Shown: in pieces, positions 1 to 64,000 of the stretch
How positions within the stretch are numbered: position 1 is the first letter of the stretch
How the letters are laid out: every line of letters begins with the position of its first letter
Assembly: GCA_001574975.1 (NCBI GenBank)
Contig: KQ965812.1
Span: 44,041-108,040, forward strand
Direction of reading: 5' to 3'
DNA from: Gonapodya prolifera JEL478
Taxonomy: Eukaryota > Monoblepharomycota > Monoblepharidomycetes > Monoblepharidales > Gonapodyaceae
DNA length: 64,000 nt
Notes under the pieces: model-generated
What the model saw: the letters and a program-made list of their open reading frames with translations, nothing else
Told to the model about the DNA's origin: nothing
Database searches by the model: none
Position numbers and translations under genes: made by a program

Positions 1-204
1 TCTGTTGAAATCGTAGCCGGCAGCGCACTAGCCAGTATGATTGTAGAAGTTGAAGACAAAAGAAAAAGATAAAATCTACGCCTAAGAACTAAGTGGCTAT
101 GTCGTGTTTATCTCAATCCTAAGTGTTCTACGGATGTGCGGCAGAATAATTCAACACACTCAACACACTTCAGCCAGTCATACCCGCATTCCATTCCGTC
201 ACTC

Positions 205-2733
205 ATGTCCAATTCACCGCCCGCACCTCCTCCAGCTCCCCCCGCCTCGGGATCGCGGCAAGCTCCCACCCAACCTCATGCTAGCGCCGCCCGAGCTGCC
301 CCGGCTCTTAGCTCACAGCACTTCACCTTCGAGGCCACCCCGGACGGCGAAAAGACCGTGAAATTCATCGACGCCGCTGCCCAGGAGCCGAATGCAATTC
401 CCCTCAAGGTACTGCCCCTGATTTCGTAACGATTGTCGGTCACTGCCCTCCCAACCCCAACCCATCCCACCATTCAGATTGTCGTTCGCCAATTGGTTCC
501 AGGCAGCACCCCCGGCCGCTCCACCTCGCTTAAGGGCCTCTACCTGTCACTCGGCAAACTGCGCAGCGTGCAGCTCACCATCCGCCAATCCAACGAGCTC
601 CTCTCCTCAGGCTCCCTTCCCGACGCCGACTTGTCCCCCGTCGAGGGATGGGCGCGATATGTGCGGTACCACACAATGAACCTGTGCAGCGTGCTCGGCG
701 TCACAGTGGCCAACCCAAAGGAACCCATCAGGGTACCCGGCCTCGACGAGCTCATTGCGGCGGTGGAGGCTGCCCACGCTGACGAGGTCGAAGGGTACCG
801 CGACGGGATTCGGAGGGGCACGGTGCAGCTGGAGGGTCTCGCCGAGCTGTACGTTCCAGGAACGTATGTTTCCGGCGCCACGAGCCTCGGGTCCGGGTTG
901 CGGAGCTGCTTCTATGTGCGCAACTGCCACTTTGAGGAGAGGCGATCCCTCTTCGGAATCGAAAGAGTGTTTAAGTTCCAGCTCGAGTTTGTGGCGTCGT
1001 TTGGAAGGGACTTTGTCGTCATGGCGTTTGAGGAGTTGCTTGCAGGCTGGACGGGGACCAAAATGCGCGCGCTCGAAGATCTGTAAGTCTTATCCCTTTT
1101 TTTGTATCTCTCCTCAATCTGTACACCTGCATAACGGCACCTCACCCTCCCCAAACCTGACCACATTCCCTCCCTCCCTGCAGTCCCTACCAGCCCATCT
1201 CCGACACATCCCCGTTCCGCGACCGTGGCCAGCGCTACGTATCCCTCACCACTGGCGCGCGTCGCTTCGTGCAATACCGCCCTGGCGGTTTCTTCCCGCA
1301 CCACAGCTCCAAACTCCGCTCTTCCCCCGGCACGTCCGCCAGCGGCTCCTCGGGGCGAATCGTCATCGACACCGAGCGCGGCGCCGCCGAGGGACACCAC
1401 GCGTCGCAGGGGTCCGACGAGCCTACCAACGCCCTCATCGTCACCGCGGGCAGGTACAAACGTCTCGCTAACGAGGCCGGGTCCAAGCCCGGAGGCGCCG
1501 GCGCCGCGGGATCGGACGCTATCCTGACGTTCACGCAGCTCCCCGAATCCCTGCACGTGCTGACGTGGCCCGCGGTGGTCGGGTTCTCCTTCGCGGCCAA
1601 GTCGTGGGGCCACGCGCTCGTGGACTGGCTCGAGCCCATCACGTTCAACGACCAGGCGTTTGATCAGCTCGTGCTGGCGGCCGAGCGGAAGAGGCTCATA
1701 AGGGCGCTGGTCATGTTTGGAGATAGTAAGTTCGAGGATATCATCGCGGGCAAGAGCGGCGGGAGCGTGTTCTTGCTGCATGGCGCGCCGGGGACGGGGA
1801 AGACGTTGACTGCGGGTGAGTGCGCGATGTTGATGTTGTGATACAATTTTGAGCTTTCCCGCCTTTGACTGACATCATTCCACCCTGCGATCCTTCAAAC
1901 ACACACAGAGGCCATCGCAGAAGTCCTCCACCGCCCCCTCTACTACGTCACGATGGGAGAGCTGGGCGTGACACCTGAGGAGATGGAGCGGCGGCTCAGC
2001 GCTGTGCTCGATCTGTGCGCCGGGTGGGACGCGCTGGTGCTCATTGACGAGGCGGACGTCTTTCTGGAGAAGAGGGCGACGTCGGATGTGTTAAGGAACG
2101 CGATGGTGAGGAGTGGGGATTTGTTTTCGCTGGTAGCTTGGTTGTTGATGAAGTGAATTGCGTTGGCTGTGAAAATGGGGAAAAGGTCTGCGTGATGCTC
2201 AGGTTGATCGAATATCATCAAGGGATCCTCTTCTTGACGACAAACAGGGTCAAGAACTTTGATCCGGCGTTCGAAAGCCGTGTGACTGTTGCGCTCAAGG
2301 TTCGTACCTGTCATTCACGTGTGTATTCGTTCATCTGCCACCCGTTAAACCAAGCGTCACCCTCCCTAGTACGATGACCTTACCGCCGACGCTCGGGCCC
2401 AAGTGTGGTCCAATTTGCTGTCTCGGATTCCCAAGGGCGCACCCGGGCGGTTGGACATCAAGGTTGACGGCAGTGTCGACCTCAAAAAGCTCTCGCGGCA
2501 TGCGCTCAATGGCCGACAAGTGAGTTTCGGCGCAAGGGCTTACGTCATCTCTCTTTTGCTCTTCTAAACGACAACCTGACGGTTACACGTACCAGATCAA
2601 GAACGCCGTCCGCCTCTCGCTCGCGCTCGTGGAAGAAGGCGGCACGGGTTTGTTGACGCACGAGGTGATCGAGCAGACCATTGGGATCATGAGTATTGGG
2701 AGGGAGGAGATGGCAGGGGCAGCGGAGTATTAG
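205..2733 (+). CDS. AAA+ ATPase with fungal N-terminal domain
   Basis: Seven exons (205-408, 478-1082, 1184-1815, 1909-2105, 2186-2299, 2370-2519, 2596-2733) join in frame to 679 codons. A Pro/Ala-rich N-terminus and a roughly 400-residue region of the kind found before the ATPase in fungal AAA proteins (DUF7025-like) precede the AAA core. The core shows Walker A GAPGTGKT, Walker B LVLIDEAD, a sensor-1 block GILFLTTNRV and a conserved DPAFESR arginine segment. The family consists of presumed protein-remodelling ATPases whose substrates are mostly unknown. The ATG at 205 was chosen because the Pro-rich sequence begins there; an in-frame ATG at 136 is the alternative. Fold and family are clear, but the cellular role is not. 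The gene converges on the DOMON gene. Confidence 0.88.
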
Positions 2734-3075
2734 GATGTGGGATGGGAGGCGAGGGGTGGTTGGAGTATTGTGAATCTGCGCATTTTTTTCCTTCCACATT
2801 ATTGAAATTCTAATACACGAAAAAGGCACACTCAGAAACAATTAAGATACCGTGTCCGAACACGACGTCCCATTCACATATCTGCTGGTGGAGACTGTTG
2901 GATGGATCACGGGCGAAAACGTCATTTGGAGTATTGGCGATTCTCCTCGCTTCATTTGTTCCCACTTCATTAAATTCACTCGTATTACACAAAACATACA
3001 CTCAAAATTAAGTAAAAACACAGCACCCTCACACCGCCTCCCATTACGTATCTGTACCCTTCAATCCCACACCTC
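2734..3075. other. Convergent intergenic region
   Basis: This is the 3' flank between the AAA ATPase (+) and the DOMON gene (-). It holds AT-richer stretches such as attattgaaattctaat that could serve 3'-end formation. I see no gene in it. Confidence 0.5.
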
Positions 3076-4419
3076 TCACGCAAGCACGCTCCCAACACCA
3101 AGAGCCACAACAGCCGTAAGCGCCGACCACACTACGGACACTCTGGAGACACTTGCCCCCGGCTTCGACGACGGCGCAGGTGCTGGAGCAGACGCGGGAC
3201 CGGTGCCGGGAGGACACACGGCCCTCTTCCTGTACCCGCCGTAAGACGAGGACGGAGGGGCGGCGGCGCGCGTGGTTGCGGTGGAGGTGGACGGTGTGGC
3301 GGCGGCGGCGAGGGGTACGCAGACGGGATCGACCGAGGGTGCGAAATCGACCAGAGTGACGTTGGTCAGCACGTCGTGGAAGCTGTGCTTCATGATGGGG
3401 GCGTCGAAGGAAGCGTTTGGCGGGGTGCCGAGGCGGTAGACACTGGCGGTGGGACCGTGGGTTGGTACCGTTACATTTCGGAGGGATTCGCCTCCGACGG
3501 ACTCCCAGATCACAAGCAACTAATCCGTTCCGCGGTGTGTTTCTTGTTTCTTCCGGCAGACTCCTCGGGCGGCGCTATCGCGCCTAGGCCTCGGGTTCGC
3601 TCCGCGAAAGGGTCCTCTGTCAGCGCTATCACACCTAGGCGCTCCGCGAATACAATTTAGCTTCCCGGGTCATTCGCCTCCGGCGCAAGAATAGGCTCCG
3701 CGTGGGACAGTCGCCTCGGTCAGCCCTTCGCGCTTAGGCCTCGGAGTCCTCGCTCCGCGCAGAGCTCGGACTGCTCAGTCTTCCGTGCTCCGCACTCCAG
3801 ACCTCGCAAGCAACTCACAGTGCAAAGTTGTTCGCTCCCCTCTTCAAATCATTATCAAGCGCATCCCCGGTCAAGTAAAGTCTCCTGAACACGACGGTGA
3901 AGTTGCCCGAAGTGGCGTTGTACGAGGACGACGAAGCGACTGCGGTGATGTCCTGCGATGCGTCAGGAAGGGGCATTTGGTAGGCGACGGCCTTGCGATC
4001 AGATACGATGACGGTGCCGTTGGCGCCGGCCCAGGCCATGTGGATGTCTTTTGGTAGAGTAGAGGGGCAGGAAGGTGAGAGGTGCGTGCAGCATAAAGTA
4101 GCAGGTGGCAGATTGATAAGGAACGTACCTGTTCCTGGCATGGTGGCGTTGTCGGACATGACGCCAAGAGCGATCCAGCTGCCAGGTAGCACGCAGACGT
4201 TTTCAGCGACGAGAGCGAGACTGGAGGGCGAAAAATGTACTCCCACCTGATGTTCTGCTTGACGATCGTGAGCGTGATCTCCACAAAGCCATTCGACCTG
4301 TCAGCAGCAGTCGCGCAGAACGTGGGCTCGTTGGGTGCGCAGAGCGTGGCTGCGGTCGATGTGGCGACGAGTCCCGCGAGCGCGAGCGCGAGTGCGAGCA
4401 GACGTGCGATGCGAGCCAT
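3076..4419 (-). CDS. Secreted DOMON-domain protein, probably GPI-anchored
   Basis: Four exons on the minus strand (4419-4247, 4178-4129, 4047-3819, 3442-3076) join to 272 codons in frame. The N-terminus (MARIARLLALALALAG) is a signal peptide. The DOMON domain follows, with the typical SWIALGVMSDNATMPGT block, then HMAWAGANGTVIVSDR, a GANNF segment and a late conserved His (MKHSFHD). DOMON domains bind haem or sugars, as in the cytochrome domain of cellobiose dehydrogenase. A Ser/Thr/Ala/Pro linker and a C-terminal hydrophobic tail (ALTAVVALGVGSVLA) suggest a GPI anchor. There is no attached flavin or b561 domain, so this is a stand-alone DOMON protein at the cell surface. Its third intron (3443-3818) is unusually long and consists largely of a repeat also present in the SKI3 gene. 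The last acceptor was chosen by frame and by the DOMON pattern. Confidence 0.75.
3455..3800 (-). mobile_element. Repeat family copy A, filling the DOMON intron (introner-like)
   Basis: Written on + it contains ggttggtaccgttacat (from 3460), ttcgcctccgacggactcc, aggcctcggg and cctcggtcagcccttcgcgc. The same blocks in the same order recur at 33703-33900. Short hairpin-like blocks with alternating tccgcg/cgcgga pieces make it GC-rich. It lies entirely inside intron 3 of the DOMON gene, with the host gene on the minus strand. No coding capacity is seen. Confidence 0.7.
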
Positions 4420-6316
4420 GGGAGTGTGTTGTTCTCCGGTGCGAGCGGATCGGTGTAGTCTGCAGGTGTGCATACCTGAAACCCTCGGCGGATTTTATTG
4501 GGGTCTCGCGGTGGCTGAGATAGGGACGAGGTACCTCCATGCCCTGGTTTTCTGGAGTTCGTCCGCCGATGCCCGCCCACGTGCGCCACGCCCCTGTCAA
4601 CGTAATGCAGGGAACAGCACTCGCGCGGTCCAGCGGGCCACGAGTCTTGCATCGCCGGGCACGCTTTGGCCTGCGCACACCGTCACTCAGGCAAATGTAC
4701 CAAACAAAGTCTATTCGCCACTAATCATTGCTCTCGCTTGACAGTGTATAGCAATTACAGCTGTTTGCGAGAAGGTGGTGCTTCGGCTCAAAATGTGTGT
4801 GTCGTGATTTCGTATTTTTGGATGACTGCCCTGCATACCTCGGCCCCCTCATCCCGAATATATATCCGAAACGTTGCAAAATCATAGCGCCAAGACTCAC
4901 ATTTTCTCGTGATTTGGCCACTCATTTGCCTTGATTCGGACTCATTTGTCATCATGTTCGATCGGTGAACGTTCGTAACGTTGTCTGAAGGTCGGAAAAG
5001 TGCCAAATCGCCGAAAGGTGAAAAACCTAGGATTGCTTCATGGACATTACACAAAGCGTTGTGACGTGCAACTTTCGTACATGGTCCTCCGACTCTGGTA
5101 GGTACGTACATTCGAGATTGTTGAAAGTGGTAAACCCATCGATATAATAAAATTAGAATACAGTATATAGTAGCACGATTCATGGAGGAGTTCGCCGACC
5201 TCCATCATCTCTTGTACACATCGAACCCAAGGGCTGAAGGGCATCACTTCATCACTTCGTTTGCAGCATGTGGTTCTTGACGTTCCACGCCGCTCGCATA
5301 CCAGTACTGCAAGCCCGGTGCCACGCACCCTGACATGCGCGACGCTATTTGGGATGTTCTCTGCGCAGCAACGTGGCACTTGCTCCCGTCCTGCGTTCGC
5401 AACGTCGCAGCGATTTACGACTCAATCGGGGCAACCAGAACGGTCGGATTGCTCACGCTGGGTGAGCGCAAGCACCGCACCGCGTTCTCGGCACGCCGCA
5501 GTCGCACTCTTAGTCGTGCATCTTGGCTCCATATGGCACGGTCCGTCGGTACATCTACATCAAATGAGATGCCCGAAACCGCGCACAATTTTAGAAACAC
5601 TTACGTGGGGCCTTTCACGAATTGCATTCGCAGACCAAAATCACGGCACGCAACTCGGATATCATGCATTTTGCTATAGGCGCGGGGCTGGAGGCGATGC
5701 AAGGTTCTGGAGCTGGGCAGGACGACGCTGAATGTGCCCGTATCGGGATCATCGCCGGGTGTGCGTTGCACGGCCGATCACGCAAATTCCAACCGGATTC
5801 ATCAACACAACACTATCTGGTGTTGCGTGCTTTGGCCGTTCAGCCGTGACTGAGAACCGTCTGATCATGCACTTGCACTAGCACTCAACTCGATTGCGTC
5901 GACGCGACGGGGGTGGTTTAGCAGCACAACCACGGGGTCTGCTGGTGAGGCACCAAGCGCCAGAGGCACTTTTCATTGTTCCGACATTCGGGGGATAGAT
6001 GTGAGTGAAACACTGCCAACAGTTTTACGACGGGTTCGTGGTAATTCGACATTCCAACATACCACATCGTGGCACGAATCACGAAAAAAATCACACCCGG
6101 TTCTGCAACCTTTTCTCAAACGGCTGTAATTAATCTGTCATGTCTCTAGAACATACACCGCCAAGGGGAGGACACAACAGCACCTCCGTGACCGCGGGCG
6201 ACTGAGGCGCCGAAGCTCCCAGGTGTCTTCATGCATTGAATCTGCAGCCGAGATACACGTCTTCCTGTGTCCCATCCACTCTCGGCACTCTCCGCCGCCG
6301 AAACAGCAACCCCACG
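4420..6316. other. Long intergenic region
   Basis: About 1.9 kb between the divergent DOMON (-) and small membrane protein (+) genes. Open frames here are short, overlap on both strands and show no recognisable domain or consistent splice structure. It should hold the promoters of both flanking genes. I see nothing else that I can support. Confidence 0.4.
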
Positions 6317-6734
6317 ATGACCAAAGATGGCCCTCACGACTTGAACGGGAACGTGAAGGGTGCCACCGACGATCGCGCTCCCTGCATTCCACATCCACAT
6401 CCCCGCCACCGCCACCGCATCATTCTCATCCTCGTCGGTGGCGTGGCCATCCTGCTCCTGCTCGTCCTTGTCCTCGGGCTCGTTCTCGGCCTTCGGGCCA
6501 GATCCAACACCAACCAGACTCCAATTCCCCTTCCCATTCCCGTGGAATCCTTGGTGCACCACCCCTGTCCCTCTTCGGGCTGCCCCGCCCCACTGACATG
6601 CAAGACACGACTTTGCCGGGCGCGCCAACAGTCTGTGCGCGTACGCTTGCGACAGGACCAAGGATTGCCCGGCGGGGTTGGGGTTGAGGTGTCTGTTTGC
6701 GAATGATGGGCCGTGGGGGTCGTGTTATGCTTGA
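6317..6734 (+). CDS. Small single-pass membrane protein with Cys-rich C-terminus
   Basis: From the ATG at 6317 the frame encodes a polar, His/Pro-rich cytosolic-looking head (MTKDGPHDLNG), then a roughly 25-residue hydrophobic segment rich in Leu/Val/Ile (IILILVGGVAILLLL...), then a Pro-rich linker and Cys-containing sequence (HPCPSSGCPAPLTC). Around 6600-6630 the best coding continuation moves to another frame, which encodes LCAYACDRTKDCPAG and ends GPWGSCYA at 6734. The shift means an intron I could not place, a frameshift, or two unrelated frames. The likely design is a type I or II membrane protein with a small extracellular disulfide domain. I recognise no family. A repeat copy begins directly after the stop codon. 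Confidence 0.45.
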
Positions 6735-6870
6735 GTCCGAGGCCTAGGCGCGATGGGGACGACCGAGTAGTCTGCCGGTGCGAATAATCCAGCCTCGAAG
6801 CAGCTATTGCCCAGATCGCGGAGCGCGTATGTATTCCCGCCGAAGGCGAATTCATCGCGAAGCAGAAGAC
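6735..6870 (+). mobile_element. Repeat family copy C (partial)
   Basis: The blocks ccgaggcctaggcgcgat, agtctgccgg and cgccgaaggcgaattc match the reverse complement of the repeat in the DOMON intron. It therefore lies in the sense direction relative to the adjacent + strand gene, as the other two copies do relative to their hosts. It starts right after that gene's stop codon, so it may be in a 3' UTR or in an intron I could not resolve. Confidence 0.55.
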
Positions 6871-6943
6871 GCTCGCGGTTCGGCCAGACCGGATTCGAAC
6901 GCTCAGTAGTGAAAAGTTTTGCACGTGTTGTTTGTTGCAACTA

Positions 6944-7075
6944 TTTACCTTGCCTGTTCAAAGAGTAGTGTTTGAGCGAGCTGTAGATTTCCCCTGGCTG
7001 CCTACCTTGCTTGTTTAATGACAAGTGTTTGTGCGAGCTTTATCTATTTACCTAGTGCGTTCAGTGAGTGAGCGG
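6944..7075. repeat. Short near-tandem repeat (about 56 bp period)
   Basis: Two diverged units begin accttgcctgtt (6947) and accttgcttgtt (7003). Each continues to an agtgttt(g)agcgagct-like block followed by T/A-rich sequence. A third, weaker unit may start near 7049. It lies in the 5' flank of the aminotransferase gene. Confidence 0.5.
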
Positions 7076-7287
7076 AACCTGTCTCGAACCACTCAAGCCC
7101 GCGAGTCACACCCCTCTTCGTTTTTGCCGTCTCCGCCTCCTGAAAGGCAAAAACGAACCTTCACCACCACGGTGATCCCGGATAAATGAGGACCGCAGAT
7201 TAGCCGTGCCGGGTGCCGATCGGCATCCCACAAAACACAGCCGTATCCCACCCGCACCACTCCCCCTTCTCTCCCGCACGCGCATCC

Positions 7288-9274
7288 ATGTCCCTCGACG
7301 CCACACTCCGCAAGGACACCGACGCAGTCATCCCCGGCGGTCTATGGGGCCACCAGAACGTGACGCGATACGGCATGGGAGACTACACGCCGCAGTTCTT
7401 TTCGCGCGCAAAGGGGGGCCGCGTGTGGGATGTGGACGGCAAGGAATATATTGACTTCATGGCCGGGTGTGAGTTGGAGTTGGGGGGAGGGGGGGGAAGG
7501 ACGGCGGTGACTGGTGGTACGTTTCACCACAATGCAGACGGCCCGATCGTGCTGGGACCAAACGACCCCGACGTCGAGGCCGCCGCGCAGGCGCAGAGAG
7601 AGACCGGTGTCGTGTTTAACGGGCCGTCGCCCATTCTGGTTGAGGTGTCCAAAGTGAGTGTTTCGAATGTGTGACAACCGTGTCGTTACCAACCTGAATG
7701 GTGTGTTCCTACCTCCTACCCTGCTTAGTACGTCGTGGATCTCATCCCACACGCCGACTGGGTGCTCTTCAGCAAAAATGGTGAGTACGGAAGCTATTCT
7801 CCATCGTGCCCACACTCACTCACTTCATCTCACTCCTGTGTCCCCCTTTCCAGGAACCGACGCGACAACCCAATGTGTCACCATCGCGAGAAGCGCCACC
7901 AAGAAGCGTAAAGTGTTGATGGCAAAGGGAGCGTATCACGGTGAGTTTGCCGTTGCCTTGAACGAGACGCTCCTCGACATGGTTTCAACCCCCTTGGTCG
8001 CGGTCGCAAAGGCGCCGTGCCCTGGTGCTCACCAAGTCTTGTCGGTGTGACTGCGGAAGACAGGGCCCACATTGTTCTGTACGACGTGAGTGAAGCCACT
8101 TCCTCTTTACACCACTCCTCGTCACCTCACCACCCAAACCCACCCCATGCGCAGTTCAACGACCACACATCCCTCCTCGCAGCCGCCAAACCACACCTCT
8201 CCGACCTCGCCTGCGTGCTCGTGTCGGCGTTCAAGCACGACCTCGGCCGCACGCACGAAATGCCCGCGGCGGCGTTCCTGCAGGCCGCGCGGAAATTGTG
8301 CGACGACACGGGCGCCGCGCTCATCTGCGACGAGGTCAGAGCAGGCATGAGGATCCATATGCAGGGGACCTGGGAGGTCGTGGAGGGCCACGGTGTCAGG
8401 CCCGATTTGGCGGCCTGGAGTAAGGCTGGTACGTTTCGTGTCGGGGGTGTGACGGAGACTTGAAGGAAGGTGTGATGACTTTAATCGTGTACCGCAACCT
8501 TGGCTTCAGTCGCGAACGGATACCCGCTCGCCTTCGTCACCGGCAACAACAAGTTCCGCAAGGGCGCCGCCAACATCTACGCAACGGGCAGTTTCTGGAC
8601 CGTGAGTCGATCTTCGTCACTTACTCTCGCAACGAAACTGCTCATCCTTTGCCGTTTTGGACCGCTCAGGAATCAGCGTCCCTCGCCGCAGGTCTGGCGA
8701 CCATGAAGAAACTCGTGCGCATCGACGGACCGAGGAGGATGCACGAACTCGGCACCAAGCTCCGCGATGGGATCAACGAGCAGGCGCGCAAGTGGGGTGT
8801 TCCGGTGGGTAGCAGACGTGACAGTCTGCGCTGTTGAAAAATTTAATCAATGTTCATCGTTTCACCACCCCGCCACGCCCCCACCCAATAGATTGAACAA
8901 TCAGGCCCACCCCAAATGCCCGTCATACTCTTCCCTGACGACAAGTTCGGCAAGTGGGAGCGCGGACACGTGTTCGTGAAGGAAGCAATGAAGCGCGGGG
9001 TGTACATGCAGTGCGTATTCGCTTTTGCTTTCGTTTTCTGAGGCGTCCGAACCCACATCTGACCCCCGCCGTTCGTACAGCCCGACGCACACGATGTTTG
9101 TCAACGTCTGCTTGACGGACAAGGTACGTTGTTTGTACGGACTGTATGTTTGTGTGACGCTCACTCAAACTTTCGTGTTTCTACTCCACGCAGGACATCG
9201 AAGATGCGCTGAAGGTGACGGACGCAGCGTTGGAGGTGGTGGCGAAGCAGTTTGGATATCGAAGCAGTCTTTGA
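7288..9274 (+). CDS. Class-III PLP aminotransferase (glutamate-1-semialdehyde aminomutase-like)
   Basis: Eleven exons (7288-7468, 7538-7653, 7729-7780, 7854-7940, 8012-8085, 8155-8428, 8510-8601, 8670-8804, 8892-9010, 9081-9123, 9194-9274) give 417 codons in frame. Landmarks are the N-terminal PGGLWGHQNVTRYG, the substrate/PLP region FSKNGTDATT, the MAKGAYHG block, the PLP-binding LICDEVRAG and the Schiff-base lysine in WSKAVANGYP. The sequence resembles fold-type I class-III enzymes of the HemL or glutamate-1-semialdehyde-like group, many of which are bacterial and not involved in tetrapyrrole synthesis. Fungi make 5-aminolevulinate by another route, so a haem role is unlikely and the substrate is unknown. 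No targeting peptide is evident, so it is probably cytosolic. Confidence 0.88.
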
Positions 9275-11165
9275 ACGTTGATTATTTTACGAGTGCTTGG
9301 GAGTGATAGTTTGGAGGGAAATGTAACTATAGTATTATCCAGCTTGACTCATTTTGATCCTGCACGGACGGTTTTCATTTTTCACTCGCACCGTCCACAC
9401 AATTCCCATCCCCGCGCACTCTGCTCTGCGTGCGCGTTCGTGCTTTTGTTACTTGTATCCTTCGTTTCCCGCGTGCTGCGGTTGGCCCCTGTGGTGTCGC
9501 TGCTCCCTTCTCGGATTGAACACTTCTTCCAAACACCTCCACTCTCACTCAGTCCAACCATCCCGACTCCCAGCCGGCTACACGCGTAGACTTTGATATT
9601 CGATTTCCTCTCTTTATCCTCTCATCGCGCTCTGCTCGATACGGACTCTCTTTCTCCGCTCGCGACTCAACCGAACCGCAAAATGAAACTTCCCCCCAAA
9701 TCCACCAATCTTCGTCTCTAAACCTCCCGTTTAAGCAAAAATGAGCGGTCACGCCGTGGCTGCGAAAACTACCGCACCTCCCTCACTCCCCAGCGCTACA
9801 AGCTGAGCGTGTTCACGTTATGCACACTGTACGTGTACGCCTTCTCCCAACTCAAACCGCTTGGGAAACAGCGTACACTCCACTCTCGGCCACCATCATC
9901 TTTCCCGCCTCCTTTCGGTTTGAGATTATCGTTGGAAACTTGCAACGTAGCATCGACTTGATGACGCAGTACTCAAACTTCGAGTAGAACCGACTTGTGC
10001 AAGCGATTCTCAGTGGTCTATACTCCAAATGGCCGGATCTGGAGCTTGCCACTGTCAAAACCTCCCTATCAGACGCCATACACCACTTCACTGCGACCGT
10101 GAATTGCATACCTGGATTGACATTTCGTATAATCCCCCTTTACAACCGTCTTACACAGAAAATTCGCATGGGGCGAGACAAAATCCTGTTGCATGCAGGC
10201 AGCACCGCTGAAAGCTCGCGGACTGCTCCTTTGAAAACAAGTGCTGTGTCATACCCTGGCGCCTTTCTTTTGGAAATTGGAAGCCTCCATATATTTTCAG
10301 ACGTGCTATTTGTCGGTTCTTGCCTGTGGACCAAGAAGGGAAGCTTGGGATCTGCTTCCTATGTGGAGTCTCACGAGGCAACTGACCATGTTCGGTGGCT
10401 CTGGGTCGCATATCTGTACTGGATCTCGGCGTTGAACTCCTTTGGATGGACCCCTGTCCTTGACGTTTTCAAACGTGCGTTTGTGGCATCATTTTGGTGA
10501 GATAATTGAGGCTTCAAGAGATACTTTTTCGCACAGGTCGAAAGCAGCCGAATCGAAGCAGTTCCTAGGTATCGATGATTGTCTTCTGAACCCTAAAGCA
10601 TTCCACGTGACTTCTGTGGAGGACTTCGCTGGGCTTGGTGCAGCAATGGCGGCAATGGGGATTAGCAAGGTGCAATGCCGAGCTTCCTGGTGGACAAGAT
10701 CAAGGCAATGCGCCTGGAGCTTCCGGTTGAGGGAGGAGTGGCATTACAGCGGCGTGGTGTCTGAAGGAGTTTGGGTGGTTTGTCGTATTTGGAGATCCGT
10801 GGGCGGTTGCAAGGTCTCGTTGAAGTGGACGGTGTTTGCAGAAAAGTCTGCTTTTCCAACAAGTTTTCTGTGCAATGAATCTAGAATCAAAACAATAAAT
10901 TTCCGAGTGGGACTTTTTACTATTTAATATTTCCTAAAACTACACTGTCTTCCACTCGCATTCTTTTTTCGACACTAAATCACGCTGTTAGTCTCGCCTA
11001 CCACACTTTCGTGCATCAAAAAGCACACACGGCGAATCCAACGATTCCAATGTGTCCCAGGACGAGCATAAGATCGTGCCCAAGAACCCGGGATGGTCCC
11101 GTAATGGTCTGTGTCCGGGGTTGCGTGACCCGTACATTCGATGTGATGTCACCAGAATGCTCTGG
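9275..11165. other. Gene-poor region with possible coding remnants
   Basis: C/T-rich sequence at 9500-9740 looks like a promoter ahead of a short frame starting at 9741 (MSGHAVAAKTTAPP), which stops after about 20 codons. Between 9990 and 10920, fragments such as QAILSGLYSKWPDLELAT and FLGIDDCLLNPKAFHV are protein-like but lie in different frames, and I could not join them into a gene. This could be a decayed gene. No family is recognised. Confidence 0.3.
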
Positions 11166-11726
11166 TCAATCTATGATACACCTGTCCATGTCGTCCACCA
11201 ACGATGAATATGCGTCATCATCCTCAGAGAATTCTGCGGCCTTTCCGCCATCTCTGCAATGGCGTGTCACTGCACAGCGGAGGTGGTAGTGCAAGAGCTT
11301 TTGATGCGCAAAAAGTGTCACCCATTGTTGCTCCACTCCTCCATCACTTACGCTCCCCTCTGGCATGTGAAGTATCTTTCCATTATGAGCAAAGAGCGAG
11401 TGACTACCTGCCAGAACCAGCACTCTGTATGTCGTGTCGGAACCAGACACAGGGACCAATGACCATTCAAGTCTGTCAAATGTACTGCAAAGCGCTGCTT
11501 CCAGCAAAACTCCGTTTTCCAAGCCGTTGATGCCAACCCTGGAAAGAACAAGCTGAACGCTGTGGGGGTATTGATGAAAGGTGCTTGGTGCACTCCCAGA
11601 GATGGGGATAACGTGACACCCCTGCAAGGCTTTAGTGTAGCATTCCCTCGTGATGACACAGGACCGATTCCGCTGGAGTGGTTCTTTGCGAAATGATGTT
11701 TGAGCGGGCGTTCTTGCCGGGTCCAC
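11166..11726 (-). CDS. HNH-nuclease-domain-like protein (partial model)
   Basis: A 186-codon minus-strand frame contains SCVITRECYTKALQGCHVIP, then a spacer, then NGLENGVLLEAALCSTFD. This is the pattern of fungal HNH_2-type domains: a CxxT core, a His-x-Ile-Pro metal-site strand, and an N-G-x-x-L-L...FD helix. The C-terminal tail is acidic (EFSEDDDAYSSLVDDMD). Fungal proteins of this type are common, lineage-expanded and mostly of unknown function. The true N-terminus probably lies in one or more further exons between 11730 and 11950 (a helical SYRLSYSLSKLMELKAAQ frame is seen there), but I could not fix the junction. It may also be a decaying copy, because the consensus R-x-G before the Cys is weak. 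Confidence 0.5.
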   Translation of the reverse strand: MDPARTPAQTSFRKEPLQRNRSCVITRECYTKALQGCHVIPISGSAPSTFHQYPHSVQLVLSRVGINGLENGVLLEAALCSTFDRLEWSLVPVSGSDTTYRVLVLAGSHSLFAHNGKILHMPEGSVSDGGVEQQWVTLFAHQKLLHYHLRCAVTRHCRDGGKAAEFSEDDDAYSSLVDDMDRCIID

Positions 11727-12084
11727 TGGAAACTGAGCTTGAGCTGGATGATTTGAGCCCCACAGATGTTCCAGATCTCATTTCAGGGTTCAGGGGTTCC
11801 ATCGGCCGTCCTTGATGCCACTCGTGGGAGTATGTATTGTGCTGCTTTCAACTCCATCAGCTTCGACAATGAGTATGATAGCCGATAGCTCAGCTCCATA
11901 ATTTCACCAGAGGAAGAGCTCGAGTTGGGGCACCGTCTCCCCATTTGACAAGGATTCGCTTGGCATCGCTTACTGCAAGGAAAAGGGCAAGAAGAGAAAA
12001 AGGTCGGAGTCACAGGAAAGGCAACAATGAGCTGCGGCCTCTATGACTGTGGTCACCAAAGCTTCCTTTCCGATCGCAACGACG

Positions 12085-13793
12085 ATGTCTTCTTCTCTTG
12101 CCGCGCTCGCATCCCGCGCAATCGAGACGGGCGGTGAATCCGATTTCGAAGCGGCGGAAAGAGAGGGAACGCGGTTGGCGCTGCAAAACGCTCTCGGGAA
12201 GCTGGAGTCGCACCTAAAGAATCCAGAAACGAAGCCGGAACGAATCGCAGCAGCCGTTTCTTTCATTTCTCAGGTGAATACCGTAGCATCGGAGGACAGA
12301 TGGACGTCTACCGCGGACCGGAATCACCATGACGGATCTCGGTCATGCGCCCTCCCGTCACATGGGATGCCGCAGACGAAACGACTTTGTGCCACCAATG
12401 CCTAACTGCGACAATTGATTTATCAGATTACTCACGGCGTGTCTAGATTTCCAATCGAACTCATACCGAGATTCAACACTTGTCTTGTGACAGCACTTGA
12501 GCGATTCGGTGATGACACAAGGGTCGTAGACGCAGTTGCAGGTGAGTTCACTTCTTGACATCGCGCTACGCACCCAACCCATCACCTCCTCGAAGACTGC
12601 TATCCGACTCTCATACAACTATCCAGCTCCCTCGCCAACCCTGAATTGCATTCGCAACTATCTCAACTCGTTACAAAACACTCCTCAGACCCGCATGCCC
12701 GACTCAAACTCGCCATGGCTATCCAGGCGATCGAGGCCGCGAGTGGCCGCGCTGTAGACGAGAGCGCGGCCGCGCCAAAGTCCGATGACGTGGTTCAGCT
12801 CGCGCTGGCATCGCTCAATGAGCTGCTAGACCCTGTGAAAGCGCAGAGTGGTGGACTTCTTGTTGAAGAGATGGCGCAGATGGTGGCGGAACGAGAGAGA
12901 GTATTAACTGGTGAGTTGCAACAACACCATATCGATGGGTCTTTTGGTGAGACAGGAGAGGATGAGAGAGTTCTGGGGACGGGCGTACGAAGGATATGCC
13001 TAAATCCCCATGAAAGAAGGTGATGGGATTAACCTTATCCCTTCATCCCACATGCGCAGACCCGTCCAACCGTTCCCTCGTCCTCCTGCACCGCCCACAA
13101 GTCCACCGAGCCTTTCTTTCCATATTCGAGGCGTTTGGCTGGAAACCCGAGGACGGTACAACACCAGGGACAGCACCAGCGAAGGAACCACACGCTCCAA
13201 AAACTGCCGCGGCCTCCGACGCGGAAGGAACGACAAAAGAGACGGAGGATGACTGGGACCCGTCCAAGGGTGTCAGAATCGATCCGTTTTTGCTCACGGC
13301 GTACGACGGTGAGTGGCGATGACGGCGAGGTGGCATCACGTCTTGCGCTGACCGATAAACCTGTCATCTGTTCCCCCGTGGCTTCACGGTTCGTAATTGC
13401 GCCCCGCCATGTGCGACTCTGAACACCGACACGCCAGATTTCGCCATTCTCTTCCACTGTGAGAACCCAACCTGCCTCAAGGTTCCCCTCCAGTCAGTGG
13501 ATGAGCTCAAGGGATGCGGTGGCTGTGGGAGAGCGTTTTATTGTGGCAGGGAATGTGAGTCAATCGCTGAAACTGGGCTTTCGAGAAAGCGGTATGCAAT
13601 TATTCTGCTGTATTCCTCGCCTCGACTCCTTTGGATCACACAGGTCAAAAAGGTGAGGAACTCGATTTCTCTAGAAGCTGGGCCCCGAATTTCGTGCTCA
13701 GTGTTACCTCGACACCCCGTACATTCGCCCCATCTGTCCGTCGACTCGGTGACAGCCTGTTGGAAAGACCACAAGCCGATTTGCAAGCGATAA
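12085..13793 (+). CDS. MYND zinc-finger protein
   Basis: Exons 12085-12273, 12427-12541, 12596-12910, 13060-13308, 13438-13554, 13644-13652 and 13756-13793 join to 343 codons. The first 270 residues are helical and resemble no domain I can name. The C-terminus is a MYND finger: CENPTC, then CGGCGRAFYCGREC, then QKACWKDHKPIC, with all zinc-ligand positions present only if a 9-nt microexon (13644-13652) is included. MYND fingers bind short proline-containing peptides in partner proteins. Without a SET domain it is not an SMYD methyltransferase. The ATG at 12085 was chosen over an in-frame one at 12043 because the helical region starts there. The gene converges on nitrate reductase with about 130 bp between the two stop codons. 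Confidence 0.8.
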
Positions 13794-13921
13794 CCCATTC
13801 CTACAATCCGCACAAAACACATTCGAACAGAACCGTCTATGTATTATCCCACTTCACGAGAGAGGGAGTACAGATGCAATTAATGTTGACAGAAATACAG
13901 CACCAGACAATGACCACCGTG

Positions 13922-16407
13922 TTACGAAGCAATGTAGCCGACCGCGAATTTGTCTTTCATCGCCTTGGCAGCGTTACCGTGAATGGCGCGGAAGTCCTCG
14001 GTCGCGTCTTGGCCTGCCACGATCATGATCGATTTGGCACCTGACACGCAATGAGAGAAATCCGTTAACACATTTGAAGTGCGGTTGCGGTGTCGGGAAA
14101 AAACGACTCACCACCAGGATGACGTTTCAAGAACTTTGTGCAGTCCAGAACCAACGCGTCAATGACGATGTAGCAGTCGGTCTCCGACTTATGCAATGCC
14201 ACTTCTGCCATCGTCATGGGTTTGAGGCCCTCCTTTAGTGTGGCCTTGCTCTTCGCGGGTTCCGCCGCGACGGTGGGGGTCGGTGAGGAAAGGGCCTTTT
14301 CCCGTGGCATCCACCCATCCTCTTTGGACTTGCTAATGTTGGTGGGATGTTGCCATGTGTAGGTCGATGTCGCGGGGTCGAAGAAGAGCTTCACGCGGTA
14401 CCACTGGCAAACACGGACTGTGAAACACGATTGCTATTGAGACTTGAAAGGATAACTCACGTTATTGGACATCATCCCCAGCAAGTTCCATGTTTGCTCC
14501 CTGGGTTGTGTGTTCTGGCTGGCGTCCCAACATCGCACGAGCACTTCCCCCACTTCAGACACGGAGTCGGCATCTGGGTTCTCTTTCACCGGAACCTCAA
14601 CCTCCGTCTCCCATAAAAACCAGCACCAGAAGCGTGTCCCGTGGCGCGGTGCGCCGTCGGTACTACCGTGTCGGACGGAGGGGACCAGGTGCCATGTTTG
14701 ACCATTGTCCACAGAGAGTTCCACCCGGATGATTCGGCGGCCACCCCCCGTGTATGCGTATCCCTTGACAGGTAGCCGTACGGTTGTGGGAGAAGATCCA
14801 GTCTTCTTCACGTCGCATGGGGTTCCGTGAGATGGAGTAGTGATGACGGAGTTGATGTTGCGCTCGTTGATGATGAACTCGGGTCGGCGCCTTGAGAGAA
14901 AAACAAGTTTGGAATCAACTTTCGTGCATGTTGCAAGAGCTCTGGGACATCGAAACCCACCACCAATTGACCTTACTCGTGCCGCCTTTGGAGTTGGGAA
15001 TTTGGGTGGTGGTGAGTGCCACAGCGGCAGAGGTGACGTTTGGCGGAAGGACTCTATTATCCTCAAAATGGTAGGTGGAATCGCTTTCCTAGAGATTCGT
15101 ACCGTAATGAGCGCAAGCCCTGCACATAGGAAGTGCGACCGAACACCCACCGACTCGCTGACTGTGACCTTGGAAAGCCACTTGACCATACGGCCACCGA
15201 TCCAGCCCGGAATGATGACTCGAAGTGGGTAGCCGTGGTCGGGGGGGAGTTGCTGCGCATTTTTTTTTTTTTTTCGTGAGTTAGATTGTGTGGTGTGAAG
15301 CGAGACGTGGGAAGGCATACCTCTCCGTTCATCTCGTACGCCAAAAGAATGTCGGACGTGTAATCCAGAGCCATTTCGACAGGGACAGTCGTTCCGTAGT
15401 AGCCTTTCGGAAGGGTTTCCGCTCCAGCAAAGTTGACGAATCGTGGTTCGGCGACGGTGCCGTCTTCCCGCTTTGCAGACTTGACGCCCCCGCAAAGCTC
15501 AAGAACGTAAGAGAGCGGTACGCCTGACCATACGGCGGTGGATACGGCTGCAGGACCCCAGCTAGTCGAGAGTTGTACGCTTAGAAATCCGCAGTGTTGG
15601 AGGTCGAGGCGAAAACGAGACGAGACGAACCTGAAGCCCTGCGAGTTCTTGGTGACGTTTTGCTCGTGTCGTCGGTTCCCCGCGCAGGTAAGTGTGACCT
15701 GGAAGGTAGATTTGGGCATCGATGCGATTTCGTCCATGGTGAAGGTCCGAGGGTTACGAACGAGCCTGTAAATAAAGCAAGCACGGTGAAATTGACGCAT
15801 GTACGCATGGCAACTGCAGTCGAGAACGCACCCGTCAAAGGAAACTTTGAACTCGGACCACTCAAGGTTGGGCACTGGCCCGTGATTGCGCACGTAATGC
15901 AGCGCATTCGGTGTGAGACCATTGTGCTGTTCTGCAGCTTCCATAAGAGACGTGATCGGTGCCTATCGAACAAGAATTTCCTATGAGTCTCATTCAACAA
16001 TGTGCATATGATCCAAGCCTGACCTCAGAATTGAAGGGATGCCGCCCAGTCAAGCGAACCATGTCCGGATGACGAGGAATCCAGTTGTCCTGTGTCAAAA
16101 GAACAACGTTTACAGAATGCTGAGAGAGAAAAAATGCGAGGTGACCCACAGGTGTGTCCCCATCCCGCTTGTCGACATCACCATTCCACTGCCGCAATTC
16201 AGAAGGCAGTTCCAAGGCCTGCGACTCTTTTCCCTTGGTGAGTGTGTCATTCCGCTTCCCATTCCCGGCCGATGTGATGGCCGCGATTAGGGTTGCGCCT
16301 GCGACACCGGATAGCGCCCCCAGCGTTGCCGCGATTGCCCACACGGGCTGCGACGTCGCCGGTGCGTCTGTCAGCGAAAGCGATGCGATCAGCGGAATGA
16401 TGGACAT
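13922..16407 (-). CDS. Nitrate reductase (molybdopterin + cytochrome b5, no FAD domain)
   Basis: Nine exons (16407-16024, 15962-15832, 15765-15631, 15561-15321, 15252-15151, 15088-14964, 14890-14461, 14403-14112, 14040-13922) sum to 1959 nt, or 652 codons. The order is: an N-terminal hydrophobic segment (about residues 20-42); the Mo-cofactor domain, with MVRLTGRHPFN, NALHYVRNHGPVP, the active-site Cys in TLTCAGNRRHEQN, STAVWSGVPL and IIPGWIGGRMVKWL; the Mo dimerisation domain, ending NTQPREQTWNLLGMM; then a cytochrome b5 domain with both haem histidines (KRHPGG and AIHG). It then stops. Fungal nitrate reductases usually continue with FAD and NAD(P)H domains and run to about 850-900 residues; the next gene begins within 130 bp, so those domains are absent. 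Sulfite oxidase is the alternative, but the motifs fit nitrate reductase better. Confidence 0.82.
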
Positions 16408-16681
16408 GGGAGCGGTCGGCGAGGAAGCGCGATGGGCTGTGCATAAGTGCAGGGGTGGGAGGGGTGGTGGTGCATCATCAATTTTCCTCGATCACACTCC
16501 GACCTGTTATTCCGAACTGATTGCTCCGTCAGGTCACAAAAATAATGTAATCTACATCAACGCAAGAAGTTCGCAAACTTCAATTCGAAATTTAGGTAAT
16601 CTACCCGAAATAAAATGGCAACCAGCGACTCGATCCAGTTCGCTCACATCGCTGCAACTTGATAAAATGTCCAACGAACAT

Positions 16682-18072
16682 TCAAGGGGAAGCAGGGCTT
16701 CCTATCTGTATTGCTCTTTCTACTGCTAGTTTAGGGCTATCCCTATATTCAACAAAATGTCCCTGGAGCACTGCGGTGCTGACGTGTCGGCCCTGGAGAG
16801 CTTTCACGAACTTTTCGCAGAGTTCGACATCCGAATCACCAAAGAACCTTCGGAACATCCCGCGTATTTGGTGAGGTGTTGCCCACCCGAACTCTTCCCG
16901 CAAGTCGACCCGTCCCGGTCGAATCAGTGCTGGATCTAGTTGCGAGACATGGTTTGTTGTCATAAAAATGATCCGCTCCTCAGAGGACGCAACGCCGTCG
17001 AGTGCGTTCAATAATCCCGAGAAAGTGACCATCGATGCAAAGCTTCGAGGATAAACAGAGGATGTAAATAAATGAAGTTGAGATCGGAAAGAGACTGCTT
17101 CGACTCATACCCCTGCTTGTCCGACTGAGCTCGCTTGGAAAACGCCGCATCAATATCCTCGAGAAGAATCAGGCTGCGATGCGGCGCGTGGCTCAGAAGA
17201 TGATTCAATCGATCATCTGTGAGTCCACGCTCGGCAAGATTCAGGACACAAATGTTGTACTCCAGATGGCCGGCCAGAGCAAGAATAAAAGACGTTTTTC
17301 CGGAGCCAGGAACTCCGTAGAGAAGATAGCCTCGTCGGTAGGGTATCCCTAGTGTCTCATCATGTCTCATCAGACTTGGACGTTGGAAAAGAATCTACAC
17401 CGACGGCTCACCACGGTCGTAGTACCAGCTCCCGTTGTCAATGAACCCCCGAACATCCTTCAGAATCCGTTCTGAGACGCCTTCTGCCAGCAAAACAGAG
17501 TCAAGAGGTCGACGCCGCCTCGGCTGCCCGAACGGTCGCCAATCCGGCCCGTAGCTCGAATATATCACTGTCTTCCCTTCCTCCTTCTCCAACGCAAGCA
17601 CCCTCGCTTCTTCAAGGAGCTGCGGAAACAATTTTCGGTCTCTCGACAGCGTTGTAAGCGTCACGGTCTCCCACGGTGCCGCGTTCGAAAGGTCGAGCAT
17701 CTGTCGCTCCCGAGTCCGTTCGACCATGAACCAGGCACCACGGAACCGAAATACATGCGTGCCAGGTCCAGCGACAAGCCCAAACTCGGTTTTCGTACTC
17801 CCGTTATCGTGCCGCGTGTGCTGGGTCTGAACACTTAATGTGGGACTCCACGCTTTCGTCGTCGGCGATGTGGACATCCAGTGGAGGACCCAAGGGTAAG
17901 CTTTATCTTTGGATGGAATTTCCAGCGAGACAAGGAGGCGACTACGTGCGAGCCGCGCGCCGTGCACAAAGCTCGACCGGAACAGAGCGAGCGCAGTGCC
18001 CACCCCGAACAAGCCGAATCCCGCAGTGAAATAGGGATTTCCTTCGAACGCTGCAAGGATAGTTTCGGTCAT
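16682..18072 (-). CDS. BCS1: Mitochondrial AAA chaperone BCS1
   Basis: Three exons (18072-17412, 17348-17111, 17042-16682) join to 419 codons. The N-terminal BCS1 region carries a hydrophobic segment ([17 protein letters not shown]) that in the family crosses the inner mitochondrial membrane and contains the targeting information. The AAA domain shows the family signature [22 protein letters not shown], Walker [12 protein letters not shown], sensor 1 IIFMTTNH and arginine finger [14 protein letters not shown]1 translocates the folded Rieske protein into respiratory complex III. The length is normal (about 420-450). The start and the first exon fit the family without adjustment. Confidence 0.92.
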
Positions 18073-18543
18073 CGCGACCGATTTCGTCCGTGAGTTGGAG
18101 AAGCGATCGTGGCATCAGACAAAAGGAAAAGATCCCTATCTTCTCATTTTTCAGTTCAGATCATCAGATTCTCAATTCTACACCGGGATTGCATCTAAAG
18201 GATATCTATACAAATTGCGCATTTTCGTGATGATATCAATTATACTTGTGCCATGACATTACCCAACAATTTTTGCGCGGACAACGAACATTCACTGCGA
18301 AGCTTGCGTCTCCAACGCGTTTTCGAATCCCTCGTTTGAGGAAGATCGCGAGATAGAAGAGGGCGACGGTCCGGTGTTGGGTTCCAAAGACGACCGACGA
18401 AACCGGGTGTGGTGTTGCGTGGGTGGTGGCGACCAAATGGTCGCTGCAAGTTGTCGAAGTGTAGCTTCTTCCGGTTGCGCTGAATCAATCCTGGTGGAAC
18501 ATGTTAATACCGCGATTGCATTTCGGTCAACTTCTCCGGGATC
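18073..18543. other. Intergenic region upstream of BCS1
   Basis: About 470 bp between the BCS1 start and the 3' end of the OSBP gene, both on the minus strand. It should hold the BCS1 promoter. Short open frames (for example 18236-18436) show no recognisable family. Confidence 0.4.
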
Positions 18544-20259
18544 TCACCCCTTTCTGCCCATCATCGTCCAACGCTCCCCATGGCGTGCAAAGTACCTAGA
18601 AGACCATTCCACGCCTTCGGCATCCCGAGAACGTGCGTTGGCCCTCTGTGTGTCTTCGATGAGGTTTTTCTCCATAGTTGCTGCATCCATATCCTGCTTC
18701 AAAAGGCTTGCGGTCACACTCGACCATAACCTGTTATCAAGACATGGGTTACAAAGCTACGAAGAGAGCCTTCGAAAAGATTGAATTCACCGACGAGATT
18801 CGTATTCTTCCTGCTCTCCGATTGGCGCCACAGTGATTGGGTGAACCCGGGCTCTCTCAGCGTCGAACAGAATGTGCGGTTCACCATCCTCGAGTCCTGG
18901 AAATGTAAATCCCTTCTTTCTCGCCTAAGCGATTTGCTTTTAGATTCAAGACAAGGAAAAGTATGAGCAGCGGGACGTACTTTTGGAGCAATTTGGATAT
19001 AGAGAACGTCCGACCACTTTCCCGTCAGGTGGAAAAGTTCTTCCCCAGTTGATTCCCGTTTAATCACACCTTTGATCGCATTGTATGTTCCGGTAAAGAA
19101 CCCCTTTGAGACAGGTGAGCACGCACGCAGATAATGAACAGCTCAATTGAGGCACTTGCCTTCACCAGGAAGTCAATCTCCGCAACGAGGTCCGTCTTCG
19201 CGCACCGAACTGTCACTTTATCTCCCATCTCCATGTACATCTTTCCAAACAAAATCCCACGTGCGTATGCGTTTGGCATTGTAACGAAGTACTCTTCCCC
19301 CTCCAGCTCCTTAACTCCAGGAAACGAAATGTATGAGCCTCCTTCCATGAACGACGCTGCACTGTTTCCAAGAAATTTGGATATCGGCGACATTGTGCCC
19401 TCCACCATGATATGGTTTTGAGGATTTGCGTAGAAGAAGGCAGACATGGGAGGATGGTGAGAGACTTGCTCTGCGACGTAGAGAGAGGTCGATTTGTCGT
19501 CGATGTTCCAAGATGCACGAAATATTTCGCCGAGGACGGGGTTGTATGGCTTCTTCACCCCCTGCACCCCGTAGTTGGAGTCACCAATGTGATTGGAAAG
19601 TGCGGCAAAATCCCACGAACCTTGGGTCGAATATGCCAGCCGGCTAGGAAATACTTGGTCACGTGTACAAATCGTTCCACCGGATCTTGCGTTTGTGGTA
19701 CTCTGATTGGGAAAGTGACGAAGACATGTCGTCACAGACAGGAACCGCGTTGGGAAGCCCCCGACGAGCAAATCCCAATCTAATTGTCACACCGATGATC
19801 GCAACTTACAAAAGTACCGAACTCACCGAGCGAGTATGTCAGGATGTGCAAAGAAGTCGGTGATGCGTTCCAACATGCTTCGAGGTTCGAGCACGAACAC
19901 AGGGAGAGCGACACGATGGAGGTCCATGCCTTTCCGCAGCTGCGATATAATTCCCATTAGGATGCTCCTATGATGTACGCCGAGGTTCCAGAGTGATGTA
20001 ATCGCCAAGGAGCAGTCATGCGTTCGATGAGACCAAGAATGGACCACACGATGGCGTGTCATCAAACCGACCAGGTACCACCGTTCAACACCGTCAGCTC
20101 TTATCAGTATCCGACTGTAATGTCGCGATCTCACCTTGGTTTCTCGTCCAAAACCTCCTGCTCGACATCAGACCCAATCTCGCTCCGTTCATCTGAGCTC
20201 ACAGCGACGATGTTCCCGCAGACTTCTGTAGGACTGCTCTGCACTTTCACGGGGCCCAT
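18544..20259 (-). CDS. Oxysterol-binding protein (OSBP/Kes1 family)
   Basis: A minus-strand, multi-exon gene; early exons are 20259-20135, 19967-19827, 19702-19621 and one beginning at 19561. The family order is clear: LERITDFFAHPDIL, VTKYFLAGWHIRPKG, the fingerprint EQVSHHPP (in YVAEQVSHHPPMSAFF), GSYISFPGV, KGFFTGTYNAIKG, then GEQEEYESRR, SSVTASLL and a terminal EGVEWSSRYFARH. This is a short OSBP with only the lipid-exchange domain and no PH or ankyrin regions, as in yeast Kes1/Osh4. Such proteins exchange sterol and phosphatidylinositol-4-phosphate at membrane contacts. The start at 20259 (MGPVKVQSS) was chosen because upstream codons look non-coding. The intron near 19158 could use a GC donor (keeping VK before GFFTG) or a GT donor three bases away in phase. 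Confidence 0.88.
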
Positions 20260-20414
20260 AGCTTGGGGAAGTTGATGATGGACGGTAATTGGTCTGTTGA
20301 ATACCCTGATGCCCCAACTAGCTGCACAGGAGAATCCTCCGAGACGCCGCAATTCCTTGAACCTGAACCCAAGAACATTCATTCATTTTAATACAAATCA
20401 TGTGATACAATTGC

Positions 20415-22954
20415 TTATGCGCTTTTTGCATCGTTGCCTTCGTTTCCATCCGCGTCAGACCCGGAACCCTTACGGGATCTTTTGAGCTCGCGGTCGTCAC
20501 TCTTTGATTCTTCCTCATCATAATTGGTCTCATCCAGACCTCGCTTTACCGATCCACGGTCTTCGTTTGTTATGGCGGAGACTGCAGCGAGTTGGTCCAG
20601 AGGTGACAAATCGCTTGGTGAAACTCGAACTCCTCCATTAGCTCCTAATGGGGCAGCAGCGGCAACCGACGTAACTGTCGCTGGTGGCGCTGCAAATGAC
20701 TGGAGAGAGCCTAATCCAGAAAGGGCGGCGGCGGCCATGACGTCAAGTCCGTTCGTGGTGGTTGGAGGGTAGCGTTCAGGTGGCTGCTGTGCTGTCGCAG
20801 GAGGGCCGGGATGTGGCGTTTGAGGGTGTGGAGGTGTGTACTGCCGTGCTGGTGGGGGTTGCGCTTTGGGAGCACGTTAAGACGGGGGAGCGTTGAGGGA
20901 AAGCTTGTGGAATCACTCACTGGTAGAGTCACGATCCTGAGAGTAATATCCAACAGGTGGTCCAGATGGTGTCGACGCATTGTGCGAAGCAACTCCGTTC
21001 GGAGGGCCAGATGCCATTGGAGGGTAACCAGCCCTTCGAGCTTCCATGTTCGGAGAAGGAATCACTGGTTGATGTTGGAGGGGAGGCATCTGCATTCCCG
21101 GTCCGCGAGCTGCCGAGTTCGGCGCAGTGCCATTAGGATGCGACTGCATCGGTGCATTTGAACTCCATCGACTACTTTCACTGGGAGTCATATTTCCTGT
21201 TGGTGGTCTGTGCGACGGAAGGGGGGACTGGTCCGAAAACAGAATATCAGCACTAATCCTCGGTAAAGCCAGCTGCCTCGTCAACTTACATTTGAGCCCG
21301 GACCCGCTCCGTTTACCCTGGGATACCCTGGCATTTGTTGAGGTGGTCCCCATGCTTGGACCTGTGGGCCTTGGGGTCCCGAGGGATGAACGCTCTGATT
21401 ATAGGCCATCGGATTCGATCTATCCTGGGGTCCAGCAGGTGGTGGAGCACCACTATGTGCCCCTTGCTCCAGGAGTTGGAGGCGCTGCTTCACGTGGGGA
21501 TTGTTGGGGTCCAGTTCCAGAGCACGTTTGTAAGCGTCCATGGCATCGCTGATTTGGTTATTGCAGGACTCATAGAGGGTACCCAAGTCATACCTTAGAA
21601 GAGGGGAGGAGAAAGGTGTACCCAACATTTAAAAGGAAGGGCACAGAATACCATGCTACTCACCACACCTCGCTGATGTATGGGTTCAACCTGATAGCAC
21701 GAGAGTATGCATCCAGAGCGTCCCTGTATTGGTTTATTTGGTAGTATAGCACCCCGATGGAACACCAGAAGGTCGGATTCCTTCCATCACGGTAAACTGC
21801 TTGTTGGTAGGCATCGTACGCCTTGTTGAATTTCTGCTGCGCCATAAAACAACGGCCGAGAAGATACCAAGTTTGCGCGTCTGCGGGGTCAGACTCCAGA
21901 GAGCGTGAGAGAAACGAAACAGCCAGCTCTTGGTTTGCGAAGGAAGATGATTGTTGATGATACAGCCAGCCCAGCTGCTGGAGGACTTTTGCATGGGTGG
22001 GATTTTCAGCCAAAACTCTCTCGTATGCGGTACGTGCGGAGTCAAAGTCTTTCTGTTGCTCGTGCCTGCAACAACAGAATAAGCTGTAAAGCCCCAGTGG
22101 AGAAACGACAATCGCACTCACACATGCCCAATTTGAAACCAAATGTCCATTTCAGTCAGTGGTTTAGGCGGATTGCCCAGTATGTACCGGAAGCACTGAA
22201 TTGGAGTGAGTATCTTACTACGCGAATGACTTAATCGGACAATGCTCACCTGGAGACTCAGTTCGTACTTCCCTTGTTGCTTGTATATGATACCCAAGCG
22301 AAAGTAAATCTCATTGGCCTTCTCGAACTTGGGCTCCATGCGGATCACTGCCGCAAACGCTTCCTCTGCGTGGTCGTATGACCCATACCGGTCATAAAGA
22401 ATTCCGATTCCATACCACAGTTTCGGCTCCTACGGAAAGAAAAAAATTACAGGCTATCGAAGGATTCATATCTACCCCACAACATACCTTCGGGTTCGGC
22501 AAATGATACAAGGCTTGTTGGTATGCTTGATAAGCCTTCTGCAAGTCGTCTTGCATCAGGTAGCAGTGTCCAAGAGCTCCCCAAACCTCCCCGTTTCCTT
22601 GATCAACAGCAAGGACTCTATTAAAGTACTCCACAGCTCTGGGGTACTGTTCACGGGCCCGGCATAATGCAGCAATTTGTGTGAGTGCTGGAACGGAGTA
22701 TGGGTTGTGTCGAAGCGCTGATTCATATGCGGCCATGGCCCTGTCCGCATCATTCATAGTTTCGGCGAGAGTACCTGGAGATCCGAGAAGAGAGTTTGTT
22801 TCAGTAAGGAGGTTCGAACACGTCAAACCAAAGTGATAGAGCCACAGAAGCCCTGACCCTCACCAATCGAGAGCCAAGTCTGCTCATTCATCGAGGTCAG
22901 TCGTTGAGATACTGTCATAGTTGGATACGAGTGATTCGGCGTGTGTGTTGCCAT
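20415..22954 (-). CDS. General transcriptional co-repressor SSN6/CYC8 (TPR)
   Basis: The first exon begins MATHTPNHSYP (ATG at 22954) and reaches NEQTWLSIG. Later exons encode about ten TPR units, including ALRHNPYSVPALTQIA, EVWGALGHCYLMQDDLQKAY, EMDIWFQIGHVHEQQKDF, TWYLLGRCFMAQQKFNKAYD and EVWYDLGTLYESCNNQ. This is the characteristic Ssn6 TPR block. A Gln/Pro/Ser-rich middle and an Ala-rich then acidic/Lys-Arg C-terminus (DDRELKRSRKGSGSDAD) follow, ending at 20415. The protein acts in the nucleus as an adaptor between Tup1-type WD40 repressors and DNA-binding factors. At least six introns of about 60-90 bp interrupt it. Identification is strong; exact junctions in the low-complexity C-terminal third were not all resolved. 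Confidence 0.88.
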
Positions 22955-23787
22955 AACGACTTTGATTTCGATTCCAAAACACAAGGAGGCTCTTCTCCAA
23001 ACGTTGCGCCTTCGGATAATAGGATATGCTGAAAGACGGCAATATTGGTGAGGTGGATTTGACGTGTGTATAGCCAAAGGTTAGATAATGAAGGTACTGA
23101 ACAAGGGACAGGAGGACTGGCAATGCAATGTGATCTCCAACGTCCGGAAAATTCTTCTCCAGTTAATCGCTTTGAATATCTGTGACACTTTGCCGAGACA
23201 GAGGACGACCTGTTCTCGCCGGAAGACGCCTCCTCAACTCTAAATGGAGCGACACCACCTCGGACGCGACATCACGGCATATAAGGAATGTCCGTGATCC
23301 CATCACTAGATTACTCACGTTAACGGGACGTTACACGCAGAACGTGTGGTGGACAGCTGATTGAGGTGGATGTGCCTGGCGGAATGCACCACCCTTGGGT
23401 GACACGATGGGAATGCTGTGACTGTCTCAAAGATATCAAGTCGCTCTGTGCGCTCTGTGTGCAGCTATGGTTCGCTGACAATTTGGGCGAACTTGGAGGA
23501 GTTCGGGTTTTTTGAGGAGGAACACCTGGCCCGTTAGGGTGAGGGAAACCCTGTAATCACAACCGGAATTCCCGTGAAACTCAAAAATACAAATATCTTC
23601 AGATGAAGATCAAAGTTATCAAATCGAAACCAGAAAATATCTTGTGTGAAATTGCTATGAGGGACATTTCATGACCGGTGGCGACAAGGTCTTCTCCAAT
23701 AAATCCACCCTTCCACGTAACTGTTGCTACAACAAGTACGATAAGTGCGTATATGTATTTGCAAATGGCGACAAAGGTGTAAAGTCT
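22955..23787. other. Intergenic region
   Basis: About 830 bp between the SSN6 start and the GrpE stop. It should contain the SSN6 promoter. AT-rich patches near 23580-23660 may belong to 3'-end signals. No gene is seen. Confidence 0.4.
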
Positions 23788-24913
23788 TTATCCCTCTCTG
23801 ACTACACCAACTTGTGCAGGACGCACCACCCTCCCATTCAAGGAATAGCCAGTTTTAATGACTTCCATAATGTCTCCGGGTTTTCGTTCGCCTCCCTCTT
23901 GAGCTGGAGCCTGGAATATTGCCTCGTGTCGTCCAGGATCAAACTTCTCTCCAATAGGGTTATATTCCTCCAACCCATGCCGTCGGAAAGCAGCTAGGAG
24001 GGCGGAGCGAGTGGCGACAACGCCCGTGTGGAGAGGCGCTAAGCTCGGGTGGCTCGAAGGGTCAACCTGTAAGTGCAATTCCCGATTTAACTGTCAATCG
24101 GGTCTTGGGACTGAAGTCGAGAATCTCCAAATCGTCTTCTCAGCACGATTGTCCGGGCTGAACCGTCCATCCTTCCGTAAGAAACAAATTATCCTCGTCA
24201 ACTGAAACCTTATTGACCTCCGCACATGTGGCCTGGTGTCTCATAACACAGGGCGGACGAACACTTACCGATTCAATCGCCTTTGAAAGCACGTCCGCCG
24301 ATTCGAGCAAATCTTTGGCGAACTTCTGAATGGCAAACTGTCCTTTCTGCTCAACATCGCGACGAGCACGTTCGCGAACGTTCTCGGTCTCGGCAATCGC
24401 TCGAAGATAAGCATCCTGGGATGGGGAGAATAGTCTGTGAGATGGTACACTAAACAAAGGGAGGCCCCAAACTAGGTCCACGACTCCTCCCTTTCTGCCA
24501 GAGGTCCAATACGTAACGTATGGAACTGTTTCTGATGAAGTCCAAACGTCTTGCTTCCAAATCAACCACCTCGTTCGATTCCCTTTGCCGAAACGCACCT
24601 GCAGCTCAGCAACTTTCTTCGACTTGGCCGCTACCTCCTTTTTCAAGGCCTCTACTTCTTCTCGTGTAACGGGGACCTCAGATTCCATCTGTTCCGACTG
24701 CGTTTCCTGGCCACGCTTCCCGGAAGGCGCATCTTCTTGTCGCAAGAACGGGACCGAGAGAAATTTACGACGAGGCGCGGTCGCTGGAGTGCCTAGGACT
24801 ACCGATTGATGAGCGATTCCATGAATCGACGATGGGTTGGCGGAAGAGGGGGCTCCGCAGCATAGGACTGGAAGAGCTGTGTACGCTCGGGAGGCAGTGC
24901 GAAATAAGGACAT
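23788..24913 (-). CDS. MGE1: Mitochondrial GrpE nucleotide-exchange factor
   Basis: The ATG at 24913 opens MSLFRTASRAYTALP, an Arg/Ser-rich mitochondrial presequence. Next comes the GrpE coiled coil (REEVEALKKEVAAKSKKVAELQ), then DAYLRAIAETENVRERARRDVEQ and FAIQKFAKDLLESADVLSKAIESV. After two short introns the beta-domain follows: FRRHGLEEYNPIGEKFDP..HEAIFQ and ending GYSLNGRVVRPAQVGV. It is the exchange factor for the matrix Hsp70 used in protein import and folding. The length is about 240-260 residues, normal for the family. An upstream in-frame ATG at 24994 would extend the presequence and is less likely. Divergent with the mitochondrial PheRS gene. Confidence 0.9.
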
Positions 24914-25272
24914 CCTGATTTGTTGAATGAGGAGGATTGAGAGCAATCTCGATGTGAAGGAGTCTCTCTGGCTTTGCACCACGGCGTGTTGCACTCAAGT
25001 CGTGACGTGTCACTTGCAACGTATTTATCAATTCCACTGGTCAAAAAAAAATTTAAAAGGATATTAAGGTCGGTACTAAAGCGGCGGAAACGTTGGAACG
25101 GATTTACAAGTCAGGTTCCATGATTACACGCCTCCCAAGGTGACATCCGCCGAAAACTACTGGAAAATACATTCCATTTTCGCCCAGCCAATGCTCTTTG
25201 AGTTTGGGATGGCATCAGTGGAAATTCATTTTCATTCACCATTTGAACACTCTATTTCTTAGAGGTTCAGAC

Positions 25273-27089
<1,817 letters not shown>

Positions 27090-27185
27090 GAAAAGTGAAA
27101 TATGATGAATAAAATTGTTTTCTGGTCACATGACCCCACCCCCCGAAATCGCCTTCCGTCACATGACACGAACCACAATTTTCGG

Positions 27186-28442
27186 ATGATGGCATCTTCG
27201 CAGGCATATCTTTTCCAGCTGCTGGCTGCACCTGCGTTCGCCCCTGGACGAACTGTATTTGGGAACTCCCCATCCGTCACAGTGGATCCTTTTGCTGGAT
27301 TCGAAGAGGATCTCTCCGTGGAGACACCACCAGTGCAAGCGAGAGGTACGAAGAGAATCAGAGATGACGATCAACAAACAGAGATCTCAAACGGAGGGGA
27401 TTCATCGGGGAAAAGAACATACTTGCGTAGACCGAAGGTGCGTCTTCAAATCTGTCGGTTTCGCCAAGAATCCCGTTGACAGTTTCAACTCTCACACTTC
27501 GAAATCATTGCTACACACAACATCTCTTTGTGCAAATACTGCGAAGGCTGATCCAAATGCTCCCCGTAAGCCTCCATCGGCTTATGTCGAATTTTCCAAC
27601 TTGCAGCGAGATATTCTGAAAAGGGAATTGGGGGAACAAGCATATCGGCGAATGACGTTCAATGAGATAAGTCGTATTACTGGAGAGAGGTACGCTAGCG
27701 ATTTTGCGCAGTCGTTACCTGGAGCAAGAATGATGACCATCGACAGGTGGAAGTCTCTTCCTGCGAAAGATCCTGCCCTCAAGAAACGACTTGATGAGCG
27801 TGCGAGTGAAGCGAAGATTCGATATGACGCAGAACTCAAGGCATATCAGCAGACGAAGGAGTATCGACAGTATCAGGCAGAAACAGACGAATGGTGGAAA
27901 AGCAACAAGTCACGAGGCGAGTTCGACATGGGGTGGCCAATGATGTTTTATCGATGAGTGATTGGACCGTGTTTCCATGCACTCTTTCAGGCAAACCTAC
28001 AGTTCTCGACAGAACCTCAACTCGGCAAGATCGATCACTGGTTGGATCTCCCGAGTCCTTGGATACTTCGAACCCCCTTCCTCCAACCTCACTTGCCAGT
28101 GCTGATCCAGCTGCTCTTGGAGCTGCGTTGCAGTCTGTGCTCGAATCTTCCACTCTCACTGATCGCGCAAAGGAAAAACTTTTTGAGACCGTAGTTCTTC
28201 GGCAGTTTCGACAGGCAACACATCAGATAGATGGTGATGGCGGAAGCTTGAGTGGGAATGCTGCCAACGATCGTCAGGTGCCTACCACGGAAAAGCGAAG
28301 TGGGGGTGAGGTCAGCTCCAAAACCAAACCCACTGGGACTGCAAGGACACAACCTCCGGAGGCGCTTTCCGACGCACCAGCTACATATGAATTGACGAGT
28401 CAGAGTCAAAAGCAAGGACGACACTCTCGGCGGAGAAGATAG
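27186..28442 (+). CDS. HMG-box protein
   Basis: Three exons (27186-27437, 27547-27916, 27991-28442) give 357 codons in frame. The HMG box starts ADPNAPRKPPSAYVEF and continues with helical sequence containing FNEISRITGERY and RWKSLPAKDPALKKRLDE, with an insertion between helices. Flanking regions are disordered: acidic and Lys/Arg-rich before the box, and Ser/Pro/Gln-rich after it, with a terminal Arg run. HMG boxes bend DNA non-specifically, so a chromatin or mitochondrial-nucleoid role is possible. The first residues (FQLLAAPAFAPGR) are not a clear targeting peptide. The second intron (27917-27990) requires a GC donor (gcgagt) to keep frame. The gene lies about 100 bp from the PheRS stop. 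Confidence 0.78.
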
Positions 28443-28534
28443 TGTGTGTGATGTCGCGTCGCGCCGAATCTGAACGCTGGTACACGTTGGGTGATAATCC
28501 AAGCATCATATGTATATAACTTCTTTACACCGCT

Positions 28535-31500
28535 TCAATAAATGCAATTAAACTTGGATTCTGACTTCAGAATGTTCCTCATTCTCTGCTCCCAGGACTC
28601 AGAGTTTGCACTGTCCAATCTGCAGCCAGCCCAACCGAGAAATGCTTCCTCCCATGCTCCAACTTTGATAAATTCACTTTCGGCTACCTTTTGAACGATT
28701 TTCACAGCCCTTTGCGGACCACCACTGGAACGTCCGAGGACCATTGCTTGAAGCAATCGTGAAACTGCCTCAACTTCTGGCTGAACGCTTCCAGAAGCCA
28801 GAGTCCGGTTGTTTTCGGATGCAGCTGTTAATTCGCCACGCAACAGATTCCATGACACACTGGACAGTATTGCACCGTCATTGCCAGAACGGGCCAATGC
28901 ACGAGCTGTACTATCACCGGCCCTGGGAAGTCCGAGCTGATTGTAAATGGCAAGGAGGAGTCGCGCCGCTGGTGCATACGTGTGATCTCGGGACAAGGCG
29001 GCCTTCAACGAAGCAACGGCGGAGCCATAATCTTGAGCTAGCACATAATGGCGAGCCGACAATGTCCAAAACATCGGTACAAAACCATCGGGAACACTCG
29101 GGTCGTCGGTTATGTCGCAAAGTGCAGCAGATTGTTGGAAGGTGGAGACATCTTCTTCCACCGCCGTAGTCGGATTTGGGGAAAGAATAAAACCCGAAAG
29201 AATTGAATCCGAAAGCATGAGACGTGACCAAAGTGTCGAATGTGCGACTGAAGCATTATCGAACTGGTCCCGGTTCTCCCAGAGATGGCGGGCAGTTCTC
29301 TCTAGAGACAACACGAGGTCGCGGGGTACTGCTTGACTTCCTTCTGTACAAGAAAGAAACGCAATTCTTGCTCTCAACGCAACCCATAGACTGCTCCAAG
29401 CCCCAAAGCTCCCTGGGGATAGTCGCACAGCCTTCTGTGCAGCGGAAACTGCAAAGCCTCTCCGATCTACTGTTATTTGTCCAGATGCAACAACTGCAAT
29501 ACTTGCGGCGAGTGCGTCCTTTCCAACTTCGCCACAAGATTTCGCCGCACCAGATTTTCGTGGAGCGGTTCGGGCGATGACGACAGCCAAGTGTGCCCAT
29601 CGTTTCGTCATATGCGGGTATCTATGTACTGACCGCTGAACGAAGCGGAGGGCCGCCTTTGAATCCCCTTGTAATCTGAACAGACGAGAAAGAATGTCAT
29701 CCACATCTGCATCATGATCGCCTAGGGAGTGTGCCGGTAACTTCAGAAGCTCTTCGCCGGCTGCAGTAGCGACGTTTCCATCCCCTGTTACCAGTCCAAG
29801 AGCGCAAAGAGCGAGAAGAGATGGGACGTGAGTCGTTGTTTGTGTTGCACTATAAACAGCTTTTCTGAGAACATTTGCAAAATGTATCAAAGCACGGAAG
29901 TGCTCACCTTTGCAGAAGTTGCCGCTGTGCTGCTTCCAAGTTTTGAGGTTCACCCATGGCATATAGAGTTTGCGCTGAAAGAAGCGAGGCGAAGTCTCTC
30001 AACTTATTTCCATCTCTCGATGTGGATTCGCGCAGAGCCCTCTGGAACTCTTCTAGGGCTTTGGTGGTTTCCCGCTCGGAATAATACACTATTCCTTGCA
30101 CAACAGAACCAATCGCATCGTCAGCTGAGCGATCATTTTTGCGGTCGTCTTTGGGACTCTCGAAGACGACCCTTCCGACATTTGCGCGCACATCGCTTGA
30201 ACGCTTCACATCATCATCCAGCAATGCCAGCGCTCGGTCAAACGCTTCTTCCGCTTCAAGATTGCGACCTTGTCGCTCAAGACACACTCCAAGAAGATTG
30301 TGAATCACAGGATCACCATTGTTCCGATCAACAAGACGAGCGAGGGCGAATGCGAGCCCAAACCATTCGTCATTCGAAAGGGATCGAAAATTTGTAGCCG
30401 AAATTTTCTGTTTCACGTTTTGAAGACAGTAATTGAAGGTACCTTCAACCTATTGCGGTCACAAAATGTGTTACCGAATTGATTCACTGACCGGGAATGA
30501 CGCAGATAATCACTTACGTGCGTTCCTTCGCTCAAATCGTACGCGTGTGCCAAGAGACTGCCCTCCTCGCTGCTGTTTCCAATGGCTCGGTTGATGAGCG
30601 CAAGGCCAATCCAACTGTTGGGGTCCTCAGGGTTCGCAAGCTGCGCCTGAGAAAACGCTCTCTTTGCAAGATCGATATCATGATGAATGAGATATAGGAA
30701 TCCCAAATTCGACCACGTGGTTGAGCTCTTGGAAAAGGGGCACAACGAATTAAAAGCCGACGTGCCAAAAATGAAAGTCATCACATACCTTGTTATCCAA
30801 CTCCACGGCGGTAATGAATGCGTGCTGACTCAATCCAGGTTCCTTCAATGCTGTTACGACCCCCAGGCTGTTCCAGACGGTAACCTCGGTTGGGTGATAC
30901 TTTGTTGCGAGTGTCAGGCATTTGACGCATGCTTCATAATATTCGACCCCTATCGAAGGCTCTGCTTTCCACCGCGCAAAGAAGCTCATCGCCAGATCGT
31001 GGAGGCAGCCCGCAAGTAGATGCTTTTTACGCGCCCCGACCGGCGGAACGCACAAGCGAACACAATGCCGGTACGCGAGAGATGCGCAGGCGATGATTCC
31101 CTCTAAGGAAGGTCGCAGGGGTCCATCCGTGTCTGTTTTCTTCTCTGGAAGACCGGCGAGCAAATCGCCCACCGCCGAAGAGTGGCCATTCGTAGCTTGG
31201 TGGGCGTCCTGGAACACCCGTGCAATCTCCGCGAGGGTCTCTCCCGAAACATACTGGACATAGGCTGGAAGACCACGGAACGCCAAACACGAATCTCCAA
31301 CGACCTTTGCCCAGCACTGAAGCGCCTCTGCGGCTTGATGCCCTTGCAGTGCGGTTGTCAGAGCTGTCGCGAAGGTCTCTGCCGCGCGGCCGTAGACACC
31401 CTTGGCGACCAAGTCCCGCCCCAACTCTGTCTGGCACGCTGCGAGCGCCTGGAGCATACCAACGCGCAACGCAGAGCTCGCCGTATCCGTGTCGGCCTCA

Positions 31501-34500
31501 GCCTCCGCCTCCGCCCCCAACTCTGCCGCAACTGCGCTCAGCTCCACGACGGCCTCCTCGTAGTACCTCGTCCGCTGCTTGACCAGCCCAAGCTTGTACC
31601 TCGGGTACACGTTATCTGGTTCAAGCTCAGACGCCCGGGTGAAGGCCTTGGTTGCGGCCGTGTACTTGCCTTCGTGGAGGTACGCGTCGCCCAGGCCCGA
31701 CCAGAGTGGCGGGTCGCGGACCGAGAGGCGGATGGCGGCTTGGAACGATGCGATGGAGGACGTGTACGATTTCTACATACGTGCAGGTGCGGAAAGACGG
31801 CCGTCAGCCGGGCACCAAAAACGTCGAACGCGACAGCACACCACGCACCGTCTCCATCTCCGCAAACGCCTTCTTCTTCCATGCCCACGCGGCACGGGGG
31901 TTTGCCTCTGTGGCGACTTTACACACCTCGACGGCCTGCGGCGCGTCCCCCTGTTGCAGGCAGTACTCCACGACGCGCGATCCCGCATACTCGTCAAGGG
32001 GGTCCAGCGAGAGCGCCTTGACGTAGAACCGGTGCGCGCGGGAGGCGTCCCCTTCGTGCTCGGAAAGGTACTGCCCGAGCGCGGTGTACGCGGGGGCGAA
32101 TCCCGGGTCTAGTTTCACGGCGCGCATGAAATGCGCCCGTGCCTCCGTTGCAGCGGTCGGCGTGTCGTCGCGCATGTCCCACACTACGCGCCCCAAGCGG
32201 TACTGGACCTGCGCCGAGTCGGCCGCGTCAGCAACTTCGGTGAGCATGGCGAGGGATTGGGCGAGGTTGCCCAGATGGTACTGAGCCCACGCGAAGGCTT
32301 CTTTGGCGGGGATGCTGTCGGGGGAGAGTTCCAGGGCGCGCGTGAACAGTTCAGATGCGCGAGTGGGGTCAGCATAGCGGGTGAGGTGCACATCGCCGAG
32401 GCCCTGGTGGGGGTGGTGCGGGGTGGTGCGGGGTGGGGTGGGGGGGGAGGTGGGGTGAAACGACGTCAACGTCACAGTCACGTGGGGGCCATCTCAGCAC
32501 AAATACGCGCGCGCGAACGCACCAAAACAGCCTCCACATTCTCCGGATCCCTCCTGAGCGCGCGCTCGAACCACGCCACGGCTTCTTCCCGCGACCCGGC
32601 GTCCAGGTTGGCGTAGCACCGCCCGCGCGCGATTTCTGATGCGAGAGCTGGTCTGGCGCGGTGGTGGGTGGGTGGTGTGGTGGGGTTATGCGGGTGGCAG
32701 GTGCGGGACGGGACCAATCGTCAAAACCATCTCACTCGATAAGCGGCCGCTACCCCCCCACGCAAAACTCACTGCCCAACCTCAACCCCACACACCCTCT
32801 CCTGCTCTTTCACCAGCTCGCCCAACCTCTGCGCCGCCGCCAGCGCGCGGTGCCAGTCCTTGACGTCGAGGAGGAGGGCGGTGAGGAAGGATGTGGCGAA
32901 GATGGATTTGAGGGGTGCGATGGCGACGGTCTGTGAAGTGTGGTGATGGGGGCGGGGGCGGGGGTGTTGGGGGTGGAGGAGGGGTACGGAGGTCAAAGGT
33001 CAAGATCAACGCCAACCTCAGACCCCGCCACGACGACTCACATCACACAGCTCCACCGCCTCCTCCGACGCCCCGCCCTCAATCCACCCCGTATACGCCC
33101 CCGCCACGCGCGCCAGTGCATCCTCGGCGTCAAGCGCGGCGACCGCGTCGTCCACGATCGCCGTATCGTATTTTTCAACGTGCACGTCGGACGAATCGAG
33201 GAGGATCTGGTACGGCAGCGGGGCGGAGACGTGGGAGGAGACGAGGGTACGGCAGAGTGAGAGGAGGGTGGTATACAGTGCGTGTTTGGCCCCGGTGGAG
33301 GAGGAGGGGGCGAGGGAAAGTTGGGTCTGCAAAGTGCCCACGTAACTCAACCTCGACTTCCTCAACTGGTCCCTTTCCGCGTCCGTCAGGGCCTCCGTCG
33401 CCCCCTTTTCGCCCGCCACGGCGTCCAACCGGGCGTACAACTCGGGCAGCTTCGACCCCGCCGCAATCTCACCCGCGACGGCGCGCTGAAGTGCTTCGAG
33501 CGGCGGAGCGTCGAGCCGTTTCCGGCGCAGGGCGACTTGGATGTCGAATAGGTCGCGCTCGTGTGCGGCGTGCAGGGATGTGACCCGGAGGAGGGTGGAG
33601 AGCGGGGAGGCGGTTGTGTCGGGGAGGGTGGCGAGAAGGGACGCGTATGGGTGCGGCGGGATGAAGGAGAGTAGGGCGTCGGCGGCCTGGAACAGAGGGG
33701 AAGGTTGGTACCGTGACATAAGGCGGATTGCTCGCCTTCGGCGGACTCCTCGATCACCGTGATATCTCCGCGGTGTATTCGCCTTGGACGTGGAATAAGT
33801 GCTCCGCGCTCTGCATAGCGCAATAGCCGGTTCGCGGGAGCCCGCAGTAGCCTCGGTCAGTGCTTCGCACTTAAGCCTCGGGTCTCGCTGCGACTCGAGC
33901 CCCCCCCCCCCCCCCCCCCCCCCTGGCCCCCCGTCGCACGACCGTCACCTTGAGTCTCTCATTCGCCTTGATCGCGGCGTCGACCAGCTTGAGCAGGGTG
34001 GCGTGCAGGTTTTTGGCGTCGTTTCTGGGCGGTGTACACGGGGATGAGCGACACGGCCACGATTGAATGAATGGACAGGCATGTCACGGAGTCTGGGTGT
34101 CCATGGCCAATGGCCAGCGCAACAGCAAGAAGCGCAGAGACACCCACCCCTCTGCATACACGTCCCTTATGGCCTCGAGCGCGGCCACGAGGTCCGTCCA
34201 CTTGCCGTCCTTCTCCAGGCCAGCCAGTAGCTGGTTGTATCCCTGCAGCAGTAGAGTTGGTGAGTTTGACGCGGGTTCCATCTGCCGAGTCACACGCGAA
34301 TCGAGTGTCCGCACCTGAAACGCGGCCGCCTGCTGCCGATTCACTCCGATGGCGCTCAGATAGGCCTGTCTGCTCTCCTCCGCATTCCCCAGATTGCCCT
34401 CCGCCGCGGCAAGAAAGACAAGGGCAAAGTAGTTTTTGGGGTCCTCGCTCAGCACGTCGTTCGCCCTGTCCCTTGCGAGCGCGTAGTCCTTTGCGTCGAC

Positions 34501-34542
34501 CAGCGCGTCCTTCGCCTGTTTCAGCAGCGACTTGACCGACAT
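28535..34542 (-). CDS. SKI3: SKI complex TPR scaffold SKI3
   Basis: The ATG at 34542 opens MSVKSLLKQAKDALVD, the conserved Ski3/TTC37 start (LKxAKxAL), followed by TPR repeats throughout about 5.5 kb of coding sequence split by several introns. Recognisable units include KNYFALVFLAAAEGNLGN, GLGDVHLTRYADPTRASELF, LWSGLGDAYLHEGKYTAAT, TVWNSLGVVTALKEPGL, TTWSNLGFLYLIHHDIDLA and VIHNLLGVCLERQGRNLEAE. The last exon encodes a long helical C-terminal arm ending at 28535. Ski3 scaffolds the Ski2 helicase and Ski8 to feed mRNA to the cytoplasmic exosome. The intron at 33687-33948 (262 bp) is mostly a dispersed repeat. GC content rises and codon use becomes very C/G-rich between 31.0 and 34.5 kb. Confidence 0.88.
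33703..33905 (-). mobile_element. Repeat family copy B, filling a SKI3 intron (introner-like)
   Basis: Written on +, ggttggtaccgtgacat (33703), cgccttcggcggactcc, ccgcggtgt and cctcggtcagtgcttcgcac match copy A at 3455-3800 in the same order and spacing. The shared ggttggtaccgt block begins 16 bp from the SKI3 acceptor here and 17 bp from the DOMON acceptor in copy A. The copy occupies most of the 262-bp intron. Confidence 0.7.
33901..33923. repeat. Poly-C homopolymer
   Basis: A run of at least 23 C (a few more on its left side) sits inside the SKI3 intron at the 5' edge of the repeat copy. Its length is likely to be unreliable in any assembly. Confidence 0.9.
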
Positions 34543-37400
34543 GGCGGGGCCGGATGAATGGGGTGAAGAAGATCTGCCGGAGACCGCAGCACAACCCCAG
34601 CCACGCCAACGGAGAGGAGGGAAGGACGCGGCGGGATGTGCCAGGAACCGGCATCGAGCATGCATGCCATGATGATGGACGACTCACAGTCCATTCCAGC
34701 GCGACTGCAGGGACTTGAGGTTTCCTTTCGGTTGCAGTACCCTGGCCATGTCGACGGGATGTGCCGCGCGAAGAAGAACCCATGTCGGAAACCAGACCTT
34801 GTATACTCTGCTCCAATCGAGTACACGGACCTGATTTCCTGCACACATTTCTTCTTTGGCAAAGTACCCCATTCAAGTCCCCAAGGACAACAGCCGAGAA
34901 GCGTCACCTTCACGATTCTCAGAACAGTAGAGTCACAACAACCCGGGGGCCATTGCGGAATTGACAGAGGGCAAGCAACTATGCGAGAATGTGACACCCA
35001 CAAAGAACAAAGAAAACAGAGCGGACTATGCCATGCCAGTGACATACGGACTCGCGTGGGATCAAACGAGAAACTGTTGACTTCAAATTAAGCTTGTTGT
35101 TCAGGACGTGCGTGCGAGCATCGTGTCACCTCATATTTCGCTAGAGGGGAGGGTACGCGTCCTCGCACGAGGGACAAATCGATTGTGCAACGGGCGAGGG
35201 TGGGTGGAACGCTGGGACGATGCTGAGGATCCCTTGGCGCGACGAGGATGGGAATGGCGTGCGCTTGCTTCTTACGCTGAAGTACTCATGGTCTCAGTTG
35301 AGGGGGCGCAGCGTGCGGGATGCAGCGTGCAGGTGCAGGGTGCGGGGCCGAGGAGGAGGGAAAGGGCAGGTGGACGTGGACGAAGGTCTGAGTGCAGGAC
35401 CCGACAGAGACTCAACCGGTGGGAACTGGAAGATGCCACGACGGAATGTGTGTCCAGGGCTCGAGGGGTGATGTTATTGTGGGAACTGGAAAATACCACG
35501 ATGGTGGCGTGTCTTCCAAGCATCGAGAGACAGAGGGTGATTGTGACACAGGAAGTGTCACTTCCGCGTACTTGTCGCAGAGAAAGCAAGGAAGTCTGAA
35601 AGAAGGGCAAAGGCGTGAGAGCCGAGCACAGAAAGCTGACTTGTGGATGTACTCACTTTTGCAGACCGAACGGACCGTCCCAACTCCTAACCGATGCCAC
35701 TGCAGTTGTGAAACCCAAAAATGCGAGACCATAGAATATATGAGCTGGTATTTAAACGATATCCAGTACAACATGCACACTCACCCGCCGACATGCCGCG
35801 AACACATCACGACACCAACCGCATCACCGACCGTCCTCCGTGAACCCAAACCACTCTTGTCTGATAATGGTTGAGGTAGGAAGTCGACGCACTTGGAGGG
35901 GATGAATCGGAACTGGGTGAGGATAATGAAGAACGAAGATCATTGAAGAAATACTCACCACACAACTTCACACTGCGCCCAGAGGACCGAGCCACCTTGG
36001 AGCAGCAGCAAAAGTACCCATCAAAAGCAAAGGGGGTTGATAAAAGTCTTGAGCGGTTCGGTGGATGATAGGCATGACGGAGCGACGAAGAACACGGCAT
36101 ACACTGCTTCAAGCCGAAGTGGAAATACAATAATTCAGGGGTAAGGAGGAGGCACAAAAAGAGAGAGAGACTCCAGGGCCAAGCAAAGTCGCGATAATGG
36201 AAGACTGGTTCAATGAAGGGGGAGGGTGTGTGTGACAGGGGAAAATGGACACGTCATTGATGGTTCACAGTCGAGGAGAGACAGAAACACTCACAATCAG
36301 TCGTTGTCACGATGCAGATGTTTAGAGGAGATGAAAGAAACGTCGTGTTGTTAGATGGAGTTGGGTTCGACGCAAGCAAACAAAACAGGAATGGTGAAAC
36401 ACCACGCGAGTCACAAACGACACCGCGCAGGCGACGTTCCAGTCCAGCGAGCTGCTCGTTCACCTCCCATCACCAGATGTCCCGATGTTCACGTTACATT
36501 ACATTTTGTCTACGGGGGTGAAGGAAAAGCGAGTTCTTTTATAGCTGCCGGAGAAAGCCTTGCCGCCCTATTCCGGTTGCGATGCAAATTACGAAACCAG
36601 ATGTCAGCAAGCCTTCTCGTAATACCAATTTTTTTGCCAAACAAACAACTAGATTGTGCAGAGCGATGCGTGGAGACGACTTCCCGTGAACGTGGTGACA
36701 TCTTGTGTTGGTGTTCTGCATGTGATATGCGGATTCGCACACGTCAAATCCCTACCGCACTATCAGCAATTTGGGGGGAAAAGATGTACAAAAGGATCGA
36801 GCAACGACCTGTTCAGGATCTCAGCGAAAGAATTGGCGTGCACCTTGGTTTGGCCCTCCGATGAATTGGATACCTCGTCTTCGGGACTCAGTTTCACTTT
36901 TCCTTTAACAAATTCCCTTGCAACTGGATCCTAAAAAGGAGAAAAGACGTCCTAGAAAGTCGTGGAGCCAATGTCCTTGAGGTTACGTGTTTATCTACGT
37001 AGTGACGTCGTCATGGCAATGGGGGTGATACCAGATGGGAAAAGGAGAGGAAGGACGTTCCTTTGTATTCTGGAATTATATTTTTACACGTATATGGTGT
37101 ATTTCTAATTTCTTCTTGATTTTTTGTACCTTTCAATACATTAGCTAACCAACCACCTTCCTTTCCTCTTCCCTTCTTCCCCCTTCTTTTCCGCTTTTTA
37201 TGCATTTCCTTTCTATGGTCGAACAAGGGACGGCCTTCTTGGCATGTTCTTCATTGGAACTGAGAGTGCGGTTGAACTTGATCAATTGGCCGTGGGACCG
37301 CAACCCACGACTCCAGTGCAACATCGCCAACGTTGGCGGCACGGACGACCTGCCGACCCGCCCATCTGCGCTGCCGACTGCGTGTGCTCTGTAGTCTGCA
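34543..37400. other. Long gene-poor region
   Basis: About 2.9 kb between the SKI3 start (-) and the DHHC gene start (+). Many short frames occur but none shows a domain, codon continuity or a credible splice pattern. AT-rich sequence at 37060-37200 precedes the DHHC gene and is a plausible promoter. A 60-bp tandem repeat lies at 35419-35510. A non-coding RNA cannot be excluded. Confidence 0.4.
35419..35510. repeat. 60-bp-period direct repeat
   Basis: The block gtgggaactggaagatgcca at 35419 recurs as gtgggaactggaaaatacca at 35479, each followed by cgacgg/cgatgg. The period is 60 bp and the copies differ at a few positions. Confidence 0.65.
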
Positions 37401-39457
37401 ATGGGGCCGATTCTGTGGGAGTCGACGAAGCAGCGGCTGTGCAATCTTCTGTTCAACGCGTTCAACATCGGAATGTGGGGGCTGGGTCCCATTCTCATCG
37501 TGGCGGCAACGGGCCTCATTGGCATGTGGTGCGTGCTCGCCTGGGAACTTGCTTTTGCCCTCGTTCTGCTGATTCACATCCCATCCGCGTTGGTACACAT
37601 CCGGCGACACTCCATCCCTCCTTCATTCCTGCGTCCCCATGAAGCATCGCCATATACTACCTGGTTGCGCTCCCGCACCAGTACCCCTCGCCCTCCCACC
37701 CCGCCTTCGCTGCGACATACCCCACGGCCGACCCCGCCACCTTCTCCCAACCCATCCTGTACTACGTCCACCTCCTGTACTCGTTCTACGCCGTCATATG
37801 CATTTACTTCCACTACGTCGTGGCCGTCTCGAAGGATCCAGGGTACTACTCAGCGCGGGACGTCGAGCGCTGGTGGATTCGCGCCGGTTACGCAAAGGGG
37901 TACTACGACGGCGACGTTCAGGGACTTAGGAGGGTCGACGACGTCAAGCGCGAGAGGTTTCAGGAACAAAGATCGCTCTTGGGGAGGGACGGACCGGAAA
38001 AGCCAGTGGTGGCAGACCACCCACTCCCCGACAACGTGCTACTCGAGCGCACGGGGGTCGGTGCAAACCTCCAGACCTCGTCAGTCGGTGCTAGTCTTCC
38101 CAACTCGCGACAGAGGACCCCTTCAACACACACGGGGGCCGCCTCCACCACCGACACTCCCCCACCTCCATACGACGAAACTGCCGGTCTCGTCAACGGC
38201 GAGACGGACACGCTGCCGACCGCAACCGACGAGAAGCTATCGCACGCGGTACTAGACATGGACGCGTCGTCGGTCGTCGAGCTCGTGGAGGACGAAAGAC
38301 CGCGCCTGAAAGCGATCGTCGTCCCTCCGGGTATGCGGTGGTGCAAGAAATGTGCGTTGGCTGCTCTCGCTATCGTTGCTGCTCGTACGAGATCTGACAC
38401 GCTCGCTGTGTGCTAGGCCTTCTCCCGAAACCGGTCCGCACACACCATTGCTCTGTATGCAAGCGGTATGTCTCCCTCATCCGCCTTACCGCCAACCCGT
38501 TTCATAACGAAATCTTCCCTTCCGCCCCGTATGACTCGACAATGTAGATGCGTCATGGGCATGGACCACCACGTAAGTCCCACACGAGTCCTACTTTACA
38601 AATCCTCACTCCAACACCCCTTCCCCCCCATCTTTAATCCCGAAACCTCTGCACCGCCCACGGAAAGTGCCCCTGGCTCGCCAACTGCGTCGGGCACGCC
38701 AACCACCGCCACTTCCTCCTCTTCCTCGCGCATCTCACGGTGGGCTGCCTCTACTTCGCCCTCTTCACCTGGCCCACGTTCTGGGCTACCGTCACCTACT
38801 CCACGACCGACCTCACCCTATGGCGCGGCTCCGAGCTCCTCCGAAGTCTCGTCGCCCTTGCGTGGATCCTCGCCGTGGCCATGGGAGTCGCCGTGGGAGG
38901 ATTGGCCAGTTTTCAGTGGTGGTTGGCGGTGCGTGTTTGCTCTCCTTGCCCATGAAGATGATGCTGACGCGTTATTCCCAACCCCCCACTTCGTAGTCTC
39001 ACGGCCTGACCACAATCGAGTACTACAAAATGATGGATGACCGCGCCGAATGGAAGCGGAGAGGTCTGGTAAGACTTCCCAGTCGTTCTTCTTCAACATC
39101 CACACCAGTGCCTGACCCGCGCCCTGTCTCGCTCCACAGCCCGTGCTCCCCAATGAGTTCGATCTGGGGTGGAGAGACAATCTGCGGGAGTTCTTCAACG
39201 TTGGTGGGGCGAAGTGAGTTCCCTTGTTGAGTTCGCTGAGTGTGCATTCCTCATGTTACGTCCCGCTTGCCGCTCCCCGCCTCACGCCTCACCCCCACTC
39301 AACGCAGCTCGTGGTGGTCCGTGGTGTTCCCGACCTTCGTCTCACGGAGCAGTGAGTATGATATTTGTCTAACGTTTGGAACTGCCTTCAACAACAACCT
39401 CGTTTGACAGCTGATGGATCATATTATCCTACGCGAGGAACATACATGACGCACTAG
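37401..39457 (+). CDS. DHHC palmitoyltransferase
   Basis: The first exon (MGPILWESTKQRLC) holds the first membrane segment (GMWGLGPILIVAATGLI). The second encodes AIYYLVALPHQY and another membrane span (YYVHLLYSFYAVICIYFHYV), followed by a long disordered Pro/Ser/Thr loop. The zinc-binding DHHC-CR domain is split over several short exons: RWCKK, CLLPKPVRTHHCSVCKR, CVMGMDHH, CPWLANCVGHANHRHF, giving the catalytic D-H-H-C. Two more membrane spans follow (LTVGCLYFALFTWPTF and LVALAWILAVAMGV), with the TTxE motif as LTTIEYY. The enzyme S-acylates cytosolic cysteines at Golgi, ER or plasma membrane. I end the gene at 39457 using the acceptor at 39410 (TDGSYYPTRGTY); read-through would end at 39408. 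The long loop between spans 2 and 3 is larger than usual. Confidence 0.85.
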
Positions 39458-39511
39458 CAATCCCAATAGATAAATATCTCCAAACCATTCATCAAAGTTC
39501 ACACGTCACGA

Positions 39512-40754
39512 TCACGCAGCACCGCCAACAATTTCCGGGGTCACGGATGTAACAAGCGTGTACGTCTCGGGCCCAACGCTCTTGATGAGCCCCGCTGTCG
39601 GGTACGAGAAGTGCGTCCCGATCATGAGCGTCGCCCCACCATCGGCCCACCGCTCAAACGCGGCCAGACGCGTCTTTGTGGAGAGGGTGGGGTCGCTCTC
39701 AAATTTCGGGTTGATGCGCGGTTTGGCGAGTTGGATGGGGCTGTGGAGCATGTCTGCAGTGAGGAGGACCAGGCTAGTTCAAATGGGCAACGAGAACGAA
39801 CCACTGGAAAGGGAGCTCACCTCCAGTTATGACGGCCTTGTGGCCACCTTGTTCAATGACGACCGAAACGTGTCCAGGAGTGTGCCCCGGTGTTGGCTCC
39901 AGACGAACACCAGGCACAACGACGTGATCCGGTGGAACGAAATCCACGAGTCCCGCATCGTACACCGGCTGAACCGAGTCTGCGAACACGTCGTCATTTT
40001 GCGCGGCGGAGTTCTGAAGTCGGCTGTCGAACTCTTGTCGCACGAAAAGGTAGCGTGCGTTGGAGAACGTGGGAACCCAGCGACGGTCGACAAAGCTGGT
40101 GTTCCATCCTGCAATGCGGAGTTGATGAAAGGTGCAGGAGGTTTTCGTAGGAGATTGAGAGTGGGAACGCACCAACGTGGTCCGAATGCATATGTGTGCA
40201 GACGACGTAATCCACACTTGATGGTGGGTACCTGAGATGATTGTTCGCGTTGACTTGCGCTGAAGCAGCAAAATTTCGAGTAATAGTTACCCTGCTTTCT
40301 CCAATCGTTTCAGAAAGTCGGTCGAGAGGCCCGACCATTCCACCTCTTCCCGCTTCTTATCTGCGACGAAGATAAATTGAGTCACAACCCTGATCTGAAC
40401 CGCCACCTGACAGTGCATTACGTGAAGCGTGGGCTCACCGTTCCCAACGCATGTATCAACGACAATCCGCGTGTTCCCCGTGTCCACGACAAACGCTTGA
40501 ATCTGCGATCGCACATAATCGGCTTCGCTCCCGAGACGGAGCCCATCAACGCATCAGCTTGCCTTCCAATTCAGCTTTCCTTCGTGTGTTACGAAGCCGT
40601 TTTCGTCCAGCCACTTATGGCCCCCGGCCAGGGTGCGAACATCGGCGGGACTGATGGCGTCCGCGAAGAAATAGGACGGATCCGATACGAGATGAAGCTC
40701 TGGAATAGACGTCACGATAATGTTGGTCCCGATTTTCCACCTGAGAGTGTCCAT
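39512..40754 (-). CDS. Metallo-beta-lactamase-fold hydrolase
   Basis: The ATG at 40754 opens MDTLRWKIGTNIIVTSIPEL. Exons then encode IQAFVVDTGNTRIVVDTCVGN, LKRLEKAG, and the metal-binding signature VVCTHMHSDHVG (HxHxDH). After an intron come LEPTPGHTPGHVSVVI (the third metal His) and a late block THFSYPTAG containing the last His, ending at 39512. The spacing resembles MBL-fold enzymes of the lactonase/AHL-lactonase-like group. Its substrate cannot be named from sequence. No signal peptide is seen, so it is probably cytosolic. Its 3' end lies 54 bp from the converging DHHC gene. Confidence 0.85.
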
Positions 40755-41055
40755 CAGTGTCTAATTGCAAGTTCCAAAATAACTCGGTCGGTCGGTCGGG
40801 GCACGGTCGGTGGTTGACACCTTGCGGCGAAAGGATTTGCAACAGGCCAAAGGGGCAAGCAAATCAAATTCAAAACTTGATGATGGTACGAAACCGATTA
40901 TGCAATTCATCTACTTATTCTAGGATGATCTGGTTGAAGAGGCATGTGCGATCCATCACAGCAATAAGAACCAAGAACTTCGAAACAGAGAGAAATAAAA
41001 TATAAATGTGTCCGCGACGGCGACGCGATTCAATTGCTCACAGTGCGACGAACAT

Positions 41056-41830
41056 TTAAACGAGTATTGATTTGGCAGGAACGTCCCGATATGTGCCCAC
41101 ACCAGGTGCATCAGACTCTGATTCTGCGTCAGAATCGCTAGTGTTCAAATGCAACGTCGGGCTTTGTTGGTTGGCGAATAGCATAGATGGGGATCTGATT
41201 CGAGCGTCAGAGGCACTACTAGCACTTGTATTGGCCACCGCTTTGCCTTTGCGACACGTAGGAGTCGAATCGGGCCAGAATCTTGCCGGCTTTGACGAAG
41301 AGTGCGACGCCGACTTCTGACGAGGGAAGGTGAGCACCTGTTCGCTTCATCCACCTGAAATAACCTGTATCTAATTTGTGTGAGGCCTCTTCGCTCGCGA
41401 GAAGCCGGATCCAGTCACATCGTCGTCAACTTGAAGGTGTCTTGGCAATACTTCGAACATCGCTCAACTCCGCCAGTCCTGTTACCCGCCAAACAAGCAG
41501 TCCGCACAAAGCATCAGTGATACGATATTGTATGGCAATCTTGTACCTCGACGCTTGGACGTCGGTTGTGGTGTTTACAACGGCGGTGGCAGCAGCAACA
41601 ACATCGTGGACAACAATACGGAAACGAGATGCGTCGCTCCCTGAGCTTGGTCCGATGGGAGCACCACGTTCATGCAGATGGGCGGTGGTGGCCGCGCGTG
41701 AGTGGGCTCCACTGACCTGTGTGTGCGTTGCTAGCGAACGAGGGCGGGCCGCGCAACACAGGTGGCATTCAGGATCCCTCCGTCGGCGGGGTCAAACTCG
41801 CCGGCGGGACAAGCCGTGAAGATGTGGTTT
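41056..41830 (-). CDS. Possible multi-exon gene, unknown
   Basis: On the minus strand, protein-like blocks in successive frames suggest exons: HIFTACPAGEFDPADGGI and LNATCVARP (about 41830-41730), then SRFRIVVHDVVAAATAVV continuing to ITDALCGLLVWRVTGLAELS (about 41640-41470), then a Ser/Asp-rich tail SDSDAESESDAPGVGTY to 41056. I recognise no family and could not place all splice sites. The blocks could equally belong to a decayed gene. The low score reflects that. Confidence 0.3.
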
Positions 41831-42012
41831 CGCATGCGCTGATACGTGCTGACGGGTAGGCCGTGCGAGCCGTCTGTCCTCGGACAATCGACTTGTCACA
41901 CAGGAGAATGTTGCTGAACGCTCGGCGTATGACTGGTAGGGCTTGACGAGCTGACCCGTCTGGCTGACGGGGTTCTTGTCTTCAATATTCGGGCGGGGTT
42001 CAGGTGGAGCGT

Positions 42013-42335
42013 GATCTTTCTGGCAACGGATGGAAACGCAGGCAAGAGAAGTGTGCCTCTTTTCGTAAGAACGGGTTCACCATTTTCGTCGTATTCAGGC
42101 CAACTATCTACATCGAGGGCGGCGGTAGCCGTGTACTGGTGGGGAGGACGGGAGGCATTGGGAGGATCTTAGGGGACTTCGGACTCTGTGAGGAGAGGGT
42201 AGTTCGAGAAGGTAGAGTAGATATGGGACACTCGGCGGACGACCTCCTCGTGGATATGTCCTGGAAACACCCAAATAGTGGGTGGCTAATATTCCGCCAT
42301 AGCCTTTTGATTACACATGTGGCTTCTCGCAGAAA
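42013..42335. repeat. Dispersed repeat, copy 1
   Basis: Two segments, about 42013-42067 and 42272-42330, match 51500-51556 and 51573-51640. The central 32 bp (starting caaatagtgggtggctaata at 42272) is identical in both. A roughly 200-bp stretch present here between the two segments is missing in the other copy. In minus-strand translation both copies give an EAT...LWRNISHPLF peptide, so the repeat may derive from a coding sequence. Confidence 0.65.
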
Positions 42336-43034
42336 ACGGAGTTTCTGATACCTCTCGAAATTCATATCATTCTCGTCATTGCCGAAGTGTCTGGCAGTTG
42401 GATGGCTTGGAGGTGGACTTGGAAGGACTTCGGAAGAGGATATATAGCTGGAGTTATTATCGAAGCTTGGTTTACTTGGGCAGCGAGAGTAGCTACAGTA
42501 TTTAATTGATGCCCGTGAGTGTGTCCGGAACCACCCAAATCGATTGTGGACGGATTGCCTGTCGCTATTTGATACACATGTGGTTTCTAGTGTAGTTCGT
42601 GGTGTCGGACTTTTTAAGTGCTCGAAGGGAGGATGTCTGGAAAGGAAGGGAAACGAAGCTTGCAACTCAAGCAACCCAGTTGATGCAATACAAGTCAGTT
42701 GATGATGAGTTTATATGTCGTGGTAAACCCTCACGCTGTGCCCCTTGTAATGAACTTGTCTGGTTCAATGTGAATGCCCTCCACTGGTGAGATGAGTACT
42801 GCGGTCCACTGTGACGTGTCACCTGCAAGATCGCAGTTGCTCCGCGCGCACTCACCCATGCGATCTGCAGTTGCGATTGCGCTGCCCGCGGGTCGCAGTC
42901 TTGCCCATCTGTCATCTGCTGCTCATCTCGGATGCAAGTGTGGCACAACCGCCGTGGCCACGAAGCACCTCCCAACTGTTCCACATTCGCCCGTCTCGCC
43001 CAACTTAAAAGCCAATCGACCAGCTCAGCGGGCA

Positions 43035-46000
43035 ATGGCAACTCTCGTACAATCGGGCGGCAGCTCGACTCTGACAGCGGTCGAATCGCGTGCCCCCGCG
43101 CTCTCGTGGCGTGTGACTCCAGAGGAGCTGGAGCAGTACGACCGGCAGTTCTCGCAGGGATCTTCCACGCTGTTCTTCCGGGAGGCGAAGCTCGAAATTT
43201 GTATCGGTGAGTCAACGATACGTGCGATTCGAGCGATTCACTGGCTTGTTGATCACTTTCGTTGATATGCCATTTTCATTCACCGTCGTGTTCACAACAA
43301 CAGATATTTCTGGCTCCACCGCTGGTCTCTGTCTCACGGTAGAGCAAAAGGCCGCGACGGCGCTCGCTGCGGGCAATCCCGACGCACATGTGATACCTTG
43401 GCACAGTTCTGTCATGCCGCGGCTGGGCATCTCCCAAGTCGGTTCGTTGCGGTCTCAGGGTGGTACATCACCTGAGTATCTACTCGAAGGAGGTGCGAGC
43501 TTGGAGCACATCAAGGAATCGAGTGAGTTTGAGAACCCCCACATTATGGAACACCCATTCACTGACCACCGCGATCCATAAGATGTTTGGGCCCTGTTTA
43601 CGGATGGCGAAATATCGGGAAGAGATGTCACACGGCTTGCCACGTTGACTTCTACACAAAACGTTGGCCATATCCCAGTGGTAGTTGTCGTGTTCGGACA
43701 CCAACGTGGCACTCCGTCACAGACAAACATTTCCGTTGGGATCTCGCTTTTTGCTGGTGCGTTTGATCCCCGCCCCCGCTTTGCCTGTGGTGTTTAACGT
43801 TCGCATTTACAATACTCAACCTAAAAAGCATGCGAGCACGTTCTCTTTCTCTACCAAGTCGTCGAACAAACACTTTCTGACCCATATATCCTCCAAAGCA
43901 AGGGCTGCTTCGCATCTCTCGGAAACGTCGCCGATCTCAGCCCAACCACTCCTTGGTCCGACCTTCCGCGCATCCCGTGGGCGGAACTGTCGTCCATCCA
44001 AATCCCGCGCACCCACCAGGCCATGCCAGGCGTAACACGACTCTCCCCGACCCTCCTCGTTCGCCTTCCTACCCTCTTAAACGCTCGCCTTCCGGACGAC
44101 GAACTGCTCTCCATCATCAACGACGACGAAACCCTCCGCAACCTCGTGCTCCTCTGCACCACTCGCGGACTTGGTGCGCAGCTCCGCTCGTGGCTCACCT
44201 CGCGCCTCAGGGACCCAGGCGAGGCTGTAAGACACGAGGACGTTGCTGGAGCTGCTGGGGCCATGCAGAGACTCATGGCGGTGAGGGAGGCGAACGCACC
44301 GGTGGAGGAGCTGCTGAGACACCAGGCTGCACTTCGGGAGGCCCACGCGGCGAACGAGAGGCATTTCAGGAGCGGGTTCGATGCAGTACGGTCGAGGGAA
44401 TCGGAATTTAGACAGTTTAATGCTGCCATCAATGCTGCGGTGGGGTTGCTGGGCGCGACGGAGAGGGCGGGGTATTCGGCGGAAGTATTGGGAACAAGGC
44501 TTTCAAATCGGGCGATGCGGGCACAAAAGGTGAGAGGTACTCAATCAAACTGAATGATAGTTCCACTGGCTGACTTGATACGTTTAGGTTTCTGAAGCAG
44601 ACACGACGGAGCATCTCACCAAGATCGTAGAAGGTGATCCGACTGACCCCAAGTCTGCATTCCGAGGAGAATGTACTGTGTGCTGCGAGACCGGTGCTGT
44701 GGTGAGTGGTGATGGGCAATGTCTTTGCTCCTTTATTGATTCCTCACCTTGTTTTGAAACATCAGCTCTCACTCACGATGAAACGCGTGGTTTCGGACAG
44801 TGAGTCGCCCGAGATCAACACCGGAGATTTTGCTCTCGATTTCCCTCTGGCTGTGGGAGCACAGGTGAGAATACAGATATCTTACCAATGTGGACTCGAG
44901 ACTAACAGCACAACAGCCCCACAACGACATCATCGCCTCGCAAGTGGTGTGTTCGAGCTGTGCTGACTATATAGTGAGAGAGTACGGTCGAACTTTGGTG
45001 GGTTCATCACGTTTTGTCGAGGAAAAAGTGGCACCTGTCGTCTAAATCTTGTTTTGGTTTTTGCACAGTTCCGAGAAGACGCGACGATCTCCATTCCCCT
45101 TGTTTCCATCAAGTGTGTCATCATTCTTCTTTTGTGTTCTCGTACATGCCATTATCTGAAATCATGTCTTCCTACCACAGGGAAAAAGACAACAAGGACA
45201 TTATTGACACAAGACTTGCTCTCGCCCTCACAAACGGCCTCAAGACTGGAAATGCATTCCAAGTTATGGTCTCTGTCCTCGACAGCACTCTTGCGAATAA
45301 GCCATGGGCTCAGGTCCACCCTGGCTCAGATGACGACGAAGCAAAGGTCCGCCGTGGCGCCTTGGAATGGTTCAAGAACGATCTTATCACGAACATGCGT
45401 ACCCGGAACAACTTTCAGGAGACGGGTGAATGGACGACTCTTCCAAAGGCTGTGCAGTGGGCGGTTGAAGATGCTGTGAATGGTGGCTATCGGGCGTGGC
45501 TTTACCGATACCCAGCCGAAGGCTTCTCAGTTCTGTTGAGAATTGCAAAGGATCCAAGCTTTGGGATCACTTTGCCACTGGATGGAGGACTGGGATTCGT
45601 GCATAAAAGGTTGATGCTGGCCATCACTGACTGGTGAGTGCTTTGTTGGTTGTATCATTTGACTCATTTCCTAATTGGATCACATGTAGGTACATGAGGG
45701 AAACACTGAAGGGAAAAGATCAACAGCAGAGTGTTCGCGAGAACCTCTGGAAGGCTTTGTACGGGGAACTCCGCTACGGCAAGCCAGTGGAGGGTTTCGG
45801 ACGGATAGTTGGGTCATTTTCGGAACTGGGCTTCGACAAAACTTACGAAGCCAAGTACTACAACCGTCTTCTTGCCGAATCATACAACTTGGGTCAAGTC
45901 GGCAATGTTGGCGCCACCTCTTTCCCCTACCCCAGCGCAACCTCACTGTTTCTTCGTCGGCTCCTCGAAATCAACCGACACGATTCGATCACGAATGCAA

Positions 46001-46728
46001 TTCAATCGGTTCGAACTAATGATACTGAGTGCGTCAATGCTCTTGATTTCCCCAATACAGTTACGCGAGAAGCAGCCTTGGCGGTGATTGAGGAGATGTT
46101 CTTCCACCTGGAGGAGGGCGTTGGGGAGGGAATTACCGTGAATACACGAACAACTCACATTTCTCATGAGTCACTCTTCGCCACTCCCTATGGGCCTTCG
46201 GTGCTGGCATGTGACTGTTGCAAGGAGAAGTTCGCAGCATCTGGAATGCGCGGCACTGCAACTGAGCTGGCCGCCGCACTTCGGCTTGGAAGAGGAAATC
46301 ACTTTCGTCAAGTTTACGGCACAACTGGAGAGTCTGGACTACCGGTGAAGATTGTTGAGACCAATGGGAGACTTTTACCTCCCGCTGGCTGCTGGAACGG
46401 AGCGCGAGTGATCACGAGGTTGTGGTCCACGCTTTCTGTGGAAAATCGCGCCGCTTACTTGAATGGAACCAGTGATGTGGAAACGTTTGTGGAGGATGTT
46501 GTGAGATACATCGTGACGGAAGATCAGCGGGGCAACATCTACTCTACTCAGCTGAGGTCGAATGCCCGGCAACAATTCCAATCGTTCCTGGAGAAAGTCC
46601 GTGCGCTCGGTTTCGAGAATGTAGGCGACCATTTCTCTTTGCCGTGGAAGCTTGGGATGGAACTCGGCAAGTCCCTGGTGGAGATTAAGAAGGATATTGA
46701 GGAGGGGGTGCAATGGACTCTTCCATAA
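43035..46728 (+). CDS. VWA-domain protein with Cys-rich segment, unknown function
   Basis: The ATG at 43035 opens MATLVQSGGSSTLTAVESR. The second exon begins DISGSTAGLCLTVEQK, a VWA MIDAS (DxSxS); the matching late MIDAS strand is VWALFTDGEISG, followed by VGHIPVVVVVFG. A helical region follows (SPTLLVRLPTLLNARLPDDELL to LLGATERAGYSAEVLG). Then comes a possible zinc-binding piece, GECTVCCETGAV, with its second half IIASQVVCSSCADYI two exons later. The C-terminal 500 residues, ending at 46728, are helical and contain VLACDCCKEKF. I do not recognise a family for the whole; multi-domain VWA proteins of unknown function occur in fungi. Joining the N-terminal and C-terminal parts (junction near 45110-45180) is inferred from continuous coding and phase, so two genes remain possible. 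Confidence 0.65.
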
Positions 46729-46813
46729 CTTGATTTTTTTTTTTTTTCCTTCGTTACATTCAACATCGGGGAAGATTTTCAAATGTGTAGTTGGGACTCT
46801 CGACATGCCTTAA

Positions 46814-49800
46814 TTAATCATTGGGAAAATGTCTAGCCACTTCTATTCCAATATCAATGTCCTCCAACGCAACAGCTTTTACAATTAGCCGCGCGAGAGA
46901 GAGGGTTTCAAGAGGGGCGTCGCCACTATTGAACTTGATCGTTCGGCGGGGATATTTTTCGTCACCCTCACGTCGATATCGTTTCCCATAAACGACAACA
47001 TCACGAAATATTGAGGCGTCCCTGCAAAGGGTACGCAGCAAAGCGTCCTCGCCACTGACATCCTGTGACACCAGAGTGTCTCCGAAAATATCATCGTCAT
47101 CGCCAGTGCTATAGAAGTCAAGGTTTCGGTACCAAAGATCACCGTTTTTGGAAGAAATATCTTGAAAGTAATTTTCCAGTCCTTGAGTAACCCGTAGAAG
47201 GCTGAAAACTGCTTTCGCTCCCTCGAAGTAGACATGTGCCTCTCCTGTTCCATCTTCAACCACCGCCCTCGCTTCAGAAGTGAAACGCCCGCGACCAGAT
47301 CCACAAGAGTTGATGCACCGCCGGTCACGAAATGCCATGCCACAGACTTCGCATGCGAACCGAAACGAAACCTCTGCAAGCGCAATGATACGGCATTCTA
47401 TACGAACGTATGTTCGAAGGTTCATGGTATCAACCTCCAAAAGCTCACAGAGGTAGTATGCTGGAAGAGAAGCCAAGTATGCGAAGGGAATCTCGCCCAG
47501 TTGACCGTTCCACGATGATAGAGGCCCTGACGTTGCTTTAGACTGCCCACATACTTCTACCGACGTGCAAGAGAGACTGACACAGTAGACTGATCTGCCC
47601 CCTTTGGATGCTTTCCTCGCGCTCTGCCAAATGCGAACAATAGATCCTCGCAAAAGTCCCAGAGGCCACGCAGTCACTCCAATATCCCAATAAAAATCTA
47701 AAACGTCGAGCCCGCGCAAATCTCGGATCCTGAGATACAGAACTCTTCCGGCCTTTCCCGTACCCACCCCGTAATTTCGGAACACGTCGGCAGCGCTGTG
47801 ACGCACCTTGTGACTAGCGTAACTAAGCCACGACATCCCGCTACTCTCTCCGTCTCGAAACTCCTTCGCGACGACCACGCCTTGGAACGAAACGAGTCGT
47901 TCGAGATAGCCGTGTGGCGCGAACTTTCCGGAATTTGCATCCCCCGAATTGAGTATATCCTGTATCGATGTCAGTTCTGCAGCGTGGGAGGGATATGTAA
48001 CGTGCAGCATTGGGAAGGTTGGGGACAAAGATGATTGCCATTGCAGATTAAATGTCACATGTCCAAGAAGGTCCAAAACGACACCCCGTTCCGTACCAAG
48101 TGTGCTCGTAGGAACACTGGTGCTTGGTTCCACGCACAGGTTCGCATCTTCTATAGTCATCTCATGATCTTGCGTCAGAAGGGACACGGCATCGTCGGAA
48201 TCATGTGATTCAAGTTGGAGCTGCTCTCCGCTTTCATCGGAGTGCAATGTTGCAAACCCCGATTTGGATAGTATGTCCAGGTTGAAAAGCTCTTCTGCAT
48301 CTGCAATAATTTCTCCCGGAACTCCTGGAACCTCACGCATCGTTACCCCTCGAAAACGATAGCATCGACCCACTTCGATGAAGGCCATGTATTTCGCAGC
48401 CTCGCCCGCAAAAAAGACATGCGCCAAGTTTCCAGTGACATCGGCAGTTTCGCCAGGCGTCGCTCCTTCGATGTCATCAAAGCTGACAACGCCTTCACAC
48501 TGCGCCCTGTATTCGACAGAGTTTTCGGTAACATCAAAAAGCTTGGGCAGTGATATGTGCGTGATCTTAATTAGAAGTGAAACTCCTCGGCGTGGTTGAG
48601 CAGGCTCTTCCATAATCGTAGAAGCACTCTCAGCGGCCAAGACTTCTGTGGGGTCTGCGCTTCCTTCCCGAGGTTCAACCTCCTTTGTTTGCAGAGAATC
48701 TACCGTGACCAGACAAACAATATCCTCTTGACTGCATTGGATCCATACCACGGAACCGCCAGGTTCGACGCGCTCCACCACGACTTCCCACCGTTCAATC
48801 ATCCAGATACCACCTCTTGCTCGCGGATCGAAAAATCCGGATAAAGGACTCATTGGAGCTCGATCGATAATTAAAGGGATAGTCCCTGTGCCGTCAATGA
48901 GAACAAAATGCGCCTTTGTAGATACGTCCAGACGCCCCACGATAACCGCTCGATCCATGTTTAAGTCAGATGGGCGAAAACTTTTAACACCATAGTCTTC
49001 TCCCAAAGACGCTTCTGTAACAAGTTGATGCCTCAAAACCGCCGATATCGTTGGCATACGACGGAGCTCGAAACCGATACGCACTGCTGTACACTTTGAA
49101 TGGTCAAGAAAGCTTGCGAACGCGTCCGGAGCGGGTGCATGAGTACCACCGTGAGGGGCCCACCGTTTGGCGAGCGCGACAAGAAGACCGTCGAATGGCG
49201 GGTCCGATGACCCGAAGAGGTCTGATCGCGACAGATATCGAGTGAGACCTTTGCGACGGAGATCGCAGTGCAAGACGTGAAAATGCACGACATCCAAAGG
49301 GGATGCAATCTGCGCCATTGATACTAAAACGGGGTACTGGATCTGGTTGGTCGTTGGGACAGGGACTCGTGGACCCAGACCGGCAAGGGCTTTAACTTCG
49401 ACTGTGGACCGCACACACGCAACGAGTATGGCTTTACCCTCCACGGTGCGAGTCAGGTGAACGTTGCGGCATTCCAACAAGCATCCGCGCGCAAGGTCAA
49501 GAGGCGGCAGGATCTGCTGGTGAAAATGGAGTTCGAGTTCGTCGTCCAAAATCAGAAGACGGCCCGTGAGAAGATTGGACGGCAGCTGAGAGACTGTCCC
49601 GGTGTATGAAATAAGAAATGTTGTAGAGTCACTTATAGCTCCGGCGACTTCGAGTTTCCGACCAAACTGCTCCAAAAGTTCGTGTCCACGAACCATCCTA
49701 GACGATGGCACGGCGGCGCCACCACCACCTTCTGCCTCTCTTCGCTCGCTATTCTCCGGCGAAACCACCGTCCATACCCTACTCTTCCCGTCCACAAACG

Positions 49801-51055
49801 CCGCAACTCGCTGGTTGCCCATCTGCTTCACCGCAAAGTCAGAGAACACATACTCCCCGCCAACACGGAGGATGGCATGAAAAGAGTGTGGGTGGGCAAG
49901 TTTGAACACCAAGTTTGTCGAGAAAAAGGACGCGCCGGCGAAGACTTCCGAGGGATGGGTGGAGGCTTGGATCCCTTTTTTCTCCAACTCTTCCGGGGTT
50001 GTCGCTGGTCCGTTTGTCTCCTTCGTATCCACATTCGTACTCGCAACATCCACCGCAGACCTATTCTGCTCGCCGTAGCGAACGTTTAGAAAGAAAACAC
50101 CACCACTGGACCGACCGCGTATGATGGGAGACTTGGCCGATACGACCCCGCGCAGGGTGACCGAGGTGAGCCGAGGCAGCATGGTTCGGGTGAAAGTCCT
50201 CACTGCTGGATCAACGAGTGTGGGGACAGGCAGGAGTGGCGACTCTGGATCCATCGCACCGTTCGAAAAGGGTGCCTTGTCTCTCGACGCGCTTCCTTCG
50301 AGGTACTGGTTCACCGGTCTGAGCGCGCCGAGAAGCGTGGCCGCGTGCAAGTGTGGGAATTTTTCAAGATCAGCGGTCCACCCCCTCGCCTCGGGCGTGT
50401 TGGAAAGGGGGTCGAAGTCGTCCGAATTGAAGTGGTATGAGTGGATCTTATTGAGCGGGTGGTGTCGCGGCACAGGGAACGGAGTGTCCGATATCACGAG
50501 GAGACCACTGTGCAGGGTCGCCGGGCTCGGTTTCGGCCGAGCGTTTCCAGGAACGCCTACGGCGGCGGAGGCAACAGCGTCAGGTACATACGTGAACGAC
50601 GGGACGCAGAGCGGTGCGCCAGACCAGGGCGATTGCGTGTATTTCATGAGCGATTTAGCGTCATGTACCACTGTCGCTGAAGTGGAGGGGCTGTCAGCTG
50701 TGATGTCGAGTGAATCCCGCTTTCCAGCGTCGTCGCCCGACGTGCAGCCGGAGAAAACCAGCTCGACGAGAGCATGCCGCGTTTGCGGTGCACCCTGCCC
50801 AAAGTGACAGCGAATCGCCCCGGTCCTGTCCGAGAGGAAGAACGAATCTGTGGCCTTTCGCAAGTGGAGGGGCTGACTGAGAGGCCATCCGGCGTGCAAA
50901 GTCACCAGGAGAATCGGGATTGGATCATCCGGAGCTCCAGGTTTGGCGGTCGCGTGGTCTTGAGGGATTGGAGGGAGACTGGATAAAGATGATATTGTCG
51001 AGATCCGGAAGAACCGAAGTGAAGCTTCGTCGAGGCCACGGGACCCATCGCTCAT
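46814..51055 (-). CDS. CTC1: CTC1-like telomere-maintenance protein (CST complex)
   Basis: A single uninterrupted 1413-codon frame, exceptional here where other genes have many introns. It reads as a chain of OB folds (for example LVSFQGVVVAKEF and RVECRIIALAEVSF-like strands). The C-terminal third matches the CTC1 pattern: GLLRGSIVRIWQSARKASKG..VYCVSLSCTSVEV (about residues 1130-1165; human CTC1 has a cognate LLPGARVHFSQLEK...NVYCCF segment), then YYLCELLEVDTMN, a zinc knuckle C-x2-C...C-x3-C (CEVCGMAFRDRRCINSC, about 1231-1250), and ARAVVEDGTGEAHVYFEG. CTC1 with Stn1 and Ten1 binds telomeric single-stranded DNA and recruits DNA polymerase alpha for C-strand fill-in. An OB-rich RPA1-like protein is the alternative, but length and C-terminal order favour CTC1. 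A rearranged partial copy lies at 58.6-59.8 kb. Confidence 0.72.
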   Translation of the reverse strand: MSDGSRGLDEASLRFFRISTISSLSSLPPIPQDHATAKPGAPDDPIPILLVTLHAGWPLSQPLHLRKATDSFFLSDRTGAIRCHFGQGAPQTRHALVELVFSGCTSGDDAGKRDSLDITADSPSTSATVVHDAKSLMKYTQSPWSGAPLCVPSFTYVPDAVASAAVGVPGNARPKPSPATLHSGLLVISDTPFPVPRHHPLNKIHSYHFNSDDFDPLSNTPEARGWTADLEKFPHLHAATLLGALRPVNQYLEGSASRDKAPFSNGAMDPESPLLPVPTLVDPAVRTFTRTMLPRLTSVTLRGVVSAKSPIIRGRSSGGVFFLNVRYGEQNRSAVDVASTNVDTKETNGPATTPEELEKKGIQASTHPSEVFAGASFFSTNLVFKLAHPHSFHAILRVGGEYVFSDFAVKQMGNQRVAAFVDGKSRVWTVVSPENSERREAEGGGGAAVPSSRMVRGHELLEQFGRKLEVAGAISDSTTFLISYTGTVSQLPSNLLTGRLLILDDELELHFHQQILPPLDLARGCLLECRNVHLTRTVEGKAILVACVRSTVEVKALAGLGPRVPVPTTNQIQYPVLVSMAQIASPLDVVHFHVLHCDLRRKGLTRYLSRSDLFGSSDPPFDGLLVALAKRWAPHGGTHAPAPDAFASFLDHSKCTAVRIGFELRRMPTISAVLRHQLVTEASLGEDYGVKSFRPSDLNMDRAVIVGRLDVSTKAHFVLIDGTGTIPLIIDRAPMSPLSGFFDPRARGGIWMIERWEVVVERVEPGGSVVWIQCSQEDIVCLVTVDSLQTKEVEPREGSADPTEVLAAESASTIMEEPAQPRRGVSLLIKITHISLPKLFDVTENSVEYRAQCEGVVSFDDIEGATPGETADVTGNLAHVFFAGEAAKYMAFIEVGRCYRFRGVTMREVPGVPGEIIADAEELFNLDILSKSGFATLHSDESGEQLQLESHDSDDAVSLLTQDHEMTIEDANLCVEPSTSVPTSTLGTERGVVLDLLGHVTFNLQWQSSLSPTFPMLHVTYPSHAAELTSIQDILNSGDANSGKFAPHGYLERLVSFQGVVVAKEFRDGESSGMSWLSYASHKVRHSAADVFRNYGVGTGKAGRVLYLRIRDLRGLDVLDFYWDIGVTAWPLGLLRGSIVRIWQSARKASKGGRSVYCVSLSCTSVEVCGQSKATSGPLSSWNGQLGEIPFAYLASLPAYYLCELLEVDTMNLRTYVRIECRIIALAEVSFRFACEVCGMAFRDRRCINSCGSGRGRFTSEARAVVEDGTGEAHVYFEGAKAVFSLLRVTQGLENYFQDISSKNGDLWYRNLDFYSTGDDDDIFGDTLVSQDVSGEDALLRTLCRDASIFRDVVVYGKRYRREGDEKYPRRTIKFNSGDAPLETLSLARLIVKAVALEDIDIGIEVARHFPND

Positions 51056-51956
51056 GGATTATTGGCTTTCAGAGCACAAGGAGCATCAACTGGGTGCTGG
51101 CGAGTGACACAGATTGTGCGGGACGAGTAGGTGGAGGGTAGAGAGACGATTGTGGAGCAGGGTAAAGACAAAATGATTTGGAAAGATGTGCCCCATTCAA
51201 CTTTTTTCCCGCGATGCTGTGACTTACCACAATCTATTGACTGGATGCAGCATCCGCAGACGACATAGCCAGCAGCAACACTGCGATGAATACGGGTAGT
51301 GCGTGGAAGAGCTCACCCTGTAAATGAATCATCAAAACACCGAAGCAGAATGCCCAGTAGCGGAATCAGTTGGCTCACACCCTGTTTGCGGTGCCCGGCA
51401 GCGGTGGAATCTGACGGTAGTGGTGGAAAGGTTTGCCTACTGTGGTCGAGTGCTGTGGGTCCTTGCATTTATCGACCATCTTGCGGCGTGAAGTTCTGAG
51501 GCAACGGACGCAAGCGCAGGCAAGGGAAGTGCGTTGCTTTTTGTATGAGCAGGTTCACCAGTTTGTTAGACACAAATAGTGGGTGGCTAATATTCCGCCA
51601 TAGCTTGTTGATGCACATTGTAGCTTCTTGTAAATATGATGGGTTTTTTAATCTGTTTGGTAATATATGTGTGAATACAAACATTGATTTGTGAAAGACA
51701 TGAAGTGATGTAAGTGATGACGCAGCCTGTATTTCTTCGTCGATTGCGGTTCCAAACCAGGACAGGTCATACAAGCAACCGCTGTGGTGCCGCGAGAGAA
51801 CCAAGCGGCGACGAAGGGCTCAAGGTGGGGTTTGGTGCCGATGCCAACGAACTTGCGGCGAGCAACGGGATATCCGGAACGGTGTCGCCAGCCAATGACA
51901 GTCCTGGGTTCTCCATTGCGGGGGAAGTCTCGGGCAATTGTGGAATGGTGCTCTTC
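51056..51956. other. Upstream region of CTC1 with duplicated segments
   Basis: The segment 51226-51449 recurs, diverged, at 59658-59808 beside the CTC1 copy. A dispersed repeat occupies 51500-51640. No gene is supported here; the region should include the CTC1 promoter. Confidence 0.45.
51500..51640. repeat. Dispersed repeat, copy 2
   Basis: Matches the repeat at 42013-42335 (identical over 32 bp at 51573-51604), without the roughly 200-bp central stretch of that copy. Confidence 0.65.
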
Positions 51957-52860
51957 TAATTCCACTGCCCCATGATCTCCGCAAGGTACTCGTTTCCCGA
52001 GAGCATTTCTTTAGGGGCAGATGGAGTGTGAATTGGCGTGGAGGTTCCTCGAGCAAATAAGGTTCCAGTTAAGCTATTGCGCACTTCAAAGTATTTACCT
52101 CGAAACAACCTCTACACAAGACCTGGGTGTGAGAGAGATAGTGTGTGTTTGGGACTTGACTGGATGTTCTCGTCCCCGTGAAAATAAGTTCTCCCAGAAC
52201 ATCAGCTGGCGCATCAGGCTTCATTTTCCGAAGAGCAACTGGTCCCTGAACTCCCAAATCTACCTCAACAACCTTGCTGCAAAGCAATCGGGTTCATTTT
52301 CGGGGGACCCATTTGTTACGAGCTCAAATCCTTGGCCCTCGTAGAGAGATCGCGCAGCTTTATTAATTTGCAACGTATAGAGTGATCAGTCAACGTGAAC
52401 TTTGTGAGGGGTGGGGAGCGGTTGTCCAATGGAGAAGACCCTGGAAGAAGAAGGTGCGCGAGAAGAAATGACCCGGCCCCCCTCCAGAAATAATCCGTGG
52501 GAACGTAGAGAAAGTGTAGTTAGTTGGCAGTCCATTCGAGGCCGCGGATGAATGAATGCTAATCGGACTTCGGGGGGGAGGGGGGGGGCCGGTTGCTGGC
52601 ATTGCCGATGTTGGCGGTTCGGGGGAAAGGCGCAATATGGCGGTGCAGGGCCCATTTGCCGATGAAGGCAAAGTTTCTGCCACAAACACGGTTGAGTTCG
52701 ACTGCTCCTTCATTGTTTTCAAGTGGGCGTGATCCTCCGTCAATGTTCGCTTCAAAAAGTCCCGTGGGAGCGATGCATCTCTGGAAAGTCGCCACAGAAG
52801 AACAAGCGTATCCAAGTCCGGTGCATTGTAGGCTCGAATTCGGACCGGAAGTGTGTCCAT
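51957..52860 (-). CDS. GNAT-like N-acetyltransferase, frame-interrupted
   Basis: The minus strand from ATG 52860 encodes MDTLPVRIRAYNAPDLDTLV, then STVFVAE, resembling GNAT strands 1 to 4. Further along, in another frame, GAGSFLLAHLLLPG resembles the acetyl-CoA loop (R/Q-x-x-G-x-G/A). Then INKAARSLYEGQGFELV is a clear C-terminal GNAT motif. Downstream GPVALRKMKPDAPADVLG and KEMLSGNEYLAEIMGQWN complete a probable C-terminus at 51957. The pieces lie in different frames and I could not find introns to join all of them. It is either a multi-exon gene with unresolved splicing or a decaying gene. The substrate is unknown. Confidence 0.45.
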
Positions 52861-53443
52861 GTTTTGCTGTATCGGGCTAAACCGGGCCCTCAGGCACGAA
52901 AGGATCAACGACAAAAAAAATTTATAATGATCAATCCACGACAGCGCAAAATGGTAGTGACTTCATCTCATGACACTTCCCGCGAAGAGGGATTGTGGGT
53001 TGTGGCTTTTGACAGGTCTTTCAAAATTAGATTGATGGATTGCATGCACCTCTATTCTGTCGGAGCTATGTCCCTCACCTGATGTGGAATGAATTTGCAT
53101 GCTGATTGATTGATTACCTGTCGCAGGTTTTTGATGAGTGAGTCATTATTTCACCGCACCCACGTCACAAGGCGAGATTCTCGCTCACAAGATGTAACTG
53201 CAATGGCCCACAGAAAGATGTCACCGAAGCATTGATTTCCGTCATCGGGATGTCCCGGATTCGCGCGATTTTCGGCTTGTTCATCCTCCGGAAGGCTTTG
53301 TGTGGCACAGCCGGAGAGTTCCGAGTTGGAGTCATCGGGTTGGAGGGCAATAAAAGCATCCCCTCGAGCTTCGAGCATTCTCTTCCATTCTTCTGACATC
53401 CTCGAATCAACATCCGCAATCCTCGAACCAAATCCTACCCACC

Positions 53444-56145
53444 ATGCCACACTCTGGTATCCCGTGAGTACTTGTGTCGTTATGGCGCCTCAGAGGAGTT
53501 GTCTTTCCGGCGACCCACCTTCGGGTCTCACCGACGGAGAGGACGTGGAATGGATACATTCAACTGCATTGCGTTTGGAGAACGACAATTCGGACGAGGG
53601 AGACAACGTGGGGTAAAAGCTCCATCCGTTGTTCCGTGGTGTTGACGCCTGGATGTCATCGGGAAACACGTCTGGACGACGCCATCCGCGGCGGATTCGC
53701 GTCTTCCTGGAGGATGCTTGGAGCTCACATATTGTTCTTCTCATTTGAGTTGTATATGGAGTTTGGGTGACTCACCAGTTGTTCCGCAGCGTCTCCGCCG
53801 TCACGAACCAGAAGGTTCTGGACTTTATCCATGAGTACCAGAAAATCTTGGAGCCCGACAACATTTACATCGTCGACGGCACCGAGGAGGAGGACCTTTA
53901 CATGAAGGACATTCTCGTGAAATCTGGCACTTTCACCAAGCTCAACGAAGCCAAACGACCAAACTCGTACATTGCCCGGTCTGACCCTGGTGAGTCCACC
54001 GCGTTTGGAGCGTGTATTCCCGTGTTTAAACTGACAATCTGTATGTTTCTCATTTCATTTACCCTCGATCCATTTCACACTTCACACATAAGCCGATGTC
54101 GCTCGGTCTGAGGCTTCCACGTTCATCTGCACCACAAACCCCGAGGACGCGGGACCCACGAACAACTGGAAGTCCCCTGCTGATATGCGAAAGGTCTTGG
54201 ATCCCGTCCTCCACGGTGCCATGAAAGGTCAGTTGCCATCGTTCCTTGAATAGCATCAAGATTTTTAATCGATCCAATTGCGTAGGACGGACAATGTTTG
54301 TCATTGCCTTCTCAATGGGTCCCCTCGGCTCTCCAATCGGACGACTCGGGGTGCAGTTGACGGACTCCGCCTACGTCGTTGTGAACTCCCGAATAATGAC
54401 AATTATGGGCAAGAAGGTCCTCGACGAGCTGAACCACGGAAAGGACTTTGTCCGATGCATTCACACCGTTGCGCACCCCCTCAAACCCGGCGAGAAGGAC
54501 ATCCCATGGCCCTGCAACATTCCGAATCGATTCATCACTCACTTCCCCGAAACAAAGACCATCATCTCAACTGGGTCTGGGTGAGTTGGATGGCGAGTCT
54601 TACAGTTGCTGATTCTTTTGTTCTGATCTTTTGATGTTTAATTTCAGCTACGGCGGCAACGCTCTTCTTGGAAAGAAGTGCATGGCTCTTCGAATCAGCT
54701 CTTGGCTCGCCCGAGAGGAAGGTGATGCTATGGCGGAGCACAGTGAGTTTCAAACTACCTTCCTTCGGCATCCGACAATATCGTAATCGTATTTGCAATA
54801 GTGCTCATCATGAAGCTCACTTCACCGGAAGGGAAGAGCTACTATATCGCTGCTGCCTTCCCCTCTGCCTGTGGCAAAACCAACCTCGCCATGCTTCGCC
54901 CCACGTTGCCCGGGTGGAAGGTCGAGTGTGTCGGTGACGATATCGGTGGGTTTTACTCTCTGATTATTTCTTGCGGTCGGTTCCGTAATCTTGCTATCGA
55001 TCATCTTAGCTTGGCTCAAGATTGGGCCTGACGGCGATCTTCGCGCAATCAACCCCGAATCCGGCTTCTTCGGTGTTGCACCCGGCACTTCGGATGATAC
55101 CAACTACTACGCTATGCGCTCCATGGACAAGAACTCCATTTACACAAACGTTGCCTACACCGAGGACGGCGATGTCTGGTGGGAGGGACTTACCAAGGAA
55201 CCACCCGCAGGCAAGATCACGACCTGGAGGGGCGCAACATGGAGCAAGGACAGTGGGGTTCCCAAGCCCGACCTTGCTCACCCCAACTCCCGCTTCACTT
55301 GCCCGTCTTCCCAGTGCCCCGTGCGTTTTGGTTTTGGTATTTTACCCTTTTTGGCCTAGTTTGACATGATTCGATTTGCTTAGATCCTTGACAAGGCCTA
55401 CTACGACCCGAAGGGCGTTCCCATCTCGGCCATTGTATTCGGTGGACGCCGTGAGACTCGCACCCCGCTTGTCTTCCAGGCTCTTTCTTGGGAGCACGGT
55501 GTCATGATCGGTTCCGGTGTCGCTTCCGAGGTTACTGCCGCTGCCGAAGGAGTCCGAGGCCAGCTTCGATTCGACCCATTCGGTGAGTCCCTGCAAAAGA
55601 CTTCCATGCGCACACGATACTAATGTCTTTTTGAATGAACAGCCATGCTTCCGTTCTGCGGTTACAACATGGGCGACTACTGGCAACACTGGCTCGACAT
55701 TGGCAAGAAGGTCAACCCCGCTCACCTTCCGAAGGTGTTCCACGTCAACTGGTTCCGTCGTGGTCCCCAGCGCGAGTTCCTCTGGCCAGGGTTCGGCGAG
55801 AACTCGCGTGTTCTCAAATGGATCGTCGAACGTGTTGAGGGAACCGCCGGTGCCGCCGAAACCCCTATTGGCTACGTGCCAGCTCCGGGTGCCCTTGACG
55901 TCTCTGGACTGACCATCTCCGAATCGGTATTGACTGACCTGACAACGGTCGATGCGAAAGTGAGTAAAAAATGTAGTCGTGAATTCTCGACTTTCTTGAC
56001 ATCTTTCTCTCCATCTTAGTCTTACCTTGATGAGGTTGCTGCGGTTCGGGAGTACCACTCAAAGTTCGGCTCGCACCTCCCGCCAGTTGTGAAGGAACAG
56101 TTGGATGCTCTTGAGAGTCGGTTGAAAGTTGCTGCTGGCTTGTGA
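53444..56145 (+). CDS. Phosphoenolpyruvate carboxykinase, GTP type
   Basis: Ten exons (53444-53463, 53790-53989, 54093-54227, 54286-54580, 54648-54742, 54802-54945, 55010-55320, 55384-55582, 55643-55959, 56020-56145) sum to 1842 nt, or 613 codons, the normal length for the GTP-dependent family. It converts oxaloacetate and GTP to phosphoenolpyruvate in gluconeogenesis. Motifs are [34 protein letters not shown], the P-loop with reactive Cys [27 protein letters not shown], the guanine-site [15 protein letters not shown] and [16 protein letters not shown]. These are animal/bacterial GTP-type signatures, not those of the ATP-type Pck1 of yeasts and moulds. No N-terminal targeting peptide is visible, so it is likely cytosolic. 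The first exon encodes only six full codons. Confidence 0.93.
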
Positions 56146-56256
56146 AGGATCTTATATAATGATGGATTTGTGTGGTAATAATTTGGAGAGATTGATGTAT
56201 AGATTGATGATTTTTTCACGATTAAATTCGCAAATTGCAATCGATTTTCAAAGTCC

Positions 56257-56577
56257 TTACTTGATGTGAGCTACAAAATCTGCATACAGATCCCTGTGAC
56301 GAGGTGTGGTCGCTTTTCCCACGGACCTCAACAAACATGCAGAAAGACGAAACAACCTCTCGATTCGGGAGACTAAGACAGAAACGAAAAGAGTTGCCGA
56401 CGCCAGAATCGGGGCGAAGAGAATCACGATCCAATCGATATCGTCCCTGTGGAAACCAACGTTGGTGCAAATGCACGAATAAGGGAGCAAAGACGATTTA
56501 ACACTTTGAACACCGGTCAGTGGAAGGTTCAAGGTATGAGAGTTGTGCAAAATTACAGCGTCGACGTGTCCCCACAC
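56257..56577 (-). CDS. Possible small membrane protein
   Basis: A 106-codon minus-strand frame just downstream of PEPCK contains a hydrophobic segment (DWIVILFAPILASATLFVSV) followed by basic residues. No family is recognised and there is no supporting splice or codon evidence, so it may be chance. Confidence 0.25.
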   Translation of the reverse strand: MWGHVDAVILHNSHTLNLPLTGVQSVKSSLLPYSCICTNVGFHRDDIDWIVILFAPILASATLFVSVLVSRIERLFRLSACLLRSVGKATTPRHRDLYADFVAHIK

Positions 56578-56741
56578 GAGACGCCATGCGGCAATGGGGC
56601 TGAAAGCCGTTGACGTCGGCGCTCCTTGAAGCTGTATCGGCCAAGGAACGGTGAGCTGGACCCACCGGAATCATGAGCACACATCTGTATCTTGAGTGAA
56701 AAGCAAGTTTTGATAGCTATTCATACCACGAACCGTGGAAT

Positions 56742-56886
56742 TTGAATCTGCAGTGCGACGACATCGACCACAAACCAAACAAGTAAAACGTGCGTGGACG
56801 CTCCGTTGGCGATATGAATCAATTCAACACCCATTATCGTGTAACGCTCACGTGTTGAATCTGCAGTGCGACGACATCGACCACAA
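56742..56886. repeat. 32-bp direct repeat pair
   Basis: The 32-bp block that begins ttgaatctgcagtgcgacga occurs at 56742-56773 and again at 56855-56886, 113 bp apart. The copies are identical over the block and diverge outside it. No gene overlaps. Confidence 0.85.
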
Positions 56887-57242
56887 GCCAAATGACTGAT
56901 ACGTCGTGAGCAGTCAAGCCGTTGTTTTCAGAGACACAAAGCTGACACCTGACTTCCATTCTTATGCTTCATCAGTGCAAAAATCACCCAAACAACAGCG
57001 ACGTGAGTGGGGACGATGCTGTTTTTCGCTTGTAATTGCCATTTTGCCAACACTTGCATGCGAAAGGCAAACCAGCACTACCACAAGTCAGACTACCGAG
57101 ACCGTAACAACCACAGGCCACACAAGTACTTCAACGGCAAAATCAATGCACAAGAGCACAACGACAATTTTTGTAAATCATCCAAAGTACACAACCACCA
57201 CCATCAAGAGGACTTGCGACAGCATACATTGCTCGAAAGACA

Positions 57243-58045
57243 ATGTCCAACCAAGATTATGATGATTGGGACGCGTGGTGAGTATCTTGCGCTTCTAATG
57301 CCGTTTAAGTAACCAATTCACACTCCAAGTTTACTGATTACCACGAAAGGGATTGTTTCACATGGTTCCCAGATGTATGTGCACTTTCTATGCCCCTTTA
57401 GCGGATCCTGAATTCAAAATGCGTTGAACACTGTAATCGTCATTCTAGGGTATTGGGCAAACTTTCGATAGCATACATGCTTCGTTCAGTGCTGGAAAAG
57501 AGATGACATTGCAAGACTTCACTGATTGGGACGCATGGTGAATCCAATAGGAGAAGCCCCATTTCTGTGGGGTCTTGGCTCTCACATCCATGTCGTGAAT
57601 ATAGGGCATGCGACACTTGGTATCCTGGGGTGCGGCTCTTTGTTCCGCGTAGTATCGCTCGACCCTACCAACCGTCTTCCGTTGATAAAACAGGGTATTA
57701 GACAGAAGCGCACGTGTGACTCCATTTTCGCTGCGTAAACAGCGGGCAAGACGATGACCGAACAAGACTTTTCAGAGTGGACCCAATGGTATAGATCAAA
57801 TCACGCATGCTTGGATCTCTGGCGCTGATTAACGTCACCATATATTAGGTCATGTGGCACGTGATTCCCAACCGTGAGTTTTGCTCAGGCGTCCTGGAAG
57901 TATCTTTACCCCAACTCTGCTGCGCAAATGGGAACAACTGGGCATCGGACAACCTCCCACACGATCATGCGACAAGTATATATGCCGCCTACAGTGCAGG
58001 AGTCAAAATGACTTCTCAAGACTTCTCGGAGCGGAAGCAATGGTG
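57243..58045 (+). repeat. Tandem array of mini-exons (about 255-bp period)
   Basis: Four related blocks start at 57243, 57503, 57754 and 58008. They encode MSNQDYDDWDAW, MTLQDFTDWDAW, MTEQDFSEWTQW and MTSQDFSERKQW. Each ends in TG followed by a GT donor-like sequence (gtgagt, gtgaat, gtatag, gtgaga). Units 2-4 are preceded by a cag acceptor and an AGK/AGV codon run. A second recurring block (near 57352 and 57850, containing a ttcccaa/ttcccag core) suggests a larger repeated unit. Upstream, 56906-57262 encodes a hydrophobic stretch and a Thr-rich segment that may be the start of the same gene. The product is unknown. Confidence 0.5.
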
Positions 58046-58049
58046 AGAG

Positions 58050-58630
58050 GAGCGGTCAGGGCTTGCATTTTGTGCTCTCCTCATCGTCATTCGTCAAAAT
58101 TTCTGGGACGATAGGAAGTGCAATACATGTGAGTACCCATGAAGAACCTATATAGTGCTCAAGAGTGCTTAAATGCCTTTCCAACCGCAAGACTTCCCCG
58201 GGGGTATCAGTGGGCGATGAAAGCGAATCGGGTGCAAACTTCTACCGTGACGCAAGTTTTCTTGGAGTGATTATTTCTTGAGCACTTTTTTTTTTTGGTG
58301 AAAATCAAACTCATACACCTGCAACACCTCTGATCGTAATGCAGTTAAATTAAATCTATGAATGTGAATTGGGTCCGACATTGGTCTCGTGTAATTAGCT
58401 GTAGCAATAATTTGACCAAACTGAAACTCTTTCACCCAGTGAAGTTGAAGGGACCGCCCTGAGTGAGACCATTAAATTAGACGAATACCTTTCATCTCCA
58501 TGTCTTGGTTTCTCCACATTTTCTCCTTCGGAAGCAAGTGAAGCAAGTCACTTCTCAGACTCTCCTTCTCAACAAGCGGGCTGATTTACTCAAGCACTAG
58601 CGGAGTAGTCTGATTTATATTGCAATATGA
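58050..58630. other. Intergenic region
   Basis: AT-richer sequence with no supported gene, lying between the mini-exon array and the CTC1 copy. Confidence 0.4.
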
Positions 58631-58644
58631 GCTCCATATCTACT

Positions 58645-59808
58645 GGTTAAATAAGGCGCCACCGCTAGACCGACAGAGGATGATGGGAGACTTGGCCGAC
58701 ACGACCCCGCGCATGGTGACCGAGGTCAACCGAGGCAGCATAGTTTGGGTGAAGGTCCTCATTGTCGGATCGACGAGTGGGGCGACAGCAGATAGGAGTG
58801 GCGACTTTAGATCTGTCGCACCGTTCGCGATCCGACGCTTGTTTCGCGACGTGCTTCCTTCGAGGTATTGGTTGACCGGTCTGAGCGCACCGAGGAGCGT
58901 GGCAGCGTGCAAGTGCGGGAACCTTTCTCCGTCAGCGCTCCACCCCCTCGCCTCGGGCGTGTTGGAAAGCGGGTCGAAGTCGTCCAAATTGAAGTGGTAC
59001 GATGGATCTTGTTGAGTGGGTGGTGCCGCGGCACGGGGAACGGAGTGTCTGAAATGACGAGGAGACCGCTGTGCAGGGTTGCCGGGCTCGGTTCGGGGCC
59101 GAGCGTTTGCAGGAACGGCTACGGCGGTGGCGGCGACGTCCGGTTAATACGTGAACGAATGGCCGCAGAGCGGTGCACCAGACCAGGGCGACGTCGTGTA
59201 TTTCATGAGCGATTTGGCGTCACGTGCCACTGTCGCAGACGTGGAGGGGATGCCAGCTGCCGTGTCGAGCGGATCCTGCTTTCCAGCGTCGTCGCCCGAC
59301 GTGCAGCTGGAGAAAACAAGCTCAAGGAGAGCTTGCCGCGTTTGCGATACCCCCTGCCCAAAGTTGACGTTCCTTGTGCTCTGAAAATCCATAATCCATG
59401 AGCAATGGGTCCGGGGGCCTCGACGAAGCTTCAATACGGTCATTCTTCCGGATCGCGACAATATCATCTTTATCCAGTCTCCCTCCTGACCCTCAAGACC
59501 ATGCCACCGCCAAACCTGGAGTTCCGGATGATCCAATCCTGATTCTCCTGGTGACTCTGCACGCCGGATGGCCTCTCAGTCAGCCCCTCCACTTGCGAAA
59601 GGCCTCAGACTCGTTCTCCCTGTCGGACAGGACCGGGGCGATTCGCTGTCACTTCCTGCAATCTATTGAATGCACGCAGCACCAGCAACACTGCGGTGAG
59701 CACGATTTTGTGTGTGGAATAGCTTCCCCACCTCCAGCGGGATCCAATTAGCTCACACCCTGGGACTTTGACGGAAGTATGGTGGAAAGGGTTGCATACT
59801 GTGGTCGA
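58645..59808 (-). pseudogene. Rearranged partial copy of the CTC1 gene
   Basis: 58645-59361 (minus) matches the CTC1 gene from residue about 80 to 315 (for example DDFDPLSNTPEARGW and ALRPVNQYLEG) with frameshifts. The block 59362-59655 carries the CTC1 start region in the opposite orientation, so its N-terminal peptide (GGLDEASIR...FRIATISSLSS) reads on the + strand. 59658-59808 again matches the normal upstream flank of CTC1. Compared with the parent, the first roughly 275 bp have been inverted in place and about 140 bp of 5' flank lost. Frames are broken and the remaining two thirds of the gene are absent, so it cannot encode CTC1. Confidence 0.85.
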
Positions 59809-60204
59809 AACTGATTCGCCGATTTCACTCCCTCGCAATTGCTCCTTTTTGTCTTTGGATATCGCTTACTTGATACTAGTGTTGATGGTCATTTTGCGCC
59901 TCGCTCATTGGTGGTGCGGTCTGTTCGCGATCCATACTGATACCTTCAGCTGAGATTTGGAATTCGTAATCGTTACGTGACGATGAGTGTATTGCCTTGA
60001 ACTGTTTTAGATTCAGTGATTGTTAAATAAGTCACGTATCATTTCTAGATTTCCTTAGCGGAACAATGAAAATCGCTTATCGGCCAAGGAAAATCGGGTG
60101 CCTGCTGTGACCTCGGTCACCGATCGCCATAAAGAAATGGGTTGCTCCACGATGCATCATCTTCCGCCCGCACTCTTCCCCCGCCGTCTCTCTCCTTCCG
60201 CCCA
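59809..60204. other. Promoter region of nitrite reductase
   Basis: About 400 bp between the CTC1 copy and the nitrite reductase start. It contains GATA cores (for example ggatatcg near 59857 and actgatacc near 59936) of the kind used by nitrogen-regulating GATA factors. Such short motifs occur by chance, so regulation is only a suggestion. Confidence 0.3.
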
Positions 60205-63200
60205 ATGCCCTCCGACATCTCCAGCCAGACATGGCACCGCGTCGTGGTGGTCGGACTCGGCATGGTTGGCCTCAGACTCTGCGAGACATTGGTCGCCCTC
60301 GATGAAAGCGCCGGCGCGTTTTCCTCAGAATCTTTCAAAATAACGGCGTTCTCGGAGGAGACAAACGTCGGGTACAACAGGATGCTGCTCACGTCGTACT
60401 TTGAGCACCGGTCAGTAGAAGCACTGACCATGAAACCGGAACGGTGGTTCCAGGAGAAGGGCATCGCGCTGGTGAAGAGGAGAGTAGTCAGTGTGAACCG
60501 ACAAAGGAAGGTCGTTGTCGATAGCGCTGGAGAGGAGACTTCTGTGAGTGTTCACGTGACATCGTACTGTCATCGCCCCCAGATTTCAAGATTCCGACAA
60601 CGCGAAAAATGACTCATACCTCCTTGTGCTCCTTTGATCTTCTCAGTACGACACCTTGATTCTCGCCACCGGCTCGAGTGCATTCGTCCCCCCAATTCAA
60701 AACGTGAAGGCAAAAGGCGTCTTCCTTTACCGGACAATCGAGGACTTGGACGGCATGATCGCTTACGCCAAGTCATGCAAGCAAGCGGCAGTTATGGGAG
60801 GAGGTAAACTCTCCTTACCGAGTTCCTGATCGGAATTCGGAAAGCAAACCCACCTATTTCTGCACTTCCCTTCACACACACCCAGGTCTCCTCGGATTGG
60901 AAGCCGCCGCCGCCTTGATGCACCTCAACCTTCGAACCACCGTCATCGAGCGAAACCCCTACGCACTCGGCCGCCAGCTTGACGCTGAAGGCGCCAGCGT
61001 CATGATGCAGGAGCTCGACCGCCTCGGGCTCAAAGTGGCCGTCAGCAAGGACACGGAATCCATTCTCATGGATGACAACGGTGCTGTTCGTGGAGTCAAG
61101 TTCAGGCACCAACCAGGAACCCACTCAGGGGATGATGTGCTCGAATGTCAGATGATCGCAGTGAGCGTCGGGATCATCCCACGGGACGAACTCAGCAAGC
61201 AATGCGGGTTGGAGGCAAGCATTTGGTCAGGCTCTGTGCAACAACTTTTGGCTTCATATCATTGACTCAACAGACACATGCAAGAGGGGGAACCGTCGTG
61301 GACAATGAACTTCGAACGTCTGACCCGGCAATCTTCGCCGTCGGAGAGGCGGTCTCGCACCGCGGGATCGTATACGGGCTTGGTGAGTTCCAGGGCGCGA
61401 GCTTCCCCCCTTCCGAGCATTACTTCACCCATCCCCGGTGTTCTTTTTCAGTCCAACCCGGCTACGAAATGGTCCAAGTTGTCGCGTCCGTGATGGCGAA
61501 GGAGCGCCACCTGCGATGCAACTCCGGATCCGCCATCAACTCTCCCGAGACCAAACGCTTCGAAGGGAGCGACATGTCCACAAAGCTGAAGCTCGCAGGC
61601 GTGCACGTCGCCAGTTTTGGGGACTACTTTGCCGACCGGAATGGGTTCAAAGGTGTACCTGCATCGGATGTTGTTACTGCAGTGGCGAAGGACCCGTTTG
61701 GTGAGTCATTCGTGTGACGAAATTATTCAGGAGCAAGTCACTCATTGGTTTTTCGTACCATACACTCATGCCCCAGGTTGCTCCTACAAAAAGCTCTTAT
61801 TCTCCAAAGATGGTACCAGATTATACGGTGGAATTGTGCGTTACAAGGATTGCACGTGGTCTTCAATTTACACGCTAACACGAAACTCTCTTCAGCTCGT
61901 TGGTGATGCCACAACCGAGTACACCAAGTTGCACACAATGGCCCGAAGCAGTGCACCTCTCAAAGTCTCCCCGTCGGAAATTCTCGGTCGCAAACCGAAG
62001 GCTGACGATGAAGGCGATGACGTACGTTCTATCGTTCGCCTTTTTGTGTGGTTCGTATTCTCACAGACGTGTTCGTTATCAGGATCTGCCAGACGAAGCG
62101 CAGGTGTGCTCTTGCAACAATGTCACCAAGAAGGATATCGTCGACTGCGTCAAGTCTGGGAAGGCCTCGCTCGGTGACATCAGGTCGTGCACTCAGGCGG
62201 GAACAGGATGCGGAGGATGCGTCCCGGCGGTCACTTCCATCATGAATGCGGAGATCAAAAAGATGGGTGGTGTGGTGAAGAATTCCCTCTGCGAACATTT
62301 TGATTTCTCGAGGCGAGAGGTGAGGCGAAAACCGTGAACATATCCTGGCGGCTGTGAGATCCTAACGACGTTCCCAACCACCTTCAACGTCCCAAGCTCT
62401 TCGAGATTGTCAAGATCACGAAAATTCGAAACTTCCGAGACCTCCTCAAGTCCCATGGGAAGGGTGATGGTTGTGAGGTGAGTCGCTCCAGAAGCCTTCC
62501 TTTGGAATCAAGGGTCACTCGAGACTCCACAACGTTCAGGTCTGCAAGCCCGCAATCGCTTCGATCCTCGCCTCCCTGCACAATGAGCACATTATCTCCA
62601 AGCCGCACATGTCATTGCAAGACACCAACGATCGGTTCCTTGCCAATATCCAGCGAGGTGGATCTTTCTCAGTAGTTCCAAGGATTGCGGGCGGGGAGAT
62701 TACACCGGAGGGACTAATTCACATTGGCGAAGTCGCCAAGGCGTTTGGATTGTACACGAAAATTACGGGAGGGCAAAGGATTGGTGCGTTTTCCTTTTCA
62801 ACTCACTCTTCATCTCAGAGCTCTTAGCTATCCTCATTTACAGATATGTTTGGTGCCAAGAAAGAGGATCTCCCAGCAATCTGGGAAAAACTCATCGCAG
62901 CCGGTTTCGAATCCGGTCACGCGTACGGCAAGTCGCTCCGCACGGTGAAATCGTGTGTCGGCTCCGCTTGGTGTCGATATGGTATGCGCGACTCCACACG
63001 ATTCGCCATCGAAGTTGAGAACCGGTACAAAGGTGTTCGGTCTCCCCACAAGCTGAAAGGTGGTGTCAGCGGCTGTGTCCGCGAGTGCGCCGAAGCCCAG
63101 AGTAAGGACTTTGGTCTCATTGCGACGGAAAAGGGGTGGAATGTGTAAGTACTGATGATTTGCCGTTGTGTTCGTCCTTTTGCTGATAAGCCTTTGTCAC

Positions 63201-64000
63201 AATTCAGCTATGTTGGTGGCAATGGAGGTTCGAACCCAAAGCACGCACTCCTACTTGCCGCGGAAGTCTCCGAAGAACTTGTTATTCGCTACCTTGACCG
63301 ATTCCTCATGTACTACATTGCCACGGCTGACAAATTGACGCGGACAGCACGGTGGATCGAGAAACTGGAGGGTGGACTAAAACACCTTCAGGATGTGGTC
63401 ATACACGACAAACTTGGCATTGCTCAAGAGCTGGAGGATCAGATGGCGCATCTCGTCAGCACTTATAAAGAGTGAGCACACACGAAGTTGTCAAGCTTCC
63501 CGTCCAGCTCCTCACATCTTCGTGCATTTTTAGCGAATGGGCGGAAGTCGTCAACAACCCTGACCTTCGAGAGCAATTCCGCCAGTTTACCAACACCTCA
63601 GAGACGCAAGAAAACATTAAAATGGTGCAAAAGCGAGGACAACCTGAGCCAGCACCATGGCCCAAAAGCGGCTCAGGAAATGGTCCAACAAAGGAGGCCA
63701 CTTCTGCCATCATCCAAGAAAGCGGGGATCAGTTTGAATGGGTGGACATGGGCAAGACCGTGAGTAATAAATGATGCAAATTGAGAAGGGAACTCCGATT
63801 TGCTCACTGCATTTCTGCACAAAGAATGACTATGTTGATGATACAGGGCGGACAGTGAAGTATGGTGACACTCAGATAGCCATCTTCCGAAAAGTTTCGT
63901 TCGATGGATCAGTACAATGGTACGCAACACAAAACGTGAGTTGTTGATAAGATTTAATGCGGAATACACAACTTTAAACTGTTTGACATGCACAGATGTG
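60205..64000 (+). CDS. Assimilatory nitrite reductase NAD(P)H (NirB-NirD fusion), 3' end outside window
   Basis: The ATG at 60205 opens MPSDISSQTWHRVVVVGLG. Domain order across about ten exons is: an FAD/NAD(P)-binding pyridine nucleotide-disulfide reductase (VVVGLGMVGLRLCE, ATGSSAFVPP, the second nucleotide fold LLGLEAAAAL, and AIFAVGEAVSHRG); a BFD-like [2Fe-2S] domain (VCSCNNVTKKDI...CTQAGTGCGGC); a second similar half; a nitrite/sulfite reductase ferredoxin-like half; then the sirohaem/4Fe-4S cysteines in KSCVGSAWCRYG and GGVSGCVRECAEAQ. A NirD-like Rieske segment begins EWVDMGKT and runs off the window at WYATQN. The enzyme reduces nitrite to ammonium in the cytosol, the step after nitrate reductase. 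Confidence 0.92.

Follow-up and report, generated by a model that had tools for sequence, protein, structure and literature searches.

The CST complex binds the G-rich overhang and brings in DNA polymerase alpha-primase for fill-in of the C-strand, according to the portions of PMC4872678 and PMC4416457 consulted here. In its large-subunit position, CTC1 is described in the latter as the mammalian equivalent of Cdc13. Fungal telomere biology so far, within the parts of the literature consulted here, presents either Cdc13 or species with no CST subunits found beyond Stn1 and Ten1. Ustilago maydis is such a case: according to PMC9119445, Stn1 and Ten1 alone can readily be discerned there, as in S. 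pombe. We analyzed a stretch of 64,000 nucleotides, hereafter the window, together with the 47.56-Mb assembly (207 contigs) that contains it. The window contains one long frame that very probably codes for CTC1. Its product would serve as the large subunit in a canonical CTC1-STN1-TEN1 complex, and the genome is best read as that of a zoosporic fungus that also has telomerase, POT1, and telomeres of TTAGGG repeats.

The frame, on the minus strand, begins with ATG, ends with TAA, and spans 1413 aa without interruption; an in-frame TAA stands one codon upstream of its ATG. At this base composition, 1,414 stop-free codons would arise by chance with a probability of ~10^-25.6, and no frame exceeded 364 codons in 100 copies of the window simulated with a first-order Markov model. 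GC content is uneven among codon positions 1, 2, and 3 (0.61, 0.465, and 0.534, respectively), as in coding DNA. An earlier note on this DNA had described a single 1413-codon frame with a YLCELLE segment, a four-cysteine set, and a VVEDGTGEA motif. This description was borne out: the ORF carries YYLCELLE and AVVEDGTGEAHVYF, and all three elements are present in it. The frame is real and uninterrupted, and its features are collected in Table 1.

Table 1. Positions in the window of the CTC1 frame and of features within and beside it
Feature	Position	Strand	Basis
Coding frame assigned to CTC1, one exon, 1413 codons	46814..51055	-	ORF, Pfam, and coding statistics
Middle CTC1-matching stretch, residues 391-589, profile positions 210-408	49289..49885	-	Pfam, E 5.7e-10 (residues 2-852 alone)
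Weak general OB-fold match, residues 872-918	48302..48442	-	PF01336, 23.9 bits, under the cut-off of 27
C-terminal CTC1-matching stretch, residues 1115-1386, profile positions 880-1128	46898..47713	-	Pfam, E 3.4e-13 (residues 1100-1413 alone)
Four-cysteine set (C1235, C1238, C1247, and C1251), putative zinc ribbon	47303..47353	-	Residue pattern
A14 run, 66 nt past the CTC1 stop, perhaps left by a poly(A) tail	46734..46747	-	Sequence

Searched as a whole, the ORF matched the Pfam CTC1 family (PF15489) with an E-value of 6.1e-23 and a score of 80.8 bits, against a cut-off of 27.8. The match comprised three stretches, the best of which placed residues 1115-1386 on positions 880-1128 of a profile of 1,139 positions. 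The middle and C-terminal stretches are colinear with the profile, and each scored on its own: residues 2-852 alone matched profile positions 210-408, and residues 1100-1413 alone matched positions 881-1129. No family matched residues 1-452, and residues 590-1110 matched the general OB-fold model alone (E = 0.058). That model (PF01336) was also the sole further family on the whole protein with E-values up to 10, and it scored under its cut-off. Among the other frames of the window, 40 were scanned out of 168 with at least 120 codons, and none matched CTC1 (E-value thresholds of 0.01 or 0.001). When the whole assembly was searched exon by exon with the CTC1 profile, the ORF was the only place to match, in two pieces, and no separate CTC1 was found elsewhere in the genome (E-value threshold of 0.001); the profile had no match in 14 control genomes. 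The claim that this frame is a CTC1-like CST subunit is thus supported by a curated profile, with a score far above its cut-off.

We weighed two other OB-fold proteins against this assignment. RPA1 and CTC1 both have a multi-OB layout, and RPA1 has a zinc ribbon; from this shared architecture, the frame might be taken for a relative of RPA1 (RPA70), a multi-OB single-strand binding protein of general replication and not a telomere subunit. We regard this as highly improbable, given that CTC1 matched at 6.1e-23 and that no RPA family appeared on the frame at E-values up to 10, a listing from which the HMMER filters nevertheless remove most matches above ~0.1. Nor was an RPA1 chain among the PDB matches of the whole protein or its three parts. 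The second candidate is a fungal Cdc13 whose match to the CTC1 profile reflects common descent of the two proteins. Cdc13 of Saccharomycotina does occupy the same CST position, according to the portions consulted of PMC4416457 and PMC4872678, but the frame has very little chance of being a Cdc13: the POT1/CDC13 family (PF02765) was not matched on it at E-values up to 10, the single genome match to that family (E = 0.1) sits at a Pot1-like gene, and the telomere repeats are TTAGGG and not yeast-type. RPA1 and Cdc13 are poor rivals to CTC1 because the CTC1 parts of the ORF score separately and in order, and otherwise only the general OB model matches.

We also compared the protein with solved structures, and its direct matches to CTC1 there were weak. 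A phmmer search of the PDB with the whole protein did not return CTC1 at E-values up to 10. With residues 386-1115, CTC1 appeared at an E-value of 0.08, aligning residues 392-558 with chain residues 263-427, below an unrelated alpha-1,3-glucanase at 0.0025; with residues 385-600, it appeared at 1.2, under unrelated proteins at 0.15-0.42; and with residues 1100-1413, CTC1 was not returned. The PDB matches to the glucanase and to a protein resembling macrophage migration inhibitory factor were rejected, by judgement, as short chance matches. Single-sequence AlphaFold models of residues 1036-1413 and 385-600 had mean pLDDT values of 30.6 and 32.4, respectively, too low for fold comparison. At 1413 aa, the ORF compares with five CTC1 chains in the PDB, of which four have 1209-1246 aa and one has 1613. 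CTC1 consists of serial OB folds, the last of which bind STN1, with a zinc ribbon at the C-terminus. The four cysteines of the ORF are spaced C1235-x2-C1238-x8-C1247-x3-C1251, lie inside the C-terminal CTC1-matching stretch, and may form such a ribbon.

By analogy with animals and plants, CTC1 would attach to the single-stranded, G-rich overhang of telomeres, its C-terminal part would hold STN1-TEN1, and it would recruit DNA polymerase alpha-primase so that the C-strand is filled in after telomerase action. On the same analogy, we infer that the ORF product forms a complex, binds DNA, and recruits polymerase alpha.

The host was placed from its own gene content. Two genome matches to Chitin_synth_1N (PF08407) exceeded the cut-off, and Chitin_synth_1 (PF01644) matched at both loci (E = 7.3e-47 and 9.3e-23). 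Alpha-aminoadipate reductase (TIGR03443) matched in eight colinear pieces on one contig, the best with 454.5 bits and none over the whole-protein cut-off of 1030.1; this model also matched below its cut-off in 4 of 14 bacterial controls. A radial-spoke protein gave eight genome matches, the best at 8.7e-15. Chitin synthases of the Chitin_synth_1 type together with alpha-aminoadipate reductase are a fungal signature, and such markers combined with radial-spoke genes denote a flagellated (zoosporic) fungus. We therefore assign the genome to a zoosporic fungus, on the strength of all three kinds of gene. Were the window non-fungal, a CTC1 would simply be expected there, and the flagellar radial-spoke genes and TTAGGG repeats fit other opisthokonts too; we consider a non-fungal host very unlikely, however, in view of Chitin_synth_1 paired with Chitin_synth_1N and of the eight colinear reductase pieces. 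The placement of a CTC1-type CST large subunit within fungi, as the earlier note had it, is supported by these markers.

The same genome holds candidate partners for CTC1 and further telomere genes. TEN1 (PF15490) matched at one exon with 32.2 bits against a cut-off of 27 and in 0 of 14 control genomes; the translated frame matched PF15490 at 1.7e-7 and returned no TEN1 from the PDB. For STN1, the genome search with STN1_2 (PF09170) gave a weak match on contig C20 (E = 0.019, below the cut-off), and one bacterial control likewise gave a match below the cut-off. The first frame at the C20 locus carries an OB fold (PF01336, 4.6e-6) and a match to Stn1 (PF10451) at 0.0051, below the cut-off, and the frame just downstream matches STN1_2 at 1.7e-4, also below the cut-off. 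Against the PDB, STN1 ranked top for the first frame at an E-value of 0.039, with unrelated hemagglutinins next at 0.14 and more. From these matches, we read the C20 locus as a probable STN1, with less certainty than for TEN1. The genome search with the Stn1 model PF10451 returned nothing, which does not show absence because its control came up empty too. The genome search for the two partners thus gave TEN1 as an exon over the cut-off and STN1 as an STN1-like locus below it.

TERT matched at two exons over the cut-off, and all four PDB matches of the Pot1-like frame were to Pot1 or Teb1 (E = 0.083-0.26). Four tandem copies of TTAGGG occurred 133 times in the genome (overlapping counts), against once for the reversed control; among the matches listed, the arrays lay on nine contigs, five of them within the first bases and three at the far end. 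In its likeness to the animal and plant system, the frame matches the CTC1 profile over the cut-off, in its middle and C-terminal parts, in a genome with TEN1, an STN1-like locus, POT1, TERT, and TTAGGG repeats. It differs in belonging to a fungal genome, in occupying one exon, and in residues 1-452, which are too diverged to match. Compared with S. pombe and U. maydis, where Stn1-Ten1 has no recognized large subunit, an STN1-like locus and TEN1 are here accompanied by CTC1.

The earlier note had also remarked on a gene without introns in an intron-rich neighborhood and proposed retroposition. In 16 chosen 10-kb stretches (160 kb in total, from other contigs or places, with frames cut at the stretch ends), the longest stop-free frame had 829 codons, which makes a frame of 1,414 codons unusual. 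Within the window, a sulfite-oxidase-like and a PheRS-like gene are split over frames or pieces, as are STN1, TERT, and alpha-aminoadipate reductase outside it. On the other side, an open frame of 1,023 codons underlies two of the alpha-aminoadipate reductase pieces, so long frames are not peculiar to the CTC1 gene. The contrast with its neighbors therefore stood in part, by the split genes and the sample maximum, and was weakened by this second long frame.

Retroposition itself is weakly supported. The CTC1 gene would be a processed retrocopy that has replaced an intron-bearing parent, and two features agree with this: the 1413 codons in one exon against the 829-codon maximum sampled, and the A14 run beyond the stop, such runs being rare (with at least 12 A or T, none in the 160-kb sample and two in the window). 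Yet the A14 run may be part of a converging neighbor, since, in the sense of a plus-strand frame, it is a stretch of T located 5 nt beyond that frame's stop, and the best candidate target-site duplication (10 nt with one mismatch) was equaled in 97 of 400 random stretches of the window and is not significant. No parent copy was found in the genome at an E-value of 0.001, an open frame of 1,023 codons exists elsewhere, and loss of introns in place would leave nearly the same picture. On balance, we find a retrocopy unlikely. Equally doubtful is a fuller scenario built on it, in which the complete CTC1-STN1-TEN1-POT1 set of the opisthokont ancestor, of the animal and plant type, persisted in zoosporic fungi, the sole CTC1 of the present lineage is a retrogene that displaced its intron-bearing parent, and other fungi later came to rely on Cdc13 or on just Stn1-Ten1.

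Among the matches listed from the open-licence literature, judged by title and the start of the abstract, no report of CTC1 in an early fungus was found; automatic database entries from other early fungi may well exist. The ORF product, best read as CTC1, thus adds to a known family from a lineage for which we found no report. A pattern search for relatives in viral contigs gave 14 matches, none of which was confirmed, and an Rfam search of the window returned nothing. Our surprise is moderate, because the presence of CTC1 in animals and plants already implied its presence in early fungi. The gene was presumably inherited from an ancestor that fungi share with animals.

A recognizable CTC1 accompanied by TEN1, an STN1-like gene, TTAGGG repeats, and POT1 agrees with a CST of the animal and plant type in the ancestor of fungi. 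These findings suggest that early fungi had such a complex, which was lost or replaced afterward, in keeping with the idea of an inherited CTC1 that yeasts later gave up or exchanged; they also suggest that the Cdc13 state is a product of later fungal branches. Sampling of intermediate lineages would now allow a test of whether Cdc13 is a descendant of CTC1 or its replacement, and studies of CST would gain a model in a flagellated fungus.

The STN1-like gene, a putative partner of the single-exon CTC1 frame, lies around position 221414 of contig C20 (in L009, the stretch taken from there) and scores under both Pfam Stn1 cut-offs. Its sequence is spread across more than one frame.

Around CTC1 itself, the convergent 364-codon frame had no match in a Pfam scan at E 0.01. 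The T14/A14 run, weighed as a possible poly(A)-tail trace of CTC1, lies 5 nt from the stop of this neighbor. The sole other T run of at least 12 in the window, at 15260 (+), is close to a frame change in a sulfite-oxidase-like gene.

At the POT1 locus, ~1 kb downstream of the OB1 exon, there is a Cys-containing frame (L012 2862-3095) that is OB-like by eye and is without a family match at E 0.01. On contig C55, a run of N lies ~480 bases downstream of the TEN1 exon.

Features in the window and at the TEN1 and POT1 loci (C8 and C55, contigs; L003 and L012, stretches taken from them)
Feature	Location	Strand	Remark
HNH endonuclease domain frame	window 11169-11777	-	PF13391, E 2e-6
364-codon frame	window 45634-46728	+	converges on CTC1
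POT1 OB1 exon	C8:17746-17892 (L012)		
TEN1 exon	C55:45092-45238 (= L003 1501-1647)
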